A stretch of DNA of 64,000 bases from Granulosicoccus sp. (GTDB lineage: Bacteria; Pseudomonadota; Gammaproteobacteria; Granulosicoccales; Granulosicoccaceae): the NCBI GenBank assembly GCA_020627685.1, contig JAHDGK010000016.1, forward strand, positions 1 through 64,000, written 5' to 3'. The notes below the pieces were generated by a model. That model searched no databases and had not been told where the DNA came from. It was given only the letters and a program-made list of their open reading frames with translations. Position 1 is the first letter of the stretch, and each line of letters opens with the position of its first letter. The position numbers and the translations under genes are program-made. This document shows positions 1 to 64,000 of this stretch, in pieces.

Positions 1-35
1 AAAAAGGCATCGCTGCTTGCATCGGTGCCTTTTTT
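1..35 (+). terminator. Rho-independent terminator of a gene upstream of the window
   Basis: An A-run and GGCATCG pair with CGGTGCC and a T-run, giving a stem of about 12 bp (one G-T pair) around a 10-base loop, followed by T residues. The A-run makes it potentially bidirectional. No gene in this window ends here, so it most likely ends the gene to the left. Confidence 0.75.
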
Positions 36-159
36 CGTTTCTGTTACGGGCGGTTATCAATAGTGACCCACAACCTTTTTATAAGGGAGAGCGTTCAAGT
101 TCGAAGGAGTACCGGACGTCAGCCGATTTTTTAATCAACCTATGCTATTAATAGGGTAG

Positions 160-1236
160 ATGATTCAGCCCCCAGCCACGCACATAGGAAACGCCTTGCT
201 ACCTCCCAAACAGGGATATGTGGCGACGTCCTACGCGCGTGCACTTCTAAGGACGGTTGCCGACCAAGGTTTTGATGTCGCTACGTTTACTGCAGAGGAA
301 GGAGTGGAACTTCAATCCATCGAATCCTCCAGCGAAATATCAGCAGCCGTGTTTGGACGATTGTGCCAGAAAGCCATCGCCTTGCTTAACGATGAGTCTT
401 TGGGCATGGTCACGGGCGGCAAAGTAGCCTCCGGCACGTTTCGAATGATGTGTTTGTGCATCATCCACCGACCCACGCTGCAATCCATTGTTGAGCGTGC
501 CGGTGATTTTCTAGATGTGTGTAATGGCGGTGCTGTTAAGCCGCTTGTTCAGACAAACGCTATGAGTTCCAGCATAGTAATTGCCACTGTCCGCGATGAG
601 ACCCAGCGAAGCATCGATCAAATACTCGATGAGGCGGGCCCGGTAAAGGTCCGAACCACTCTTTACTTATGGCACAACCTGCTGGTGTGGTTTGCCGGTC
701 GGAATATCCCGCTCATTGGTGTGGAGTTTTCCTTCCCCGAGCCTAAAAACGGGGATCAGTGGCATCAGCTCTTTCGGTGTCCCGTAAGCTTCGATTGTGA
801 GTCCTCTTTGTTGCGCTTTGATACAGACACGCTGCAGTTGCCTAATGTGCAAAATGAGAAGTCTCTTTATATGTTTCTGAAATCTGCACCTTACCGGCTC
901 ATTGTTCCTGCCTATGGGGAGCAGCAAATCAGCGACAGAGTGCTTGCCTTGTTTGGCAATGACTTATCCAAAAGACTGCCCAGTGCCGAGCAGGTGGCAA
1001 GTCAGTTGAGTGTTTCTGTCAGCACACTTCGCAGACAACTATTAGATGAGGGGACGTCATTTCAGCGTCTAAAAGATGAATGTCGGCGGGCCACGGCAGT
1101 GAGGTATCTTGCGTCTACCGATCTAACGTTTGTAGAAGTTGCCGAGCTATTAGGCTTCGATGAAACCAGTGCCTTTTATCGCGCATTTCGGCGCTGGACG
1201 GGTGTGACTCCGTCTCAGTACAGAGATAGCCTGTAA
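160..1236 (+). CDS. AraC-family transcriptional regulator with an arabinose-binding-like N-terminal domain
   Basis: A 358-residue protein. Residues about 25-215 resemble the ligand-sensing domain found in OruR/ArgR-like AraC proteins. The last 85 residues form the double helix-turn-helix, with the typical second helix and tail 'AELLGFDETSAFYRAFRRW' followed by 'TGVTPSQYR'. Such proteins bind direct DNA repeats and usually activate a neighbouring operon in response to a small molecule. The next gene on the same strand begins a TRAP transporter, so that operon is the obvious target (inference). The ATG at 160 has only a weak AGGG just upstream, so a slightly later start is possible. Confidence 0.88.
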   Translation: MIQPPATHIGNALLPPKQGYVATSYARALLRTVADQGFDVATFTAEEGVELQSIESSSEISAAVFGRLCQKAIALLNDESLGMVTGGKVASGTFRMMCLCIIHRPTLQSIVERAGDFLDVCNGGAVKPLVQTNAMSSSIVIATVRDETQRSIDQILDEAGPVKVRTTLYLWHNLLVWFAGRNIPLIGVEFSFPEPKNGDQWHQLFRCPVSFDCESSLLRFDTDTLQLPNVQNEKSLYMFLKSAPYRLIVPAYGEQQISDRVLALFGNDLSKRLPSAEQVASQLSVSVSTLRRQLLDEGTSFQRLKDECRRATAVRYLASTDLTFVEVAELLGFDETSAFYRAFRRWTGVTPSQYRDSL

Positions 1237-1637
1237 TTCCCATCGTCAGATATCGCTTGTGAAGTGCATTACAAGTGCTGGCACCGCCCACACTGGGGGG
1301 TGATCCAGTAAGCGCTGTTGTATTGGTCCAAACATGTCTCGTTTCAGGATCAACAGGGAATAACGATGCAATGGATCACGTTTTCTCTTGAATTGCCTCT
1401 CAACCTATCGCTTTTACCTGATAGGAACAACGTTTTTATCTGATCGGCACAGATTGACACTTTCCGGTTATTAGTGCGAGACTACTCCAGCTCCCCGGAT
1501 GTATCTGAAAGGGTCATCCGCCCTACAAAAGTGCGGCTTAGTGGCGCAATTTTATTACCCCTTAGAGGAGATCTGCTTGCGCGAACGCCGGGCTCGCCAA
1601 TCACCTCTCTCAATATAATAATTCCTTTGGAGGAACT
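1237..1637. other. 401-base intergenic region before the TRAP operon
   Basis: There is no coding potential on either strand that I would trust; the minus-strand track ORF at 1482-1730 overlaps the signal-peptide region of the next gene and looks like nothing known. The region carries the tandem direct repeat annotated separately and, just before the ATG, a good ribosome binding site (GGAGG, about 1629-1633). A TTGACA at 1454-1459 has no convincing partner -10 box, so I do not place a promoter. Confidence 0.6.
1412..1449 (+). promoter_or_regulatory. Tandem direct repeat, candidate AraC-type operator
   Basis: The sequence TTTTACCTGATAGGAACA starts at 1412 and TTTTATCTGATCGGCACA starts at 1434. 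The copies differ at three of 18 positions and are phased 22 bp apart, about two helical turns. That is the arrangement AraC-family dimers use. The site lies about 190 bp before the TRAP binding-protein gene and downstream of the AraC-type gene. Assigning it to that regulator is inference. Confidence 0.5.
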
Positions 1638-2735
1638 ATGAAATTTACACATCTTCTCGGTGCCACTGCACTGAGTGCGGCAATGGCAGTTGGTACTGCG
1701 AACGCCGATACCACGACTATCCGAGTGCAATCAGTACTGCCTAATACGGCAGACGAAGTTGTCATGCTTGAAGCTTTCGCACAAGACGTTTCTGACCTGA
1801 CAGGCGGCTCGCTTCAGATCGAAGTATTACCTGCTGGTGCTGTTGTCGGTCCTCGCGACATTATGGATGCAGTTGATGCTGGTCTTGTTGAAGCTGGCTT
1901 CGCATGGACTCACTACTGGGGTGGCAAGCACGTTGCTGCAAACCTCTTCGGTGCTCCAGTTGCTGGCGCAGGCGTTGGCATGGACAACATCGCGTTCTTG
2001 AGCTGGTTCCAGTTCGGCGGTGGTAAAGAGCTTTATGACCGTCTTTGGGGCGAAATGGGCGTAAACGTCAAAGGCTTCATGCTTCAGCCAGTAGGACCTG
2101 AGGCACTGGGCTGGTTCCCTAAGCCAATTGAGTCTATGGATGACTTCCGCAAGATGCGTTTCCGTGCGCCTCCTGGCATGGTTGGCGCAGCTTACGCTGA
2201 GATCGGTGTTCCTGCAGTTGCAATGGGCGGTGGTGACATCTTGCCTGCACTGGAAAAAGGCACTATCGACGCAGCAGAATGGTGCTGCCCGAAGCCTGAT
2301 TCAGTATTTGGTTTCCAAAAAGTTCTTAAGCACTACTACCTCCAGGGTCTACACCAGGTTGTTGTAAACGCTGACATGTACCTGAACCTTGATGTATACA
2401 ACGGTTTAAGTGATCTTGAGAAGAAGGCTCTGGAAGTTGCAGCCAACGCTTCACTGTCTAAGTCCATGTCTTACCGCATTTATGAAAACGGTAAAGCTCT
2501 TAAGGATCTGACAGAAAACCACGGTGTTATCTTGGAAGACACTCCAGCTGACTACTTCACCGAGTATATGGCTGCTGCAAAGAAATCACTGCAAGCTGCT
2601 GCTGATGAAAACGAATTCTTCGCAGAAGTTTGGCAGTCTCAGAAAGACTTCGCTGACATCGCAGTTCCATTCTGGGCTGGTGCACAGGCTTCAAATGCAA
2701 GCCTGGGTAAAGCTCACGCTGACACTCTGAAGTAA
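1638..2735 (+). CDS. TRAP transporter substrate-binding protein, DctP/TakP type
   Basis: A 365-residue periplasmic binding protein of a tripartite ATP-independent (Na+-driven) uptake system. Residues 1-23 are a Sec signal peptide ending in 'ANA'. The mature part carries the DctP-family pattern 'FRKMRFRAPPGMVG', whose arginine normally pairs with the substrate carboxylate, and 'GTIDAAEW' followed by a tyrosine-rich 'KHYYLQG', as in the 2-oxoacid binder TakP. The residues after 'AEW' are CCPKPD, where as I recall TakP relatives have VGPYDD, so the ligand may differ from a plain keto acid. A good GGAGG site supports the start. Codon use looks highly biased, which fits strong expression. The permease follows after a terminator-like hairpin. 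Confidence 0.9.
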   Translation: MKFTHLLGATALSAAMAVGTANADTTTIRVQSVLPNTADEVVMLEAFAQDVSDLTGGSLQIEVLPAGAVVGPRDIMDAVDAGLVEAGFAWTHYWGGKHVAANLFGAPVAGAGVGMDNIAFLSWFQFGGGKELYDRLWGEMGVNVKGFMLQPVGPEALGWFPKPIESMDDFRKMRFRAPPGMVGAAYAEIGVPAVAMGGGDILPALEKGTIDAAEWCCPKPDSVFGFQKVLKHYYLQGLHQVVVNADMYLNLDVYNGLSDLEKKALEVAANASLSKSMSYRIYENGKALKDLTENHGVILEDTPADYFTEYMAAAKKSLQAAADENEFFAEVWQSQKDFADIAVPFWAGAQASNASLGKAHADTLK

Positions 2736-2808
2736 GATCGGCTTAGTGCAAGCTCTAGCTCAGGGCTTGCACGCAGTTTTGTTGATACAAATGAAGTAAT
2801 TTCAGCTA

Positions 2809-2841
2809 AATACGGGCTCTTAACAGAGCCCGTATTTTTTT
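2809..2841 (+). terminator. Intra-operon rho-independent terminator between TRAP binding protein and permease
   Basis: AATACGGGCTC pairs perfectly with GAGCCCGTATT around the loop TTAACA, followed by a run of T to 2841. It lies 73 bases after the binding-protein stop and 86 bases before the permease ATG. It should release most transcripts after the binding-protein gene, with partial read-through to the permease (inference). Confidence 0.85.
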
Positions 2842-2926
2842 GTTTTCCAAGTGCCGCATTCTGAGGTTTGGAATAAGAAAACGCGGGTTTTGACAAACCC
2901 CCTTATAACAAAGGAAGCACCACCCA

Positions 2927-5392
2927 ATGGCTGAAGAACCCAATCCGGACGATCTAGAAATTGCAGACGAGCTTATCGCTGAGCGGCGCTCTGAAGCACC
3001 TGGAGAAACACCCGAGGATATGACGCCTTGGCAGCGCCCGATTACGGCCGCCATCGACGTCATTAACTATCGTGCTGGACAGATCATTGCGCTTCTTTTA
3101 GTGCCTTTGATCGCCGTGGTGGTTTTCGAAGTCATCTCACGTAATTCATTTTCGATTCTGCAAAACGCAGGTTTTGAAGATCTTGCACGCTCGCTTAACC
3201 TCGGCCCTACGCTGTGGGTTTACGATACCAGCCGCATGCTTGCCGGCGTACTCTTCATGGCCGCTGCCGGTTACGGGCTGATGCGTGGAGTGCATATCCG
3301 CGCAGACTTCTTATACAGATTCTGGTCGAACAAAACGCAGGCAACGGTTGACGCTACGCTGTACCTGTTGCTGTTCATCCCGTCCATGATTTTCTTCACC
3401 ATCGTTTCGTCACAGTTCTGGTGGCTTGCCTATTCCACTGGCGAAACTATGCAGATTGATAGCGCCTGGGGGCCTCTGCTTTGGCCTGCGCGCTTGGCAA
3501 TGCCGGTGGGCGCATTCTTATTGACCATCCAGGGTATTCCTGAAATTTTCCGTGCTTTCCATAAAATGGGTAAGAAGCGCGAACTCTTTTTTGTGCGGCT
3601 TCTTCCTCTTTATTTAGTGGGATTGCTCTGGTTAGTTCTGGCTGTCTTCGCGCCTGACACAGTGCCCGGCGGCCAATGGTTCACTGACTTGATGAAAGCG
3701 CGGCCAAATCTTGATAAGCCGACCATCGGTTTGATCATGTTGGGCGCCATGTTGTTTGTTATTTTCATCGGCTTTCCCATCGCTTTCACACTCATCTTCT
3801 TGGCCTTCGTGTTCGGTATCTGGGGAGCAAACTTCAAACTCACCACGCTGTTGATGACGCTGAATACCAATTCAACCATGCTGAACGATCAGCTTATGGC
3901 TGTGCCTTTGTTCGTTCTAATGGGTATCGTCATGGAAGCCGCCGGATTAATGGAGCGCTTATTCGCTTCAATCCAAATGATCATGGCAAGGGTGCGAGGC
4001 GCGCTCTTCATAGCGGTATTGATTGTCTCAACTATCTTTGCTGCGGCGACTGGTATCGTGGGCGCATCGGTGACACTGCTAGGTATTATGGCGGGTGCCA
4101 CGATGAGCCGGTCCGGGTACAACGTAAAGCTTGCGGCCGGCACAATCACCGCCGGTGGCACATTGGGTATATTGATTCCGCCATCAATCATGTTGATTGT
4201 TATGGGGCCCGTGTTGGAAGTCTCCACACTGGATCTTTTCCGAGGTGCCTTTATTCCCGGCGCCTTGCTCGCATCTCTCTACCTTATTTACACATTGGGT
4301 CGATGCTGGATTAATCCAAGTCTGGGTCCCATCTTGGCCGAAGAAGATCAGCCGGACACGTCCAAGTTCTACGGGGCTGAAGTTGCTTTAATTTGCCTCG
4401 GCGTTCTGACTCTATGTCGTGTTTTTGGTCTAGGCGTTTCAGGTGCCTTTGGTGGCTTGATGCCATTTGGCGGTTTGTTCGCCATGCTTGCGGCTACCGC
4501 ATTCGCCTATGCAGCTTACCGTCGTATCGGCATACTTCGCATCGCTGTTCCTATTGCAGTCCTGTTCCACCTCTACATGATCGTCGCTAACATGGGCGAA
4601 GGCGGTCTGCCGATTTGGTCAATGGTGCTAGCTGCATTTATTATCTTGCTTGCGTACCTGGGGCGTCCCATCTTTGACAGTGAAAACGGCAAAGATTTCT
4701 ACTTCTCAGATTTATGGAATGAATTCTTCGCAGGCTTGATGCCTCCCACTATTCTTATTTCATTCGCGTTGGGTTCAATTCTTTTAGGTTTTGCGACTCC
4801 AGCAGAAGCTGCTGCGATGGGGGCTTTCGGTTCCATCTTGCTGTCAATCGGTTATCGCAAGTTCAGCCTGCCAAGCTTCTTTGATAGCTTGGTCAAAGCG
4901 CTGGAAATTACGGTGCTAATTATGTTCCTGGTCGCGGCTTCCAACTTCTTCGGCGCTGAATTCAGTGCGCTTGGAACACCGAAGATGATGACCGAGCTGC
5001 TCCTGGGTCTTGATATGTCGCCTTACCTGATCTTGCTTCTGGTTATGGCGCTCATCTTTCTGTTGGGTTGGCCGTTGGAGTGGGTGCCTATTGTTCTTAT
5101 CGTTGTGCCAATTCTGTTACCGACGGTTGAGGCATTGTCAGTGCATGGTTTGGAACGCTACGACCTCATGGTCTGGTTTGGCATCCTCGTGGCGGTGAAT
5201 CTGCAAACAGCCTGGCTGTCGCCACCGGTTGCACTGTCAGCGTACTTCTTGAAAGGCGTGGTACCGAATTGGGATTTGAAAGATATCTATCTCGGAATGA
5301 TGCAGTTCATGCTGGTCCAGCTTGTCGGCCTCATCCTTATTTTCATTTTCCCGCAGCTCGTACTATGGTTGCCTAGAGTAATGGGAGGTTAG
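2927..5392 (+). CDS. TRAP transporter fused permease (DctQ small plus DctM large subunit)
   Basis: An 821-residue inner-membrane protein. Residues about 1-45 are acidic and cytoplasmic. About 50-215 form a DctQ-like four-helix unit with an 'HIRADF' segment. From about 265 the DctM-like large subunit begins, with 'GFPIAFTLIFLAF', 'GILIPPSIMLIVMG' and 'GFATPAEAAAMGA'. Separate Q plus M subunits usually total near 600 residues. The excess is mainly residues about 460-595, a hydrophobic insert of roughly four helices between the two DctM halves; a similar long form occurs in TakQM-like 'mannitol/chloroaromatic' permeases. It would carry substrate from the preceding binding protein using Na+. Confidence 0.9.
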   Translation: MAEEPNPDDLEIADELIAERRSEAPGETPEDMTPWQRPITAAIDVINYRAGQIIALLLVPLIAVVVFEVISRNSFSILQNAGFEDLARSLNLGPTLWVYDTSRMLAGVLFMAAAGYGLMRGVHIRADFLYRFWSNKTQATVDATLYLLLFIPSMIFFTIVSSQFWWLAYSTGETMQIDSAWGPLLWPARLAMPVGAFLLTIQGIPEIFRAFHKMGKKRELFFVRLLPLYLVGLLWLVLAVFAPDTVPGGQWFTDLMKARPNLDKPTIGLIMLGAMLFVIFIGFPIAFTLIFLAFVFGIWGANFKLTTLLMTLNTNSTMLNDQLMAVPLFVLMGIVMEAAGLMERLFASIQMIMARVRGALFIAVLIVSTIFAAATGIVGASVTLLGIMAGATMSRSGYNVKLAAGTITAGGTLGILIPPSIMLIVMGPVLEVSTLDLFRGAFIPGALLASLYLIYTLGRCWINPSLGPILAEEDQPDTSKFYGAEVALICLGVLTLCRVFGLGVSGAFGGLMPFGGLFAMLAATAFAYAAYRRIGILRIAVPIAVLFHLYMIVANMGEGGLPIWSMVLAAFIILLAYLGRPIFDSENGKDFYFSDLWNEFFAGLMPPTILISFALGSILLGFATPAEAAAMGAFGSILLSIGYRKFSLPSFFDSLVKALEITVLIMFLVAASNFFGAEFSALGTPKMMTELLLGLDMSPYLILLLVMALIFLLGWPLEWVPIVLIVVPILLPTVEALSVHGLERYDLMVWFGILVAVNLQTAWLSPPVALSAYFLKGVVPNWDLKDIYLGMMQFMLVQLVGLILIFIFPQLVLWLPRVMGG

Positions 5393-5449
5393 GGAAGGGA
5401 CTGTCAGTTCTCTTTTCCTGCCTTTTTTAATAAAGACCTACTGCTAAAT

Positions 5450-5494
5450 CCGCACGGGGCTCTCTCGTGCGGGAGCGATTTCAGATATCGCTCC
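5450..5494 (+). promoter_or_regulatory. Two abutting hairpins in the leader of the TerC gene
   Basis: CCGCACG (5450) pairs with CGTGCGG (ending 5472), and GGAGCGAT (5472) pairs with ATCGCTCC (ending 5494); both are perfect. The second ends 22 bases before the ATG. TerC genes elsewhere are often controlled by the Mn2+-sensing yybP-ykoY riboswitch, but I do not see its conserved core here. The structure may be a terminator pair for the TRAP permease without a T-run, or a leader element. Confidence 0.4.
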
Positions 5495-5516
5495 TACTAA
5501 CCCTGGTTTTGGATAA

Positions 5517-6167
5517 ATGTTAGAACACATCGTCGATCTTGGATCAATCATTATTGCGGATATCGTTTTATCCGGCGATAACGCGTTGATTATTGGCATG
5601 GCGGCTGCCGGTCTCGCACCGGAACTGCGCAAGAAGGCAATCCTATATGGAATGGTGGTTGCTGCAGTGCTTCGAGTCGTCTTTGCCGTGATTGCAACCA
5701 AGTTGCTGGGTATTCCCGGGTTGCTACTCGTCGGCGCACTGTTGCTCTATTGGGTTTGCTGGACCCTATACAGGGAAATCAAGGCGCACACCGATGAACA
5801 TGCCGCGGAAGTACTGGCCAGGGCAGATGATCCGGACGCTGGGTATACGGGCGCACCAAGACGAACGTTGGGTCAGGCACTCGTATCGATAACAATCGCC
5901 GACGTGTCTATGTCACTAGATAATGTTTTAGCGGTGGCGGCGATCGCCGACGGCGACACTAATAAGCTGATCTTTGGGCTTGGATTGGCAATTGTTCTGA
6001 TGGCATTCGCAGCCACAATGATCATGAAGCTATTGACTCGATATCCCTGGATATCCTGGCTGGGCCTGGTTGTACTCATTTATGTTGCTACTGAAATGCT
6101 ATACCGCGGCATCTTTGATGAGACGAACGGTATATTGGCCTTCATGCGCGCATCAGGTATGGGCTAG
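5517..6167 (+). CDS. TerC family integral membrane protein (YjbE-like)
   Basis: A 216-residue protein with about six to seven membrane segments. It contains both acidic family signatures, 'LSGDNALIIGMAA' near residue 20 and 'SMSLDNVLAVAAIADGD' near residue 130, arranged as two pseudo-repeats separated by a charged cytoplasmic loop (residues about 85-115). The aspartates are thought to bind metal. Members export Mn2+ or supply metal to exported enzymes, and were first linked to tellurite resistance. It sits alone between the TRAP permease and the ion channel. Two hairpins lie in its leader, so regulation at RNA level is possible. The ribosome binding site is weak. Confidence 0.88.
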   Translation: MLEHIVDLGSIIIADIVLSGDNALIIGMAAAGLAPELRKKAILYGMVVAAVLRVVFAVIATKLLGIPGLLLVGALLLYWVCWTLYREIKAHTDEHAAEVLARADDPDAGYTGAPRRTLGQALVSITIADVSMSLDNVLAVAAIADGDTNKLIFGLGLAIVLMAFAATMIMKLLTRYPWISWLGLVVLIYVATEMLYRGIFDETNGILAFMRASGMG

Positions 6168-6276
6168 CTGTCATAGGATTTTTGCACTCTTGTAATACCA
6201 GGCTCATCGCCAGAGTCGTCTAAAATCACGGTTGGGCGTGTTCACGCAAATTCTGTGATTCTAAATTTAGTAACGA

Positions 6277-7074
6277 ATGAATACTTCTTGGCGAACCCGT
6301 TTGGGTGATTGGATAGCTCAACAAAAAGTTGAGCGGTTTCTTATTGCTCTGATTTTGATCAACGCACTGATTCTAGGGCTCGAGACTTTCCCTGCGGTTA
6401 TGGAGCGTTATGGTTCAGTGCTGCTCGCGCTGGATGCGATCATTTTGGCGGTATTCGTTGTTGAGCTTCTCATCAGAATGACGGCTCATGGATGGAAGTT
6501 TTTCAAAGACCCCTGGAGCCTCTTCGATTTTGCCGTGGTGGCGATAGCGTTGGTGCCGGCAAGTGGCCCGCTTGCAGTGCTTCGAACCCTGCGCGTATTG
6601 CGAGTCTTACGAATATTGACCTTGATGCCGTCAATGCGCAAAGTTGTGCACGGTTTGATTAGTGCAATCCCCGGACTAAGTGCGGTCATCATGCTGATGG
6701 GGCTTATTTTCTACGTGGCTGCTGTGGTCGCAACCGGATTGTTCGGTGATCAGTTTCCGCAGTGGTTTGGGAATTTAGGCGAGTCCGGTTACACCCTCTT
6801 CCAGGTGATGACTCTTGAGAGCTGGTCCATGGGTATTGCCAGGCCGGTTCTAGAGGCCTACCCCTTTGCGTGGGTGTTCTTTGTTGTCTTTATTCTCGTC
6901 ACAACGTTCACCATGCTGAATTTGTTTATTGCCGTTATTGTTAACGCCACTCAGGCTGAGCATGACGCTGAAAACGCCTTGCTGGTTGAGAGCCAGCATG
7001 AGAAAACTCGCGTTGAAATTCAATCACTTGCTGCGGAAATTGCTGAGTTGAAGAAGCATTTGCAGTCTCGGTAG
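6277..7074 (+). CDS. Bacterial voltage-gated sodium channel (NaChBac/NavMs type)
   Basis: A 265-residue single-domain, six-helix channel subunit that would assemble as a tetramer. S1-S3 cover about residues 20-95. S4 is 'VLRTLRVLRVLRIL' (101-114) with voltage-sensing arginines at 103, 106, 109 and 112. The pore has the filter 'TLESWSM' at 179-185; its glutamate is the high-field-strength site of Na+-selective bacterial channels. S6 'FTMLNLFIAVIVNAT' ends near 225. Residues about 238-263 are a charged heptad region matching the C-terminal coiled coil that holds the tetramer together. Bacterial homologues act in pH homeostasis, motility or Na+ circulation in saline habitats. No operon partner is evident. 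Confidence 0.93.
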   Translation: MNTSWRTRLGDWIAQQKVERFLIALILINALILGLETFPAVMERYGSVLLALDAIILAVFVVELLIRMTAHGWKFFKDPWSLFDFAVVAIALVPASGPLAVLRTLRVLRVLRILTLMPSMRKVVHGLISAIPGLSAVIMLMGLIFYVAAVVATGLFGDQFPQWFGNLGESGYTLFQVMTLESWSMGIARPVLEAYPFAWVFFVVFILVTTFTMLNLFIAVIVNATQAEHDAENALLVESQHEKTRVEIQSLAAEIAELKKHLQSR

Positions 7075-7290
7075 CAGAGCTATAGCGAAGCTCGCCCTAT
7101 GAAGGTGCGTAAGCGAAAATGCTACTGAGGGAGATCGATAGGAAAATTATAAGCATTTGAAATATATGTAGTTATTATTAAATAACAGTTACTTGAACGA
7201 ATTTGACATTCATATGGCACCAATTCGTCATTGAGAGATTGCCTCTCTGGGCCGACACTTATCAATAGATAAAACTGCTTAGAGTGCCCT

Positions 7291-9090
7291 ATGCCAACTT
7301 ATAACCCTCCACTACAGGATATTCGTTTCGCCCTGCGTGACGTGCTCGATTTTGATGCGCATTATGCGGCCCTGCCAGGTGCTGAAGAGGCAACGCCAGA
7401 GACGGTTGACGCCATCTTGGAAGAAGGTGCGAAGTTCGCACGCGAGGTGCTGAGCCCATTAAATGCCGTCGGTGATTCGGAAGGCTGCACATGGAATGAT
7501 GGCGTAGTCACAACACCGACAGGTTTTCGCGAAGCCTACCAACAGTATGTCGAGGGTGGTTGGCCTTCTATGGTTCAAAGCGAAGCGATGGGTGGTCAGG
7601 GATTGCCTGAATCCTTAGGAACGGTTCTTTCAGAGATGAACGGAACGGCCAATTGGTCTTGGGCAATGTATCCGGGCTTGTCGCATGGTGCGATGAATAC
7701 GCTGGCGGCACACGGTACAGAAGAACAACAACAAGCCTACTTAAGTAAGCTGGTGTCCGGTGAATGGACTGGCACGATGTGTTTGACGGAGTCGCATTGC
7801 GGTACCGACCTTGGCTTATTAAAAACACGCGCAGAGCCTAATGACGATGGCAGCTACAGCATCACCGGTCAGAAAATTTTTATCTCAGCTGGCGAACACG
7901 ATATGGCCGACAACATCGTCCATATTGTATTAGCCAGACTCCCGGATGCGCCGGCAGGCACCCGAGGCATCTCTTTGTTCATCGTCCCTAAGTTCTCCTT
8001 GAGTTCAGAAGGGGAAGTAGGGGAGCGTAACGCGGTTAACTGCGGTTCTATTGAGCACAAGATGGGTATTCACGGAAATGCCACCTGTGTGTTGAACTTC
8101 GACGGCGCCAAAGGGTTTTTAATCGGGCCGCCCAATCGTGGCCTTAACTGCATGTTTACGTTTATGAATACCGCGCGTATTGGAACTGCAACTCAGGGGC
8201 TTGCCCATGCTGAGCTTGCGTTTCAAGGTTCTCTGGCTTATGCCCGTGATCGTTTACAAATGCGCTCCTTGTCCGGCCCTGCACACCCTGATAAAGCTGC
8301 CGATCCCATCATCGTGCACCCTGATGTCCGTCGCATGTTGCTTACACAGAAAGCCTTGGCCGAAGGCGGACGCATGTTTCTGTATCGTTGTTCGCAACTT
8401 GTTGATATTGCCCATCAAGGTGCTACTGAAGAAGCTAAGGCAGCTGCTGAGCAGGAGTTGGCACTTCTCACTCCCATTGCCAAAGCATTCATGACAGAGA
8501 CAGGCTTTGAAGCAGCTAACTTAGGCTTACAGTGCTTTGGCGGACACGGATATATCAATGAGTGGGGCATGGAGCAGAACGTACGAGATTCGCGTATCTC
8601 CATGATTTACGAGGGCACCACGGGTGTTCAGGCCATTGATTTGCTCGGTCGAAAAGTGCTTGGGTCTCAAGGTGCTGTTTTGCAGGCGTACACCAAGCAG
8701 ATTCATAAGTTTTGTAAAGCCAACTCAGACGAAGCCCGGCTAACCCGATTCATCCGCCCACTGGCAAAGCTTAATCAGGAATGGGGTGATCTGACTCGTC
8801 GTATCGGTATGGCCGCTATGCAGGATAAAGAGGAAGCCGGCGCCGCCTCCGTGGACTATCTCATGTATTCCGGTTATATCGTACTTGCCTACTTCTGGGC
8901 TCAAGCCGCAGTTGCCGCTGAGAAGAAGCTCGAAGCAGGTGAGGGTGACACAGTTTTCTTGCAAGCCAAGCTATTCACCGCGCGGTTCTATTTCGAGCGT
9001 TTACTTCCACGTACTCGAAGCTTGGCTGTGACGATGCTCTCCGGTGCTGACAACCTGATGGATCTCGATGAGGAACACTTCGCGTTGTAG
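7291..9090 (+). CDS. Acyl-CoA dehydrogenase with C-terminal extension (DmdC/FadE-like)
   Basis: A 599-residue FAD enzyme that introduces the 2,3 double bond in an acyl-CoA thioester. The start 'MPTYNPPLQDIRFALRDVL' is the usual opening of the long acyl-CoA dehydrogenase family that includes 3-methylmercaptopropionyl-CoA dehydrogenase. The flavin/substrate signature 'CLTESHCGTDLG' is near residue 170. The catalytic base is Glu441 in 'MIYEGTTGVQAIDL'. The last 130 residues form the extra C-terminal domain typical of this family. It is followed by fadB and fadA on the same strand, so a role in fatty-acid or short acyl-CoA oxidation is supported. Chain-length or sulfur-substrate specificity cannot be read from the sequence. 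Confidence 0.92.
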   Translation: MPTYNPPLQDIRFALRDVLDFDAHYAALPGAEEATPETVDAILEEGAKFAREVLSPLNAVGDSEGCTWNDGVVTTPTGFREAYQQYVEGGWPSMVQSEAMGGQGLPESLGTVLSEMNGTANWSWAMYPGLSHGAMNTLAAHGTEEQQQAYLSKLVSGEWTGTMCLTESHCGTDLGLLKTRAEPNDDGSYSITGQKIFISAGEHDMADNIVHIVLARLPDAPAGTRGISLFIVPKFSLSSEGEVGERNAVNCGSIEHKMGIHGNATCVLNFDGAKGFLIGPPNRGLNCMFTFMNTARIGTATQGLAHAELAFQGSLAYARDRLQMRSLSGPAHPDKAADPIIVHPDVRRMLLTQKALAEGGRMFLYRCSQLVDIAHQGATEEAKAAAEQELALLTPIAKAFMTETGFEAANLGLQCFGGHGYINEWGMEQNVRDSRISMIYEGTTGVQAIDLLGRKVLGSQGAVLQAYTKQIHKFCKANSDEARLTRFIRPLAKLNQEWGDLTRRIGMAAMQDKEEAGAASVDYLMYSGYIVLAYFWAQAAVAAEKKLEAGEGDTVFLQAKLFTARFYFERLLPRTRSLAVTMLSGADNLMDLDEEHFAL

Positions 9091-9201
9091 CGTGTCCATA
9101 TTGAAATCTGGCTCCGAAAGTCTTGGGCGAAAAGTGAATTCTCGCAGGCACTAATTGCATCGATATTTTCTAATGGCCTACTATGTAGTGAGAATAAATT
9201 T

Positions 9202-9223
9202 CCCTGACGCAGTGTTGTCAGGG
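9202..9223 (+). repeat. Hairpin 1 in the fadBA leader
   Basis: CCCTGAC and GTCAGGG form a perfect 7-bp stem around GCAGTGTT. No T-run follows, so it is not a standard terminator. Confidence 0.45.
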
Positions 9224-9229
9224 CTAACT

Positions 9230-9259
9230 CGGCACGATTATGTTCATGTGAACGTGCCG
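9230..9259 (+). repeat. Hairpin or operator-like palindrome 2 in the fadBA leader
   Basis: CGGCACG and CGTGCCG form a perfect 7-bp stem, with the inner palindrome TTCATGTGAA between the arms. It lies 42 bases before the fadB ATG and could be an operator for a fatty-acid regulator or an RNA element. It does not match FadR or PsrA consensus sites as I know them. Confidence 0.45.
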
Positions 9260-9300
9260 GGTATCTATCAACTGATATTTAACCCGTGGAGCTTTTGCTC

Positions 9301-12650
<3,350 letters not shown>

Positions 12651-12663
12651 CAATGCGCGGCTA

Positions 12664-13317
12664 CTAAGGTAGCCAACTGACATCGACAACGCGCCAGCTG
12701 GGACCGCCAGCTGGCACGTCGCCGTGATAGGTGAGTCTGGTAAGTGACACATTACCGATATCAAAGCTCACACTGTTTTTGATCGGTAAATCCAGCGCAA
12801 TTTGCAAGGCCGCTAATATCGTTCCTCTGTGGGCAACGCACACTAAATCTTTTCCCGGGTGTGCGGCGCTCATACGTTGAGTGAATGATTCTACTCGGGC
12901 CCGGAGCATGGCAAAGCTTTCGCCGTTGGGTGCTTGTACTTCCGGCGAGGACGGCCAGAATCCCAAGAATGCGTCGTCTCTTATCGCAAACAGTTCCTCG
13001 TGGGTCATACCATTGTAGTCACCGAAGTCTTGTTCAAGGATGTCTGCGTCTTCCTGCCACTCGGCTGCTGTTGCTCCGGCATCTATCAACGCTTTGGCTG
13101 TCTGCTTGGTTCGCTTCAGCGGGCTGGTAATCCATAAAGCATCTTTAGGTAGCTTGGCGGCAACACCTTCGAAAACCGCGCGGTTGGAGGTGTCGCAGTC
13201 TTCATCTAGGCTGCCGTACATTTTGTACGCGCCTGCGGGTACCGGCGCATGTCGCACCCAAAAAAAGCGGGTAGCGTGAGTTCGCTGAGGGAGCCGTGCG
13301 AGCAATTCAGGTTTCAT
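12664..13317 (-). CDS. Histidine phosphatase family protein (phosphoglycerate mutase/CobC-like)
   Basis: A 217-residue cytoplasmic protein. The catalytic motif is 'WVRHAPVPAG' with Arg22 and phospho-accepting His23; a proline replaces the more usual glycine or glutamate, as in many CobC-like members. 'SPLKRTKQTAKAL' supplies the second arginine and 'CVAHRGTILAAL' the second histidine. The glutamine/aspartate-rich 'LEQDFGDYNGMTHEEL' is the usual acid-base region. The substrate is unknown: the family covers sugar phosphates, alpha-ribazole phosphate and others. It is convergent with fadA and stands alone, with no cobalamin genes nearby. Confidence 0.82.
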   Translation of the reverse strand: MKPELLARLPQRTHATRFFWVRHAPVPAGAYKMYGSLDEDCDTSNRAVFEGVAAKLPKDALWITSPLKRTKQTAKALIDAGATAAEWQEDADILEQDFGDYNGMTHEELFAIRDDAFLGFWPSSPEVQAPNGESFAMLRARVESFTQRMSAAHPGKDLVCVAHRGTILAALQIALDLPIKNSVSFDIGNVSLTRLTYHGDVPAGGPSWRVVDVSWLP

Positions 13318-13461
13318 GGAATCGTGTCAATAAGAGCCGGGATCACCAGCAGTAGAATAGTCAGCTTGTTTATTGATTCTATCCTGTTGCCGGGGATTTC
13401 GTGGAAATGAAGGAACCTGCTACATTGGAGGACTGATTCAACATGCGGGTGATGGTGTTAA

Positions 13462-14754
13462 GTGACAAGTGACAATCCTTTATCCAGTCTGGACAATCGC
13501 ATACTCGACGCCCGAGACCTACTGGTAGAGCTGACTCAGGCGCTGATTCAGGTGCCAACCCTAAACCCGCCGGGCCTGGATTACGCGGCAATCTGTGATG
13601 TACTGGAGGATTGGTTAAAACCCCATGGCTTCGATATTAAGCGTGTTCGCGCTGTCGGTGCACTTGGAGATAGCGATAAGTATCCGCGATGGAATTTAAT
13701 TGCACGTCACGAGGGACGCAATAGCGGTGAATGTGTGCATTTCAATTCGCACACGGATGTTGTATCGGTAGGGGAAGGTTGGTCGGTCGATCCCTTTGAG
13801 GGTATTGTCAAAGACGGGCGCGTGTACGGTCGTGGAGCCTGTGATATGAAAGGCGGGCTAGCTGCCTCAATGGTTGCAGCCGTCTGCTTTGTGGCAGAAC
13901 ATCCTGAATACAGCGGCTCTATTGAAATCTCTGGCACCTGTGACGAAGAGTCGGGTGGCTTTGGCGGCGTTGCCTACCTTGCGGAAAAAGGCTGGTTTGA
14001 TCCATCGCGTGTGCAGCACGTCATTATTCCGGAACCCTTAAATAAAGACCGGATTTGTCTGGGGCACCGTGGCGTACTGTGGACGGAAATTGAAACACAC
14101 GGTCACATCGCTCACGGCTCCATGCCGTTTTTAGGTGACTGCGCTGTGCGGCATATGGGGGCTGTTATTGAAGCGTTTGAAGACACGCTTATACCCCGAT
14201 TACAGCAACGCCGAACTGCAATGCCGGTTGTGCCCGATGGCGCTCGCCAGTCGACGCTGAATATTAATTCTATTCATGGCGGGCAGGAAGAGCCTGAGGA
14301 AGGCTACACGGGTTTGCCGTCTGCATTGGTGCCGGATCGCTGCCGTATGGTAGTCGACCGGCGCTTTCTCATTGAAGAAGACCTTGAAGCCGTCCGCGCC
14401 GAGCTACATGATATTCTGGAAAGTGTAAAAGAGGATCGCGACAAGTTTGATTATCGCGTACGTGAATTGTTCTCGGTTCTACCGACAATGACTGAGAGAG
14501 ATGCGCCGGTGGTTACCGCGGTTGCTGGCGCAATAAAGGCTCGACTGGGAACTGATCCGGACTATGTGGTGTCTCCGGGTACTTACGATCAAAAACATAT
14601 TGACCGGATTGGTAGGTTGCACAACTGTATTGCCTATGGGCCGGGAATACTCGATTTAGCCCATCAACCTGACGAGTATGTTGGAATTCAGGATATGATT
14701 GATTCAGCGCAAGTCATGGGGCGGTCTCTACAAACCCTATTGCTTAAAAATTAA
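13462..14754 (+). CDS. M20-family metallopeptidase (ArgE/DapE-like)
   Basis: A 430-residue zinc amidohydrolase. Ligand and catalytic blocks in order: 'HFNSHTDVVSVGEGW' (His ligand with the following Asp), 'GRGACDMKGGLA' (bridging Asp), 'CDEESGGFGG' (catalytic Glu plus ligand Glu), 'IIPEP' and a C-terminal His in 'GTYDQKH'. Such enzymes cut N-acyl amino acids or short peptides. The track start is a GTG with a weak upstream GGTGATGG and no better in-frame start follows closely. It is the first gene of the operon that encodes a peptide ABC transporter and ends with a P1 aminopeptidase, so it probably hydrolyses an imported N-acylated amino acid, opine-like compound or dipeptide (inference). Confidence 0.87.
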   Translation: MTSDNPLSSLDNRILDARDLLVELTQALIQVPTLNPPGLDYAAICDVLEDWLKPHGFDIKRVRAVGALGDSDKYPRWNLIARHEGRNSGECVHFNSHTDVVSVGEGWSVDPFEGIVKDGRVYGRGACDMKGGLAASMVAAVCFVAEHPEYSGSIEISGTCDEESGGFGGVAYLAEKGWFDPSRVQHVIIPEPLNKDRICLGHRGVLWTEIETHGHIAHGSMPFLGDCAVRHMGAVIEAFEDTLIPRLQQRRTAMPVVPDGARQSTLNINSIHGGQEEPEEGYTGLPSALVPDRCRMVVDRRFLIEEDLEAVRAELHDILESVKEDRDKFDYRVRELFSVLPTMTERDAPVVTAVAGAIKARLGTDPDYVVSPGTYDQKHIDRIGRLHNCIAYGPGILDLAHQPDEYVGIQDMIDSAQVMGRSLQTLLLKN

Positions 14755-14767
14755 CAGAGGATATGTT

Positions 14768-16246
14768 ATGAAACAACATTTATGGGTGCCAGTTTTATTA
14801 CTCACAGCAGGCTTGGCAGGAAATGCTCTAGCGGCGAAAACTGACCTAACTATCGGCATGCAGTTAGAGCCGCCTAATCTTGATCCAACCGGAGGCGCAG
14901 CCGCTGCTATTGATGAAGTGGTGTATGCCAATATCTTTGAAGGGCTCACCCGCTTTGGTCCTGACGGCAGTGTAAGACCTGCGCTGGCTGCTAGCTGGAG
15001 TATTGAGAATGACGGCACGCGTTATGTCTTCTCACTACAGTCGGGTGTGACTTTTCATGATGGCGCTGCATTCAGCTCTGAAGATGTGAAGTTCTCAATT
15101 GACCGTGCAATGGCAGAAGATTCCACCAATGCGCAAAAAGGTTTGTTTGCAAACATTGATAGTGTTGAAGTGATTGATGACAACACCGTTGCTATTAACC
15201 TTAAACAAGCTGACGGTAGTCTGTTGTTTAATTTGGCTTGGGGCGATGCCATCGTGCTAGATAGTGCGACAGCTGCAAACACCGCAACCCAGCCCGTTGG
15301 TACCGGGCCGTTTGTTTTTGATAAGTGGGTGCAGGGTGATCGCATTGAAATTGTAAAGAACGATTCCTACTGGGGTACGCCTGCGAAACTGGACAAAGCC
15401 ACGTTCAAGTTTATCAGCGAGCCAACGGCTGCCTATGCGGCAATTTTGGCGGGAGACCTTGATGCGTTTCCTAACTACCCGGCGCCTGAAAATCTTGCTC
15501 AGTTGGATGCTGATCCGCGTTATTCGGTTGTCTTAGGTTCGACCGAAGGGGAAACCATCTTGTCGACCAATAATGCTAAAGCTCCGTTTGATGATGTAAG
15601 AGTACGCAAAGCCTTGGCACACGCGATTAATCGCGGTGAGATAATTGATGGTGCCATGTTCGGCTATGGCACACCCATCGGGACTCATTTCGCGCCACAT
15701 AATCCGGCGTATGTTGATCTGGTGTCGAACTCCGCCTATGACCCCGACATGGCAAAAGCCCTATTAAAAGAAGCCGGGCATGAAGCCGGCTTGACCGTTT
15801 CTTTGAAGCTTCCCCCTCCGGCTTATGCGCGTCGTGGTGGTGAAATCATAGCGGCGCAATTACGGGATGTTGGCATTACTGCCGAGATTGAAAATTTGGA
15901 GTGGGCGCAGTGGTTAGAGCAAGTCTTCAAAGGTAAAGACTTCAATTTAACGATTGTGTCGCACACCGAGCCTATGGACATCGGTATTTACGCTAACCCG
16001 GACTACTACTTTCAGTACGACAACGCTGAGATACAAACATTGATGGAAGCCTTCGGCGTCGAAACGGATCCGGACAAGCGCACAGAGATGTTGCAACAGG
16101 CGCAGCGTATGATCTCAGACGACTATGTTAACGGATACTTATTTCAACTGGCGAAAACCGGTGTTGCTAACAGCAAAATTCAAGGTCTATGGGAGAATTC
16201 TCCAACTCAAGCGAACGATTTAACGGCCGTCTATTGGGAAGACTAA
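14768..16246 (+). CDS. Peptide/opine ABC transporter substrate-binding protein (family 5)
   Basis: A periplasmic solute-binding protein of the DppA/OppA family, 492 residues from the chosen start. ATG 14768 gives a clean signal peptide, 'MKQHLWVPVLLLTAGLAGNALA', and follows a purine-rich site; the track start at 14699 lies inside the preceding gene. The family signature is 'RPALAASWSIENDGTRYVFSL' followed by 'GVTFHDGAAFSSEDVKFS'. Its gene is 13 bases after the M20 gene. A strong terminator hairpin separates it from the permease genes, as in the TRAP operon of this window. The ligand is probably a small peptide or N-acyl amino acid. Confidence 0.91.
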   Translation: MKQHLWVPVLLLTAGLAGNALAAKTDLTIGMQLEPPNLDPTGGAAAAIDEVVYANIFEGLTRFGPDGSVRPALAASWSIENDGTRYVFSLQSGVTFHDGAAFSSEDVKFSIDRAMAEDSTNAQKGLFANIDSVEVIDDNTVAINLKQADGSLLFNLAWGDAIVLDSATAANTATQPVGTGPFVFDKWVQGDRIEIVKNDSYWGTPAKLDKATFKFISEPTAAYAAILAGDLDAFPNYPAPENLAQLDADPRYSVVLGSTEGETILSTNNAKAPFDDVRVRKALAHAINRGEIIDGAMFGYGTPIGTHFAPHNPAYVDLVSNSAYDPDMAKALLKEAGHEAGLTVSLKLPPPAYARRGGEIIAAQLRDVGITAEIENLEWAQWLEQVFKGKDFNLTIVSHTEPMDIGIYANPDYYFQYDNAEIQTLMEAFGVETDPDKRTEMLQQAQRMISDDYVNGYLFQLAKTGVANSKIQGLWENSPTQANDLTAVYWED

Positions 16247-16290
16247 AAAGGTAAAAGCGGCACTGTCTGCTGCTAAGCTAACCTGCTATC

Positions 16291-16341
16291 AAAGCCCGGT
16301 CCATCATTAACAATTGAATATAATGGTGACCGGGCTTTTTT
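16291..16341 (+). terminator. Intra-operon rho-independent terminator between binding protein and permeases
   Basis: AAAGCCCGGTC pairs with GACCGGGCTTT, and the stem continues inward through CATCATTA/TAATGGTG, ending in a six-T run. It is 45 bases after the binding-protein stop and only 24 bases before the permease ATG. Confidence 0.88.
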
Positions 16342-16364
16342 GTTGAAGCTCCCAGACTCTACTC

Positions 16365-17312
16365 ATGCTGAGATATCTCTATCGAAGACTTGGATCATTG
16401 GCTGCTACCTTGTTGGTGGCAAGTTTGGTTGTCTTCGTTGTTATCGAAGTTGTTCCGGGTGATCCTGCATCGTATATGTTGGGGCTGAATGCCCAGCCGG
16501 ATACTGTGGCTGCATTACGCAGCGAACTTGGTCTTGATCAATCGAAACCCGCGCGCTATGTGCAGTGGGTGACCGGCATGTTGCGAGGGGACTTCGGGCA
16601 GTCCTACACATACCGTACACCGGTGGCGGATATGGTGTCCGACAGGCTTTGGATTTCTTTGCCTTTGGCGTTGTACGCGTTGGTGTTGTCGATCGTTATC
16701 GCGTTTCCAGCCGGCATCTGGGCGGCAAGTCGTCGCGGTGGTGCTGCTGATACAACCGTCATGGGTTTTACTCAGTTGGGAATCGCCATTCCGAACTTCT
16801 GGTTTGCCATGTTGTTAGTGCTGTTTTTCGCCATCAAGCTCAGATGGTTCTCAGCAGGTGGTTTTGCCGGTTGGGATGAAGGATTCTTTGTGGCACTAAA
16901 GTCTTTGACGTTACCCGCTATCGCGTTAGCACTGCCGCAAGCTGCGATATTAACCCGTGTCATGCGCTCCTCCTTGCTTGATGTGCTGGGAGAAGACTTT
17001 ATGCGAACAGCTCGTGCTAAGGGTTTGAGTCGTCGACAGGCATTGTTAAGGCATGCGCTTCGCAATGCCATGATTCCGGTGCTCACGATTATCGGTTTGC
17101 AGTTCTCTTTTCTTATTGCCGGCGCCATCATTATTGAAAACGTATTTTTTCTACCTGGCTTAGGTCGGCTTATTTTTCAAAGTATTGCCCAGCGTGATCT
17201 TATCGTCGTAGAAAGTGTTGTCATGCTGCTGGTCTTCGCCGTAGTTGTTGTAACGTTCATCGTTGACCTTGCCTACGCCTGGGTTGATCCGCGCTTGAGG
17301 CGTCGATCATGA
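16365..17312 (+). CDS. Peptide ABC transporter permease, DppB-like
   Basis: A 315-residue inner-membrane subunit with six predicted helices. The start 'MLRYLYRRLGSLAATLLVASLVVFVV' and 'VPGDPASYMLG' are typical of the DppB branch. The ATPase-contact EAA loop is 'MRTARAKGLSRRQALLRHALRNAMIPV'. It pairs with the next permease, which it overlaps by four bases (ATGA), implying coupled translation and a 1:1 dimer. It begins directly after the terminator hairpin, so its level probably depends on read-through. Confidence 0.93.
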   Translation: MLRYLYRRLGSLAATLLVASLVVFVVIEVVPGDPASYMLGLNAQPDTVAALRSELGLDQSKPARYVQWVTGMLRGDFGQSYTYRTPVADMVSDRLWISLPLALYALVLSIVIAFPAGIWAASRRGGAADTTVMGFTQLGIAIPNFWFAMLLVLFFAIKLRWFSAGGFAGWDEGFFVALKSLTLPAIALALPQAAILTRVMRSSLLDVLGEDFMRTARAKGLSRRQALLRHALRNAMIPVLTIIGLQFSFLIAGAIIIENVFFLPGLGRLIFQSIAQRDLIVVESVVMLLVFAVVVVTFIVDLAYAWVDPRLRRRS

Positions 17313-18124
17313 GGCTGAAAAGTATTGTTCCGGGTGCGCTGCTTATCACCATTGTTTTGGTTGCAGCGCTATTGAGTTATGTCTGGACACCGTTCGATGT
17401 TGCAACGCTTGATATTCGAAACAAACTACAAACCCCGAATCAGGTGAATTGGCTGGGTACTGATCACCTTGGCAGAGACATCTTGTCTATGTTGATGGTT
17501 GGAGCAAGAACCTCTATCGCTGTGGCATTGGTTGCGGTGGGAATCGGAATGGGCGTTGGTGTGCCTTTGGGGTTAATAGCAGCTGCGAAACAATCCGGTT
17601 GGGCCGATGAGCTTATTATGCGCGGCAACGATTTAGTATTCGCATTCCCGGCATTGCTTATTGCCATCATGATTACTGCGGTGTTCGGCGCGGGTGCGGT
17701 CAACGCTATCATTGCTATAGGAATATTTAATATTCCCGTCTTCGCTCGTTTAACGCGTGGCGCGGCGTTGAGTTTATGGACCCGGGAGTTTGTGTTGGCC
17801 GCAAGAGTTGCCGGCAAAAGCGGATTCAGAATTTCTGTCGAGCATTTGCTCCCGAATATAACCAATCTACTAATTGTGCAAGGCACCATTCAGTTCTCGT
17901 TGGGAATTTTAGCTGAGGCGGGATTGTCCTATGTTGGACTCGGAGCACAGCCGCCCATACCGAGTTGGGGGCGTATGCTCGCTGATAGCCAAACCTTAAT
18001 AACGCTTGCACCGCATCTAGCTTTGTTTCCGGGTCTTGCCATTGTATGCACGGTATTGGGTTTAAATTTGCTGGGAGATGGCTTACGCGATTGGCTCGAC
18101 CCGAGATTGCGTCGTGAGCGATAA
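17309..18124 (+). CDS. Peptide ABC transporter permease, DppC-like
   Basis: A 271-residue inner-membrane subunit. 'NWLGTDHLGRDILSMLMVGARTS' is the DppC hallmark before the second helix. The EAA loop is 'VLAARVAGKSGFRISVEHLLPN', followed by 'AGLSYVGLGAQPPIPSWGRML', another strong family marker. It is somewhat shorter than E. coli DppC (300 residues) because the N-terminal cytoplasmic tail is short. It overlaps both its neighbours, so the whole transporter is translated as one unit. Confidence 0.93.
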   Translation: MRLKSIVPGALLITIVLVAALLSYVWTPFDVATLDIRNKLQTPNQVNWLGTDHLGRDILSMLMVGARTSIAVALVAVGIGMGVGVPLGLIAAAKQSGWADELIMRGNDLVFAFPALLIAIMITAVFGAGAVNAIIAIGIFNIPVFARLTRGAALSLWTREFVLAARVAGKSGFRISVEHLLPNITNLLIVQGTIQFSLGILAEAGLSYVGLGAQPPIPSWGRMLADSQTLITLAPHLALFPGLAIVCTVLGLNLLGDGLRDWLDPRLRRER

Positions 18125-19748
18125 CCACTCTGCATTGTTGCGGTTGGATAGGGTCAGCCTTGATATTCACGGCGTACCTATTCTGTCAGACATATCCTTG
18201 TCAGTGGCAGCAGGGCAAACGCTGGGTATCATCGGAGAGTCTGGGTCCGGTAAATCCATGACGGCGCTTTCCATCATGCAGCTGTTACCGCGTGGGTCTC
18301 AATCCAGCGGTAGCATTGTGTTTGATGGGCAAGAGCTTTCGGAGTTGTCTGAGGAACAGCTCTGTGATATCCGAGGCAGTGATATCGGCATGATCTTTCA
18401 AGAGCCGATGACGGCATTGAACCCTGTAAAAACTATTGGCGATCAAGTCAGTGAAAGTATTCGTCTGCATCGAAACGTGTCGTCAGCAGAAGTTAAGCAA
18501 CTCACCGAACAAATATTAGAGCGGGTAGGCCTACCCAACAGTGAGTATCCTTTGAGCCGCTATCCCCATGAATTGTCGGGCGGGCAACGCCAACGAGTAG
18601 TGATCGCAATAGCGGTTGCATGTAAGCCCAAGTTACTCATCGCCGATGAACCCACTACGGCACTGGATGTGACAACACAAGCTGGCATACTTGATTTGTT
18701 AAAGACACTGCAGCGAGATGAAGGTCTGGCATTGATGCTGATTACTCACGACCTGGCGGTCGTCTCCATGATGGCCGATGATGTTGTCGTTATGAAGTCG
18801 GGGCAAGTGGTTGAACAAGGGAGCTTGTATTCTGTCTTTGGTAATCCTTCTAACGACTATACAAAATTACTATTTGACGCATCGGCACTCACGCAAGTGG
18901 CACGCCGAGGAAATAAAAATGATTCAGCGACGGCAACAAACAAAGCACCCTTGTTGGAAGTGCGCGATCTTGTTTGCGAGTACCGGGTTCCCCGGCCGGG
19001 TTTATTATCTCGCCCAACTGCGTTTCGCGCAGTTGATACAGTCAGCTTTGATATTCAGCACGGTGAAAGTGTGGGACTGGTGGGCGAAAGCGGTTGTGGG
19101 AAATCAACTTTGACTCGAGCCTTACTCGGCTTGATGAAGCTTCATAGCGGATCAATATCACTCAATGGCGAGTCTGTCAGTGCCGCTCAGACGGTCTCAA
19201 GAGATGCACGACGACAGATGCAGGTGGTTTTTCAGGATCCCTTCGGTTCATTCAACCCCCGACACAAAGTCAGGCGACTTATAAGTGAGCCTTTGTACTT
19301 GTTGGACACGCAAGCTACCGCGCAGGAAACAAACTATCGAGTGTCGGAGACCTTAGAAAGTGTTGGTATGGCGGCTAGTGATGCGGATAAGTTTATTCAT
19401 GAATTCTCAGGTGGACAAAGACAGCGTATAGCTATTGCGCGCGCACTCATCATCAAGCCTGCACTCATCATTCTTGATGAAGCAGTGTCTGCGTTGGATG
19501 TCTCTGTGCGTGCACAGGTGTTAGAGCTTTTACATGATTTGGCCAATCGTGAAGGTCTGGCCTACTTATTTATCTCCCATGATTTATCGGTCGTGCAGCG
19601 TGTCAGTGATCGAGTGCTGGTCATGCAAAAAGGGAAGATTGTGGAGCGTGGCGACACTCAAACGGTTTTTTCAAACCCGCAGCATCCGTATACTCAGCAA
19701 CTCATTAGCGCGGCTCCCACATTGCGGATACCTCAGAGCGAAAGATAA
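18114..19748 (+). CDS. Peptide ABC transporter ATP-binding protein, fused DppD-DppF type
   Basis: Two complete ABC ATPases in one chain of about 544 residues. First half: Walker A 'GESGSGKSMT', signature 'LSGGQRQRVV', Walker B 'LLIADEPTTALD'. Second half: Walker A 'GESGCGKSTL', 'FSGGQRQRIA', 'LIILDEAVSALD'. In the second Walker B the usual 'DEP' is 'DEA', a mild deviation; the catalytic Glu is kept. I prefer GTG 18114, which overlaps the permease end by 11 bases, over the track start at 18078, which would overlap by 47; the start is uncertain. It powers uptake through the two preceding permeases. Confidence 0.92.
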   Translation: MSDNHSALLRLDRVSLDIHGVPILSDISLSVAAGQTLGIIGESGSGKSMTALSIMQLLPRGSQSSGSIVFDGQELSELSEEQLCDIRGSDIGMIFQEPMTALNPVKTIGDQVSESIRLHRNVSSAEVKQLTEQILERVGLPNSEYPLSRYPHELSGGQRQRVVIAIAVACKPKLLIADEPTTALDVTTQAGILDLLKTLQRDEGLALMLITHDLAVVSMMADDVVVMKSGQVVEQGSLYSVFGNPSNDYTKLLFDASALTQVARRGNKNDSATATNKAPLLEVRDLVCEYRVPRPGLLSRPTAFRAVDTVSFDIQHGESVGLVGESGCGKSTLTRALLGLMKLHSGSISLNGESVSAAQTVSRDARRQMQVVFQDPFGSFNPRHKVRRLISEPLYLLDTQATAQETNYRVSETLESVGMAASDADKFIHEFSGGQRQRIAIARALIIKPALIILDEAVSALDVSVRAQVLELLHDLANREGLAYLFISHDLSVVQRVSDRVLVMQKGKIVERGDTQTVFSNPQHPYTQQLISAAPTLRIPQSER

Positions 19749-20818
19749 TGATGCAACATGGCGAATCTTTAGAATGGACAGTCGGTAAACGAAACCTCAT
19801 TACCGATGTGCCCGGAATTAAAGTCGGGTGTGCCGATGATGCTCATATAAAAACCGGTGTCACTGTCCTAACGTCTGAAGAGCCTTTTATCGCAAGTGTC
19901 GACGTTATGGGTGGCGCGCCAGGTACACGTGAGACAGATTGCCTGGCACCGGATAAGCTAGTCCAGCAGGTAGATGCGCTGGTACTGTCTGGAGGTTCTG
20001 CTTTCGGACTGGATGCAGCATCTGGTGTTATGGACGCTTTGCGGGTTCAGCAACGTGGGCTTCAGGTGGGCCCCGTGAAAGTGCCGATCGTACCGTCGGC
20101 TATTATCTTCGATCTTATCAACGGTGGTGCTTCCGACTGGACGAAAAACCCCTATCGAGATCTCGGCGCTCAGGCTTATCACTGCGCCGACGAAAGTTTT
20201 TTACTCGGTAGTCATGGCGCCGGTGCAGGCGCTACCACCGCGGTGTTGAAAGGAGGGCTGGGCTCGGCTTCTCTAATAATGCCAAATGGTGTGATTGTCG
20301 GTGCTTTGGTCGTTGTCAATCCGCACGGGAGTGTCGTGTCTCCAGATAGCAATCGCTTCTGGGCAGCCCCTTTTGAAATGGGCGATGAGTTTGGTGGTTT
20401 AGGCCCCTCAACTCGCAACCGCTCAAATCTCTTACCTAAGAATGAAAAATTACGCGCTTACGAATCCATGCGTAGCGACGGTTCGACATCATCTGACTTG
20501 CCTGCAGGTATGAATACAACTATTGCCATCGTTGCCACCAACGCCACATTAGATAAGGCGCAGCTCAAGCGACTCGCTGTCGCATCGCAAGACGGTATGG
20601 CAAGGGCGATAGTGCCGTCTCACACGCCATTTGATGGTGATTTAGTCTTTGCACTCTCAACAGCTGATGCAGAGCTACAAGACCCCATCATTGACAGTAT
20701 GCAACTAGGTCATGCTGCAGCCGTCTGTTTATCACGTGCTATTGCCAGAGGTGTTTATCACGCAACCGCGGCATCGAACGATACGCTGCCAGTATGGAGT
20801 GCGATAGATTCGCGCTAA
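19748..20818 (+). CDS. P1-family peptidase (DmpA/BapA/NylC-like aminopeptidase)
   Basis: A 356-residue N-terminal-nucleophile hydrolase. The family opening 'ITDVPGIKVGCADDAHIKTGVTVL' and the block 'DALVLSGGSAFGLDAASGVM' are clear. Members cut themselves into two chains and release N-terminal residues, including D- and beta-amino acids. The likely self-cleavage point is Asn256-Thr257 in 'GMNTTIAIVATNA', matching the Asn-Thr site known for NylC. There is no signal peptide, so it acts in the cytoplasm. Its ATG overlaps the ATPase stop (TAATG), making it the last gene of the uptake operon and a probable processor of imported peptides. It overlaps the convergent hydrolase by four bases. Confidence 0.9.
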   Translation: MMQHGESLEWTVGKRNLITDVPGIKVGCADDAHIKTGVTVLTSEEPFIASVDVMGGAPGTRETDCLAPDKLVQQVDALVLSGGSAFGLDAASGVMDALRVQQRGLQVGPVKVPIVPSAIIFDLINGGASDWTKNPYRDLGAQAYHCADESFLLGSHGAGAGATTAVLKGGLGSASLIMPNGVIVGALVVVNPHGSVVSPDSNRFWAAPFEMGDEFGGLGPSTRNRSNLLPKNEKLRAYESMRSDGSTSSDLPAGMNTTIAIVATNATLDKAQLKRLAVASQDGMARAIVPSHTPFDGDLVFALSTADAELQDPIIDSMQLGHAAAVCLSRAIARGVYHATAASNDTLPVWSAIDSR

Positions 20819-21627
20819 GAGCGAGTGTTCAGTGCACTTTTAACGAAGTTAATGAATTGCTCGGGTTGCTCCCAGTGCAGCGCATGTGCTGCATTGTCAA
20901 TGATGTACGTTTTGACGAATGCTTTGTCAGCTGCAAACTCCTCAATCATTGCCGGTGTGGCAAGCACATCGTGTGAGCCGGTGATAAGCGTGACGTCGCA
21001 TCGTATTGCGCTTAGATCTGGTGGCTCAATGAAACTGTCTAGGCCTGCAGCTTGTCTAGCAAAGCTCTCAGCATTTTGTTTGAACGGATAGTTCATCGAT
21101 GCATTCACCGCGGCGTCCACCGAAGACTCATCGGTAAAGAAGCCTGCACAGAATAGAAATTGATAAAACAACCGAAACCATTCTGCTTCTGTTTCCTCAT
21201 GACGTAAAGCATTGAGTGATTTGAATAAAGCAATTCTGGCAGGGATGACACTCGGTAGTGCTGCGGCAGCAACCAGTGAATTCACTCTATCAGGAGCTCG
21301 GGCAGCAAGAGCCCAGCCAAGCATACCGCCCATAGAGTGACCAAGAATATTGACGCGATCTATCTGCAGATCATCGAGCAGATTCAAGACATCGCCCACC
21401 ATTTTTTCTCTATCGGTTGAAACGGGGTTTGGTAGTGTTTGTCCAGTGCAGCGATTGTCCGGCAATATCAGCTCTAAGTTCCGGTTCAAGCCCTCGACAA
21501 CGGGCTGCCAGCTTGCGCTGTCGCTGGCCATGCCTGATAGCATAAGAAGAGGCGGCTGGCTGGTAGGTTCCTGCGCTTCGAGTCGTTGGTAGTGCAAACG
21601 GATTTCTTGGGTCTGTAGTACGGGCAT
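20815..21627 (-). CDS. Alpha/beta hydrolase
   Basis: A 270-residue protein of the alpha/beta hydrolase fold. The nucleophile elbow is 'GHSMGG' (Ser near residue 97), the acid is probably Asp in 'LITGSHDVLATP', and the base is His in 'NAAHALHWEQPEQF'. The oxyanion region 'LMLSGMASDSASWQ' precedes it. Substrate unknown; similar proteins include esterases, lactonases and 3-oxoadipate enol-lactonase-like enzymes, but no aromatic pathway genes lie nearby. The gene ends tail-to-tail inside the P1 peptidase stop. Confidence 0.85.
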   Translation of the reverse strand: MPVLQTQEIRLHYQRLEAQEPTSQPPLLMLSGMASDSASWQPVVEGLNRNLELILPDNRCTGQTLPNPVSTDREKMVGDVLNLLDDLQIDRVNILGHSMGGMLGWALAARAPDRVNSLVAAAALPSVIPARIALFKSLNALRHEETEAEWFRLFYQFLFCAGFFTDESSVDAAVNASMNYPFKQNAESFARQAAGLDSFIEPPDLSAIRCDVTLITGSHDVLATPAMIEEFAADKAFVKTYIIDNAAHALHWEQPEQFINFVKSALNTRS

Positions 21628-21717
21628 GCCTGAAACGTCCGGTCTGAAATAGGGTCAGAGGTTTAAGCGGTAGACTGTACGCTATTTCTGATTGTTCAAT
21701 GAAGGTGGGTAATATTT

Positions 21718-23043
21718 ATGTCGGCTCGTTTAACAGACAACCATGGACTGCATTGCACAGGCCCTGCCGGGGCTATGCAAGGCATCAACGATTTCTGTGA
21801 CGGCTTTGTTGCTTATCAACCTCGGTCGGCGAATGTGTTGCAAGCAGCTGATGACTACCCAGACAGCCCGCTTGCCAATATTTATTCGGCCATGCTCTGG
21901 ATGTTTTTAGAACGCCCGGAAGCGCCCTCAAAATCTATCCCTTACAGTCAGCGTGTTGAAAAGCTAGATGGGCTCAATGAGCGGGAAAAAGGCTTGCTTG
22001 CATTGGTTAAGGCCTGGCAGCAATATGATTTTAAAAAAGTGATCGCAATAGGCGAAACCTTATGTGCCGCTTACCCAAACGATTTATCGCTTTTAAAGGT
22101 GGTTCAGTACCATGCGTTTAATGCAGCAGACGCAGCCCTTATGTTGAAACTGGCTTTGGCCGGTCAGTCTGCCAATGCTAATCGGGCTCCAGTCCATAGC
22201 ATGATAGCCTTTGGCTATGAACAATCTCATGAGATTGATCTAGCCGAACAATCTGCTCATACGGCTCTCTCTATTGATCCACACGAACCTTGGGCACACC
22301 ATGCTTTGGCGCATGTGCACTTAAGCCGGGGCACAACGAAACAAGGACTGGGCATTCTCAATTCCAGTGCTGAGAGTTGGAAAGATCTTAACTCCTTCAT
22401 GTTCACGCACAACTGGTGGCATATCGCCTTGTTTGAAATAGCGAACGGTGATGTAACGGCTGCGTTAAATATCTACGATGATCGTTGCTGGGGTGTTCAA
22501 CCTGATTACAGTCAGGATCAAATTGGTGCTGTGTCGTTGCTTGCGCGTCTGGAGATGGCGCAAGTCAATGTCGGGGAGCGGTGGCACTCACTATTGCCGT
22601 ATCTGGAGTCCCGAGCTGACGATGTCATTCAACCTTTTTTATGCTTGCAGTATCTTTATGGCCTGGCGAAGGCAAAATCCTCGAACACAGCTTCTCTACT
22701 GGCGCTGATTAAGCAACAGGCTGAAAACCCGGTGGTGAGCCAAGATAAGTGCCTGTGGGAATCGGTTGGTGTTCCTGTGGCCGAAGGCATTGTGGCTCAT
22801 GCCCATGGAGATCACGAGAAGGCGGTCGAGAAGCTGGCTCCCGTCAGATCGCAAATCTGGAAAATTGGCGGTAGCCATGCGCAAAGAGATCTTTTCGAGC
22901 AAATTTTGCTCGATGCAAGATTAAGAGCCGGTCATTGGGAGTCTGCCCGAAAGACTCTGGAGCACCGGAAAACGTGGGAGCCGGAGAGCCCGCTGTTACA
23001 TCAACGGTTAAACGACACCTATCGCCATTTGAACATTCAGTAA
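21718..23043 (+). CDS. TTC38-like tetratricopeptide repeat protein
   Basis: A 441-residue protein without signal peptide or membrane segment. It matches the TTC38 family, named after a human protein: 'HEPWAHHALAHVHLSRGTTKQGLGIL' followed by 'FMFTHNWWHIALFEIANGDVTAALNIYD'. The Trp/His-rich 'HNWWHIALF' block is the family core, and the rest is alpha-helical TPR-like. The function is unknown in bacteria; the conserved histidines could suggest more than a scaffold (inference). A good AAGGTGGG site precedes the ATG. The upstream gene is divergent, so it has its own promoter. Confidence 0.85.
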   Translation: MSARLTDNHGLHCTGPAGAMQGINDFCDGFVAYQPRSANVLQAADDYPDSPLANIYSAMLWMFLERPEAPSKSIPYSQRVEKLDGLNEREKGLLALVKAWQQYDFKKVIAIGETLCAAYPNDLSLLKVVQYHAFNAADAALMLKLALAGQSANANRAPVHSMIAFGYEQSHEIDLAEQSAHTALSIDPHEPWAHHALAHVHLSRGTTKQGLGILNSSAESWKDLNSFMFTHNWWHIALFEIANGDVTAALNIYDDRCWGVQPDYSQDQIGAVSLLARLEMAQVNVGERWHSLLPYLESRADDVIQPFLCLQYLYGLAKAKSSNTASLLALIKQQAENPVVSQDKCLWESVGVPVAEGIVAHAHGDHEKAVEKLAPVRSQIWKIGGSHAQRDLFEQILLDARLRAGHWESARKTLEHRKTWEPESPLLHQRLNDTYRHLNIQ

Positions 23044-23064
23044 ATGGGTGCGGTGGTTACTCTC

Positions 23065-23565
23065 TTACTGTCGTAGTGGTCGCTGAATGCGAATGGGGTA
23101 GAAGCGAACACCGGATTGATCCAATGAGGGTGCGCCTGGGAAACCTCGACTGGCAGCCAGTGAATACCATCTGGCAGCGTCGCTTAAAGCATCGTTAGCC
23201 GCAGCGGGTGCGAAAGAGAGCAGGGTGGCTTCTTTGGCAAAGTCAGCACCTAGTACCACTTGAGCTGCCCGTTCGCCGTTTTCAGCTTTTTCCTGAAGCT
23301 CATCTCTAGGAAGTAACTCGAGTTGGCGTTGTTCCTCAGCCACCTCCGCACGTAATTCATTCTGAGCGGTCAATGGGTCGGTTGTGAGAACGGTTGTTTG
23401 CCCTTGTAAGGTTACAACGCCCGGCTTGCCGGGGATCTGATTACCTGCAACCGGAAGAGGTTGGTCTAGCGGGCCTAAGTCTGCTGAAAAACCACTCACG
23501 GGTAACAGCAATATTGCGATTGCAGCCGCTGCAAATAACCTTGGGTTGTTAACGGTGAGGCTCAT
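23065..23565 (-). CDS. Small exported protein with one Sel1-like repeat
   Basis: About 166 residues from ATG 23565, preceded by AAAGG; the track start at 23604 adds 13 residues that spoil the signal peptide. The N-terminus 'LFAAAAIAILLLPVSGFSA' is a Sec signal. A charged helical stretch follows ('ELRAEVAEEQRQLELL'), then one Sel1-type repeat, 'DALSDAARWYSLAASRGFPGAP'. The last 20 residues are basic ('RFYPIRIQRPLRQ'). I do not recognise a named family. Sel1 repeats usually mediate protein contacts. It is convergent with the TTC38-like gene. Confidence 0.65.
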   Translation of the reverse strand: MSLTVNNPRLFAAAAIAILLLPVSGFSADLGPLDQPLPVAGNQIPGKPGVVTLQGQTTVLTTDPLTAQNELRAEVAEEQRQLELLPRDELQEKAENGERAAQVVLGADFAKEATLLSFAPAAANDALSDAARWYSLAASRGFPGAPSLDQSGVRFYPIRIQRPLRQ

Positions 23566-23744
23566 TAAAGTTGACCTTTTTGGGATGCGGTGATTATGGC
23601 CCAAGTTGCTCCCAGGCGAGTTCTCATTCTCGTAACCACATTACTATATTTGGGTGAATTATCGATCTTGTCACGAAAATTGCAAAAAAGCGTTACCCCT
23701 CTCACGTCTTGCTGGGAGCATAAATTATCAAAAGGTCATTACGG

Positions 23745-25886
23745 ATGGTTTACAAACTACTGGTCTGGTCTGGCAATGTTTTCATGGCAAGCCTGTTGGT
23801 GCTGCTCGTATCTTTTCAACAGGCCAGCGCTCAGGAAACCCCCGAAACCACGGTCGAATCCAGCGGTCAGATCACCATTCCGTTGTCCGGCACGGGTACT
23901 GTAAGTACTAATTCCTCGCTGTCGATCATCCCCGGCAAAGTTGACGCCGGTTTGGTTGAAGTAGGTCAGTCATCTAACTCCACATTCGTTTTGAAAAACA
24001 CAGGTGGTGTGGGATCGCCCGCGATCTCCATCCAGGATGTCGAGTTGTTTGGTAAGAGCGCGCATGAATTCGCCACAAACTTCAATGGCTTCATTACGCT
24101 AGGCGGCGATGAGTCTCAAGAAGTGACAGTAAATTTTACGCCGCTGACTCCGGGTGACAAGGCGGCAGGTATCCGCCTGACTATCGCAGGAGCTACCACT
24201 CCTTACGTTGTTTTGTTCACCGCTAACGCACGTTACCCGCTGACATCCGATCTTTCGACCTCAATGGATAAGGTTGCGTTTGGACAAACGTTGCAAAACA
24301 GCACCGCAAAAATTAACTTTACGTTGAAGAACGATGGTGAGGCTGGCGCCCCGTCAATCAATGTATCCGCTATTCAAATCAGTGGCACTAACCCGGGTGA
24401 TTTTTCTCTGGACTTCACACCGACGACCTTGTTAGCCGGTCAGCAGATGAATGTCCAAACAACGTTGCAGACGGGCACGCTAGGTTTTAAATCAGCAGAG
24501 TTTGAAGTGTTCCACGATGGAAACAACGGTTCTCTGGAAATGGATGCTGAGGGAACTATCATCACACCTCAATCGGTTCCTGTTAATTTTACCGATAGTG
24601 TTTTAGCCACCACGCAAGAGATAACTCGAGGTACATCTATACAGTTCGGCCCTGATAATCGTTTGTATGTCTCAGAAATGGATGGATTAATTCACGTCTT
24701 CAATGTATTGCGTAATGGACCGAATAACTATTCAGCAACACTGTTTGAAACTATTGGGTTGATCAAAGCTGTACCTAATCACAATGATGATGGAACAACC
24801 GATTGGTCAGGTAAGCGACTATTAACAGGAATCCACGTGGTGGGTACTGCGGCACAGCCGGTTATCTATGCTGCCTCCAGCGATCCTCGTCAAGCAGCGG
24901 GCCCCTCGGGTAACGACTCCGGACTGGATACTAACTCAGGAATACTTCATAAGCTGACTCGCACTGGCGGTACCTGGAACATGCAGGATCTGGTTCGTGG
25001 TTTACCACGTTCAGAAGAGAATCACGTCTCCAACGGTTTGGTATTGGTGGGTAACAAAATTTATCTCAATGTTGGCGGACACACGAACCAAGGTGTACCG
25101 TCGAATAACTTTGCAGAGCTCAGCGAGTATGCGTTATCGGCGGCTACCCTGGTTATTGACCTGGCTGCAATAGGCAACACCACTTACGATTTACCCACAT
25201 TAGATGGCCCTGCTGATCAATACGATCCATTCGGAGGTCATGATGGTTTGAATCAGGCCAAACTGGTAGCGGGTGGGCCGGTACAAGTATTCGCTAGTGG
25301 TTTACGTAATGCTTACGATATCGTCTATACCGAATCGGGCCAGTTTTATGTATGGGACAACGGACCTAATAACAGTTGGGGTGGTTCGCCTAACAATACT
25401 TGCTTAAACACTATTGACAACGGTGGTAGTAACTATCCAGATGGACTGCATTTGATCAGTCAGGGGTATTACGCCGGTCATCCGAATCCTACTCGTGGTA
25501 ACAAAGCGAATACGTTCGGTGGGCAGTCGCCTGTTGAGGTTGCCGCAAACCCGGAAGAATGTACTTATAAAGTTCCTGGTCAAGGTGACGGTGCGCTGAC
25601 TACCAACACAGAATCGACTAACGGTATGGTCGAGTACACCGCGTCTAACTTTTCCGGTTCCATGAAAGGTAATTTGATAGCGGCTGCATTCGGTAAGAAG
25701 ATTTATCGTGTCGAACTTGCTAACAACGGTACGGTTGTTCAGTCTAAATCGCTTTTGAAGGACGGTCTTGGAACAGTTCCATTAGATGTAACTGCACAAG
25801 GTGATACAGATATTTTCCCAGGCACTATCTGGGTCGTGGATAACATTGCGAAAACCATCACGGTATTAGAACCCAGCGACTACTAG
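23745..25886 (+). CDS. Exported ASH-domain ('choice-of-anchor D') protein with sugar-dehydrogenase-like beta-propeller
   Basis: A 713-residue protein. A signal peptide ends at about residue 29 ('QQASA'). Two Ig-like ASH domains follow (about 60-165 and 170-275), each with the pattern 'VEVGQSSNSTFVLKNTGG' or its variant. Residues about 290-713 resemble the glucose/sorbosone dehydrogenase propeller: 'IQFGPDNRLYVSEMDGLIHVF', 'GLRNAYDIVYTESGQFYVWDNGPN' and 'GTIWVVDNIAKTITVLEP'. Some relatives bind PQQ and oxidise sugars, but I cannot confirm cofactor residues. The gene for a five-heme cytochrome follows after about 200 bases, which would suit electron transfer from the propeller (inference). The protein is probably secreted or in the periplasm. 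Confidence 0.8.
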   Translation: MVYKLLVWSGNVFMASLLVLLVSFQQASAQETPETTVESSGQITIPLSGTGTVSTNSSLSIIPGKVDAGLVEVGQSSNSTFVLKNTGGVGSPAISIQDVELFGKSAHEFATNFNGFITLGGDESQEVTVNFTPLTPGDKAAGIRLTIAGATTPYVVLFTANARYPLTSDLSTSMDKVAFGQTLQNSTAKINFTLKNDGEAGAPSINVSAIQISGTNPGDFSLDFTPTTLLAGQQMNVQTTLQTGTLGFKSAEFEVFHDGNNGSLEMDAEGTIITPQSVPVNFTDSVLATTQEITRGTSIQFGPDNRLYVSEMDGLIHVFNVLRNGPNNYSATLFETIGLIKAVPNHNDDGTTDWSGKRLLTGIHVVGTAAQPVIYAASSDPRQAAGPSGNDSGLDTNSGILHKLTRTGGTWNMQDLVRGLPRSEENHVSNGLVLVGNKIYLNVGGHTNQGVPSNNFAELSEYALSAATLVIDLAAIGNTTYDLPTLDGPADQYDPFGGHDGLNQAKLVAGGPVQVFASGLRNAYDIVYTESGQFYVWDNGPNNSWGGSPNNTCLNTIDNGGSNYPDGLHLISQGYYAGHPNPTRGNKANTFGGQSPVEVAANPEECTYKVPGQGDGALTTNTESTNGMVEYTASNFSGSMKGNLIAAAFGKKIYRVELANNGTVVQSKSLLKDGLGTVPLDVTAQGDTDIFPGTIWVVDNIAKTITVLEPSDY

Positions 25887-26091
25887 AGGGTGAACCTAGC
25901 ATCAGTGTTGAACGTAACGCCACACTACTGGCTGAACTAGCTTAGTAACCATTTGTCCACTGCCCGATTGTTAGTTTTACTTAACTGCAAGTGACTTCAG
26001 GCCGTTACGAACACAATGATGAGGTGTTTTGTATCTTCCGTTTCCTCATTCAATAAATAACAACGGGTTTTGTAATAAATAACAAGATCCG

Positions 26092-27906
26092 ATGCTGAGC
26101 TTAGTTATGGAATTTACTAGAACGTTAACTGCTAGAACCCGCGTTGGCCTAATGTTGGCTTTCATAACGCTACTGAGTGCGTGCGGCGGTGGCGGTGGTG
26201 ACTCGAGTGGTGTTAACGTATTGACCATTGGTGGTTCTCCACGAGGAACCCAGCCTGACATTGCACGAGCAGATGCAACGTTTGAAGGTACGCATCACGC
26301 AGGAAGCGACTCCTGTACCTCTTGCCATAACGATTCCTCCATGACGATTAGTACACCGGTTCCCGGTGTTACACGCAACGTCTCTATCGGCACTGCCTGG
26401 GAAACCAGCGTGATGGCTAATTCGGCGCGTGACCCCTACTGGCATGCAGTAGTTGCGTCTGAGTTACATCAATTCCCCATGTTGGAAGATACGATTAACG
26501 ATAAGTGCACGGTTTGTCATGCGCCTATGGCTAACGACTTTGCTAAAAAGGAAGGTTTAGATTTACGTTTGTTCGATAAGAGCACGGTCGGCGCAATAGA
26601 CTACCAGCCGGGTATCTATTCCATGAACGAAGAGAACGAACTGTTCAATCATGCGATGGACGGTGTTAGCTGCTCTTTGTGTCACCAAATGGAAGACGTC
26701 AATTTTGGTAACGATGAAAGCATGACCGGAGGCTATACGATTTTAGGCTCACCAACGGGTGATGTCGCTGACCGACCTGCTTATGGTCAATACACGGATC
26801 CTGATGTGGGTTACATGCGTCAGCAAGCAGGCTTCTTACCGCAATACGGACCGCATCTAAGTACCTCTGAAAGTTGTGCAACGTGCCATAACCTAAATTT
26901 ACAACCGGTCAACTCAAACGGTGAAACTGTTGAAGGTGTTGATCATTTTGCTGAGCAGGCGATCTACACCGAATGGTTGAAGAGTGACTATGCGATTGGC
27001 GGACCTAAGGAGGCCTCTTGCCAGGATTGTCATATGCCAGTGGTCGATGAAGAGGTTTACATTGGACAAGGCGCTCCTGAAAAGCGTGAAGATTTCGCAG
27101 AGCATGTCTTCCTCGGTGCGAACACCGTTATGCAGGACATGTTCAAAAACTTTTCAGACCAGCTGGGTATCAAGCCGGGCTTGGACTTCGATGGCGCTAT
27201 TGCCAGGAACCGTGAGTTCCTGACAACATCTGCCGATGTCACGATCTCACAAGGTGCTGTCAGCGACGGAACTTTAAGTTTTGATGTGAACATTCAAAAC
27301 AACACCGGGCACAAGCTTCCGGGTGGCTATCATTCACGACGCGTTTACTTGCATGTTCAGGTGATTGATTCGAGCGGACAGCAGGTTTTCGAAAGCGGTC
27401 GTATCAATGCGAACGGCAGCATCGTGGGTGTATCTGAAGACAGCAGCCCTGCATCCTGGGAGCAGCACTATGACGTTATAACGTCGCCGACTCAGGTTCA
27501 GGTTTATCAGTCAATCGTCGGTGATATCAACGGTGACCGGACGCATTCACTGCTCGATGGTAGCCAATACTTGAAGGACAACCGCTTACTGCCGTCAGGT
27601 TTCAATCGATTCACTATTCAGAATGACCCATCGCTTCCTGATAGTTTCGGGACGTTTGGCAAGGCGCTTGAAGACCCTGACTTTCTGGGTGGCGGCGATA
27701 CGGTCACCTACCGTATCCCAGTCGATATCGCAGGTTCTTATACGGTATCCGCCGAACTTCGTTACCAGCCGTTTAGTTTTGGACACCTGAAACAATTATT
27801 CACAGAGGGCTCTGAGATCGAGCAGGTGGATATGTTCCGTACTATCTATGATGCGACTACGCTGCGGGATGAGGTTATCGATACGGCAACCGAAACCATC
27901 CAGTAG
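26092..27906 (+). CDS. Five-heme c-type cytochrome lipoprotein
   Basis: A 604-residue protein. A lipoprotein signal ends 'FITLLSACGGGG' with lipidated Cys31. Five CxxCH heme sites follow at about residues 75 (CTSCH), 139 (CTVCH), 194 (CSLCH), 262 (CATCH) and 310 (CQDCH). The C-terminal half is heme-free and beta-rich, with 'NNTGHKLPGGYHSRRVYLHV', a block common in multiheme cytochromes of the cytochrome c554-like group. It would be anchored to a membrane on the periplasmic or outer side and move electrons. The start may be Met6 (26107) rather than 26092; both keep the lipobox. No other respiratory genes are adjacent. Confidence 0.85.
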   Translation: MLSLVMEFTRTLTARTRVGLMLAFITLLSACGGGGGDSSGVNVLTIGGSPRGTQPDIARADATFEGTHHAGSDSCTSCHNDSSMTISTPVPGVTRNVSIGTAWETSVMANSARDPYWHAVVASELHQFPMLEDTINDKCTVCHAPMANDFAKKEGLDLRLFDKSTVGAIDYQPGIYSMNEENELFNHAMDGVSCSLCHQMEDVNFGNDESMTGGYTILGSPTGDVADRPAYGQYTDPDVGYMRQQAGFLPQYGPHLSTSESCATCHNLNLQPVNSNGETVEGVDHFAEQAIYTEWLKSDYAIGGPKEASCQDCHMPVVDEEVYIGQGAPEKREDFAEHVFLGANTVMQDMFKNFSDQLGIKPGLDFDGAIARNREFLTTSADVTISQGAVSDGTLSFDVNIQNNTGHKLPGGYHSRRVYLHVQVIDSSGQQVFESGRINANGSIVGVSEDSSPASWEQHYDVITSPTQVQVYQSIVGDINGDRTHSLLDGSQYLKDNRLLPSGFNRFTIQNDPSLPDSFGTFGKALEDPDFLGGGDTVTYRIPVDIAGSYTVSAELRYQPFSFGHLKQLFTEGSEIEQVDMFRTIYDATTLRDEVIDTATETIQ

Positions 27907-28041
27907 CTGCCGTTTGATGAGTTCATAGCTGATCGCGATCACTTGCTTGTTGGTACGATCAGCTATAATGCGTCTCAAGAAACTTGTTTCGTCTATCGGA
28001 GTCTTACCGGTAGCCTAAGTACTCCATAGGAGTTAGATCTC

Positions 28042-28629
28042 ATGCCAGTTAGATTTTCCTCAGCTCTGCGTCAATTGCTGACACTCGGTGCTTTGCTCTC
28101 TGTTCTGTTGATGCTGCCCGCAGCCTCGCACGCGCAAAGCTCAGGGCTTGAGTATCGTATCGGGCCTGAAGATGTCCTACACATCTCCGTATGGAAAGAG
28201 GAAGATCTGGATCGTAAAGTTCTGGTTCGCCCTGATGGCGGTGTGTCTTTCCCGCTAGCAGGTGATATTCAGGTATCCGGCAGAACCCCTTTGGAAGTTC
28301 AAGACGAGATCCGCTCCAGGCTCCAGCGTTACGTTCCCGATGCAGAAGTTACCGTCTCGGTAGACAAAATTTCGGGTTACACCATTTTCGTTCTGGGTGA
28401 GGTCAAAGAGCCTGGCCAATTCACGCTCGGCCGATACGTAGATGTCGTACAGGCACTCACACTGGCTGGTGGATTCACCCCATATGCGAATAGCCGAGAT
28501 ATTCAGGTTCTGCGCCGACAAGATGGCCGCGAAGTCACGTTCGCATTCGATTTTCGCTCGATATCCCGTGGGCGAAATTTACAACAGAATATAATCCTGC
28601 AAAGCGGTGACGTTGTCCTCGTTCCTTGA
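28042..28629 (+). CDS. Wza-like polysaccharide export protein (short form)
   Basis: A 195-residue exported protein. The signal peptide ends 'AASHAQ'. Next comes the Poly_export domain, 'YRIGPEDVLHISVWKEEDLDRKVLVRPDG' and 'FPLAGDIQVSGRT', then one SLBB domain, 'FVLGEVKEPGQFTLG'. There is no lipobox, and it is about half the length of Wza, like the periplasmic export proteins of XrtA-type exopolysaccharide loci. The AGGAG site at 28029 supports the start. The only linked gene is the putative outer-membrane protein 14 bases downstream; no glycosyltransferase, chain-length regulator or exosortase is present in the window. Confidence 0.88.
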   Translation: MPVRFSSALRQLLTLGALLSVLLMLPAASHAQSSGLEYRIGPEDVLHISVWKEEDLDRKVLVRPDGGVSFPLAGDIQVSGRTPLEVQDEIRSRLQRYVPDAEVTVSVDKISGYTIFVLGEVKEPGQFTLGRYVDVVQALTLAGGFTPYANSRDIQVLRRQDGREVTFAFDFRSISRGRNLQQNIILQSGDVVLVP

Positions 28630-28643
28630 TGGGAGGGGAGAAA

Positions 28644-30137
28644 ATGAAAAAAAGTCTTCTATGCCGATCATTGCTGGCTGCATGTACGTTTACAGTCGCG
28701 CCGGCGTTTGCAGATGTGTGGGTCTTCGAGCCTTCAATTACGCTCGATCAACGCTTCGACGACAACTACTTTTTAGAGCCTTCAGGCGACGGTGAGCTTA
28801 GCGCCACACGTGCCGTCGGTGAGCTTGGCTTAAGTCGTGAATCGGAAGCTGCCAACATCAAAGGCCTAGTGCGAGTCGATGCACTTTTAACCACTCAATC
28901 CGACTCAGGTGAAGAAGGGCTGGAGTCTAATCAGCTTGTTGCGTTTGATGCCAAGCGGCGTTCAGCTAGAAGCCGCTACGGTATCTTTGTAAGCTTTAAA
29001 CAAGATACGCCGAGTCGAGATATTGCTGCCGATTTAAGCGATCCGGATAGTCTTGCCAGCGATACCGGCTTAAATCCGAGCCAGTCCAGTAACGTTGCTC
29101 GTCAGGAAGTTACGTTTAAACCCAACTACAGCTACGATATAACTCGAAGGCTCGAATTTAATACCAACGCGACGTTTACATTTGTCGATCACGAGCTTCC
29201 TGACCCTCAAGACGCCATTTATCAGCGCTATTACAGTCTGCTTCCCAGAGATGATAGCGGCAATATTATTGGTCCCATCCTGCCGTATAACGAAGTCACC
29301 ATTGCCGATGCGGGGAATGTGTTTAGCCCTGTAGGTGAGCTGGATGATTTTGAAGAAAGTAAATTCGAATTTGGTCTGCGGTATAAATACACCCCTATCT
29401 CGACCCTGTCGGCGACACTTGCGTACAGCAAATTCAATGCGCAGGTTTTAATTGATCCTTTTGCGATTGTTCCTTTCGAAGATCTGGCGGCTGATCCTGA
29501 TGAACCGGGAATACGTCGTCGTCCGCGTCGCGATTCCATCTCAACAACCACAGCGCTTTCATTAGGGTATGAGCGTTTGCTAACTCCCACTGTGTTGTTA
29601 AGTGCCTCGGCTGGTATTTACGTTAACAATGCCGATACCACGGACACGCTCAGAGCGGAAGATCGACCCGGTGAGGAAATTCCCGCTGAACGTCTTGAAG
29701 CTTTAGAAAGTGAAAACGATGGTTGGTTGGCCAGTGTACTGTTATCACACAATGCGGGCCTGACTCGATACGTCGCTAAGTTCGCTGTCGATGTGCAGCC
29801 CAGCAGTTCCGGTACACAGGTAGAAACTCAAGAACTCACAGGCGATGTATTCCGCACATTATCACCTCGTTTAAATGTTTCCCTGCGCACCAGAGCCTAC
29901 GAGCCCGACCGTTTAGGTGCTAATGTTGAAGACGAATTCGCTCGTCGTTTCATTAGCATTGAGCCTAAGGTTGAATGGAAATATGCAAGGAATTGGACGG
30001 CGTCAGCTGCTTATCGTTATCGTCGCCAGAAAGCTCGCATAGACCCGGTATCAGCTGAAAGCAATGCGATCCTGCTATCAGTTAAATACACACCGCCATC
30101 AAAGATTCGAGACGCGGCTAACGCCAACGGGCTTTAA
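28644..30137 (+). CDS. Putative outer-membrane beta-barrel protein paired with the export protein
   Basis: About 497 residues from ATG 28644, which follows a strong GGAGGGGAG; the track start (TTG 28626) lies inside that site. The signal peptide is 'MKKSLLCRSLLAACTFTVAPAFA'. The mature part opens 'VFEPSITLDQRFDDNYFLEP' and then alternates hydrophobic and polar residues with many Tyr and Arg, as in 'SKFEFGLRYKYTPISTLSATLAYSKF' and 'NWTASAAYRYRRQKARI'. This looks like the outer-membrane barrels found beside exopolysaccharide export genes, including the PEP-CTERM/XrtA-associated barrel. It could form the outer-membrane exit for the polymer (inference). Confidence 0.72.
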   Translation: MKKSLLCRSLLAACTFTVAPAFADVWVFEPSITLDQRFDDNYFLEPSGDGELSATRAVGELGLSRESEAANIKGLVRVDALLTTQSDSGEEGLESNQLVAFDAKRRSARSRYGIFVSFKQDTPSRDIAADLSDPDSLASDTGLNPSQSSNVARQEVTFKPNYSYDITRRLEFNTNATFTFVDHELPDPQDAIYQRYYSLLPRDDSGNIIGPILPYNEVTIADAGNVFSPVGELDDFEESKFEFGLRYKYTPISTLSATLAYSKFNAQVLIDPFAIVPFEDLAADPDEPGIRRRPRRDSISTTTALSLGYERLLTPTVLLSASAGIYVNNADTTDTLRAEDRPGEEIPAERLEALESENDGWLASVLLSHNAGLTRYVAKFAVDVQPSSSGTQVETQELTGDVFRTLSPRLNVSLRTRAYEPDRLGANVEDEFARRFISIEPKVEWKYARNWTASAAYRYRRQKARIDPVSAESNAILLSVKYTPPSKIRDAANANGL

Positions 30138-30141
30138 GCTT

Positions 30142-30969
30142 CTAGCTCTCTTCGTTTTCAGCGACAACCGGAGATTCGTCCGGTTTGTCCTCTTTCTCGA
30201 TCGGAACGAAATCCAAGATACGCTTGTTGTCTGGATCAAAAACCGCAACTCCGTCGGCATATCGCGCTTTGAATTTGTAAAGTTCGACATCGTCAAGGTT
30301 AAGTGATTTTCGCTTCAGCGCAGCCGTAACGACATCCGCAGCGCCCATGTCGTTTAGCGTGGCAATATCCAATGCATCCTTTTGCATGGAATCGTGGTTG
30401 CTATCCAGGCTGACGTATTGATCGCTTCTTCGCTGCGGTCCCGGGTAGCCGTTGAATATTTCGTTTAAGTGCTCTGCGTATTTACCGGGCGCTGGTGCAG
30501 GCGTTAATAACAGCGGTACATTGAGCAGAGTGACTGCTGGTATAGGCTGTGGGTCGATATCCAGCTGACGCAGTTGAGCATTAGCTTCTAAGTTGTCTTG
30601 TGCCGATACGGTGTTAAATCCTCGCTCTGCGTATACCAGAGCCACGGTGCGTTGTTGATAGGTTGTGTAAAAGCCATACCCCAAGGCTGCGATTTGAATA
30701 ACCGCAATGAGCGACATATCAAGCACCAGCTTCGGTTTGCCGGGCTTGTACAGCAATAGGGTCAGGGCAGGGCCTAACACTAGATCTACCATGGCAACCA
30801 GTTTCAATCCTTGCCAACCGCCATCGATGAAAAACAGCTCACCGGGAAACCAGTAAAGCACCATCATAAAAACCAAGGATGAAAAGATGAGCAGACTTAG
30901 AGCGAGATGGATTGAGAATGCAGCCCCCTTAGATGGGCTGAAATTCGACCAGGAAGCAGCGACCTGCAC
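30142..30969 (-). CDS. TfpX/TfpZ-family type IV pilin accessory protein
   Basis: A 275-residue inner-membrane protein with three to four N-terminal helices and a periplasmic C-terminal part. Family features: 'WSNFSPSKGAAFSIHLALSLLIF', 'DGGWQGLKLVAMVDLVLGPALTLLLYKPGK' and 'LIAVIQIAALGYGFYTTYQQRTVALVYAE'. In Pseudomonas such proteins help assemble or stabilise particular PilA pilins and are encoded next to pilA. No pilin gene is visible here. It ends four bases after the convergent barrel gene. The acidic tail ('EKEDKPDESPVVAENEES') is unusual-looking but of unknown meaning. Confidence 0.86.
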   Translation of the reverse strand: MQVAASWSNFSPSKGAAFSIHLALSLLIFSSLVFMMVLYWFPGELFFIDGGWQGLKLVAMVDLVLGPALTLLLYKPGKPKLVLDMSLIAVIQIAALGYGFYTTYQQRTVALVYAERGFNTVSAQDNLEANAQLRQLDIDPQPIPAVTLLNVPLLLTPAPAPGKYAEHLNEIFNGYPGPQRRSDQYVSLDSNHDSMQKDALDIATLNDMGAADVVTAALKRKSLNLDDVELYKFKARYADGVAVFDPDNKRILDFVPIEKEDKPDESPVVAENEES

Positions 30970-31074
30970 GATGGAAATCTCCGGAATTCATAGTGAAATT
31001 ATGAATTTGAAAATGCAAAGTGCGAGCCATTGGAACGCTGGCCCTAACCGGGGGTAACGTGTCCCGAAACGGGG

Positions 31075-31980
31075 TCAGTGCTGCTCGTTCAACAAAAATT
31101 CAAGCAGGGCTTTTTGCGCATGCAAACGGTTCCCTGCCTCTTCCCAAACAACGCTCTGAGGCCCATCTATAACCTCAGCGGCGACTTCCTCGCCCCGATG
31201 TGCGGGTAGGCAGTGCATGAACAGTGCATCTTCACTGGCCAGCCCCATGAGCTCCGGGGTTACTTCATAGGCAGCAAAGGCCAATTCCCGGCTTTTCTGC
31301 TCTTGTTCTTGCCCCATGCTTGCCCACACATCAGTGACGATCAAATCGGCATCGGCGCATGCTTCGGCGGCCTCGGTTGTTCGGATGACCGCATCTCCGG
31401 CCTCTTCGAGAACTTCCGCGTCAGGTTCGAACCCATCCGGGCAGGCGACGTAAAGTTGAAAACCTAAAAGCTTTGCAGTGTTGATGTATGAATTGCATAC
31501 GTTATTACCATCACCAATCCATGCCACTTTTTTACCGCTGATATCGCCACGATGGTCTAAGTAGGTTTGCATGTCCGCCAGTAGTTGGCAGGGGTGGAGT
31601 AAATCGGTTAGTGCATTGATAACCGGTATCGTTGAGACTTCTGCAAATCGCTCAACACTCTCTTGTGAGAAAGTTCTGATGGTGACAGCATCCACCATTT
31701 GAGACAGCACTTTGGCCGTGTCTGCCAGGGGCTCGCCCCGGCCCAGTTGGGTGTTGTCTGGAGAAAGATAGATGGCATGACCGCCTAGTTGGGTCATACC
31801 GGCTTCAAACGATACGCGTGTCCGGGTGGATGATTTTTCGAAAATCATGCCCAGTACACGGTGAGGCAGAGTTGCCGTTAGTGTTCCGGCTTCCCATTGT
31901 TTGCGCAGTTCGCTTCCGCGTTGCAGGATGCCTCGAAACTCATCGGCAGTTAGGTCCAGCTCGGATAAATAATGTCTCAT
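31075..31980 (-). CDS. argF: Ornithine carbamoyltransferase ArgF
   Basis: A 301-residue enzyme that makes citrulline from ornithine and carbamoyl phosphate. The carbamoyl-phosphate site is '[13 protein letters not shown]', followed by '[11 protein letters not shown]', and the ornithine/catalytic site is '[12 protein letters not shown]'. Its length fits the short anabolic type. It lies nine bases downstream of argD on the same strand, so the two form an arginine-biosynthesis operon. I do not see a clear ARG-box upstream of argD. Confidence 0.96.
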
Positions 31981-31989
31981 GGGATTAAG

Positions 31990-33189
31990 CTATTCGCTCT
32001 TTGTATCTGCTGGTTCTGATTGTTGAATGAAATCGATGATCAGGTCGCTGACACGGCGAATTAATTCGTCAGTATCTTCGTTGCTCAAGATATAAGGAGG
32101 TAATAGGCGGACGACATTGCCAGCGGTGACGTTGAGCAGAATGCCGGCTTCCAACGCTTTGCCAACTAATTCAGCGCAGGGCTTCTCGAGTTCGATACCC
32201 AGCATGAGCCCGCGACCACGAATTTCAGCGATGCCGGGTTGATTGTGAAGGGCGTTGTTGAATCCTGTTAGAAATCGATCCCCCAGTTCAGCTGCGCGTT
32301 CCACCAAGTGATTATTTTCAATTTCTTGCACAACAGTGAGCCCGACGCGGCACGCAATCGGATTGCCACCGAAGGTGGTGCCGTGGGTGCCTGGTTGGAT
32401 GGTTTCCGCGGCAATTCCTTTAGCCAGGCAAGCGCCAATAGGCATACCGTTCCCCAGGGCTTTGGCGACGGCTATGACATCCGGCTGGATGTCGTCATGT
32501 TGGAAGCCGAACCATTTGCCAGTGCGGCCCATGCCCGATTGAATTTCATCACACATGAGCAACCAGCCGTGTTTATCGCATAACTCTCTCAGACGCTTCA
32601 AATAGCCCGGCGATGGTACGTTTATCCCACCTTCGCCTTGGACCGGTTCTACCATGACAGCGACAATATCGTCGCGTTTGGCGGCCACGGCAGCAACTGC
32701 GTCTGCATCGTCAAATGGCACGACCTCGAACCCTTCGAGCATAGGGCCGAACCCTGCTTGAATTTTTGCATTCCCGGTGGCCGATATAGTCGCCATGGTG
32801 CGGCCGTGGAACGCAGTATCGGTGACGATGATGGTCGGCGTCTTGATACCTTTGTTGGTGCCGTAAAGTCGGGCTATTTTTATGCAGGCCTCATTGGCTT
32901 CGGCACCCGAATTACAGAAAAAGGCTTTGTCCATGCCGGACACGCGGCAAAGCTCACGACCCAAGGCCTCTTGCTGCGGAATATTGTAGAGATTGCTCAC
33001 GTGCATGAGCTGGGTGGCTTGATCTGCGATCGCCTCGCTGATAGCTGGATTTGCGTGCCCGAGCGAGCACACAGCTATGCCAGATAAGGCATCCAGGTAC
33101 TCGCCACCGGCGTCATCCCACAATCGTACGCCTTCCCCGCGAGCCATTGTTACGGGGAGACGACCGTATGCGGCCATTAATGAAGCCAT
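31990..33189 (-). CDS. argD: Acetylornithine aminotransferase ArgD
   Basis: A 399-residue PLP enzyme of class III aminotransferases that converts N-acetylglutamate semialdehyde to N-acetylornithine; it often also serves in lysine synthesis. The cofactor-binding blocks are 'FCNSGAEANEACIKIAR', 'FHGRTMATISATG', 'EPVQGEGGINVP' and 'LLMCDEIQSGMGRTGK'. The Schiff-base lysine lies in 'PDVIAVAKALGNGMPIGA'. It is the first gene of the argD-argF pair. The Asp/Ser-rich tail 'QSEPADTKSE' is unremarkable. Confidence 0.95.
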   Translation of the reverse strand: MASLMAAYGRLPVTMARGEGVRLWDDAGGEYLDALSGIAVCSLGHANPAISEAIADQATQLMHVSNLYNIPQQEALGRELCRVSGMDKAFFCNSGAEANEACIKIARLYGTNKGIKTPTIIVTDTAFHGRTMATISATGNAKIQAGFGPMLEGFEVVPFDDADAVAAVAAKRDDIVAVMVEPVQGEGGINVPSPGYLKRLRELCDKHGWLLMCDEIQSGMGRTGKWFGFQHDDIQPDVIAVAKALGNGMPIGACLAKGIAAETIQPGTHGTTFGGNPIACRVGLTVVQEIENNHLVERAAELGDRFLTGFNNALHNQPGIAEIRGRGLMLGIELEKPCAELVGKALEAGILLNVTAGNVVRLLPPYILSNEDTDELIRRVSDLIIDFIQQSEPADTKSE

Positions 33190-33462
33190 TGAAACAGCCT
33201 ATTTTTTTGGACAAGCAGTCAATTTTATTACAGATGCGCGGCTACGCCAAGCGATTGCTTGAATCCGAAATCCAGAAGATTCACCCTACCGTACCTCCCC
33301 ACACTTGCCAAGTCAGAACTGGCGGTGCGACCATAGGGGATCGGAGAACACCTGCCGGCCTTACACTGTGTGCCTGCTGCGATGTCCTTGCGTGAATTCA
33401 GCAGCCTTTTTTTGGATACTTTTAGACCCTATCATCCATGGGTCAACCCTTCAGGAGTCAAC

Positions 33463-34074
33463 ATGTCTTTTACCTTTCCAGATCTGCCTTACGACTTTAC
33501 TGCGCTTGAGCCGCATGTAGATGCCCAAACGATGGAAATTCACTACGATCGCCATCACCGCACTTACTTCAACAATTTTACGGGTGCAGTGGCTGATTCG
33601 CCTATGGCTGATCAATCTCTGGAAGAGGTTATGGCGTCAGTTGATAGCAGCACCTCTCCAGCCATCCGCAATAACGGCGGTGGTTACTACAACCACATCC
33701 TGTACTGGAATTCCATGTGTGACGGCGGTAGCAGCCCAAGTGCTGATTTGGCCAGCGCTATCGACAGCACCTTCGGTTCTATGGACGAACTTAAAAACGG
33801 TCTGAAGCAAGCGGGTATCACGCGCTTCGGTTCAGGGTTTGCGTGGCTGGTTGTTAAAGATGGAAAGCTGGCAGTGACCTCTACGCCTAACCAGGACAAC
33901 CCGTTGATGCCTGTTGCAGATATGCAGGGAACACCCATCCTGGCACTGGACGTTTGGGAGCATGCCTATTACCTCAAGTATCAAAACAAGCGTCCTGATT
34001 ACATCGATGGCTGGCTAGAGGTCGTCGACTGGGCAAAAACTTCTGAGCGTTTCGCTGCAGCGACTTCCGCTTAA
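33463..34074 (+). CDS. Superoxide dismutase, Fe/Mn family with manganese-type signature
   Basis: A 203-residue cytoplasmic enzyme from ATG 33463, which follows CAGGAGTCAAC; the track start at 33370 adds an unlikely 31-residue leader. Metal ligands are His27, His78, Asp163 and His167 ('DVWEHAYYLKYQNKRPDYI'). The metal-tuning glutamine is at 144 in 'TPNQDNPL' and the facing position is Gly in 'GGGYYNH'. That is the arrangement of Mn or cambialistic enzymes; Fe-type SodB has Gln in the 'AAQxWNH' block instead. Because annotation pipelines often call such genes sodB, I leave the symbol blank. A terminator-like hairpin follows. Confidence 0.93.
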   Translation: MSFTFPDLPYDFTALEPHVDAQTMEIHYDRHHRTYFNNFTGAVADSPMADQSLEEVMASVDSSTSPAIRNNGGGYYNHILYWNSMCDGGSSPSADLASAIDSTFGSMDELKNGLKQAGITRFGSGFAWLVVKDGKLAVTSTPNQDNPLMPVADMQGTPILALDVWEHAYYLKYQNKRPDYIDGWLEVVDWAKTSERFAAATSA

Positions 34075-34092
34075 ATCAGAGTTTTGTCTATG

Positions 34093-34122
34093 GCCGCCGG
34101 TTGTTATATCCGGCGGTCTTTG
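34093..34122 (+). terminator. Probable terminator after superoxide dismutase
   Basis: CCGCCGG (34094-34100) pairs with CCGGCGG (34110-34116) around TTGTTATAT, followed by TCTTTGT. The T-run is short and broken, so efficiency is uncertain; read-through into grxD is possible. Confidence 0.55.
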
Positions 34123-34163
34123 TATTCACGTTTTTGTTAAAACACTTTTAATGGCGTAGCACC

Positions 34164-34502
34164 ATGACAGATCAAGCATCCGACGTACGGACCCGAATTG
34201 AACAGCAGATTGCCGAAAATCCTGTAATTTTATACATGAAGGGTACGCCACAACTGCCGATGTGTGGATTCTCAATGCGTACCGTAGAGGCGCTCAAGGA
34301 ATGTAACCAAGAGTTCGCCTACGTTAATATCATCGCCGATCCGGCTATTCGCGAAACTCTGCCACAAGTCTCTGACTGGCCGACGTTTCCGCAACTTTAT
34401 ATTGAAGGCGAATTGGTCGGTGGTTGTGATATCACGATGGAGCTGGCTGAAAACGGCGAGTTAAAAAAGATGATTGATAACGCCGCGAATAAGCCCAGCT
34501 AA
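34164..34502 (+). CDS. grxD: Monothiol glutaredoxin GrxD (Grx4)
   Basis: A 112-residue CGFS-type glutaredoxin that carries a [2Fe-2S] cluster with glutathione and delivers Fe-S clusters, often with BolA. The active site is 'LPMCGFSMRTVEAL' with Cys34. The glutathione-binding blocks are 'YMKGTPQ', 'WPTFPQLYI' and 'LVGGCDI'. It is full length. It lies 89 bases after superoxide dismutase, a sensible pairing for protecting iron-sulfur chemistry from oxidants. Confidence 0.95.
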   Translation: MTDQASDVRTRIEQQIAENPVILYMKGTPQLPMCGFSMRTVEALKECNQEFAYVNIIADPAIRETLPQVSDWPTFPQLYIEGELVGGCDITMELAENGELKKMIDNAANKPS

Positions 34503-34519
34503 TTAGCGGATCCGTTTAA

Positions 34520-34933
34520 TCAGTCTTCTACTTTTCTACGAAACGCCTTTATTTTTGAACGTTTTGTTTTGCTATCCAGCCGCCGTTGAACGGAGCCGCG
34601 GCTGGGTTTAGTAGCTCGCCTTACCTTGGGTACAAAGGTTGCGCTCCTGATAATTTCAGCGAGTCTTTCAAGAGCAGCTGCATGGTTCTGGTCCTGACGC
34701 CTGTGCTGTTGTGCTTTGATCACGATAATGCCTTCCTTGCTTAATCGTTTGTCTCTTGTAGCCAAAAGGCGTGATTTGACAGATGCAGGAAGCGAGGATG
34801 CTTTGATGTCAAAGCGTAGATGAACCGCTGAGGCAACCTTGTTAACGTTCTGTCCGCCGGCACCCTGGGACCGAATAGCCTGCCATTCGATGTCCTCCTC
34901 CGGAATGCTCAGTGTGTCGTTGATTCTTAACAT
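34520..34933 (-). CDS. arfB: Peptidyl-tRNA hydrolase ArfB (YaeJ), ribosome rescue factor
   Basis: A 137-residue release-factor-like protein that frees ribosomes stalled on mRNAs lacking a stop codon. The catalytic GGQ is at residues 26-28 in 'SQGAGGQNVNKVASAVHLRF'. The C-terminal tail, 'RGSVQRRLDSKTKRSKIKAFRR', is basic and would enter the empty mRNA channel. Length matches E. coli ArfB (140). It lies 44 bases downstream of rnt on the same strand, and converges with grxD. Confidence 0.94.
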   Translation of the reverse strand: MLRINDTLSIPEEDIEWQAIRSQGAGGQNVNKVASAVHLRFDIKASSLPASVKSRLLATRDKRLSKEGIIVIKAQQHRRQDQNHAAALERLAEIIRSATFVPKVRRATKPSRGSVQRRLDSKTKRSKIKAFRRKVED

Positions 34934-34977
34934 GTGGGTGGTAAAGCCCCGGATGCTCGGCGAGGCTCTTCTGAGCG

Positions 34978-35640
34978 CTAGCGAGGGATGGTTGATCCAT
35001 CTGCTATCGGCACATCTAGACCGGTATGAAGTGCCTCCCAGCGATTGACGACATTGCAGAATAGTTCGGCCGTCATTCGTGTGTCATAAATGGCCGAGTG
35101 AGCCTCGCTCGTGTCCCAGTTCATGCCGGCAGCAACAGCCGACCTGGCCAATACCGTTTGTCCGTATGCTAATCCGCAAAAAGAGACGGTGTCGAAACAG
35201 CTGAATGGGTGAAACGGGTTCTTTTTGATGCCGGTTCGATCTGCTGCTGCGTTGACGAACTTTAAATCGAAAAACGCATTGTGACCCACCAGAATGGCGC
35301 GAGTACAGCCCGCAGCTGACACGGCCTCTCTGACAGGTGTGAAGATGTGCGACAACGCTGCGCGTTCTTCTCTGGCGGCCCGTAACGGGTGATAGGGGTC
35401 TATTCCATTGACCTCAAGCGATTTCGGGTTGATGTTGCAACCGTCAAATGGCACCACATGTGTGGTGTAACTCTTAACGGGTTTTAGTTGTCCCTGCTCA
35501 TCTAGATCGAGTATGACGGCCGCGATTTCCAACAGTGCATCTGTGCGCTCATTGAACCCGCCGGTTTCTACGTCCACGACCACAGGTAAGTAGCCGCGAA
35601 AGCGTTCACTAAGGCTGTAGGGTTTTCCGGGTTGGTACAT
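34978..35640 (-). CDS. rnt: Ribonuclease T
   Basis: A 220-residue DEDDh exonuclease that trims the 3' ends of tRNA and other stable RNAs and turns over the tRNA CCA end. The acidic residues are Asp23 and Glu25 in '[20 protein letters not shown]', an Asp in '[13 protein letters not shown]' and the His/Asp pair in '[16 protein letters not shown]'. The basic/aromatic patches typical of RNase T ('[10 protein letters not shown]') are kept. It is full length and normal, and probably shares a transcript with arfB. Confidence 0.95.
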
Positions 35641-35715
35641 GTAGGGAACGCACTCTTGTAAATTGGACAGGCTCGAGGAATTTGCCTGTGAGCTGAATCA
35701 TACACGCCGATTCAG

Positions 35716-36390
35716 GTGATACCATCTCAGCATCTAAAAAAGCAGTACCTTTCAATTGTGCATGAACTGCTAAGACACTACTTCAATATTGCGTTTCTTA
35801 TGGGCAAGCCACAAGACTTGCCTGGTGGTGACGCTCAGATGAAGATCGGAATAGCTCTGGCTTTCGTTACATACATAATGGCGGTCGCTGTGCCTTATGG
35901 TGTCGCACTGGCAGCTATGCAGGCAATTCTCGATTTGGCCGGAACCGGTTTTATTGTTTGGCTGGCACTTAGGCAAACCGGGCGCCTGGCTCGATTTGCT
36001 CAAGCTTTTGGCGGCTTATGCGGTGCCTCTGCTTTTATCAATCTGGCCAGCTTGCCTATCTATATGTTTAGAGGTCCTTCAAGCGCAACTGATGCTGCCG
36101 ATGGTAGCGTGCTGGCTGAGTTTGTCTTGTTAGTTTGGGGGTTGTCATTGTTGGCACATGTCATCAGGCATACATTTGAAGTGCGCATGACGATCAGTGT
36201 TCTTATTGCATTTGTTTACGTGCTTGTTTGGTCCTCAGTCATTGTTCAACTTATGCCTCCACCTGCGCTTGCACAAACGGAAGTTATACACAAATCAGAC
36301 AATACAGAGCTTGTAACGTCGTCACATACTGTTTCTTTTGAACCACTTGCAACGTTTGAGCTGGTGGCAAGGTCTTCGACAGTGTTATGA
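35716..36390 (+). CDS. Yip1-like four-helix membrane protein, function unknown
   Basis: Up to 224 residues from a GTG start. The N-terminal amphipathic part includes 'MGKPQDLPGG', resembling the 'GPQDLP' opening of small uncharacterised membrane proteins that look Yip1-like. Four hydrophobic segments follow (about 43-65, 68-85, 95-115 and 135-190 as two), with 'LAHVIRHTFEVRMTISVLIAFVYVL' matching the last helices. ATG starts at 35800 or 35839 are possible but would lose the conserved opening. The polar tail is unusual. The stop overlaps an out-of-frame ATG. The kinase gene begins about 100 bases later on the same strand; a functional link is only suggested by position. Confidence 0.6.
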   Translation: MIPSQHLKKQYLSIVHELLRHYFNIAFLMGKPQDLPGGDAQMKIGIALAFVTYIMAVAVPYGVALAAMQAILDLAGTGFIVWLALRQTGRLARFAQAFGGLCGASAFINLASLPIYMFRGPSSATDAADGSVLAEFVLLVWGLSLLAHVIRHTFEVRMTISVLIAFVYVLVWSSVIVQLMPPPALAQTEVIHKSDNTELVTSSHTVSFEPLATFELVARSSTVL

Positions 36391-36490
36391 TTTGGCAACT
36401 ACTGCCAGTTACCACGGCTTATCAATACGCCTCGTGTCAGCAACCCTTCAACAACGTTCATCAGTTCCTATTAAATTGGCCAGGCGTGCA

Positions 36491-37975
36491 ATGGCTTTGG
36501 GCTCGCGTGCAAAGAACAAAGCTGAGGAAGAACAGGTGAAGCCTGTTGGTGAATCTCCTTCATTGCAAGCGGCAAAACGCGCAATGGAAGAGTCTGATGC
36601 TGAGTCTGAAATTCCTAACGAATCAATAGCACCTGAAAGTGTCAAAAAAACGGCACAAAAAGGACCTATACGTCCGTTAGATATAACAGTGCCCGGAGAG
36701 ATAGATCGTTACACCATTGGTAAACGTATCGGTTCTGGAACCTGTGGCGTTGTACATCAAGCTCTCGATAATCTCTTAGGGCGTGAAGTTGCCGTCAAGC
36801 TTTCGCCTATTGGCGAAGCACATTTATCAACAGGCAAAGTGCCAGGTGCTCAACGCGCTTATCAAACTGAAATAGTCGCAGCTGGTCGCTTAACGCATGC
36901 CAACATCGTGACTGTTCACGATGCAGGGCAATTTGAAGATCTCAACTACTTGGTTATGGAAGTGGTCGATGGAGAATCTTTGAAAGAATACGGCAAAGGT
37001 AAAACCCTGCTGCCGGTTCATGAAGCGCTGCGTGTGGTCTCTGCCTGTTGTCGTGCTTTGGATTACTCGCATTCGCAAGGTATTCTGCATAGAGATATAA
37101 AACCTGCAAACGTCATGCTGGCCGAGAACGGAGATGTAAAGCTTCTCGACTTTGGTATCGCTGTCAGCATTCGTGAAGGAGGCGGTCTTAAGAATAAAGG
37201 GCCTACCTTGGGTACTCCCAATTACATGTCGCCTGAACAAATCTTAGGTCGTGAGCTAGGGCCGCCTAGCGATTTTTATTCGCTGGCAACCGTGCTGTTT
37301 GAATTACTAACCGGACGTCAGCTTTTCAAAGCTAAGAAAGTTAAAGATCTCTTTCGTACGGTAGTGCATAAGACTGCGCCCAAGCTACATGATATCCGTC
37401 CTGATTTGCCTGTCGAACTATCCGATGTCATTGCCAAGGCACTGGAGAAAAAACCTCAGGATCGATTTCAAACAGGGCAGGAGATGGCGGATGCACTTGC
37501 ACCGTTTGAGGAAACTTTTGGCATCGTTGAAAGGCGGCCTGCGGCGCAGCAGCGTTTAATTCGTCAACTAAAAGCACAAACGTTTTTTACGCCTTTCTCC
37601 GAATTAGAAATTGCCCATTTGCTAGAGCACGTTGAAGTTAAGTCGTTTGCGCAAAACGAAACGATTCTCGATGTGGGTGATGAAGAACGGCGCATCATGA
37701 TTATCACCGATGGTGTTGCCAAAGTAGAAAACAATGGGCACTACCTGTCTATGCTTAGCGAAGGTGAGTGCTTTGGTGAAACAGGCTTTATCAATGGCGG
37801 GGCTCAAGTCCATCGTATTGAAGCTATTACACCTGTGAATGTTCTTGAGTTGTCTGCAGATGTATTAACAGAGTTACCTCCTAAGATTCATCTGCACTAT
37901 TACAGACACATCTCTGAGATTCTGGTCGAGCGATCCTCGTCGGGTAATGCGCAGCAACTCGATCTAACGCTGTAA
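36491..37975 (+). CDS. Ser/Thr protein kinase with C-terminal cyclic-nucleotide-binding domain
   Basis: About 494 residues from ATG 36491 (AGG six bases upstream); the track start is a TTG at 36338, and GTG 36434 is also possible. A charged, low-complexity N-terminus of some 70 residues precedes a complete Hanks-type kinase: P-loop 'IGSGTCGVVHQA', 'VAVK', catalytic loop 'HRDIKPANVM', 'DFGIA', and 'GTPNYMSPEQ'. All key Lys, Asp and Asp residues are present, so it should be active. Residues after about 'FFTPFSELEIAHLLEHV' form a cNMP-binding/Crp-like beta-roll with 'LSEGECFGETGFINGG'. There is no transmembrane helix. A kinase gated by cAMP, cGMP or another ligand is the natural reading (inference). 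No phosphatase gene is adjacent. Confidence 0.9.
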   Translation: MALGSRAKNKAEEEQVKPVGESPSLQAAKRAMEESDAESEIPNESIAPESVKKTAQKGPIRPLDITVPGEIDRYTIGKRIGSGTCGVVHQALDNLLGREVAVKLSPIGEAHLSTGKVPGAQRAYQTEIVAAGRLTHANIVTVHDAGQFEDLNYLVMEVVDGESLKEYGKGKTLLPVHEALRVVSACCRALDYSHSQGILHRDIKPANVMLAENGDVKLLDFGIAVSIREGGGLKNKGPTLGTPNYMSPEQILGRELGPPSDFYSLATVLFELLTGRQLFKAKKVKDLFRTVVHKTAPKLHDIRPDLPVELSDVIAKALEKKPQDRFQTGQEMADALAPFEETFGIVERRPAAQQRLIRQLKAQTFFTPFSELEIAHLLEHVEVKSFAQNETILDVGDEERRIMIITDGVAKVENNGHYLSMLSEGECFGETGFINGGAQVHRIEAITPVNVLELSADVLTELPPKIHLHYYRHISEILVERSSSGNAQQLDLTL

Positions 37976-37986
37976 AAATAGCGCAG

Positions 37987-38015
37987 CTTTCGCTAATGGC
38001 TCTCCTTAGCGAAAG
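37987..38015. terminator. Perfect inverted repeat between convergent kinase and galE genes
   Basis: CTTTCGCTAA pairs with TTAGCGAAAG across a nine-base loop, a 10-bp perfect stem between two converging genes. T-runs are lacking on both sides, so it may be a weak bidirectional terminator or an mRNA 3'-end stabiliser. Confidence 0.5.
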
Positions 38016-38044
38016 TAACCAACAACCTCATGCAATGAACCCTA

Positions 38045-39061
38045 TTAAGAGCCTTCTGGATTGTTATGCCTGCGTTTCTTAAGCGTGTGTTCCCAGTCTA
38101 ACGATGTCTTGACGATCGTGTCCAAATTGTCGAACTCCGGTGTCCAATCCAGGGTCTGGTGAATTTTATCTACCGCAGCCACGAGTGAAGGCGGGTCACC
38201 GGCCCGGCGTGGTTTTTCGATCACTTTAAGTGGCTCACCGTGAACTCGCTCAACGGCATCGATTACCTGCTTAACGCTGAAGCCGTGTCCATATCCGCAA
38301 TTGAGCAGTGTCGATTTTCCGTTGTTACGCAAGTAATCTAATGCTGCAAGATGGGCATTGCCCAGGTCTGTAACGTGAATGTAATCGCGTACGCCGGTGC
38401 CATCGTCTGTCGGGTAATCTGTGCCAAACACATAAAGCTGCTCACGTTTGCCCACTGCAACTTCTGCAGCCACTTTGATAAGCAATGTCGCCTCTGGTGT
38501 CGATTGTCCGATGCGTCCGTCAGGGTCTGATCCGGCAACGTTAAAATATCGGAGTACAACGTGGGTTAAATCGGAGGCGGCGCTGAGATCTCGAAGCATG
38601 GCTTCCGACATAAGCTTAGACATGCCATAAGCATTTATCGGTGCTGTGGCAAGTTCTTCGTGGCACGCACCTATGTCTGCTTCGGGAACGCCATAGGTGG
38701 CAGCAGTTGAAGAAAATATAAAGTGTTTAATATTTTGTTCTTGGCATACCTGCAGAAGATTACGAGTGCTACAGGTATTGTTTGCGTAGTATTTGAGTGG
38801 ATTTTCTACGCTCTCAGGAACAATGGTATGTGCTGCAAAATGCATGACCGTATCGATGTTGTGTTCAGCGATGACTTTGCTGACTAATTCCATGTCGCCG
38901 GTTTTGCCAACGACCAATTCCCCGTACAATACGGCGTCGGCGTTGCCTGTGGAAAGATCGTCCAGAACAACAACAGTTTCACCTCGTTCGCCGAGTAGTT
39001 TCACCACATGGCTGCCAATGTAGCCAGCACCACCGGTGACCAAAATAGCTTTTTTGCTCAT
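38045..39061 (-). CDS. galE: UDP-glucose 4-epimerase GalE
   Basis: A 338-residue extended short-chain dehydrogenase that interconverts UDP-glucose and UDP-galactose, supplying surface polysaccharide precursors. NAD binding is 'ILVTGGAGYIGSHVVKLL'. The catalytic Ser and Tyr-x3-Lys are in 'FSSTAATYG' and 'NAYGMSKLMSE'. 'GVRDYIHVTDL' and 'GYGHGFSVKQVI' are GalE markers. I choose ATG 39061, giving the same length as E. coli GalE; the track start at 39100 is a TTG adding 13 residues. It stands alone, divergent from the nuclease pair. Confidence 0.95.
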   Translation of the reverse strand: MSKKAILVTGGAGYIGSHVVKLLGERGETVVVLDDLSTGNADAVLYGELVVGKTGDMELVSKVIAEHNIDTVMHFAAHTIVPESVENPLKYYANNTCSTRNLLQVCQEQNIKHFIFSSTAATYGVPEADIGACHEELATAPINAYGMSKLMSEAMLRDLSAASDLTHVVLRYFNVAGSDPDGRIGQSTPEATLLIKVAAEVAVGKREQLYVFGTDYPTDDGTGVRDYIHVTDLGNAHLAALDYLRNNGKSTLLNCGYGHGFSVKQVIDAVERVHGEPLKVIEKPRRAGDPPSLVAAVDKIHQTLDWTPEFDNLDTIVKTSLDWEHTLKKRRHNNPEGS

Positions 39062-39187
39062 TGTTATAGAAGTCCACTGCTTAAAGGGATTAACCGACAA
39101 CTCATTGTAACCACAGTTGCCGGTTTATTGAGCCACGTTAGAATGACTGTGTAACCACGATGGTAATTTTATCTAGGGGAAGGGCAA

Positions 39188-41881
39188 GTGACAGGGTTTT
39201 GTGAGCAAGTCATTGATGGTGCAGTACTGCTCACCGTGAATCAGCGTCTGGCGAGACATCGTTCCCTTGAGTATCAAACTTGGCAGCAAGCACAGGGTTT
39301 GCTGTGGTGGGAGACGCCGGAGATTCTGCCATTTAGATCCTGGATGCTAGCGTTGCATGCTAAGTATCTAGCTTCCGGGGAGTCCGAAAAAACGCTCCTT
39401 CCCGATCTGTTGCAGCAACGTGTCTGGCAGTCGTGTATCGAATCCGATGATGCTGTGACCCTGCTCGACACTGAGTCAGCCAGTCGCGGGGCTAAACGGG
39501 CGTGGGATATTGCTTGCGCATGGGACTGTCATCCAAAAGAGGACGATTACCTTCCGTTGGATCAATACACCTGGCGACGTTGGCAGTTAGGTTACTGCGC
39601 ACAACTGGACCAAATGGGCTGTATCGATGAAGCTTTCTTAGCAGATCATTTGCGGGAAATACTTAACTCAGGCGCAGGGTGGCAGGAATTACCTAAGCGT
39701 ATCTTGTTAGATGGCTTTCTGCAGCTGCCACCGCAGTTGCAATTGTTAGTGGCCAGTCTTGAGAGTGCCGGTGTTGATGTTGAGTTACTGGATGCTGAGT
39801 CCAACGCTGTTGTTCATCCTGTCAAGTACGAGGACGATAGGCGAGAGCTTATTGGTGTTGCTACTCAGATGCGTAGAGAAATCGAACGTGATCCTTCTCA
39901 ACGGCTAGGGCTTGTAGTGCCAGACTTGCAAAATAAACGAGCCGATGTGTTAAGGGCGTTCGATCAAGTGTTTTTCCCGGCGATGTCACCTGCTCAAATC
40001 CGGGACAAGGGCCGCCCCTATGACTTGTCCATTGGCATGCCCCTATCAGATACAGCAGCCGTGCAGGCGGCGTTATCCATTCTTAGGCTGTGCATCTCCG
40101 AGGTTCAGGGAAGCGATATCTCTGCGCTGCTGTTAAGCCCATATCTTGCGGGGAAAAACAATGATGCACATGCAAAAGAACAACTAGACAAGCGTCTGCG
40201 TGAACAAAGAGTTCGCAAATTGACCTTAGAGACGCTTGCATCACTCTTAGAAGGGAAGGGATCTTTCTCAAGGCCCGTCAATAAGCTCATTAAAGTGAGA
40301 AAGCTAAATAAGGCGACTTTAACCACGTGGGCAAGTCGATTTAGTCAGTGGCTAACGGTTTTGGGTTGGCCCGGCTCGGGAATGGATACGGAGGAATATC
40401 AAGCCGTCAGTGCGTGGATCGAGTGTCTGGATGATCTGCAATTGCTGGATGATAATGAGGGGGTGGGCGCCAGCAGTGCTTTTCATCTTCTGTCCCGTCT
40501 GGCAAGAGATCGGGTATTCCAAGTAGAAACACCGGTCACGCCCATTCAAATTATGGGGCGCTTGGAAAGTCACGGCATCGACTTTGATTGCTTATGGGTA
40601 ACGGGTCTGGATTCCGAGCAGTGGCCTCCTACCGGTTCGCCCACACCGTTTCTACCGATTGCGCAGCAAAAATTGTCAGGTGTGCCAGATGCATCAGCCA
40701 GCGCCCGCTTAGAACTTGCAGAGCAAGAATTTTTACGCTGGTGCTCTCAAGCCCCGCTGATTATCGCTAGCCATTCGGTTGCAAGAGATGGCAAAGAGCT
40801 TGAAGCTGCTCATTTGCCCGGTGTTGTCGCAAGCGAGAAAAATCAGTCCATTGCAGCCGCTCGCATTGATAGGCTTTATGGGTATGCCGGTTTTGATACA
40901 CCAGTCAGTTCGCTGCGTGCTTCATTGAAGCTTGAGCTTATTGCTGACAACTACGGGCCGGCTATGCCGTCTGGTACTGAGGCACGAGGTGGGGCGCGCT
41001 TGTTTGAAAATCAGGCTTTGTGTCCCTTTAAGTCGTTTGCATTACACCGATTAGCTATACGTCCGCTGGAGGAGGCAGGCTTAGGGCTTGACCCGCGGCA
41101 ACACGGTACCTTGTTGCATCAGGCCTTAGAGTTGTTTTGGGATGACGTCAAAAGCCATGCGCAGTTGGTCTCCATGAACGAAGACGAATTACACAGCGCG
41201 CTGCTAGTTGTAATCAATAAGTCTATTAAAGACCTTGACGTCCCTGAGGAACTTCAAGAGTTGGAACAAACACGGTTATTGTCCTTGCTTAAAGAATGGT
41301 TAGTAGGTCAGGAGGCCATCCGTACTGACTTCAGCGTTGAAAGTTTAGAGCTTAAGCAAACGATAGAGCATGGTGGTGTCGTCATGAACGTTATGCTTGA
41401 TCGAATAGATAACATCGATGGGCAGTTGGTTGTTGTCGATTATAAAACCGGTGTGTCAAGTAAGGTGAATACCTGGGCCGATAAACGAATAGTGAACCCT
41501 CAACTCCCGCTCTATGTATTAACAAACGAAGCTATAAAGGGTGCATCGTTTGCTCAGGTGGCGCGCAATCAATGTAAATTCATCGGTGTTGCCAGCGATG
41601 CAGATATGCTTCCAAAAGTTAAAACCACGGTGACGAAATCCCGAAATGGTGAAGCAACAGAGAGAGAATTGGAGTCTTGGGAAGACTGGCGCCTTCATTG
41701 GAAAGAGGCTCTTGACACGGTAGCCGGTGAAGTCCGGCAAGGTTTGGCATCGGTTACCCCAATGAAAAATGCCTGTACGCATTGTGATCTTAAGTCTCTT
41801 TGCCGAGTAGGAGAGGAGACGCTATTAGCGGGTGGGGATGAAGAGACTGCAGATGCTTCTAGCCACGGAGGTGCCCAATGA
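39188..41881 (+). CDS. AddB-like PD-(D/E)XK nuclease, probable DNA repair protein
   Basis: An 897-residue protein from a GTG after a purine-rich AGGGGAAGGG. The C-terminus has the RecB-type nuclease core 'QLVVVDYKTGVSS' and the iron-sulfur cysteines 'CPFKSFALHRL' and 'ACTHCDLKSLC' (C-x2-C-x5-C), as in AddB, Cas4 and Dna2. The N-terminal half is helicase-like but lacks a recognisable Walker A, as in AddB. It matches the group annotated 'probable DNA repair protein' in Gammaproteobacteria. It overlaps the following helicase gene by four bases, so the two should form one double-strand-break resection complex. Confidence 0.85.
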   Translation: MTGFCEQVIDGAVLLTVNQRLARHRSLEYQTWQQAQGLLWWETPEILPFRSWMLALHAKYLASGESEKTLLPDLLQQRVWQSCIESDDAVTLLDTESASRGAKRAWDIACAWDCHPKEDDYLPLDQYTWRRWQLGYCAQLDQMGCIDEAFLADHLREILNSGAGWQELPKRILLDGFLQLPPQLQLLVASLESAGVDVELLDAESNAVVHPVKYEDDRRELIGVATQMRREIERDPSQRLGLVVPDLQNKRADVLRAFDQVFFPAMSPAQIRDKGRPYDLSIGMPLSDTAAVQAALSILRLCISEVQGSDISALLLSPYLAGKNNDAHAKEQLDKRLREQRVRKLTLETLASLLEGKGSFSRPVNKLIKVRKLNKATLTTWASRFSQWLTVLGWPGSGMDTEEYQAVSAWIECLDDLQLLDDNEGVGASSAFHLLSRLARDRVFQVETPVTPIQIMGRLESHGIDFDCLWVTGLDSEQWPPTGSPTPFLPIAQQKLSGVPDASASARLELAEQEFLRWCSQAPLIIASHSVARDGKELEAAHLPGVVASEKNQSIAAARIDRLYGYAGFDTPVSSLRASLKLELIADNYGPAMPSGTEARGGARLFENQALCPFKSFALHRLAIRPLEEAGLGLDPRQHGTLLHQALELFWDDVKSHAQLVSMNEDELHSALLVVINKSIKDLDVPEELQELEQTRLLSLLKEWLVGQEAIRTDFSVESLELKQTIEHGGVVMNVMLDRIDNIDGQLVVVDYKTGVSSKVNTWADKRIVNPQLPLYVLTNEAIKGASFAQVARNQCKFIGVASDADMLPKVKTTVTKSRNGEATERELESWEDWRLHWKEALDTVAGEVRQGLASVTPMKNACTHCDLKSLCRVGEETLLAGGDEETADASSHGGAQ

Positions 41882-44800
41882 GCGCCCCTATCGATGCTGA
41901 TGTCAGGGTAAGAGCACTAGACCCGCAAACCTCCTTCATCGTTCAAGCACCTGCAGGCTCGGGTAAGACTGAGCTGCTTACTCGGCGAGTGCTCACCTTA
42001 CTGGCCACAGTAGATGAGCCTGAAGAGATTCTTGCCATTACGTTTACCCGTAAGGCTGCCAGTGAAATGCGCCAGCGTGTCGTTGAAACTCTGGAGAGAG
42101 TAGCGTCCGGAGCTCAGCCTGCCAATGAGTATGAAGCGGAAGGACATGCGCTTGCCATGGCGGTGTTAGTCAGAGACAAGGAACGCGACTGGCAAATAAT
42201 TAAAAATCCACAACGGCTCAATCTTCGCACCATCGATGCTTTGGCTACGCAACTGGCACATCGTTTACCGGTGACGTCTGCATTGGGTGCGCCTACCGGC
42301 GTCGTTGAAGATGCCGGGAGTTTATATCGTGAGGCGGCGACGCGTTTTATCGATAGCAACATCGCTATCATTGAACGAATTTTGTTGCAATTGGGCAATA
42401 AGCTGGACTTAGCACAGGCACTTCTCGCTGCTCTTCTGGCTAATAGAGATCAATGGAAGCGGCATCTCTATGCGGCTGATCAGCATGATGAACTCAGGGT
42501 TGCATTAGAAGGAATGTTGGCTGAGTTGGTTGAGTCGCGTTTGCAAAACCTATGCGTAAACATCCCTGTGGGTTTGAATGACTCATTGCCGGCTCGCTTA
42601 AGAGCTGCATGCGGATATTTATTGGAAGATAATGAAGGCGACCTGGATGAAATTGAATTTGAAAAGCAAGCCTGGCTGGATATAGAGTCTTTGCCGGGTG
42701 CGACCATCAATGATTTAAATCTGTGGGATAGCATTGGGCATGCGTTGCTCACTAAAAAGCCGGAAGTTCGTAACAGGCTGACTAAGAAAGAAGGCTTTCC
42801 GGCTAAGTCAGATGCCAAGAAGCGGGGAGTTGAGCCTGCTCAACTAGAGCTTCACAAACAAGGCATGGTGGACATACTCGACAGTGTACGTGAAGCCCCA
42901 GAGTTTATTGATGCTCTTATAGAAGTCTCCAGTCTGCCTTATCCGCGCTATCAGGATGCGCAGTGGGAGCTCTTGTCCGAGTTGCTAAGTGCTTTGCCTG
43001 ACTTATTAATTGAACTGCAACTACTGTTCAGTGAGCGTGGTGTTGTCGATTTCCCGGAGCTAGCGGAGCGCGCGCAATGGGCGCTGGGTCCTGAGGATGC
43101 ACCTACCGATCTTGCTCTGTCTATGGACTTATCGCTTAAGCACGTGTTGGTGGATGAGTTTCAGGATACATCGCAAACACAATTTCGTCTCTTCAGTCAG
43201 TTGGTCAGAGGTTGGGATCAAGGCGATGGCCGTACTTTTTTTGTCGTGGGTGATCCCATGCAATCTATCTATCGTTTTCGGGAGGGGGATGTTGCGTTGT
43301 TCTCCCAAGCCCGCGATGAGGGAATAGGGCCGGTAAAACTTGAGTCGCTGATATTGAGTGTTAATTTTCGCGCCGCGCCTACTGTTATTGATTGGGTGAA
43401 TGAAAGTTTTACGTCAATCTTTCCTGAGCGTGCTGATCCTGATAGTGGTGCCGTTCCGTATTCTGCTTCTGCTGCACATTTGCAGACCACAGGCTCCGTT
43501 AATGTTCACCCCTTGATCGGTGCTGACAAGTTGGTGGAAGCTGAGAAAGTGGCCGCCATAGCTCAGAATGCCATTAGTGATGATCCAGAACACCGCGTGG
43601 CTATATTGGTTCGAGCACGAGGACAAGCGAGTGATATTTTTGAGGCCTTAAGGCAAAAAGGTCTGGCGTATCAATCTATCGATATGGATCTAGTCGGCGA
43701 GCGGCCGGTTGTTAGAGACTTACTGTCTTTGTGTTTAGCACTCCGATATCCGCATGATCGTCTTCATTGGTTGTCGTTGCTAAGAGCCCCGTTTGTCGGT
43801 TTGGTGCTACACGATTTGCATGCGCTGATGCTTGACGCAAAATCCAACTCAGTAATTGAACTGTTAAGAGACACTGCAAGAGTACAGACGTTGTCTGCTG
43901 ATGGTCAGAGTCGGGTGCAGCGTTTCCTGAATATTGTTGAGCCTGCATTGAAGCGAGTTTCACGCAGTAGCTTGATGCCGTGGGTAGAAGCCATCTGGTT
44001 GCAGCTGGGAGGCCCGGCTGTTTGTCGTGATGATATCGATGCTGATGCAGCCGAGCGTGCCATCGTTAAATTATTTAGCTTAGAAGCTGAAGGGCGATTG
44101 TGGCAAAAGAGCGTACTGACTGATGCGATGAAGTCGCTATATGCCGAGAATCTTGACAACACACATTGTCAAATTCAGATAATGACCTTGCACAAGTCGA
44201 AAGGGTTAGAGTTCGACACGGTTATATTGCCAGCATTGGACAGGCAGACGAGAGCAGACAGCACGCAGTTATTAAACTGGTTTGAGAGCACGCTTGATGG
44301 TAAGCCTCAGCTCTTACTTGCACCGTTCGAACAATCGGGATTGCAATACGGTGACAAAGACAAAATAAATCGTCTGGTTAGAAAAGCCAGAGAACGTTGT
44401 GATGAGCAGGAGAAACTGCGCTTATTGTATGTAGCCTGCACACGTGCCAAGCACCATTTACATCTGGTTGCGCGCAGCGCTTTTGCCGCCAGTGGTGAAC
44501 TTAGAGCACCTATAAATTCGTCATTGTTAAAGCCGCTTTGGCCTTTGCTGGAGTCGGAATTTCAACAGGCAGCGTCTACACATTCTGCGACAGATGACGA
44601 GCAGAATGAGCAAAGTAGTCAGGACCAGCAACTGACGCTACTTGATGATGTTGATGATCAACCCGTCGCGCAGTTTGAGCGTCTACCCGCTGATAGTGCG
44701 TTTCCTAACCATAATCCCTTTGAATGGGAAAGTACCAATGAAGCCGTAGGCGACGATGAAGCAGCAATAGAGTTTTCGTGGGCCGGTCGTGATGCACGTG

Positions 44801-45339
44801 ATATCGGCACCGTCGTTCATTTACAGCTCCAACGCATTGCTTCATCCGGCAGCGCCGAAGCTGTCGACGTTGATCTTAATGACGTCAGTGTTATCGCAAA
44901 GCGCCAATTGAAAAATCTGGGCGTGCAAGCGCACAAGCTAGACGCGGCTTTGGATAGGGTTATGAAAGGGATCAACAATGCCTTGCAGGATGAGCGTGGT
45001 GCGTGGATCCTCGCCGCTCATACCGATGCGCGGTCAGAATGGGCTTTGAGCGTGCCGAACCTGGATGTAGAGAAAAGCCAAAGTGTTCAAAAAGTCATTA
45101 TTGATAGAACCTTTGTCGATGAACACGGAACGCGCTGGATTGTTGACTTTAAAACGGGTGATCATAGTGGTGGTCAAGTAGAGCAGTTTCTCGATGCGGA
45201 ACAGCTTCGATATTCTGATCAGTTAAATCGCTATGCTGATATTATGAGCAGAATTGAGAACCGCCCCATAAGGGTTGGCTTGTATTTTCCAATGCTCAGA
45301 GGCTGGAGGGAATGGGAGCCTGTGACAGGCAACAGCTGA
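41878..45339 (+). CDS. AddA-like UvrD-type helicase/exonuclease
   Basis: A 1153-residue superfamily-1 helicase with a C-terminal nuclease. Motif I is 'APAGSGKTELLTRR', Ia 'AITFTRKAASEMRQR', II 'VDEFQDTSQTQ', III 'GDPMQSIYRFREG', V 'MTLHKSKGLEFDTVILP' and VI 'LLYVACTRAKHHLHL'. The nuclease core is 'RWIVDFKTGDHSGG' near the end. It would unwind and digest broken DNA ends for recombination, in place of or beside RecBCD. It is translationally coupled to the AddB-like gene upstream. A low-complexity, Gln/Asp-rich linker (around 'DDEQNEQSSQDQQLTLLDDVDD') separates helicase and nuclease. Confidence 0.9.
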   Translation: MSAPIDADVRVRALDPQTSFIVQAPAGSGKTELLTRRVLTLLATVDEPEEILAITFTRKAASEMRQRVVETLERVASGAQPANEYEAEGHALAMAVLVRDKERDWQIIKNPQRLNLRTIDALATQLAHRLPVTSALGAPTGVVEDAGSLYREAATRFIDSNIAIIERILLQLGNKLDLAQALLAALLANRDQWKRHLYAADQHDELRVALEGMLAELVESRLQNLCVNIPVGLNDSLPARLRAACGYLLEDNEGDLDEIEFEKQAWLDIESLPGATINDLNLWDSIGHALLTKKPEVRNRLTKKEGFPAKSDAKKRGVEPAQLELHKQGMVDILDSVREAPEFIDALIEVSSLPYPRYQDAQWELLSELLSALPDLLIELQLLFSERGVVDFPELAERAQWALGPEDAPTDLALSMDLSLKHVLVDEFQDTSQTQFRLFSQLVRGWDQGDGRTFFVVGDPMQSIYRFREGDVALFSQARDEGIGPVKLESLILSVNFRAAPTVIDWVNESFTSIFPERADPDSGAVPYSASAAHLQTTGSVNVHPLIGADKLVEAEKVAAIAQNAISDDPEHRVAILVRARGQASDIFEALRQKGLAYQSIDMDLVGERPVVRDLLSLCLALRYPHDRLHWLSLLRAPFVGLVLHDLHALMLDAKSNSVIELLRDTARVQTLSADGQSRVQRFLNIVEPALKRVSRSSLMPWVEAIWLQLGGPAVCRDDIDADAAERAIVKLFSLEAEGRLWQKSVLTDAMKSLYAENLDNTHCQIQIMTLHKSKGLEFDTVILPALDRQTRADSTQLLNWFESTLDGKPQLLLAPFEQSGLQYGDKDKINRLVRKARERCDEQEKLRLLYVACTRAKHHLHLVARSAFAASGELRAPINSSLLKPLWPLLESEFQQAASTHSATDDEQNEQSSQDQQLTLLDDVDDQPVAQFERLPADSAFPNHNPFEWESTNEAVGDDEAAIEFSWAGRDARDIGTVVHLQLQRIASSGSAEAVDVDLNDVSVIAKRQLKNLGVQAHKLDAALDRVMKGINNALQDERGAWILAAHTDARSEWALSVPNLDVEKSQSVQKVIIDRTFVDEHGTRWIVDFKTGDHSGGQVEQFLDAEQLRYSDQLNRYADIMSRIENRPIRVGLYFPMLRGWREWEPVTGNS

Positions 45340-45375
45340 TGTGGGCCTCGCGTTTTAAATAATATAGGTACGACT

Positions 45376-46044
45376 ATGGAAGCTGCATACTGGCAGAAAG
45401 CCTGGTCTGAAAACCGAATTGGTTTTCATCAGAAAAACGTCAATAAACGCTTGATTAAATACTGGCCGCGCCTAGATTTGAAAACGCCTTCCCAGGTGTT
45501 TGTACCATTGTGCGGAAAGTCCACAGATCTATTGTGGCTGCACGAGCAGGGACACTCTGTACTGGGTGTTGAGCTCAGCGCCAAGGCTGCAACGGCTTTT
45601 TACGTTGATAACAATCTGCAATACAGCGTTTCAGAGACGACCGACTTCACAATTTTCACTGGATTAAATGAGGCTAATGGGCTTGATATTTGGGCCGGGG
45701 ATTTCTTCAACTTAACGCCTGTGCATGTTGCTGATTGCACCGCCTATTACGACAGGGCGGCTATGATTGCGCTTCCTGATGACCTGAGGGCCGGCTATGC
45801 CGCTCATATGGGGCATATTATGAAAGCAGGGACGTCAGCGCTTTTGTTGGCTATTTCGTACGATCAGAGCAAGATGAAGGGGCCTCCTCACTCAGTTTCA
45901 GATGAAAACGTTCGCAAACTACTTGGTGAAGCCTTTGATATCTGCGAGCTAGAGCACTACAGTGGTGCGCAGCGTCTTGGGAATCTCGCCCAGCGAGGTC
46001 TTGAAACCTTGGACGAACGGGTCTATCTCTTGAAGCGTAACTAA
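45376..46044 (+). CDS. tpm: Thiopurine S-methyltransferase
   Basis: A 222-residue SAM-dependent methyltransferase. Family landmarks: 'WSENRIGFHQKNVNKRLIKYW', SAM motif I 'VFVPLCGKSTDLLWLHEQGH' followed by 'VLGVELSAKAA', and 'YYDRAAMIALP'. Bacterial members methylate selenium and tellurium oxyanion products and thiopurines. It is followed by genes of the 'toxic anion resistance' family, a suggestive neighbour for tellurite or selenite handling, though that family's name rests on old genetics. It lies 36 bases after the helicase. Confidence 0.94.
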   Translation: MEAAYWQKAWSENRIGFHQKNVNKRLIKYWPRLDLKTPSQVFVPLCGKSTDLLWLHEQGHSVLGVELSAKAATAFYVDNNLQYSVSETTDFTIFTGLNEANGLDIWAGDFFNLTPVHVADCTAYYDRAAMIALPDDLRAGYAAHMGHIMKAGTSALLLAISYDQSKMKGPPHSVSDENVRKLLGEAFDICELEHYSGAQRLGNLAQRGLETLDERVYLLKRN

Positions 46045-46058
46045 TTGATTATTCTCAA

Positions 46059-46145
46059 ATGCCAAAACCAATTCAACGCGTAATCGGCTTTATTATTCTG
46101 TTAGCCACTGTCGGTATGGTTTCCTGTCAGGCGCTACTTACATAG
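46059..46145 (+). CDS. Possible 28-residue lipopeptide (too short for the ORF track)
   Basis: ATG 46059 to TAG 46145 encodes 'MPKPIQRVIGFIILLATVGM' followed by 'VSCQALLT'. It has a basic start, a hydrophobic core and a cysteine at residue 23 preceded by Val-Ser, a passable lipobox, leaving a six-residue mature lipopeptide. It fits exactly between tpm and the XpaC gene, ending two bases before the next ATG. This spacing and the signal-like composition support a real gene; the lack of a clear ribosome binding site and the tiny size argue against. Entericidin-like lipoproteins are longer, so I assign no function. Confidence 0.4.
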   Translation: MPKPIQRVIGFIILLATVGMVSCQALLT

Positions 46146-46147
46146 TC

Positions 46148-46996
46148 ATGTCTTCCGCTACTCGTATAAAGTCCGACACTAAACCGAAAGTACTGTTTCG
46201 CGGGCTACTGCTGTATTTTTTGGCGCTACCGTTGCTGCCGGCTGTATTTGCCTCCCTGCTGAGTAGAGATCCTATAGAGGCGGTTGCCAGAGCGGCCGGA
46301 TTTTTACTCATAGTCACTGCGGCGACGCTGATTCGGAAAGGCATTCGTTTAGATAACGAAGCGCGGAAACGTCGGCTGCGTCGTCGTGCCAGCACTATTC
46401 AATATCGAATGATAGGCGCAGGTTTGGTCACTGCCGGTGTGTTTGTAGTGGCTTGGCTGGGTCTGGGTGGTCGGTATTCTCTTATCGAAAGTATTTTGTA
46501 TGCTGGTGCAACCTTGCTAGGTTGCTACTTATATTACGACTTTGATCCTGCTCGTAAAGACCCCGAAATTGCAGCGGTTGGCATCACCACAGAAGAAATA
46601 ATCGAGCTACTGGATGAGGCTGAAGGTCGTCTTGAAAAAATTGAACACTCAAGCCGACAAATTAAAAATGTTGAGTTTCGTGATCGCCTACGCCGGATTG
46701 TGAAAGATGCTCGCGGCATACTGGACACCATTGAGAATGATCCTGTCGACGCTCGACGAGCTCGTAAATTCTTAAAGGTATACCTTGATGGAGCTCAGCA
46801 GGTTACCGAAGGCTATGCCCGTACGCATACCACTGGTGAGACACACGCATTAGAAGATAATTTTCGGCGGGTGCTAACCACGATAGAAACGGTCATTGCC
46901 GAGCAGCAAACCAAACTCAAAGAAAACAACCTGTCTGATCTGGATGTGAATATTGAAGTCCTGCAGATGCAACTTGAAAAAGAAGGCGTAACCTAA
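46148..46996 (+). CDS. XpaC-family protein (5-bromo-4-chloroindolyl phosphate hydrolysis family)
   Basis: A 282-residue protein. Three hydrophobic segments lie in the first 130 residues (around 20-38, 45-60 and 95-128). The soluble C-terminal part is helical and charged: 'EIIELLDEAEGRLEKIEHSSRQIKN', then 'VKDARGILDTIENDPVDARRARKFLKVYLDGAQQV', the XpaC core. The family name comes from a Bacillus phenotype and says little about mechanism. It is almost always encoded next to a TelA gene, as here (63 bases downstream), so the two probably act together at the inner membrane. Confidence 0.86.
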   Translation: MSSATRIKSDTKPKVLFRGLLLYFLALPLLPAVFASLLSRDPIEAVARAAGFLLIVTAATLIRKGIRLDNEARKRRLRRRASTIQYRMIGAGLVTAGVFVVAWLGLGGRYSLIESILYAGATLLGCYLYYDFDPARKDPEIAAVGITTEEIIELLDEAEGRLEKIEHSSRQIKNVEFRDRLRRIVKDARGILDTIENDPVDARRARKFLKVYLDGAQQVTEGYARTHTTGETHALEDNFRRVLTTIETVIAEQQTKLKENNLSDLDVNIEVLQMQLEKEGVT

Positions 46997-47059
46997 GCTG
47001 AGTCAGTCCTTGACACTACGCGTAGCGTTAACTTCTCACTAACACGAAGGAGAGTATCC

Positions 47060-48229
47060 ATGAGTGAAACGACAACTGACATTGCCGACAAGGTAGACGT
47101 CTTACCTGGCACAGAGCTGCTGCCGGATTTAAAACACGACATCGTGCCTTACGAACAGGTTGATGCTTCAGAACGTCAGCTAATTGATCGTTTGATGAAT
47201 GAAATTAATTTAAGCGATAGCAACTCGGTTATTTTCTTCGGTAGCAAAGCTCAGCAAGAGTTGACAGCCATCTCCGACAACATGCTTGAAGGGGTGCGTA
47301 ATAAGGATTTAGGTTCCGCTGGCCGATCCCTAAACGATATGGTGAGTGTGTTACGCGGTTTTGAAGTAGAGAACTTCGATCCTAATGAACGTCCGGGATT
47401 TTTTACGCGTTTGTTCCGTCGATTGTTTGGAGGCGTCACGCCTGTTGCTAAGTTTATTCAACAGTATGAGGGTGTTCGTCGTCAGGTGGATACGGTCACC
47501 GATGATCTTGAAAAACACAAAACACTTTTACTGCGTGACATTAAATCCTTGGATAAGCTCTACAGCGCTAATCTAGATTACTTTCATAACCTGGAAGCCT
47601 ACATCGTTGCCGGAGAGCAGAAGCTCAAAGCCATTGATGACACGATGATTCCTGCCGCTGAGGCAAAGGCTGCCGAGCAAGACGATGTACTGCTCGCTCA
47701 AGAATTGCGTGATCTGCGTAGCGGGCGTGATGATCTAGAACGTCGTATTCACGATCTTCGCCTTACCCGGCAGGTCGCGATGCAAGGCTTGCCGAGTATT
47801 CGTCTTATTCAAGAAAACGACAAGGGCCTTGTTAACAAGATTAATTCAACGCTTGTCAATACAGTGCCTCTTTGGAGACAGCAACTAGCGCAGGCCGTGA
47901 CGATTTTCAGATCGGCGGAAGCTGCAAAAAGCGTCAAGGCCGCCAGCGACCTTACCAACGAGCTGTTAGAAAAAAATGCCGAGAATCTGCGTACTGCAAA
48001 TAAGACAGTCAGAGAAGAGCTTGAGCGTGGTGTGTTCGACGTCAATGCCGTCAAGCGTGCGAACGAGAATCTAATTGCCACTGTAGAAGAAAGCCTGCAA
48101 ATAGCAGATGAAGGTAAGCGTCGACGTGCAGACGCTGAGCGTCAACTGGAGTCTATGGAAGCTGAGCTGAAAGAAACTCTGAAAGCTGCCTCTGCACGGA
48201 CTCAATCTGCACCTGTAGCGGGAGTGTAA
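47060..48229 (+). CDS. TelA-family toxic anion resistance protein
   Basis: A 389-residue soluble, mostly alpha-helical protein with an AAGGAGAG ribosome site. Family blocks: 'NSVIFFGSKAQQELTAISDNML', 'LFRRLFGGVTPVAKFIQQYEGVRRQVD', 'DIKSLDKLYSANLDYFHNLEAYI' and 'VNKINSTLVNTVPLWRQQLAQAV'. Long coiled-coil stretches dominate, including the last 90 residues. TelA was linked to tellurite resistance, but relatives also affect resistance to cell-envelope antibiotics and bacteriocins. The SPFH gene starts two bases after its stop, so they are co-translated. Confidence 0.92.
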   Translation: MSETTTDIADKVDVLPGTELLPDLKHDIVPYEQVDASERQLIDRLMNEINLSDSNSVIFFGSKAQQELTAISDNMLEGVRNKDLGSAGRSLNDMVSVLRGFEVENFDPNERPGFFTRLFRRLFGGVTPVAKFIQQYEGVRRQVDTVTDDLEKHKTLLLRDIKSLDKLYSANLDYFHNLEAYIVAGEQKLKAIDDTMIPAAEAKAAEQDDVLLAQELRDLRSGRDDLERRIHDLRLTRQVAMQGLPSIRLIQENDKGLVNKINSTLVNTVPLWRQQLAQAVTIFRSAEAAKSVKAASDLTNELLEKNAENLRTANKTVREELERGVFDVNAVKRANENLIATVEESLQIADEGKRRRADAERQLESMEAELKETLKAASARTQSAPVAGV

Positions 48230-48231
48230 CG

Positions 48232-49338
48232 ATGGGTCTGTTCAGCAGATTCTTTAGTGAGTTTGTCGATGTCATCGAATGGACTGACGACACCAGTAAT
48301 ACCATGGTGTCGCGGTTCGAACGCTACGGTAATGAGATTAAGTACGGGGCAAAGCTCATTGTTCGCGAAGCGCAGTTTGCGGTTTTTGTGAACGAAGGTG
48401 AGGTAGCTGACGTACTAGGGCCTGGGACATACGAACTGGAAACCAAAAATCTTCCAGTGCTTACGACTTTGCAAAATTGGCATCACGGTTTTGAAAGTCC
48501 GTTTAAGGCTGAGGTTTATTTTTGTAACGCTCGCCGTTTCACGGATCTTAAATGGGGTACCAAACAACCCTTGATGTTGCGAGACAGTGAGTTTGGTGGT
48601 TTGCGTATTCGTGCTTTTGGTACCTATGGTGTACGAATTACCGACGCTCTAACGTTTATCCGTGAAATTGTCGGTACCGAAGGCGTTTTTACAACCGATG
48701 AAATCAGCTCGCAATTGCGTAATCTAATTACCTCACGATTTGCCACCATCATTGGCGGCTCCAACATACCCGTGTTGGATATGGCGGCAAACTACGACCA
48801 GTTAGGTGAATTCCTGACAACTCGGATTGCCCCTGAGTTTGGAGAGTACGGATTAGAACTCACACGAATTCTTGTCGAGAATATCTCTCTACCCCCTAAA
48901 GTGTCTGAAGCATTAGATAAGCGCACTAGCATGGGTATGACGGGTAATTTAGACCGGTATCTGCAATACCAGACGGGTGCGTCAATGGAAGCTGCAGCTG
49001 CTAACCCCGGTGGTGGTGCTTCTGATGGTGTCGGCATGGGTATTGGTTTTGCCATGGCCAATCAAATGAGCGATCAGATGCGTGGTTCAGGGCAGGTTGC
49101 GTCTCCGCCCCCGGTACCCGGGACTAGTCAGAGCGTTTATCACGTTGTTGTGGATGGTGAAGCACGGGGTCCGTATTCAGTTGATCTGCTCAAACAGCAA
49201 GCGGCATCGGGTGCATTGAGCGCCGATACGCTCGTTTGGGCACCGGAACTCGTCCAATGGCAAGCGGCCGGCACCGTCGATGCATTGAGCTCTGTGTGGG
49301 GAGACTCAAACCCTACGCCACCACCTATTCCGTCCTGA
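48232..49338 (+). CDS. SPFH-domain protein with C-terminal GYF_2 domain (YdjI-like)
   Basis: A 368-residue protein. Residues about 1-245 form the SPFH/'virion core'-type domain of B. subtilis YdjI: 'IKYGAKLIVREAQFAVFVNEGEVADVLGPG', 'KWGTKQPLMLRDSEFGGLRIRAFG' and 'LGEFLTTRIAPEFGEYGLEL'. A Gly/Met-rich linker ('NPGGGASDGVGMGIGFAMA') leads to a GYF_2 domain, 'YHVVVDGEARGPYSVDLLKQ' with 'WAPELVQWQAAG', which binds proline-rich or membrane partners. There is no transmembrane helix. Such proteins scaffold stress complexes at membranes. It follows TelA by two bases and precedes the zinc-ribbon membrane protein. Confidence 0.88.
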   Translation: MGLFSRFFSEFVDVIEWTDDTSNTMVSRFERYGNEIKYGAKLIVREAQFAVFVNEGEVADVLGPGTYELETKNLPVLTTLQNWHHGFESPFKAEVYFCNARRFTDLKWGTKQPLMLRDSEFGGLRIRAFGTYGVRITDALTFIREIVGTEGVFTTDEISSQLRNLITSRFATIIGGSNIPVLDMAANYDQLGEFLTTRIAPEFGEYGLELTRILVENISLPPKVSEALDKRTSMGMTGNLDRYLQYQTGASMEAAAANPGGGASDGVGMGIGFAMANQMSDQMRGSGQVASPPPVPGTSQSVYHVVVDGEARGPYSVDLLKQQAASGALSADTLVWAPELVQWQAAGTVDALSSVWGDSNPTPPPIPS

Positions 49339-49344
49339 ACCTTC

Positions 49345-49390
49345 TAGAGCGTTTAGCATCGCAACGTTTATGCTGCGACTTCACGCTCTA
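49345..49390 (+). repeat. Two-tier inverted repeat between SPFH and zinc-ribbon genes
   Basis: TAGAGCGT (49345-49352) pairs with ACGCTCTA (49383-49390), with an inner TCGCA/TGCGA stem. No T-run follows, so it may be an RNA-processing or stability element, or part of a promoter for the next gene. Confidence 0.45.
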
Positions 49391-49415
49391 AACATAATCG
49401 GTATATAGACTGACA

Positions 49416-50720
49416 ATGGGTCTGCGAGAACGGCTGCAAGCACAGTTGCAAGAACGCTTGGCGAATCAGGCGGCTGTGGATCATGATAAGTCTGCAGCGG
49501 TCAATCGATACGACTGGGCTCCAGACCGTTCGGACGCCAAGGATATTGGTGAGGCGACCACTAAGGCATTAACCGAGAAGCGTTTCCCTTGTGCCCAATG
49601 CGGTGCGGCTCTCAATTACGCTGTTGGTACACAATCGTTAGAGTGTCCCTATTGCGGGCACCTGAACGCGATTGCTGGCGGAGCAGAGCGTTTACGTGAG
49701 CTGGACTACCACACGGCACTAAGACGTCTTCAGGACTCGGCACACATCGAACCTGAACGTAATGTGATTGCGTGTCCCAATTGTGCAGCGCAATTTGCCA
49801 TGGACGCGCATATACACTCCGGTGATTGCCCGTTTTGCGGTACCTCGGTGGTCACCGAAACCAGTAAATCGAAACTACTCAAGCCGAAAGGTTTGCTGCC
49901 TTTTGCCATTACTTCAGATGCCGCGAGGGATGCTTACAAGCAGTGGTTAAATAAACGCTGGTTTGCGCCTAATGCGTTAAAAAAATACGCGCGTAGCGAT
50001 GCGAAGTTGAATGGTGTGTACATTCCCTATTGGACTTACGATAGTGATACGGCTACGTCGTATCAGGGGCAGAGAGGTGAGGTTTACTACGTCAGGCAAC
50101 GCTACACAACGACGATAAACGGTAAACGAGTTACCAGAACTCGTCAGGTGCCTAAAATACGTTGGTATCCGGCCAGTGGTCGTACGTCTCGTCATTTTGA
50201 TGATGTGTTGGTTGGGGCTACGCGAACGCTACCCCGCAAGATAACTGACTGGTTGGCCCCCTGGGATTTAGTCAATCTTGTGCCCTATACCGAGGAGTAT
50301 TTAGCCGGTTTTAGCAGCGAGGTTTATCAGGTTGATCTTGATGAAGGATTTAATATCGCTCAAGAGACGATGGACAATGTGATACGAAGTGACGTGCGTC
50401 GAGCGATCGGTGGTGACCAGCAACGTATTACGTCATTGCGAACACGTCATAGTGACACAACATTTAAGCATGTGCTTCTACCACTTTGGACTGCGGCCTT
50501 TCAGTTTCGCGGTAAGACCTATCGTTTTGTTGTTAATGGAAGAACGGGAAAAGTACAAGGCGAGCGCCCGTATAGCATTATTAAGATTGCTCTTGCCACG
50601 ATTGCTGGATTGATCTTCGCAGGCAGCGCATTAGTACTGATGAACCAATCAGGAGCGTTCGATAATTACAGTGGAGGATTTTCTACAGGCTTTGAGTCAG
50701 TTTTTGACCGACGTTTTTAA
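49416..50720 (+). CDS. Double zinc-ribbon membrane protein (TFIIB-type zinc finger, YdjG-like)
   Basis: A 434-residue protein. Two zinc ribbons with identical spacing lie at Cys59-Cys62/Cys77-Cys80 and Cys120-Cys123/Cys138-Cys141 (CxxC-x14-CxxC each). A beta-rich central domain follows: 'GVYIPYWTYDSDTATSYQGQ', 'YYVRQRYTTTINGKRVTRT' and 'KHVLLPLWTAAFQFRGKTYRF'. One transmembrane helix sits near residues 392-412 and a short periplasmic tail ends the protein. B. subtilis YdjG, encoded beside PspA and YdjI, has the same plan, so this probably recruits partners to the membrane under stress (inference). It is the last gene of the XpaC-TelA-SPFH set. Confidence 0.85.
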   Translation: MGLRERLQAQLQERLANQAAVDHDKSAAVNRYDWAPDRSDAKDIGEATTKALTEKRFPCAQCGAALNYAVGTQSLECPYCGHLNAIAGGAERLRELDYHTALRRLQDSAHIEPERNVIACPNCAAQFAMDAHIHSGDCPFCGTSVVTETSKSKLLKPKGLLPFAITSDAARDAYKQWLNKRWFAPNALKKYARSDAKLNGVYIPYWTYDSDTATSYQGQRGEVYYVRQRYTTTINGKRVTRTRQVPKIRWYPASGRTSRHFDDVLVGATRTLPRKITDWLAPWDLVNLVPYTEEYLAGFSSEVYQVDLDEGFNIAQETMDNVIRSDVRRAIGGDQQRITSLRTRHSDTTFKHVLLPLWTAAFQFRGKTYRFVVNGRTGKVQGERPYSIIKIALATIAGLIFAGSALVLMNQSGAFDNYSGGFSTGFESVFDRRF

Positions 50721-50753
50721 GTGATATCGGCTAACTGGATTCGTACGAACCCC

Positions 50754-52268
50754 TTATCCTGATACGTGTCTGCGTTGGCGCTGAGCAGCGGTGTGTTTTG
50801 GATTGGCAAGATTTAAAGCACTAGCGCCTTTAAATTTGGGCACGCCTTTCAAACGATTATGTTTAAAGTCTTCGAGTAAGGCTGTTTCAACAAGGTTGGC
50901 ATCCTGCAGTTGTACATCAAGCATATGTTCGTGCAGGAGTGTGAACAATTTTGAGAGTGCAATCTTATGAGTTTGTGCGGTTGTCTTGAATAACCAGTCG
51001 CTTAGTGCCATGAAATGTTCAAATGCATTCCCTGACAGCAACAGCGGAAGGGTTTTTGGAAAGCGTCCGGAATTCCCGATTAGGTCCCAGTAGCGTGCAA
51101 ATCTGACCATGCGCTGTACCGTTTCAAAGTCAGCATCCTTATGCGCCAATATGCGATATGGAGGAGTGGTTTGGTAACGCATATCGTATTCTTGGGTATG
51201 TCTGGCAATGGGAGTGCCTCGTAACCGTTTAAGAACTCCGACTTGAATTTCCTGCGGCCCTAGCGAATGCAGTAAATTAAAACCTTCCCCAAAGCTTTCT
51301 AATGTTTCACCTGGTAGGCCGAATATTAAGTCGGCGTGAATATGTGCCTGTGTGTGTTGTCTTAACCATTGAAGGTTTTCACAGGTCTTATCATGTTGTT
51401 GTTTACGACTAATTCTTTTTTGAACATCGGCGTTGAACGATTGAATACCAATTTCAAATTGCAAGGAATTTTCTGGGAAACGAGGCAGGAGTTCGAGCAA
51501 TACGTCAGGTAGCCTGTCCGGTATAAGTTCAAAGTGTAAAAAAAGCTCTTTATCCATTTGAGCTAAGAAAAATTCTAATATGCTTTTGCTCGTTGCCGCC
51601 TTTAAGTTAAATGTTCTATCAACAAACTTAAATTGTCTGGCGCCCCTGTCTATCAAATTCTGCATATGAGATAGGAATGCAGGTAAGTCGAAAGCAACGG
51701 CTGTTTTATCCAATGACGATAAACAAAATTCACATTTGAAAGGGCAGCCTCTGGAAGCCTCTACATAGATCACCCTGTGTGCAATATCGTTATCGCTGTA
51801 ATAGGGGTAAGGAGACTTGAGTTCGTTTATATCAACGGGCAGTGAAGACACTTGCTTGGCATTCTTCTCACCTTTTAATATGTCAGTACACAGTTCACCA
51901 AAGCGGATATCTGCAGCACCGGTTATGGTGTGGTCGGCAAGTTTGGCAATGGGTTGGTCATCGAGTTCGTAACTGACTTCAGGGCCGCCGATGACTATAG
52001 TAATATCTGGACGTATAACGTTGATAAGCCGAATGACATCGGTTGTCTGCGTGACATTCCAGATGTACACACCGAAGCCAATGATCTTGATGTCAGGCTT
52101 TAGCAGCAGCTCTACAATATCTTCGGGGCGTTGTTCTAAGGTGAATTCCACCAGAGCGGTCTGCGGTTGCAAGTCGCCCATGTTGGCGTATAGATAACGA
52201 AGTCCGAGAGAGGCATGAATATAGCGCGCATTGATTGTGCACAAGACAATGTCTTTCGTGGCGTTCAA
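50754..52268 (-). CDS. B12-binding-domain radical SAM protein (DUF4080 type)
   Basis: A 504-residue protein. Residues 1-135 form a cobalamin-binding-like Rossmann domain ('DIKIIGFGVYIWNVTQTTDVI', 'VIGGPEVSYE'). The radical SAM cluster is Cys175/Cys179/Cys182 in 'RGCPFKCEFCLSS'. The barrel continues with 'QFEIGIQSFNADVQKRISRK' and 'IHADLIFGLPGETLESFGEGF', followed by a helical C-terminal DUF4080-like region. The substrate is unknown; relatives methylate or rearrange poorly activated carbons, and many of this subtype are uncharacterised. It begins three bases after yejF ends, so it is the last gene of the yej operon. Confidence 0.88.
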   Translation of the reverse strand: MNATKDIVLCTINARYIHASLGLRYLYANMGDLQPQTALVEFTLEQRPEDIVELLLKPDIKIIGFGVYIWNVTQTTDVIRLINVIRPDITIVIGGPEVSYELDDQPIAKLADHTITGAADIRFGELCTDILKGEKNAKQVSSLPVDINELKSPYPYYSDNDIAHRVIYVEASRGCPFKCEFCLSSLDKTAVAFDLPAFLSHMQNLIDRGARQFKFVDRTFNLKAATSKSILEFFLAQMDKELFLHFELIPDRLPDVLLELLPRFPENSLQFEIGIQSFNADVQKRISRKQQHDKTCENLQWLRQHTQAHIHADLIFGLPGETLESFGEGFNLLHSLGPQEIQVGVLKRLRGTPIARHTQEYDMRYQTTPPYRILAHKDADFETVQRMVRFARYWDLIGNSGRFPKTLPLLLSGNAFEHFMALSDWLFKTTAQTHKIALSKLFTLLHEHMLDVQLQDANLVETALLEDFKHNRLKGVPKFKGASALNLANPKHTAAQRQRRHVSG

Positions 52269-52271
52269 AAA

Positions 52272-53873
52272 TTACTCTGCTGCTATATCGAATGCGGCTC
52301 GCATTAATTCACGAGTGTAGGGCTTTTTGGGATGATTGAGCACGGTGTACGCTGACCCGCTTTCCACAATCTTACCATCCCTCATAACGATAATCTCATC
52401 GCTTAAGGCCCTGACTACTTTTAAATCGTGACTGATAAACAGATAGGCCAACTGATGCTTCGTTTGTAAATGCTGAAGCAGTTCAACAATTTGGGCTTGT
52501 ACTGACATATCGAGTGCCGATGTCGGCTCGTCCAGTATCACAAGGGAGGGTTTGAGAACCAAGGCTCTGGCTATGGCGATACGTTGTCGTTGCCCACCGG
52601 AGAACTCATGTGGGAAACGGTTAAGCGCGCTATCGTCGAGGCCAACTTCTTTGAGCACCTGAGATACTTTCGCAGTGCGGCTTTCTGCCGAGAGTTCAGG
52701 GTGGTGAATCTTAAGCCCTTCCTCGACAATTTGAAGTATGGACAGTCTCGGGCTGAGGCTGCCGAACGGATCTTGAAAAACAATCTGGACCGACTTCCTA
52801 ATGATGCGAAGTTCTTTTTGGGTGTACTTGTGGATTTGTTTGCCGTCGAAAGTAATTTCACCATCACTTTGAATGAGCCGCAGAAGCGCTAAACCCAAAG
52901 TGGTTTTGCCGGAGCCAGATTCTCCAACTACCCCCATGGTTCTACCGGCTTTTAGCGTAAGGCTAATATCGTCGCAGGCATGCACGTGGCTTTTAACGCG
53001 GCCAAATAAACCGCCTTTGATCGGAAAACGTACCTGTATGTTGTTGGCTTGCAATACGACAGCCTGCTTGCCAGTGTCGCGCATGGGAAGAGAGGCGGGC
53101 TCGGAGGCGAGTAAGTGCTGCGTATAGCTATGCTGAGGGTTTTCAAAAATCTGAGTGGTATCGCCGGACTCCACAATCTCACCATGGGTCATGACATGAA
53201 TGTGGTCAGCCATCTTTCTCACAATGCCCAAGTCATGGGTTATGAGTAAAAGTGCCATACCTAGTTTTTCTTGAAGCTCGCTTAAAAGCTCCAGTATTTG
53301 TGCCTGAATAGTCACGTCTAGCGCGGTGGTTGGCTCATCGGCAATTAGCAGGTCCGGCTCGTTGGCCAATGCCATTGCAATCATGACGCGTTGACGCTGT
53401 CCACCGGAGAGCTCATGCGGGTAGGCCGTAAGGCGTGATTGCGCATTACGGATGCCGACAAGTTCTAACAACTCCAGTACTCGCGCACGTGATGCCGGGC
53501 CATCAAGGCCTTTATGTAATTTTAGCGACTCGCTTATTTGTCTGTCGATGGTGTGTAGCGGGTTAAGCGATGTCATGGGTTCTTGGAAAATCATGCTGAT
53601 TTGATTACCACGAACCGATTGCATAACCGTTGGACCTGCGCCCACTAATTCCTGCCCTTCATACAAAATGCTGCCGCTGGGATGGTTGGCAAACGGGTAG
53701 GGGAGTAGCTGCATGACCGACAAGGCTGTTACAGATTTTCCCGATCCGCTCTCACCGACCAAGGCAACTGTTTGCCCTTTGTTTATCGTCACGTTGACAT
53801 CTTTAACCGCTGGCGCAGTGTTCTCACCAAAGGCGATGCTTAAGTTACTGATGCTGAGTAATGGTTTACTCAT
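52272..53873 (-). CDS. yejF: Microcin C/peptide ABC transporter ATP-binding protein YejF
   Basis: A double ABC ATPase of about 533 residues. First half: 'GESGSGKSVTALS', 'LSGGQRQRVMIA', 'LLIADEPTTALD'. Second half: 'GESGSGKTTLGLA', 'FSGGQRQRIAIA', 'LVILDEPTSALD'. I take ATG 53873 (AGGA ten bases upstream) rather than the track start at 53891, which gives a length close to E. coli YejF (529). It overlaps yejE by eight bases. It powers peptide and microcin C import through YejBE. Confidence 0.93.
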   Translation of the reverse strand: MSKPLLSISNLSIAFGENTAPAVKDVNVTINKGQTVALVGESGSGKSVTALSVMQLLPYPFANHPSGSILYEGQELVGAGPTVMQSVRGNQISMIFQEPMTSLNPLHTIDRQISESLKLHKGLDGPASRARVLELLELVGIRNAQSRLTAYPHELSGGQRQRVMIAMALANEPDLLIADEPTTALDVTIQAQILELLSELQEKLGMALLLITHDLGIVRKMADHIHVMTHGEIVESGDTTQIFENPQHSYTQHLLASEPASLPMRDTGKQAVVLQANNIQVRFPIKGGLFGRVKSHVHACDDISLTLKAGRTMGVVGESGSGKTTLGLALLRLIQSDGEITFDGKQIHKYTQKELRIIRKSVQIVFQDPFGSLSPRLSILQIVEEGLKIHHPELSAESRTAKVSQVLKEVGLDDSALNRFPHEFSGGQRQRIAIARALVLKPSLVILDEPTSALDMSVQAQIVELLQHLQTKHQLAYLFISHDLKVVRALSDEIIVMRDGKIVESGSAYTVLNHPKKPYTRELMRAAFDIAAE

Positions 53874-54909
53874 CGGACGGTTGTCCTGCAAACGTTTTTC
53901 TTGGGTCTAGCGCATCGCGTACCGCTTCACCTACAAATACGAGTAGGCTCAGCATAAAGGCTAGAACCAGAAACGCAGAAAGTCCCAGCCAGGGAGCGTG
54001 AAGATTGTCACGACCTTGCTTCAGCATTTCCCCTAGAGAAGCAGATCCTGGAGGTAATCCCAGCCCGAGGAAATCAAGCCCTGTTAGAGTGGTTACGGAA
54101 CCACTTAAAATAAAGGGTAGGAACGTAACTGTCGCGACCATTGCATTTGGCAGAGTATGTCGGATCATGATAGTTGTGTCACCGACGCCTAACGCTTTCG
54201 CCGCACGGATGTACTCAAAATTACGCGCCCTTAAAAACTCGGCGCGGACAACCCCGACTAACGATGTCCAACTGAATAGTGTCATCAAAACCAATAGGGA
54301 AATAAATCCTGGTTGGATAACACTGGCCATGATGATGAGCAGGTAGAGTACGGGAAGGCCTTGCCATATTTCGATAAAACGTTGTGCCAACAAATCTAAC
54401 AGTCCACCAAAGTAGCCTTGTACAGCGCCTGCGGCCACACCGATGATTGTACTGAACAGGGTGAGTAACAAACCAAAGCTGACCGATACACGGAAACCGT
54501 AGAGCAGTCGTGCGAAGACATCTCGCCCTTGATCATCGGTACCTAGCCAATGTCGGCTTGACGGTGCACTAGGCGGACTGCTTTGCAGATCAAAATCAAT
54601 CGTGTCATGGCTAAACGGCACCAGCGGCCAGTATATTTTTCCTTTCTCTTCAATGAGATCTGTCAGGTAGGGATCCGTGTAGTCGGAATCGAAGCCGGGA
54701 TCTCCACCGAAGGTGGATTCCGGGTACGAGGTCAGTACAGGGAAATACCAGTCGTTATCGTATTTAATGGCTAGCGGATTGTCGTTAGCAATGAATTCGG
54801 AGAATAAGGAAAGTATGAATATAACGCTGAAAATCCAAAACGCCCAGAAGCCTCTCCGGTTACGTTTAAAGCTCGCCAGTCTTCTTTGATTTATCTGACT
54901 TAGAGGCAC
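53866..54909 (-). CDS. yejE: Microcin C/peptide ABC transporter permease YejE
   Basis: A 347-residue inner-membrane subunit. The opening 'INQRRLASFKRNRRGFWAFWIF' and the periplasmic segment 'DNDWYFPVLTSYPESTFGGDPGF' are typical of YejE, which has a longer first periplasmic loop than DppC. 'RHWLGTDDQGRDVFARLLYGFR' and the EAA loop 'YIRAAKALGVGDTTIMIRHTLPNAM' are clear. It lies 42 bases after yejB and is coupled to yejF by overlap. Confidence 0.94.
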   Translation of the reverse strand: MPLSQINQRRLASFKRNRRGFWAFWIFSVIFILSLFSEFIANDNPLAIKYDNDWYFPVLTSYPESTFGGDPGFDSDYTDPYLTDLIEEKGKIYWPLVPFSHDTIDFDLQSSPPSAPSSRHWLGTDDQGRDVFARLLYGFRVSVSFGLLLTLFSTIIGVAAGAVQGYFGGLLDLLAQRFIEIWQGLPVLYLLIIMASVIQPGFISLLVLMTLFSWTSLVGVVRAEFLRARNFEYIRAAKALGVGDTTIMIRHTLPNAMVATVTFLPFILSGSVTTLTGLDFLGLGLPPGSASLGEMLKQGRDNLHAPWLGLSAFLVLAFMLSLLVFVGEAVRDALDPRKTFAGQPSDE

Positions 54910-54951
54910 TGTTGAGCCTCCTTTAACGAGGGTGTGAAAGAAAGAATCACG

Positions 54952-56061
54952 CTAAAAATTCCGACTTTCAAAATCAATTCTCGGATCAATCAAGTGGTAC
55001 ATAACATCACCGACCAACTGTAAAACTAGACCGAGCAGTGTGAAGAAATACAGCGTGGCAAAGACCACCGGGTAGTCTCGGTTAATGGTTGCTTCCCAAC
55101 CTAGTAATCCAAGCCCATCGAGTGAAAATATGACTTCTATAAGAATGGAGCCGGTAAACAGGATAGACACGAATGCACTCGGAAACCCTGCTATGACAAT
55201 AAGCATGGCATTGCGAAATACGTGCTTGTACAAAACCTGATTCTCGTTTAAGCCTTTTGCTCGCGCGGTCTGAACGTACTGCATACCAATTTGATCAAGA
55301 AAGGAATTTTTAGTTAGCATGGTTAAGCTTGCAAATCCGCTAATAACCATGGCCGTGACCGGCAGCGTGATGTGCCAGAAATAGTCTGCGATTCTGGCTG
55401 GCCAATCCAGCTGATCCCAGTTTGGAGAGGTCAGACCTCTTAGCGGAAAGAAATCGAAATAGCGTCCACCGGCAAACAAAATAATAAGCAGTATGGCAAA
55501 TAGAAAACCCGGAATCGCGTATCCGACAACTATCGCGCCGCTACTCCACACATCAAATGATGAGCCGTCTTTGACGGCCTTTTTAATGCCTAGGGGAATG
55601 GATATTAAGTAGACGAATAAGGTGGTCCATAAGCCCAGACTTATCGATACCGGCATCTTGTCCAGTACAAGATTGATAACGGTTTCGTCGCGAAAGTAGC
55701 TACTGCCGAAGTCAAATCGGGCGTAGTCCCAAAGCATGGTAAAAAATCGTTCATGTACTGGCTTGTCAAAGCCGAACTGTTTTTCGATCTCTTCGATAAT
55801 GGCAGGGTCTAGTCCCTGCGCTCCCCTGTACTTAGAGTCGGAGCCGGATTGTAAGCTGCCGGTGTCTTGCCCGGAGTCGGCTAAGTCACCGGCCTGACCG
55901 GAAAACGCAGCCGTTGAATCAGCTGCGTTACCACGCATTTCAGCTAAGACTTTTTCTACCGGTCCGCCTGGCGCAAACTGGATGACGGTAAAGTTGATGA
56001 TCATGATTCCCAGTAGCGTCGGGATGATCAGCAACAGGCGTCTTAATATATAAGCCAGCAT
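54952..56061 (-). CDS. yejB: Microcin C/peptide ABC transporter permease YejB
   Basis: A 369-residue inner-membrane subunit. '[23 protein letters not shown]' and '[17 protein letters not shown]' are the standard YejB opening. The Ser/Gly/Asp-rich periplasmic insert (about residues 45-90, '[20 protein letters not shown]') is a YejB feature, followed by '[18 protein letters not shown]'. The EAA loop is '[25 protein letters not shown]'. It lies 39 bases after yejA. Confidence 0.94.
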
Positions 56062-56100
56062 TAGCGAGGAATGGACAGACTTGCTTGTTTAAAGATCGTG

Positions 56101-57963
56101 TTAACGAGTCAAGTCCAGTTTGCTATCCAGCTCTTGGTCTACCCACCAACCGGTTGGAAAACCTGAGCCGATATACTTGGGCAACACATCTGGTTTTCCA
56201 AAACGATTCCAATGGGCAAAGCGATGAGTGCCATTGTAAAACTGAGGCACGACATAGTAGTTCCAGAGTAGCACTCTATCTAATGCACGGTTAATAACCT
56301 GCAGCTGTTCCAATGATTCAGCTGAAATTATTTTTTCGATGAGTTCATCCACTATCGGGTTTACGATGCCCGCCATATTCGCGGTGCCACGTTCTGCGGC
56401 CGCCGCGGAACCATAGTAAGAACGTAGTTCCGGTCCTGGAGGAGGAAAAAAGTTAAGGCGCGCTGAAATCATATCGAAATCGAAGTCGTCGACTCGCACC
56501 TGGTATTGAGCACTATCCACAACTCGCACCGTATTGTCGATACCCGCCTTTTTAAGATTCTGAAGAAACGGTGCGGCTACGCGTTGGCCATCCGGTTGTA
56601 CAAGCAATAGCTCCAAGCCCATTTGCTTACCGTCTTTCATGAGTTTGCCGCCTTCCAAATTCCAGCCTGCAGCGTTGAACAGTTTAATGGCTTCACGCAA
56701 TTGTTTTCGATTGCGTCCACTGCCATCACTGACGGGGAGTTTAAATTCTTCTGTGAATACTTCGGGTGGTAGTTGATCCCTGTACGGTTCCAGTACGGCA
56801 ATTTCTTCTGCAGATGGAACGCCTGATGCGCCGTATTCTGAGTTGGGGAAGTAGCTGTTAATGCGATCGTATTGATTGTATAAAATAGTGCGTTTGATAG
56901 TTTCAAAGTCGTAAAGCAGGTTGATACCCTTACGCACATTTAAATCGTCGAAGGGAGGTCTGCGTAGGTTCAGGAAGAACGCCTGGATAGCTTGCGGGGT
57001 ATTGTCCGGTGGCGTAATCAGTAAAACCTCGCCATTGTCTACTTCTTCCATTTCATACCCGGTGGCCCATCGCTTTGAACTGTTCTCAGCGCGAAAGTCT
57101 ATATCTCCCGCCTTAAAGGCTTCGTGCATGACTTCTAAATCGCGGTAATAGTCAAACCGGATAGTCTCAATGGTATTCAAGCCTTTGTTTACGGCGAGAT
57201 CCTCACCCCAGTAATTTTCGACACGCTGGTAGGTGATAGATCGACCGGCATCTATATTTGAAATGGCGTATGCACCGCTAGCGGGTTGCGGTGTTAAAAA
57301 AGTCTTGCTGATGTCTTTGTCTTTCCAGTACTCAACTGATAGCGGTGATAAACCGGCGACTTTCATTAGCGGTTTCATTGTGTCAGTGGTTGAAAAAGTA
57401 AATTTGATGCGATGGGTGTCCAGTACTTCGGCACCCGCTACTTCATCATAGAAAGACTTAAGAAACGGCCGTCCATGTTCGCGAATGGTTTTAAAAGAAA
57501 ATTCGATATCCGCGGCCGTGATAGGCGTGCCATTATCAAAGCGCGCCTCGGGGCGCATGTTGAAAATGATCCAGGACTTATCGTCAGGGTATTCCACAGA
57601 TTCTGCGAGCAACCCATAGCCGGAAGACAGCTCGTCGGCTGACCCGATCATAAGGGAGTCGCCCACGGCGCCGATGCTGCGCGGAAAGCTGCCTTTTAGA
57701 ATGTACGTGTTGAGGCTATCAAAACTACCGAATGCGCCTAATACAATCGAGCCACCTACGGGTGCGTCAGGGTTGACGTACGGCCAGTGAGTCATAGACT
57801 CGTCGTAAAGGGGTTCTCCAAACTCTGCAATGCTCCAGGTCTTGGTGACGTCGGCGCTGGCCGGGCTGTTTACGAAAACAGCGGCTAAACAGCCTGCAGC
57901 CAGTCCTATGGTCTTAACCCACGTTGTCATACGATTTGAGTTGCGAAGTATTCTATTTCTCAT
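56101..57963 (-). CDS. yejA: Extracellular solute-binding protein YejA (family 5)
   Basis: A 620-residue periplasmic binding protein. The signal peptide is 'IGLAAGCLAAVFVNSPASA'; the start may be Met12 (57930) instead of Met1. YejA markers are 'AEFGEPLYDESMTHWPYVNPDAPVGG', 'FDSLNTYILKG' and 'FNMRPEARFDNGTPITAADIEFSF'. It is the first gene of the yejABEF-radical SAM operon. E. coli YejA delivers microcin C and short formylated peptides; the ligand in this organism is unproven. Confidence 0.94.
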   Translation of the reverse strand: MRNRILRNSNRMTTWVKTIGLAAGCLAAVFVNSPASADVTKTWSIAEFGEPLYDESMTHWPYVNPDAPVGGSIVLGAFGSFDSLNTYILKGSFPRSIGAVGDSLMIGSADELSSGYGLLAESVEYPDDKSWIIFNMRPEARFDNGTPITAADIEFSFKTIREHGRPFLKSFYDEVAGAEVLDTHRIKFTFSTTDTMKPLMKVAGLSPLSVEYWKDKDISKTFLTPQPASGAYAISNIDAGRSITYQRVENYWGEDLAVNKGLNTIETIRFDYYRDLEVMHEAFKAGDIDFRAENSSKRWATGYEMEEVDNGEVLLITPPDNTPQAIQAFFLNLRRPPFDDLNVRKGINLLYDFETIKRTILYNQYDRINSYFPNSEYGASGVPSAEEIAVLEPYRDQLPPEVFTEEFKLPVSDGSGRNRKQLREAIKLFNAAGWNLEGGKLMKDGKQMGLELLLVQPDGQRVAAPFLQNLKKAGIDNTVRVVDSAQYQVRVDDFDFDMISARLNFFPPPGPELRSYYGSAAAAERGTANMAGIVNPIVDELIEKIISAESLEQLQVINRALDRVLLWNYYVVPQFYNGTHRFAHWNRFGKPDVLPKYIGSGFPTGWWVDQELDSKLDLTR

Positions 57964-58167
57964 CTAAACACTCATCTTTACCAGCCCGATTGCGGAGCGC
58001 TCACCGGGTGTTGTTGCTACCGGAAGTTTAGCAGTCTGTTTCCCAAGTCTCCCTGAGTGAGCACTAAGTTACATGCCACTGCCGTGCCATTGTCCTGTCG
58101 AGGGGGCAAAAGGCACAAACTTGACGCAGACCACCCTATATTAGGTACGATCCACAGCACAGAAACG

Positions 58168-58183
58168 GGTTCCTTTTGGAACC
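58168..58183 (+). repeat. Short hairpin in ynjB leader
   Basis: GGTTCC-TTTT-GGAACC, a perfect 6-bp stem with a four-T loop followed by TTTATG. It may be a minor RNA element or a weak terminator. Confidence 0.4.
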
Positions 58184-58251
58184 TTTATGTAATGTTGAGG
58201 ACATAAAAGCGCATTAGGGCTTTGTTTAAGAATATTTCTCTGATGCCTAAT

Positions 58252-58273
58252 TACGGGTCGGCAGTCGACCGTA
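58252..58273 (+). repeat. Hairpin just upstream of ynjB start
   Basis: TACGGGTCG and CGACCGTA pair around GCAGT with one bulged G. It ends 29 bases before the chosen ATG and could affect ribosome access. Confidence 0.4.
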
Positions 58274-58302
58274 TTACCACTACACGGAGCACCACATTTC
58301 GC

Positions 58303-59520
58303 ATGACTAACTGTCGAAACATACTTTTATCCTGGGCGGGCGCTGTTGCCTTGCTTTCAAGTGTACAAGCTGGCGCCGTCGAGCCTGACTCTCCGTGGAG
58401 TGAGGTTGTTGCCGAGGCCAAAGGGCAAAGTGTGTACTTTAATGCCTGGGGTGGCAGCGAACGAATTAACAGCTATTTAGCTTGGGTGGGTAAACGGCTT
58501 AGCGAAGACTATGGCGTCACTCTCGAACACGTAAAGGTCGGCGATATCGCTGAAATCGTAGGTCAGCTTGAAGCAGCGAAGCTCGTTGGCCGTGATGAGA
58601 AAGGCAATGTCGATCTAATGTGGGTCAATGGTGAAAACTTTGCAGCCATGAAGCGCCAGGCGCTTACCTGGGGTGCCTTTGCTACAGAGCTACCCAACAG
58701 CCAGTTTGTTCAGGATTCACCGTCTATCAAAGCGGACTTTTCGGTGCCTGTCGACGGGTTGGAATCTCCATGGGGAGGAGCGCAGCTTGTTTTTATTCAC
58801 GACACTGCCACAGTGGCTGAACCCCCGCGATCAGCCCAGGCGCTGATGGAATTCGTTAAGGGTGATGGTCGGTTTACCTATCCTGCACCACCTGCATTTC
58901 ATGGTACAACTTTCGTAAAGCAACTCCTGATAGAGCTGGGAGCAGGTTCAGACGCAACGGCACAAGCGCTGGCTAACGATGTTTCGACAAGCGATTTTGA
59001 ATCGGTCACTGCGCCGCTCTGGGAATACCTAGATGAATTTCACCCGTTGTTAAGGGGTGCTGGTAAGTCCTGGCCCACTAGCGGTGAGATGACTCGACAG
59101 CTGCTTGATGATGGCGAGATTGATATTGCGCTGTCGTTTAACCCTAATGAGGCAACAGCGGCAGTTAAGGGCGGGCAGTTGCCCGACTCTGTTCGTACCT
59201 ATGTGTTTGATAACGGCACGATCGGTAACACCCACTTCGTAACTATCCCTTGGAATGCCAATGCAAAAGCTGCGGCAATGGTGACAGCAAATTTTCTGAT
59301 ATCTGCTGAAGCTCAGGCTCGTAAAGCAGATCCTGAATTCTGGGGAGAGCCCACTGTGTTGGATGTATCGACCTTAGAAGCTGATGATCGTGCCTTGTTC
59401 GAAGGTATTGACTTGGGAGTTTGGGCATTGCCCATTGGCGCAGGTTCGGTCTTGGCAGAGCCGCATGCCTCCTGGGCAAATGCGTTGGAACAAGCGTGGC
59501 TCGAACGCTACGGTCAGTAG
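58303..59520 (+). CDS. ynjB: ABC transporter substrate-binding protein YnjB
   Basis: About 405 residues from ATG 58303, which gives the signal peptide 'ILLSWAGAVALLSSVQAGA'; the track start (TTG 58222) is unlikely. Binding-protein features are 'VYFNAWGGSERINSYLAWVG', 'VDLMWVNGENFAAMKRQ' and 'FTYPAPPAFHGTTFVKQLL'. It belongs to the iron/thiamine/spermidine-type binding proteins (ThiB-like fold). The YnjBCD ligand is not established in E. coli. It is first in ynjBCD-ynjF. The GGAG upstream is 13 bases from the ATG, a rather long spacing. Confidence 0.9.
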   Translation: MTNCRNILLSWAGAVALLSSVQAGAVEPDSPWSEVVAEAKGQSVYFNAWGGSERINSYLAWVGKRLSEDYGVTLEHVKVGDIAEIVGQLEAAKLVGRDEKGNVDLMWVNGENFAAMKRQALTWGAFATELPNSQFVQDSPSIKADFSVPVDGLESPWGGAQLVFIHDTATVAEPPRSAQALMEFVKGDGRFTYPAPPAFHGTTFVKQLLIELGAGSDATAQALANDVSTSDFESVTAPLWEYLDEFHPLLRGAGKSWPTSGEMTRQLLDDGEIDIALSFNPNEATAAVKGGQLPDSVRTYVFDNGTIGNTHFVTIPWNANAKAAAMVTANFLISAEAQARKADPEFWGEPTVLDVSTLEADDRALFEGIDLGVWALPIGAGSVLAEPHASWANALEQAWLERYGQ

Positions 59521-59592
59521 TTAACTAATGCGCCTGTTTCGGATGCTGGCACGAGCTTTCTCCCCACCATCCGGCAGGCACTCGAGTTCGGT

Positions 59593-61275
59593 ATGAGGCC
59601 GTATCTGTTTGGGCTCGCGGCCCTAGTCGCTACCTTATTTCTTTTGCCCATCGTATTAGGCGCTGCAGGTACAGTGATGCCGGCGTTTGGATGGGTTGAC
59701 AGTCTGGCTACAGAGGGTGGCTTTGAGGCCGTCGTTGCTGATCCGCGATTTTTCTCCGCAACCTATTTAAGTTTGTTTACCGGCATAGCGGCAACCGTTT
59801 TAGTTCTCCTTGTCACCTTAATGACATTGGTCTGTGTGCACGACACGCGTTTGTGGCGTTTTCTAAGCGCCTCATTGCCACCGATACTGGCAGTGCCTCA
59901 TGCAGCCATAGCGGTCGGCCTGCTCTTTCTCATTGCTCCGAGTGGTGCGCTTGTCCGATTTGTATCGCCAACGTTATCGGGTCTGACAAGACCTCCAACA
60001 GATTGGGTTGTTCCCGATGCGGGCGGTTGGTCCTTGATTATCGGTTTAGTGATCAAAGAGACGCCTTTTCTGTTGTTGGCAGCCGCTGCACAACTGTCTG
60101 CATTGAATGTCGGAGCTTCACTACGGATTGGTCGAACCTTGGGTTATTCCCCGGCGCGCTGCTGGAGTCGTCTGATCTTGCCACGCTTGTATCCCAGAAT
60201 TCGATTAACGCTTCTTATTATTCTGGCGTTTAACTTGACCGTTGTTGATATGGCCTTATTACTGGGCCCGGGCAGCCCTCCTACGTTATCGGTGCTGTTG
60301 ATGAGTTTGGTCAACGATCCTGACTCGCGAGGTGCGGCATCTGCTGGTGCGTTGCTGCTAGCAGCATTGGTTGCCTGTTGTTTTTTCCTGATGTGGTGTC
60401 TTGAGCATATTGTTGGAAAAATTGCAGCTGCGCGACGCCAAAGTGGAGCACGAGGACGTGGTTTTGGACTTTTTCGATTTATTGGCAAAGGTGTCGTTGT
60501 CAGTTTGCTGTTCGCCTGCATCGGCTCTCTGGTCTTACTGTTGATGTGGAGTTTCACCCGTCGTTGGCGATTTCCGGATGCAATCCCTAGTGAGTGGACG
60601 TTAAACAACTGGACAACTCGCGGTGACATGTTGTTGCAACCGGCTTGGACGACTTTGACGATTGCAGTCACTGTCATGCTTGTCTCGTTGCTCAGCGCTA
60701 TAGTCTGGTTAGAGCTTGAGCGATATCGTATCGCCCCGAAAATGGATAGCGTCTGGTTTCTACCCTTGCTTATTCCGCAGGTGAGTCTGCTGTTTGGATG
60801 GCAGGCGGTGGCGCTTTGGTGGGGCATAGACGGGCAATGGGGAACGGTCGTGTACACCCATTGGCTATATACCGTGCCTTATGTGGTGCTTATCTTGGCC
60901 GTGGCATGGCGTGAGCTGGATCCGGCATGGGGACATGCTGCGCATTCTCTGGGCGCCGGCTATTGGAAGGTGCTTTGGAAAATCCGCCTGCCTATGCTTC
61001 GGCGACCGCTTTGCCAAGCCGCTGCCGTAGCTATAGCTGTGAGTGTTGCGCAGTACTTGCCGACGCTCTTACTGGGTGCCGGGCGTCACCAAACCTTATC
61101 AACAGAACTGGTCACAAGTTTTGGTGGTGTGGACCGTCGAGTTATAGCAGCGCTTGCTGTACTTCAGAGCTTGTTGCCGCTTCTGGCATTTGTGTTGGCA
61201 TTAATTTACCCTCGTTGGCGGCAAACGCGATTGCAGAGAGGCAATTCCACTAACCCGTCAGGAACGATTGCTTAA
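59593..61275 (+). CDS. ynjC: ABC transporter permease YnjC, two fused permease modules
   Basis: A 560-residue inner-membrane protein with about 12 helices in two halves, like ThiP and FbpB. The first EAA loop is 'IGRTLGYSPARCWSRLILPRLYP', the second 'AAHSLGAGYWKVLWKIRLPMLRRP'. A basic cytoplasmic linker ('AARRQSGARGRGFG') joins the halves. The start 'MRPYLFGLAALVATLFLLPIV' is taken as annotated; a longer form is not supported. It lies 72 bases after ynjB. Confidence 0.92.
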   Translation: MRPYLFGLAALVATLFLLPIVLGAAGTVMPAFGWVDSLATEGGFEAVVADPRFFSATYLSLFTGIAATVLVLLVTLMTLVCVHDTRLWRFLSASLPPILAVPHAAIAVGLLFLIAPSGALVRFVSPTLSGLTRPPTDWVVPDAGGWSLIIGLVIKETPFLLLAAAAQLSALNVGASLRIGRTLGYSPARCWSRLILPRLYPRIRLTLLIILAFNLTVVDMALLLGPGSPPTLSVLLMSLVNDPDSRGAASAGALLLAALVACCFFLMWCLEHIVGKIAAARRQSGARGRGFGLFRFIGKGVVVSLLFACIGSLVLLLMWSFTRRWRFPDAIPSEWTLNNWTTRGDMLLQPAWTTLTIAVTVMLVSLLSAIVWLELERYRIAPKMDSVWFLPLLIPQVSLLFGWQAVALWWGIDGQWGTVVYTHWLYTVPYVVLILAVAWRELDPAWGHAAHSLGAGYWKVLWKIRLPMLRRPLCQAAAVAIAVSVAQYLPTLLLGAGRHQTLSTELVTSFGGVDRRVIAALAVLQSLLPLLAFVLALIYPRWRQTRLQRGNSTNPSGTIA

Positions 61276-61277
61276 GT

Positions 61278-61955
61278 ATGCATTCATTGCGCGTAGACAA
61301 CCTGAGCCTTCATCTGCCTAACGGTCAATGCCTGGTAGAGGACTTATCCTTTACGATTGAGCCGGGCTCTGTGCTGGCGCTCATGGGTCCCAGTGGTAGT
61401 GGAAAATCCAGCATATTGAGTTGGCTGACGGGTACGGCAGATTCTCGCATTAGTGCCCAAGGAAGCGTTTGGTTGGGTGAGAAAAAATTGAACTCTCTAC
61501 CCACGGAGAAGCGCCGTCTGGGCTTAATGCTTCAGCAGGATTATTTGTTTCCCCATATGAGCGTTGGTGAAAACCTCTATTTCGGTTTGCGTGGTGGCAC
61601 TCGACAAAGCCGTCGCGATCGTGTCCGGCAAAGCCTTGCCGACGCTGGTTTGGCTGGAATGGAAGACCGAGACCCGGCAACGTTGTCTGGTGGGCAGCGT
61701 GCGCGAGTGAGTCTTGTGCGCACACTGCTGTCAGATCCCTGCGCCTTATTGCTCGATGAGCCTTTCTCAGGACTGGATACCGCTTTGCGAGAACAGATAA
61801 GACGTTTTACCTGGGAGGCTGCCGCGAAGTTACCGGTATTACTGGTAACGCATGATCTTGCGGACATACCTCTGGATGCCAGAGTGCTGACTATTGGTGA
61901 ATGTAATCATTCTGTCGGCCCCTTAAGGGTTCAATCTCCTACGCAGGCTTTATAA
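61278..61955 (+). CDS. ynjD: ABC transporter ATP-binding protein YnjD
   Basis: A 225-residue single ABC ATPase. Walker A is 'GPSGSGKSSILSWLTG', Q-loop 'LMLQQDYLFPHMSVGENL', signature 'LSGGQRARVSLVRTLLSDP', Walker B 'ALLLDEPFSGLD' and the switch His in 'LLVTHDLADI'. It is full length. It starts two bases after ynjC and eight bases before ynjF, so all three are one translational unit. There is no C-terminal regulatory domain. Confidence 0.93.
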   Translation: MHSLRVDNLSLHLPNGQCLVEDLSFTIEPGSVLALMGPSGSGKSSILSWLTGTADSRISAQGSVWLGEKKLNSLPTEKRRLGLMLQQDYLFPHMSVGENLYFGLRGGTRQSRRDRVRQSLADAGLAGMEDRDPATLSGGQRARVSLVRTLLSDPCALLLDEPFSGLDTALREQIRRFTWEAAAKLPVLLVTHDLADIPLDARVLTIGECNHSVGPLRVQSPTQAL

Positions 61956-61962
61956 CAATCCT

Positions 61963-62568
61963 ATGTTGGATAAATTTATTGTCCCCATCCTTAAAAGACC
62001 TCTAAAACGAGTTGCAGCTCAATTACATAGACGAGGGATACGACCTGATACCGTAACAATTGCAGGCTTCGTTATCGGACTAATGGCAATACCCGCTGTT
62101 GCTTCAGGTAATCCCATGTTGGGTCTTGTTTGTTTGTTGCTCAACCGCATAGCAGATGGGGTTGACGGTGAACTAGCCAGGTTAAACACACCCACCGATG
62201 CGGGTGGTTTTTTAGATATTACGTTGGACTTTATTTTCTATGCAGCATTTCCGTTAGGATTCGCCATAGCAGATCCTGAGCAAAATGCACTGGCTTGTGC
62301 TGTTTTAATTGCAAGTTTTGTCGGAACGGGCGCCAGTTTTTTGGCTTTCGCCACGCTTGCAGAAAAGCACTCGGTAGTGAGTCCAGACTTTGAATACAAA
62401 AGTTTGTACTACCTCAATGGGTTAGCAGAAGGTACGGAGACAATTATCTGTTTTGTACTCATGTGCCTTTTCGCTTCGCATTTTTCTCTAATTGCCTGGG
62501 TGTTTTCGGTTATATGCCTCATAACTGCCATTAATCGCGTTATTTTTGGTTACCGCACACTCAGATAA
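61963..62568 (+). CDS. ynjF: CDP-alcohol phosphatidyltransferase family protein YnjF
   Basis: A 201-residue integral membrane enzyme. The catalytic motif is 'DGELARLNTPTDAGGFLDITLD'; the gap between 'AR' and 'G' is one residue shorter than in PgsA-type enzymes. The family transfers a phosphatidyl or similar group from a CDP-linked donor to an alcohol, making phospholipids. YnjF is annotated by similarity and its substrate is unknown. Like E. coli, this organism keeps it directly behind the ynjBCD transporter, which points to a link between the imported compound and the lipid head group (inference). Confidence 0.9.
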   Translation: MLDKFIVPILKRPLKRVAAQLHRRGIRPDTVTIAGFVIGLMAIPAVASGNPMLGLVCLLLNRIADGVDGELARLNTPTDAGGFLDITLDFIFYAAFPLGFAIADPEQNALACAVLIASFVGTGASFLAFATLAEKHSVVSPDFEYKSLYYLNGLAEGTETIICFVLMCLFASHFSLIAWVFSVICLITAINRVIFGYRTLR

Positions 62569-62671
62569 CTGGACGTAACGTCTAAAGTTAACTATGAGTA
62601 ACCCTGTAACACAAAGAAAATATCGTTAGTCACGTAGTTCCTTGAAACTTTGATGGTTGGTTGGGTAGTCA

Positions 62672-63355
62672 ATGAGTCGATTGCATATATCTATTTGGTG
62701 CACCTGCGCGCTAGCTTTTGCGCTAGTGAGCTGTGGCGATTCAGCAAACGTGGCAGACGCGGATTCCTCACAGCCGCAAAACGATGGCGAGAATGTAGAT
62801 CCCGCTCAACCACCTTCAGTGTCTCAGCCCATTGACGATGTGCCCGTAGTTCCCGGACCCGAGGGTGATAGCAACGTTAAGGTAAGCGCTATCGAGTACC
62901 CTCTGGATGCCGCATTAGGAGATATCTGGGGTATCGAGGACGATCACTACAGCATCGATTTCACGATCACCAACGGTAAGTTCCTCGTGACCCCCACTAC
63001 GATCGACGGTGTCACTCACAGCTTGCTGGTCCCTGTTGAAGCTAGCGCCGTCGTATATGCAGAACTCTATAGTCCCGGTGAGTCGTTTTCGTTCGCAACC
63101 TATAGCTACTCGCCTTTTGGTTCTGGAGGCGGCGTATTAGCAGGTGCTGCGTATTTCGATGTAGCGACGGTTGGTGTCGATCTAAATGAAAGCGGGGATG
63201 TAGAGCCCAACGAAACCTTTGAGGTTACGGGAGGCACAATCGAATTCGGAGGCATGCTTCCGGATATCGAACTGCGATTCAGTTTCACCCTGGAAAACGG
63301 CGTACAGGCCGAAGGCCATTACACCGGTTTGTTTGATTTTGCCGAGAGAAACTGA
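62672..63355 (+). CDS. Hypothetical lipoprotein
   Basis: A 227-residue protein. The signal 'ISIWCTCALAFALVSCGDS' ends in a lipobox with Cys at about residue 26. A Pro/Asp-rich linker (about 27-70, 'QPPSVSQPIDDVPVVPGPEG') leads to a beta-rich domain of about 155 residues with alternating polar and aromatic segments and many acidic residues ('GVDLNESGDVEPNETFEVTGG'). No family is recognised. The linker suggests a surface or periplasmic domain on a tether. It is convergent with the RND gene and shares the palindrome between them. Confidence 0.7.
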   Translation: MSRLHISIWCTCALAFALVSCGDSANVADADSSQPQNDGENVDPAQPPSVSQPIDDVPVVPGPEGDSNVKVSAIEYPLDAALGDIWGIEDDHYSIDFTITNGKFLVTPTTIDGVTHSLLVPVEASAVVYAELYSPGESFSFATYSYSPFGSGGGVLAGAAYFDVATVGVDLNESGDVEPNETFEVTGGTIEFGGMLPDIELRFSFTLENGVQAEGHYTGLFDFAERN

Positions 63356-63380
63356 TCCTGCTTAACACTTAAGCAGGATC
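63354..63380. terminator. Perfect 12-bp palindromic hairpin between convergent genes
   Basis: GATCCTGCTTAA pairs with TTAAGCAGGATC around the three-base loop CAC. It overlaps the stop codons of both flanking genes, so it is probably a shared bidirectional terminator or 3'-end protector even though T-runs are absent. Confidence 0.6.
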
Positions 63381-64000
63381 GTCCAGCGAGTCACGAGTAC
63401 CACCCAGATCTTTTGCGAAAAGCATATAGATCGATGGGATGATAAACAGCGTGAACATGGTTCCGATAGCCATTCCACCGACCAGCACCAAGCCGATCGA
63501 ATTTCTCGCTTCCGCACCTGGGCCACTGACCAATATAAGAGGGAAGTGACCTGCCACGGTGGCGAAGGTTGTCATCAGAATAGGTCTAAAGCGCGTCGTT
63601 GATGCCGCTTTGATTGCCGCCAATTTGTGAAGCCCTTGTTGCTGCATTTGTTTGGCAAATTCCACGACGAGAATTCCGTTTTTCGCCACCAAGCCAATCA
63701 GAGTGACTAAGCCCACCTGAGAGTAAATATTGAGGGTCGTGGTAAAGGAGTTCGTCCAATGTGGCAGCTCCGGGTTTGGCATACGCAGGAACGTAAAAAT
63801 GAGCGCTCCAAACATCGCTAGTGGAACTGAGCCTGCCAGAATGACAAAGGGATCTCGGAAGCTATTGAACTGTGCAGCCAGGGTGAGATAAATAAGCACA
63901 ACCGCTAGCATAAATGCGGGTAGGAACTTGTTTCCCTCAAGTCTGAGTTGGCGCGATTCACCGGTGTAGTCAAGCGTATAACCGGCCGGTAAAACTTCGC
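63369..64000 (-). CDS. RND multidrug efflux permease, C-terminal part only (cut by window end)
   Basis: The reading frame stays open to base 64000; the track starts it at an internal Met (63911). The visible 210 residues are the last pore and transmembrane part: 'FLPAFMLAVVLIYLTLAAQFNSFRDP', 'LIGLVAKNGILVVEFAKQMQQQG' (TM10 region) and 'ASTTRFRPILMTTFATVAGHFPLI'. These match the AcrB/MexB-type proton-driven pumps that export drugs or metabolites with an adaptor and an outer-membrane channel. The tail 'GGTRDSLDDPA' ends the protein. Partner genes would lie beyond the window. Confidence 0.93.
   Translation of the reverse strand, partial: EVLPAGYTLDYTGESRQLRLEGNKFLPAFMLAVVLIYLTLAAQFNSFRDPFVILAGSVPLAMFGALIFTFLRMPNPELPHWTNSFTTTLNIYSQVGLVTLIGLVAKNGILVVEFAKQMQQQGLHKLAAIKAASTTRFRPILMTTFATVAGHFPLILVSGPGAEARNSIGLVLVGGMAIGTMFTLFIIPSIYMLFAKDLGGTRDSLDDPA

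Follow-up and report, generated by a model that had tools for sequence, protein, structure and literature searches.

A conserved pair of beta-propeller and pentaheme cytochrome genes in Granulosicoccus, a probable sugar-oxidising electron-transfer unit

In the fungal AA12 pyranose dehydrogenases with an AA8 cytochrome b (Coprinopsis cinerea CcPDH; TrAA12), a propeller of the GSDH type is combined with a heme electron-transfer module. PVC-type heme-binding CxxCH proteins (TIGR02604) carry one heme and HEAT repeats. We know of no partner for most pentaheme cytochromes of the PHC/c552 type. The AA12 enzyme of Trichoderma reesei is a PQQ-dependent dehydrogenase. The catalytic His role has been ascribed to His144/His363 and PQQ contact to the pair Arg430/Asn431 (PMC6881789), and the Gly-Pro of the Ca2+ loop is Gly247/Pro248 (PMC6881810). 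No description of a GSDH/multiheme or pentaheme/propeller system was found in the open-access literature.

The window analysed here, a stretch of 64,000 nucleotides, comes from a Granulosicoccus genome; the family includes dominant kelp-surface bacteria (PMC9238374), and the Granulosicoccus hosts of the gene pair described below are kelp- and seawater-associated. A sequence-only reading of the window had picked out an exported ASH/propeller protein and a five-heme lipoprotein, and both ORFs are indeed present on the + strand at exactly the coordinates it gave, with 205 nt from the stop of the first to the start of the second:

23745..25886, + strand: exported ASH-propeller protein, 713 aa, putative quinoprotein-type dehydrogenase (ORF; two choice_anch_D matches and a weak GSDH match; family alignment; AA12 fold match 6h7t/6i1t)
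26092..27906, + strand: pentaheme c-type cytochrome lipoprotein, 604 aa (ORF; family alignment; PHC/c552 relation)
28042..30137, + strand: Wza-like polysaccharide export protein and beta-barrel outer-membrane protein, as context (synteny in three of the sampled genera)

In 38 of 48 Granulosicoccaceae genomes the two genes lie side by side on one strand with the propeller gene first; in four (G016, G029, G030 and G038) they are separate. The Wza-like export gene and the barrel gene follow the pair in lineages g1, g3 and g4; in the g5 lineage the pair is kept, whereas its other neighbours (Wza, barrel, TfpZ and argF) are all not kept. The intergenic gap measures 91–450 nt in most genomes, leaving the pair a candidate operon; scans of the region between the two genes revealed no terminator-like site and no Rfam match.

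Outside the window's family, the two domain types are found in single polypeptides. Three genera of another family encode GSDH (PF07995, 123–141 bits, cut-off 25) and the cytochrome in one ORF of 1125–1192 aa, and one MAG (L101) contains a single 2329-aa ORF comprising choice_anch_D, malectin, cytochrome and propeller (TIGR03606, 39.5 bits). In addition, a canonical GSDH gene lies immediately 5' of the genes for paralogous cytochromes (PF07995, 121 bits in L104). The cytochromes of the pair, the fusions and the paralogs form one clade (SH-aLRT 98). Chance juxtaposition is ruled out by the 38/48 adjacency together with the fusions, and a functional link between propeller and cytochrome is well supported by the conserved pairing, the fusions and the GSDH-adjacent paralogs. 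The sequence-only reading had envisaged a self-contained module and had held that a lack of co-occurrence in other genomes would speak against it. The pair proved to co-occur throughout the family, but the cytochrome is not exclusive to it: many of its close relatives lack a propeller, and no propeller gene adjoins its relatives in Methylococcaceae, Myxococcota and other groups or those examined outside the clade.

The propeller protein is composed of the following elements:

23745..23831, + strand: Sec-type signal peptide, residues 1–29, cleavage near ASA|QE as judged by eye (sequence; hydrophobic helix 2–27 in the model)
23937..24560, + strand: two Ig-like ASH/choice-of-anchor-D domains, residues about 65–272 (NF012200 in two stretches; PF22544; model beta sandwiches, pLDDT about 85–93)
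24573..25883, + strand: beta-propeller domain of divergent GSDH/AA12 type, residues 277–713 (weak PF07995; hhalign; Foldseek AA12)
25023..25025, + strand: His427, invariant, aligned with the GSDH/sGDH catalytic His (family alignment; hhalign)
25305..25310, + strand: Arg521-Asn522 (GxRN), invariant, aligned with the PQQ-contacting Arg-Asn (family alignment; hhalign)
25362..25367, + strand: Gly540-Pro541 (DNGPN), aligned with the Gly-Pro of the catalytic Ca2+ loop in sGDH-type enzymes (alignment to 2ISM EHGP)

The ASH domains are recognised by NF012200 (72.7 bits, cut-off 45, two stretches) and PF22544 (38.8 bits, cut-off 25.5). Canonical GSDH membership of the window propeller was rejected, because its PF07995 score of 20.6 bits (E 3e-4) lies under the Pfam cut-off of 25; the same profile matches 11 of 17 propeller relatives at E<=0.01, the best at 7.9e-9. 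Single-sequence phmmer against the PDB gave nothing useful, and profile searches were required to reach structural relatives. Comparison with canonical GSDH by hhalign gave E 7e-7, and the best non-Ig Foldseek match of the protein model is T. reesei AA12 (6h7t/6i1t/6i1q; E 9e-10 to 2e-9, TMt 0.57–0.60). By profile and predicted fold, the propeller is a divergent relative within the GSDH/AA12 superfamily.

His427, Arg521-Asn522 and Gly540-Pro541 are invariant in 17 divergent propeller sequences, including those from genomes without pqqC. A sugar-dehydrogenase propeller had been proposed from the window, with the absence of any cofactor pocket named as the finding that would count against it; the invariant residues that align with the catalytic His, the Arg-Asn and the Ca2+-site Gly-Pro, and the match to the AA12 fold, favour the proposal, whereas PQQ use is less secure. 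The motifs align with the PQQ- and calcium-site positions of GSDH/sGDH, but the putative pocket loops have low confidence in the AF2 model. Equivalents of sGDH Lys377 and the C-terminal Arg were not located in the propeller, nor were counterparts of the AA12 Ca2+ ligands Ser/Asp, the Gly-Pro loop resembling that of sGDH instead.

Gene content bears on the same question. pqqC was found in 27 of the 48 family genomes (12 of the 28 of high quality) and is missing from 21, several more than 95% complete, though nearly all of these have the pair. Such genomes would need external PQQ, or the propeller uses none; since the distribution of pqqC does not follow the pair, co-occurrence neither proves nor excludes PQQ. 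The Granulosicoccus source genome itself carries pqqBCDE, with an ASH-propeller paralog adjoining these genes, and such a paralog shares a contig with pqqC in two relatives. With the propeller score below the Pfam cut-off and pqqC lacking in 21 genomes, PQQ is a likely rather than an established cofactor.

Alternatively, the propeller may be linked to the cytochrome without being catalytic, acting as a cofactor-free binding or scaffold protein that docks it to a polysaccharide or outer-membrane complex. GSDH folds without PQQ exist, for example hedgehog-interacting protein, chains of which are matched in the GSDH paralog search, and the sub-threshold GSDH score, the pairs in pqqC-less genomes and the Ig-like and carbohydrate-binding modules of the fusions would all be compatible with such a role. 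However, the active-site motifs are invariant even where pqqC is missing, and the partner propellers in fusions and next to paralogs are canonical GSDH. A non-catalytic propeller thus appears unlikely, yet deserves to be taken seriously.

The cytochrome displays these features:

26173..26184, + strand: lipobox LSAC, residues 28–31, with Cys31 followed by Gly (sequence; ACGGG kept in most relatives)
26314..26328, + strand: heme motif 1, CTSCH (75–79), invariant
26506..26520, + strand: heme motif 2, CTVCH (139–143), invariant
26671..26685, + strand: heme motif 3, CSLCH (194–198), invariant
26875..26889, + strand: heme motif 4, CATCH (262–266), invariant
27019..27033, + strand: heme motif 5, CQDCH (310–314), invariant
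27124..27903, + strand: heme-free C-terminal beta domain, about 345–604, with invariant His407 (GHKLP loop) and His459 (high-confidence model strands; match to the C-terminal region of 5ze8 and MccSep)

With Gly after the lipobox Cys31, sorting to the outer membrane is expected. All five CxxCH motifs are invariant in 18 family members and 88 wider relatives and are therefore not chance motifs, and a cytochrome maturation gene is present. The roughly 290 C-terminal residues contain no CxxCH beyond the five, in agreement with the heme-free beta domain first noticed in the sequence. That domain is not without relatives; its counterpart is the C-terminal Ig-like domain found in the pentaheme c552/PHC/ExtKL cytochromes. 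The only significant Foldseek match of the cytochrome is Thermochromatium tepidum c552 (5ze8, E 5e-10), profile segments are collinear at all five heme motifs, and residues 369–425 match 5ze8 284–339; this in-order alignment explains the beta domain. In the predicted model its strands are of high confidence, and pLDDT is about 30–40 over hemes 3–5. His407 and His459 are found in 88/88 relatives and, judging from this conservation, could serve as heme ligands.

A second alternative would make the cytochrome itself the oxidoreductase, a reductase like NrfA, ExtKL or MccSep, with the propeller as electron donor or accessory; overall, the system would then reduce some external acceptor, for instance an oxidised species of nitrogen or sulfur. 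MccSep and ExtKL-type proteins are among its relatives, and four non-CxxCH His are invariant in 88/88 relatives, but His187, a possible fifth ligand, varies outside the propeller clade, so that in certain members a heme might be left open. Within that clade His187 is kept in 51/54 sequences. An ExtKL (NF040886)/MccSep identity was rejected (27.5 versus 250 bits; Tyr413 at the position of the Sec/Cys loop), as was NrfA (all CxxCH, no CxxCK; PF02335 E 0.09, below cut-off), and a reductase role is correspondingly improbable. It is more doubtful still that the genes are neighbours solely through shared regulation or a part in surface-polysaccharide biology, no electrons passing directly from protein to protein, since both domain types are fused in unrelated genomes and the pair persists where the polysaccharide genes are gone, even if the Wza-like and barrel genes downstream in g1, g3 and g4 and the four genomes with separated genes would fit such a view.

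The layout of the genes, their conserved pairing, the fusions, the invariant motifs and the fold-level relations, all of them observed, lead us to favour, with reasonable though far from full confidence, a two-component quinohemoprotein dehydrogenase at the outer-membrane/periplasm interface, in which the propeller passes electrons to its pentaheme partner; from them we infer catalysis, PQQ, direct electron transfer and location. Oxidation of a sugar, or of some other alcohol, would take place at the centre of the propeller, where PQQ and Ca2+ are the likeliest cofactors, and the Ig-like ASH domains would act as spacer or binding modules. Two electrons would pass singly to the outer-membrane-anchored lipoprotein of PHC/c552 type, whose beta domain would cap the heme domain, probably supplying axial His ligands. 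The lipoprotein may in turn feed the aerobic respiratory chain and soluble c-type cytochromes, or deliver its electrons to a cell-surface acceptor. The MtrB/PioB conduit profile TIGR03509 matched 0 of 48 genomes, and no control genome either. The near-constant gene adjacency and the domain fusions elsewhere indicate that the pair is probably a sugar-oxidising electron-transfer unit, new to the literature.

A bolder and rather speculative extension is that the pair represents a class of multiheme quinohemoprotein dehydrogenases that has had no name so far, sited at the outer membrane and possibly facing the surface, in which an AA12-like propeller oxidises sugars or polysaccharide ends and is wired to a c552/PHC lipoprotein related to nanowire cytochromes. 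If so, algal sugars would be oxidised outside the cytoplasm and their electrons would enter the envelope without sugar uptake. More generally, the fusions and the conserved pair would assign one PHC/c552 branch a concrete electron donor and render the heme-free beta domain testable.

Among known systems, bacterial sGDH and aldose sugar dehydrogenase (Asd, PF07995; 1CQ1, 2G8S, 2ISM) share the propeller fold, the invariant His, GxRN and Gly-Pro; the window propeller matches them at profile level only, under the PF07995 cut-off, and differs further in its pair of ASH domains and in having a multiheme partner of its own. T. tepidum pentaheme c552 (5ZE8) and the PHC proteins, including ExtKL and GSU2801, have five heme motifs in the same order, a C-terminal Ig-like domain and an H-x-(L/M)-P-x-G loop, whereas the window cytochrome is longer, a lipoprotein and paired with a dehydrogenase-like propeller. 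The decaheme cytochromes MtrC/OmcA are similar as outer-membrane lipoproteins with a pentaheme segment and beta domain (weak PF22113 match); that identity was rejected, with five hemes rather than ten, 20.7 versus 209 bits for TIGR03507 and no significant fold match. PVC-type CxxCH proteins and other GSDH-monoheme fusions likewise combine a GSDH-like propeller with c-type heme, but the Granulosicoccus module has five hemes and the PHC fold, and TIGR02604 scores 16.5 versus 122 bits, so this identity was also rejected. The fungal AA12-AA8 proteins additionally resemble the pair in their Ig-like folds and His/Arg-Asn motif; they differ in being fungal, in a single chain and in having one heme b, whereas in the Granulosicoccus pair the heme partner is a bacterial lipoprotein, encoded separately, with five c-type hemes. 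In the pair, this wiring of dehydrogenase to cytochrome would gain a bacterial multiheme version, carried by nearly all members of the family.

The Granulosicoccus genome (4.93 Mb, 99.5% complete) that carries the window encodes an exported ASH/propeller protein and a five-heme lipoprotein, as the sequence-only reading had described; that description is accurate, and both open reading frames carry the stated features:

23745-25886, + strand: ASH-propeller protein, 713 aa, with a signal peptide, two ASH/choice-of-anchor-D Ig-like domains, and a C-terminal propeller
26092-27906, + strand: pentaheme cytochrome, 604 aa, with a lipobox (LSAC, then Gly) and five CxxCH motifs; its C-terminal half is heme-free

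The Ig-like domains score 72.7 bits against NF012200 (cut-off 45); the propeller matches GSDH, the PF07995 PQQ sugar-dehydrogenase family, weakly.

Protein searches of 48 Granulosicoccaceae genomes detected the cytochrome in 46 (in G011 by weak fragments only); the propeller, or else a paralog of it, turned up in 44. The proposed pairing was borne out by gene neighbourhood: with both match lists parsed, 38/48 genomes have a propeller gene immediately upstream of the cytochrome gene and in the same orientation, with intergenic gaps of mostly 91-450 nt. Four genomes keep both genes apart (G016, G029, G030, and G038), two have the cytochrome without a propeller (G014 and G018), G022 combines the cytochrome with a long propeller paralog at another site as its sole propeller, and G003 has only the long paralog. 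The pair is missing from G011 and G017 (77% and 87% complete). Genus-level lineages g1 and g3/g4 keep a flanking block comprising a small secreted protein, a Wza-like export protein, a beta-barrel, TfpX/Z, and argF; lineage g5 retains the pair with all of these neighbours missing. The conserved unit is the propeller–cytochrome pair rather than its surroundings.

Within the window, the lone Wza-like gene and a TIGR03016-like beta-barrel gene (28042-30137) are syntenic in three of the genera sampled, with no further polysaccharide genes among the neighbours examined, and a TfpX/TfpZ-family type IV pilin accessory gene follows (30142-30969, - strand; 137 bits, cut-off 200). At two loci that lost the propeller (L090:11913-17136 and L091:11704-16143), the cytochrome precedes large proteins with CBM10, CBM35-like, DUF11, and GH115_C domains.

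The cytochrome family was also traced beyond Granulosicoccaceae. Second cytochrome copies in several Granulosicoccus genomes (L102, L104, L111, and L135) have a canonical GSDH gene directly 5' (PF07995; of the two tested, the L104 gene scores 121 bits and the L111 gene 110). In three genera of another gammaproteobacterial family, single ORFs of 1125-1192 aa combine GSDH (123-141 bits) with the pentaheme cytochrome, and F5/8-type-C or PKD domains connect the two. One 2329-aa ORF on a MAG contig (L101) unites all modules of the window pair in a single chain: choice_anch_D, malectin, pentaheme cytochrome, a second malectin, PKD/PA14/TIG, and a propeller (TIGR03606, 39.5 bits). In a quick maximum-likelihood tree of 90 cytochromes, all propeller-linked members fall into one clade of 54 (SH-aLRT 98), within which partner type varies, and no propeller was adjacent to those outside it (Methylococcaceae, Myxococcota, and others). 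The cytochrome is therefore a general module, one clade of which is wired to GSDH-type propellers. The N-terminal part of Methylococcaceae pentaheme relatives (L117:9041-11617) consists of three TPDAFxF repeat domains that match nothing in Pfam.

An 18-member cytochrome profile matches pentaheme cytochrome c552 of Thermochromatium tepidum (5ze8; E 1.7e-5) and, more weakly, MccSep structures, whose Sec position corresponds to Tyr413. The window cytochrome and c552 share, in common order, five heme motifs and a C-terminal H-x-(L/M)-P-x-G segment. In Foldseek, 5ze8 (E 5e-10) was the sole match better than 0.001 for a model whose heme region is of low confidence. The PHC family includes c552, ExtKL, GSU2801, and cable-bacterial pentaheme cytochromes; an immunoglobulin-like domain has been described for it, and a relation to archaeal cytochrome nanowires proposed (PMC11976967 and work cited there). 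Across 88 relatives the five CxxCH motifs and four further histidines (255, 338, 407, and 459) are invariant, two of the latter in the beta domain, which would cap the heme core and provide axial ligands. His187 is retained in 51/54 propeller-clade cytochromes versus only 7/34 outside the clade.

The propeller sequence did not reach GSDH membership by score. Its AF2 model (17 sequences, pLDDT 75) is of good quality in the Ig domains and propeller core and of poor quality in several pocket loops; after Ig-domain matches, Foldseek ranked a T. reesei enzyme best, the PQQ-dependent AA12 dehydrogenase (E 9e-10, TMt 0.57-0.60). When its profile was compared with that of the GSDH paralogs (E 7e-7, probability 92%), SEENH427 fell on the catalytic His motif and GLR521N522 on GLRN, and the next blade aligned as well. 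In 2ISM, EHGP is the aligned counterpart of the DNGP loop. H427, R521-N522, and the DNGP positions are invariant in the 17 sequences; in sGDH/AA12 the corresponding features are the catalytic His, the Arg-Asn contacting PQQ, and the Gly-Pro for Ca2+ (PMC6881789, PMC6881810). No counterparts were placed for the other PQQ contacts (C-terminal Arg, Lys377 or the AA12 His pair).

The window's genome encodes pqqB, C, D, and E, which adjoin a long (>1260 aa) ASH-propeller paralog on contig C95 (L147:6490-9667 and 11171-14959). This arrangement, and the location of pqqC and the long paralog on one contig in G043 and G044, suggests that the long paralog is a PQQ enzyme. pqqC was found in only 27/48 family genomes (12/28 high-quality ones), whereas the pair is nearly universal, and the propeller motifs are intact in pqqC-less genomes such as G021, G033, and G026. 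The pair's propeller uses either external PQQ, as E. coli Asd does, or another cofactor, or none. Elsewhere, short contig C71 of the same genome (L148:785-3037) carries another full-length ASH-propeller (750 aa, 57% identity) and no cytochrome, and long paralogs of 1940-2275 aa (L150:2727-9554 and L153:6899-12721) also match YjhT mutarotase (Kelch) models.

Genomics shows that the propeller and cytochrome proteins are linked. In the best-supported explanation, for which we infer chemistry, cofactor, direction, and compartment, a substrate would be oxidised at the propeller centre, and electrons would pass singly to the pentaheme lipoprotein, which would hand them to periplasmic or surface acceptors. 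Since Granulosicoccus lives as an aerobic heterotroph and abounds on kelp (PMC9238374), algal sugars are plausible substrates. In the literature searched, no account was found of a multiheme cytochrome partnered with a GSDH/AA12-type propeller, and the principle of a dehydrogenase joined to a heme module is already known from fungal AA12-AA8 (PMC6881789); the pair is therefore a variation on that known principle.
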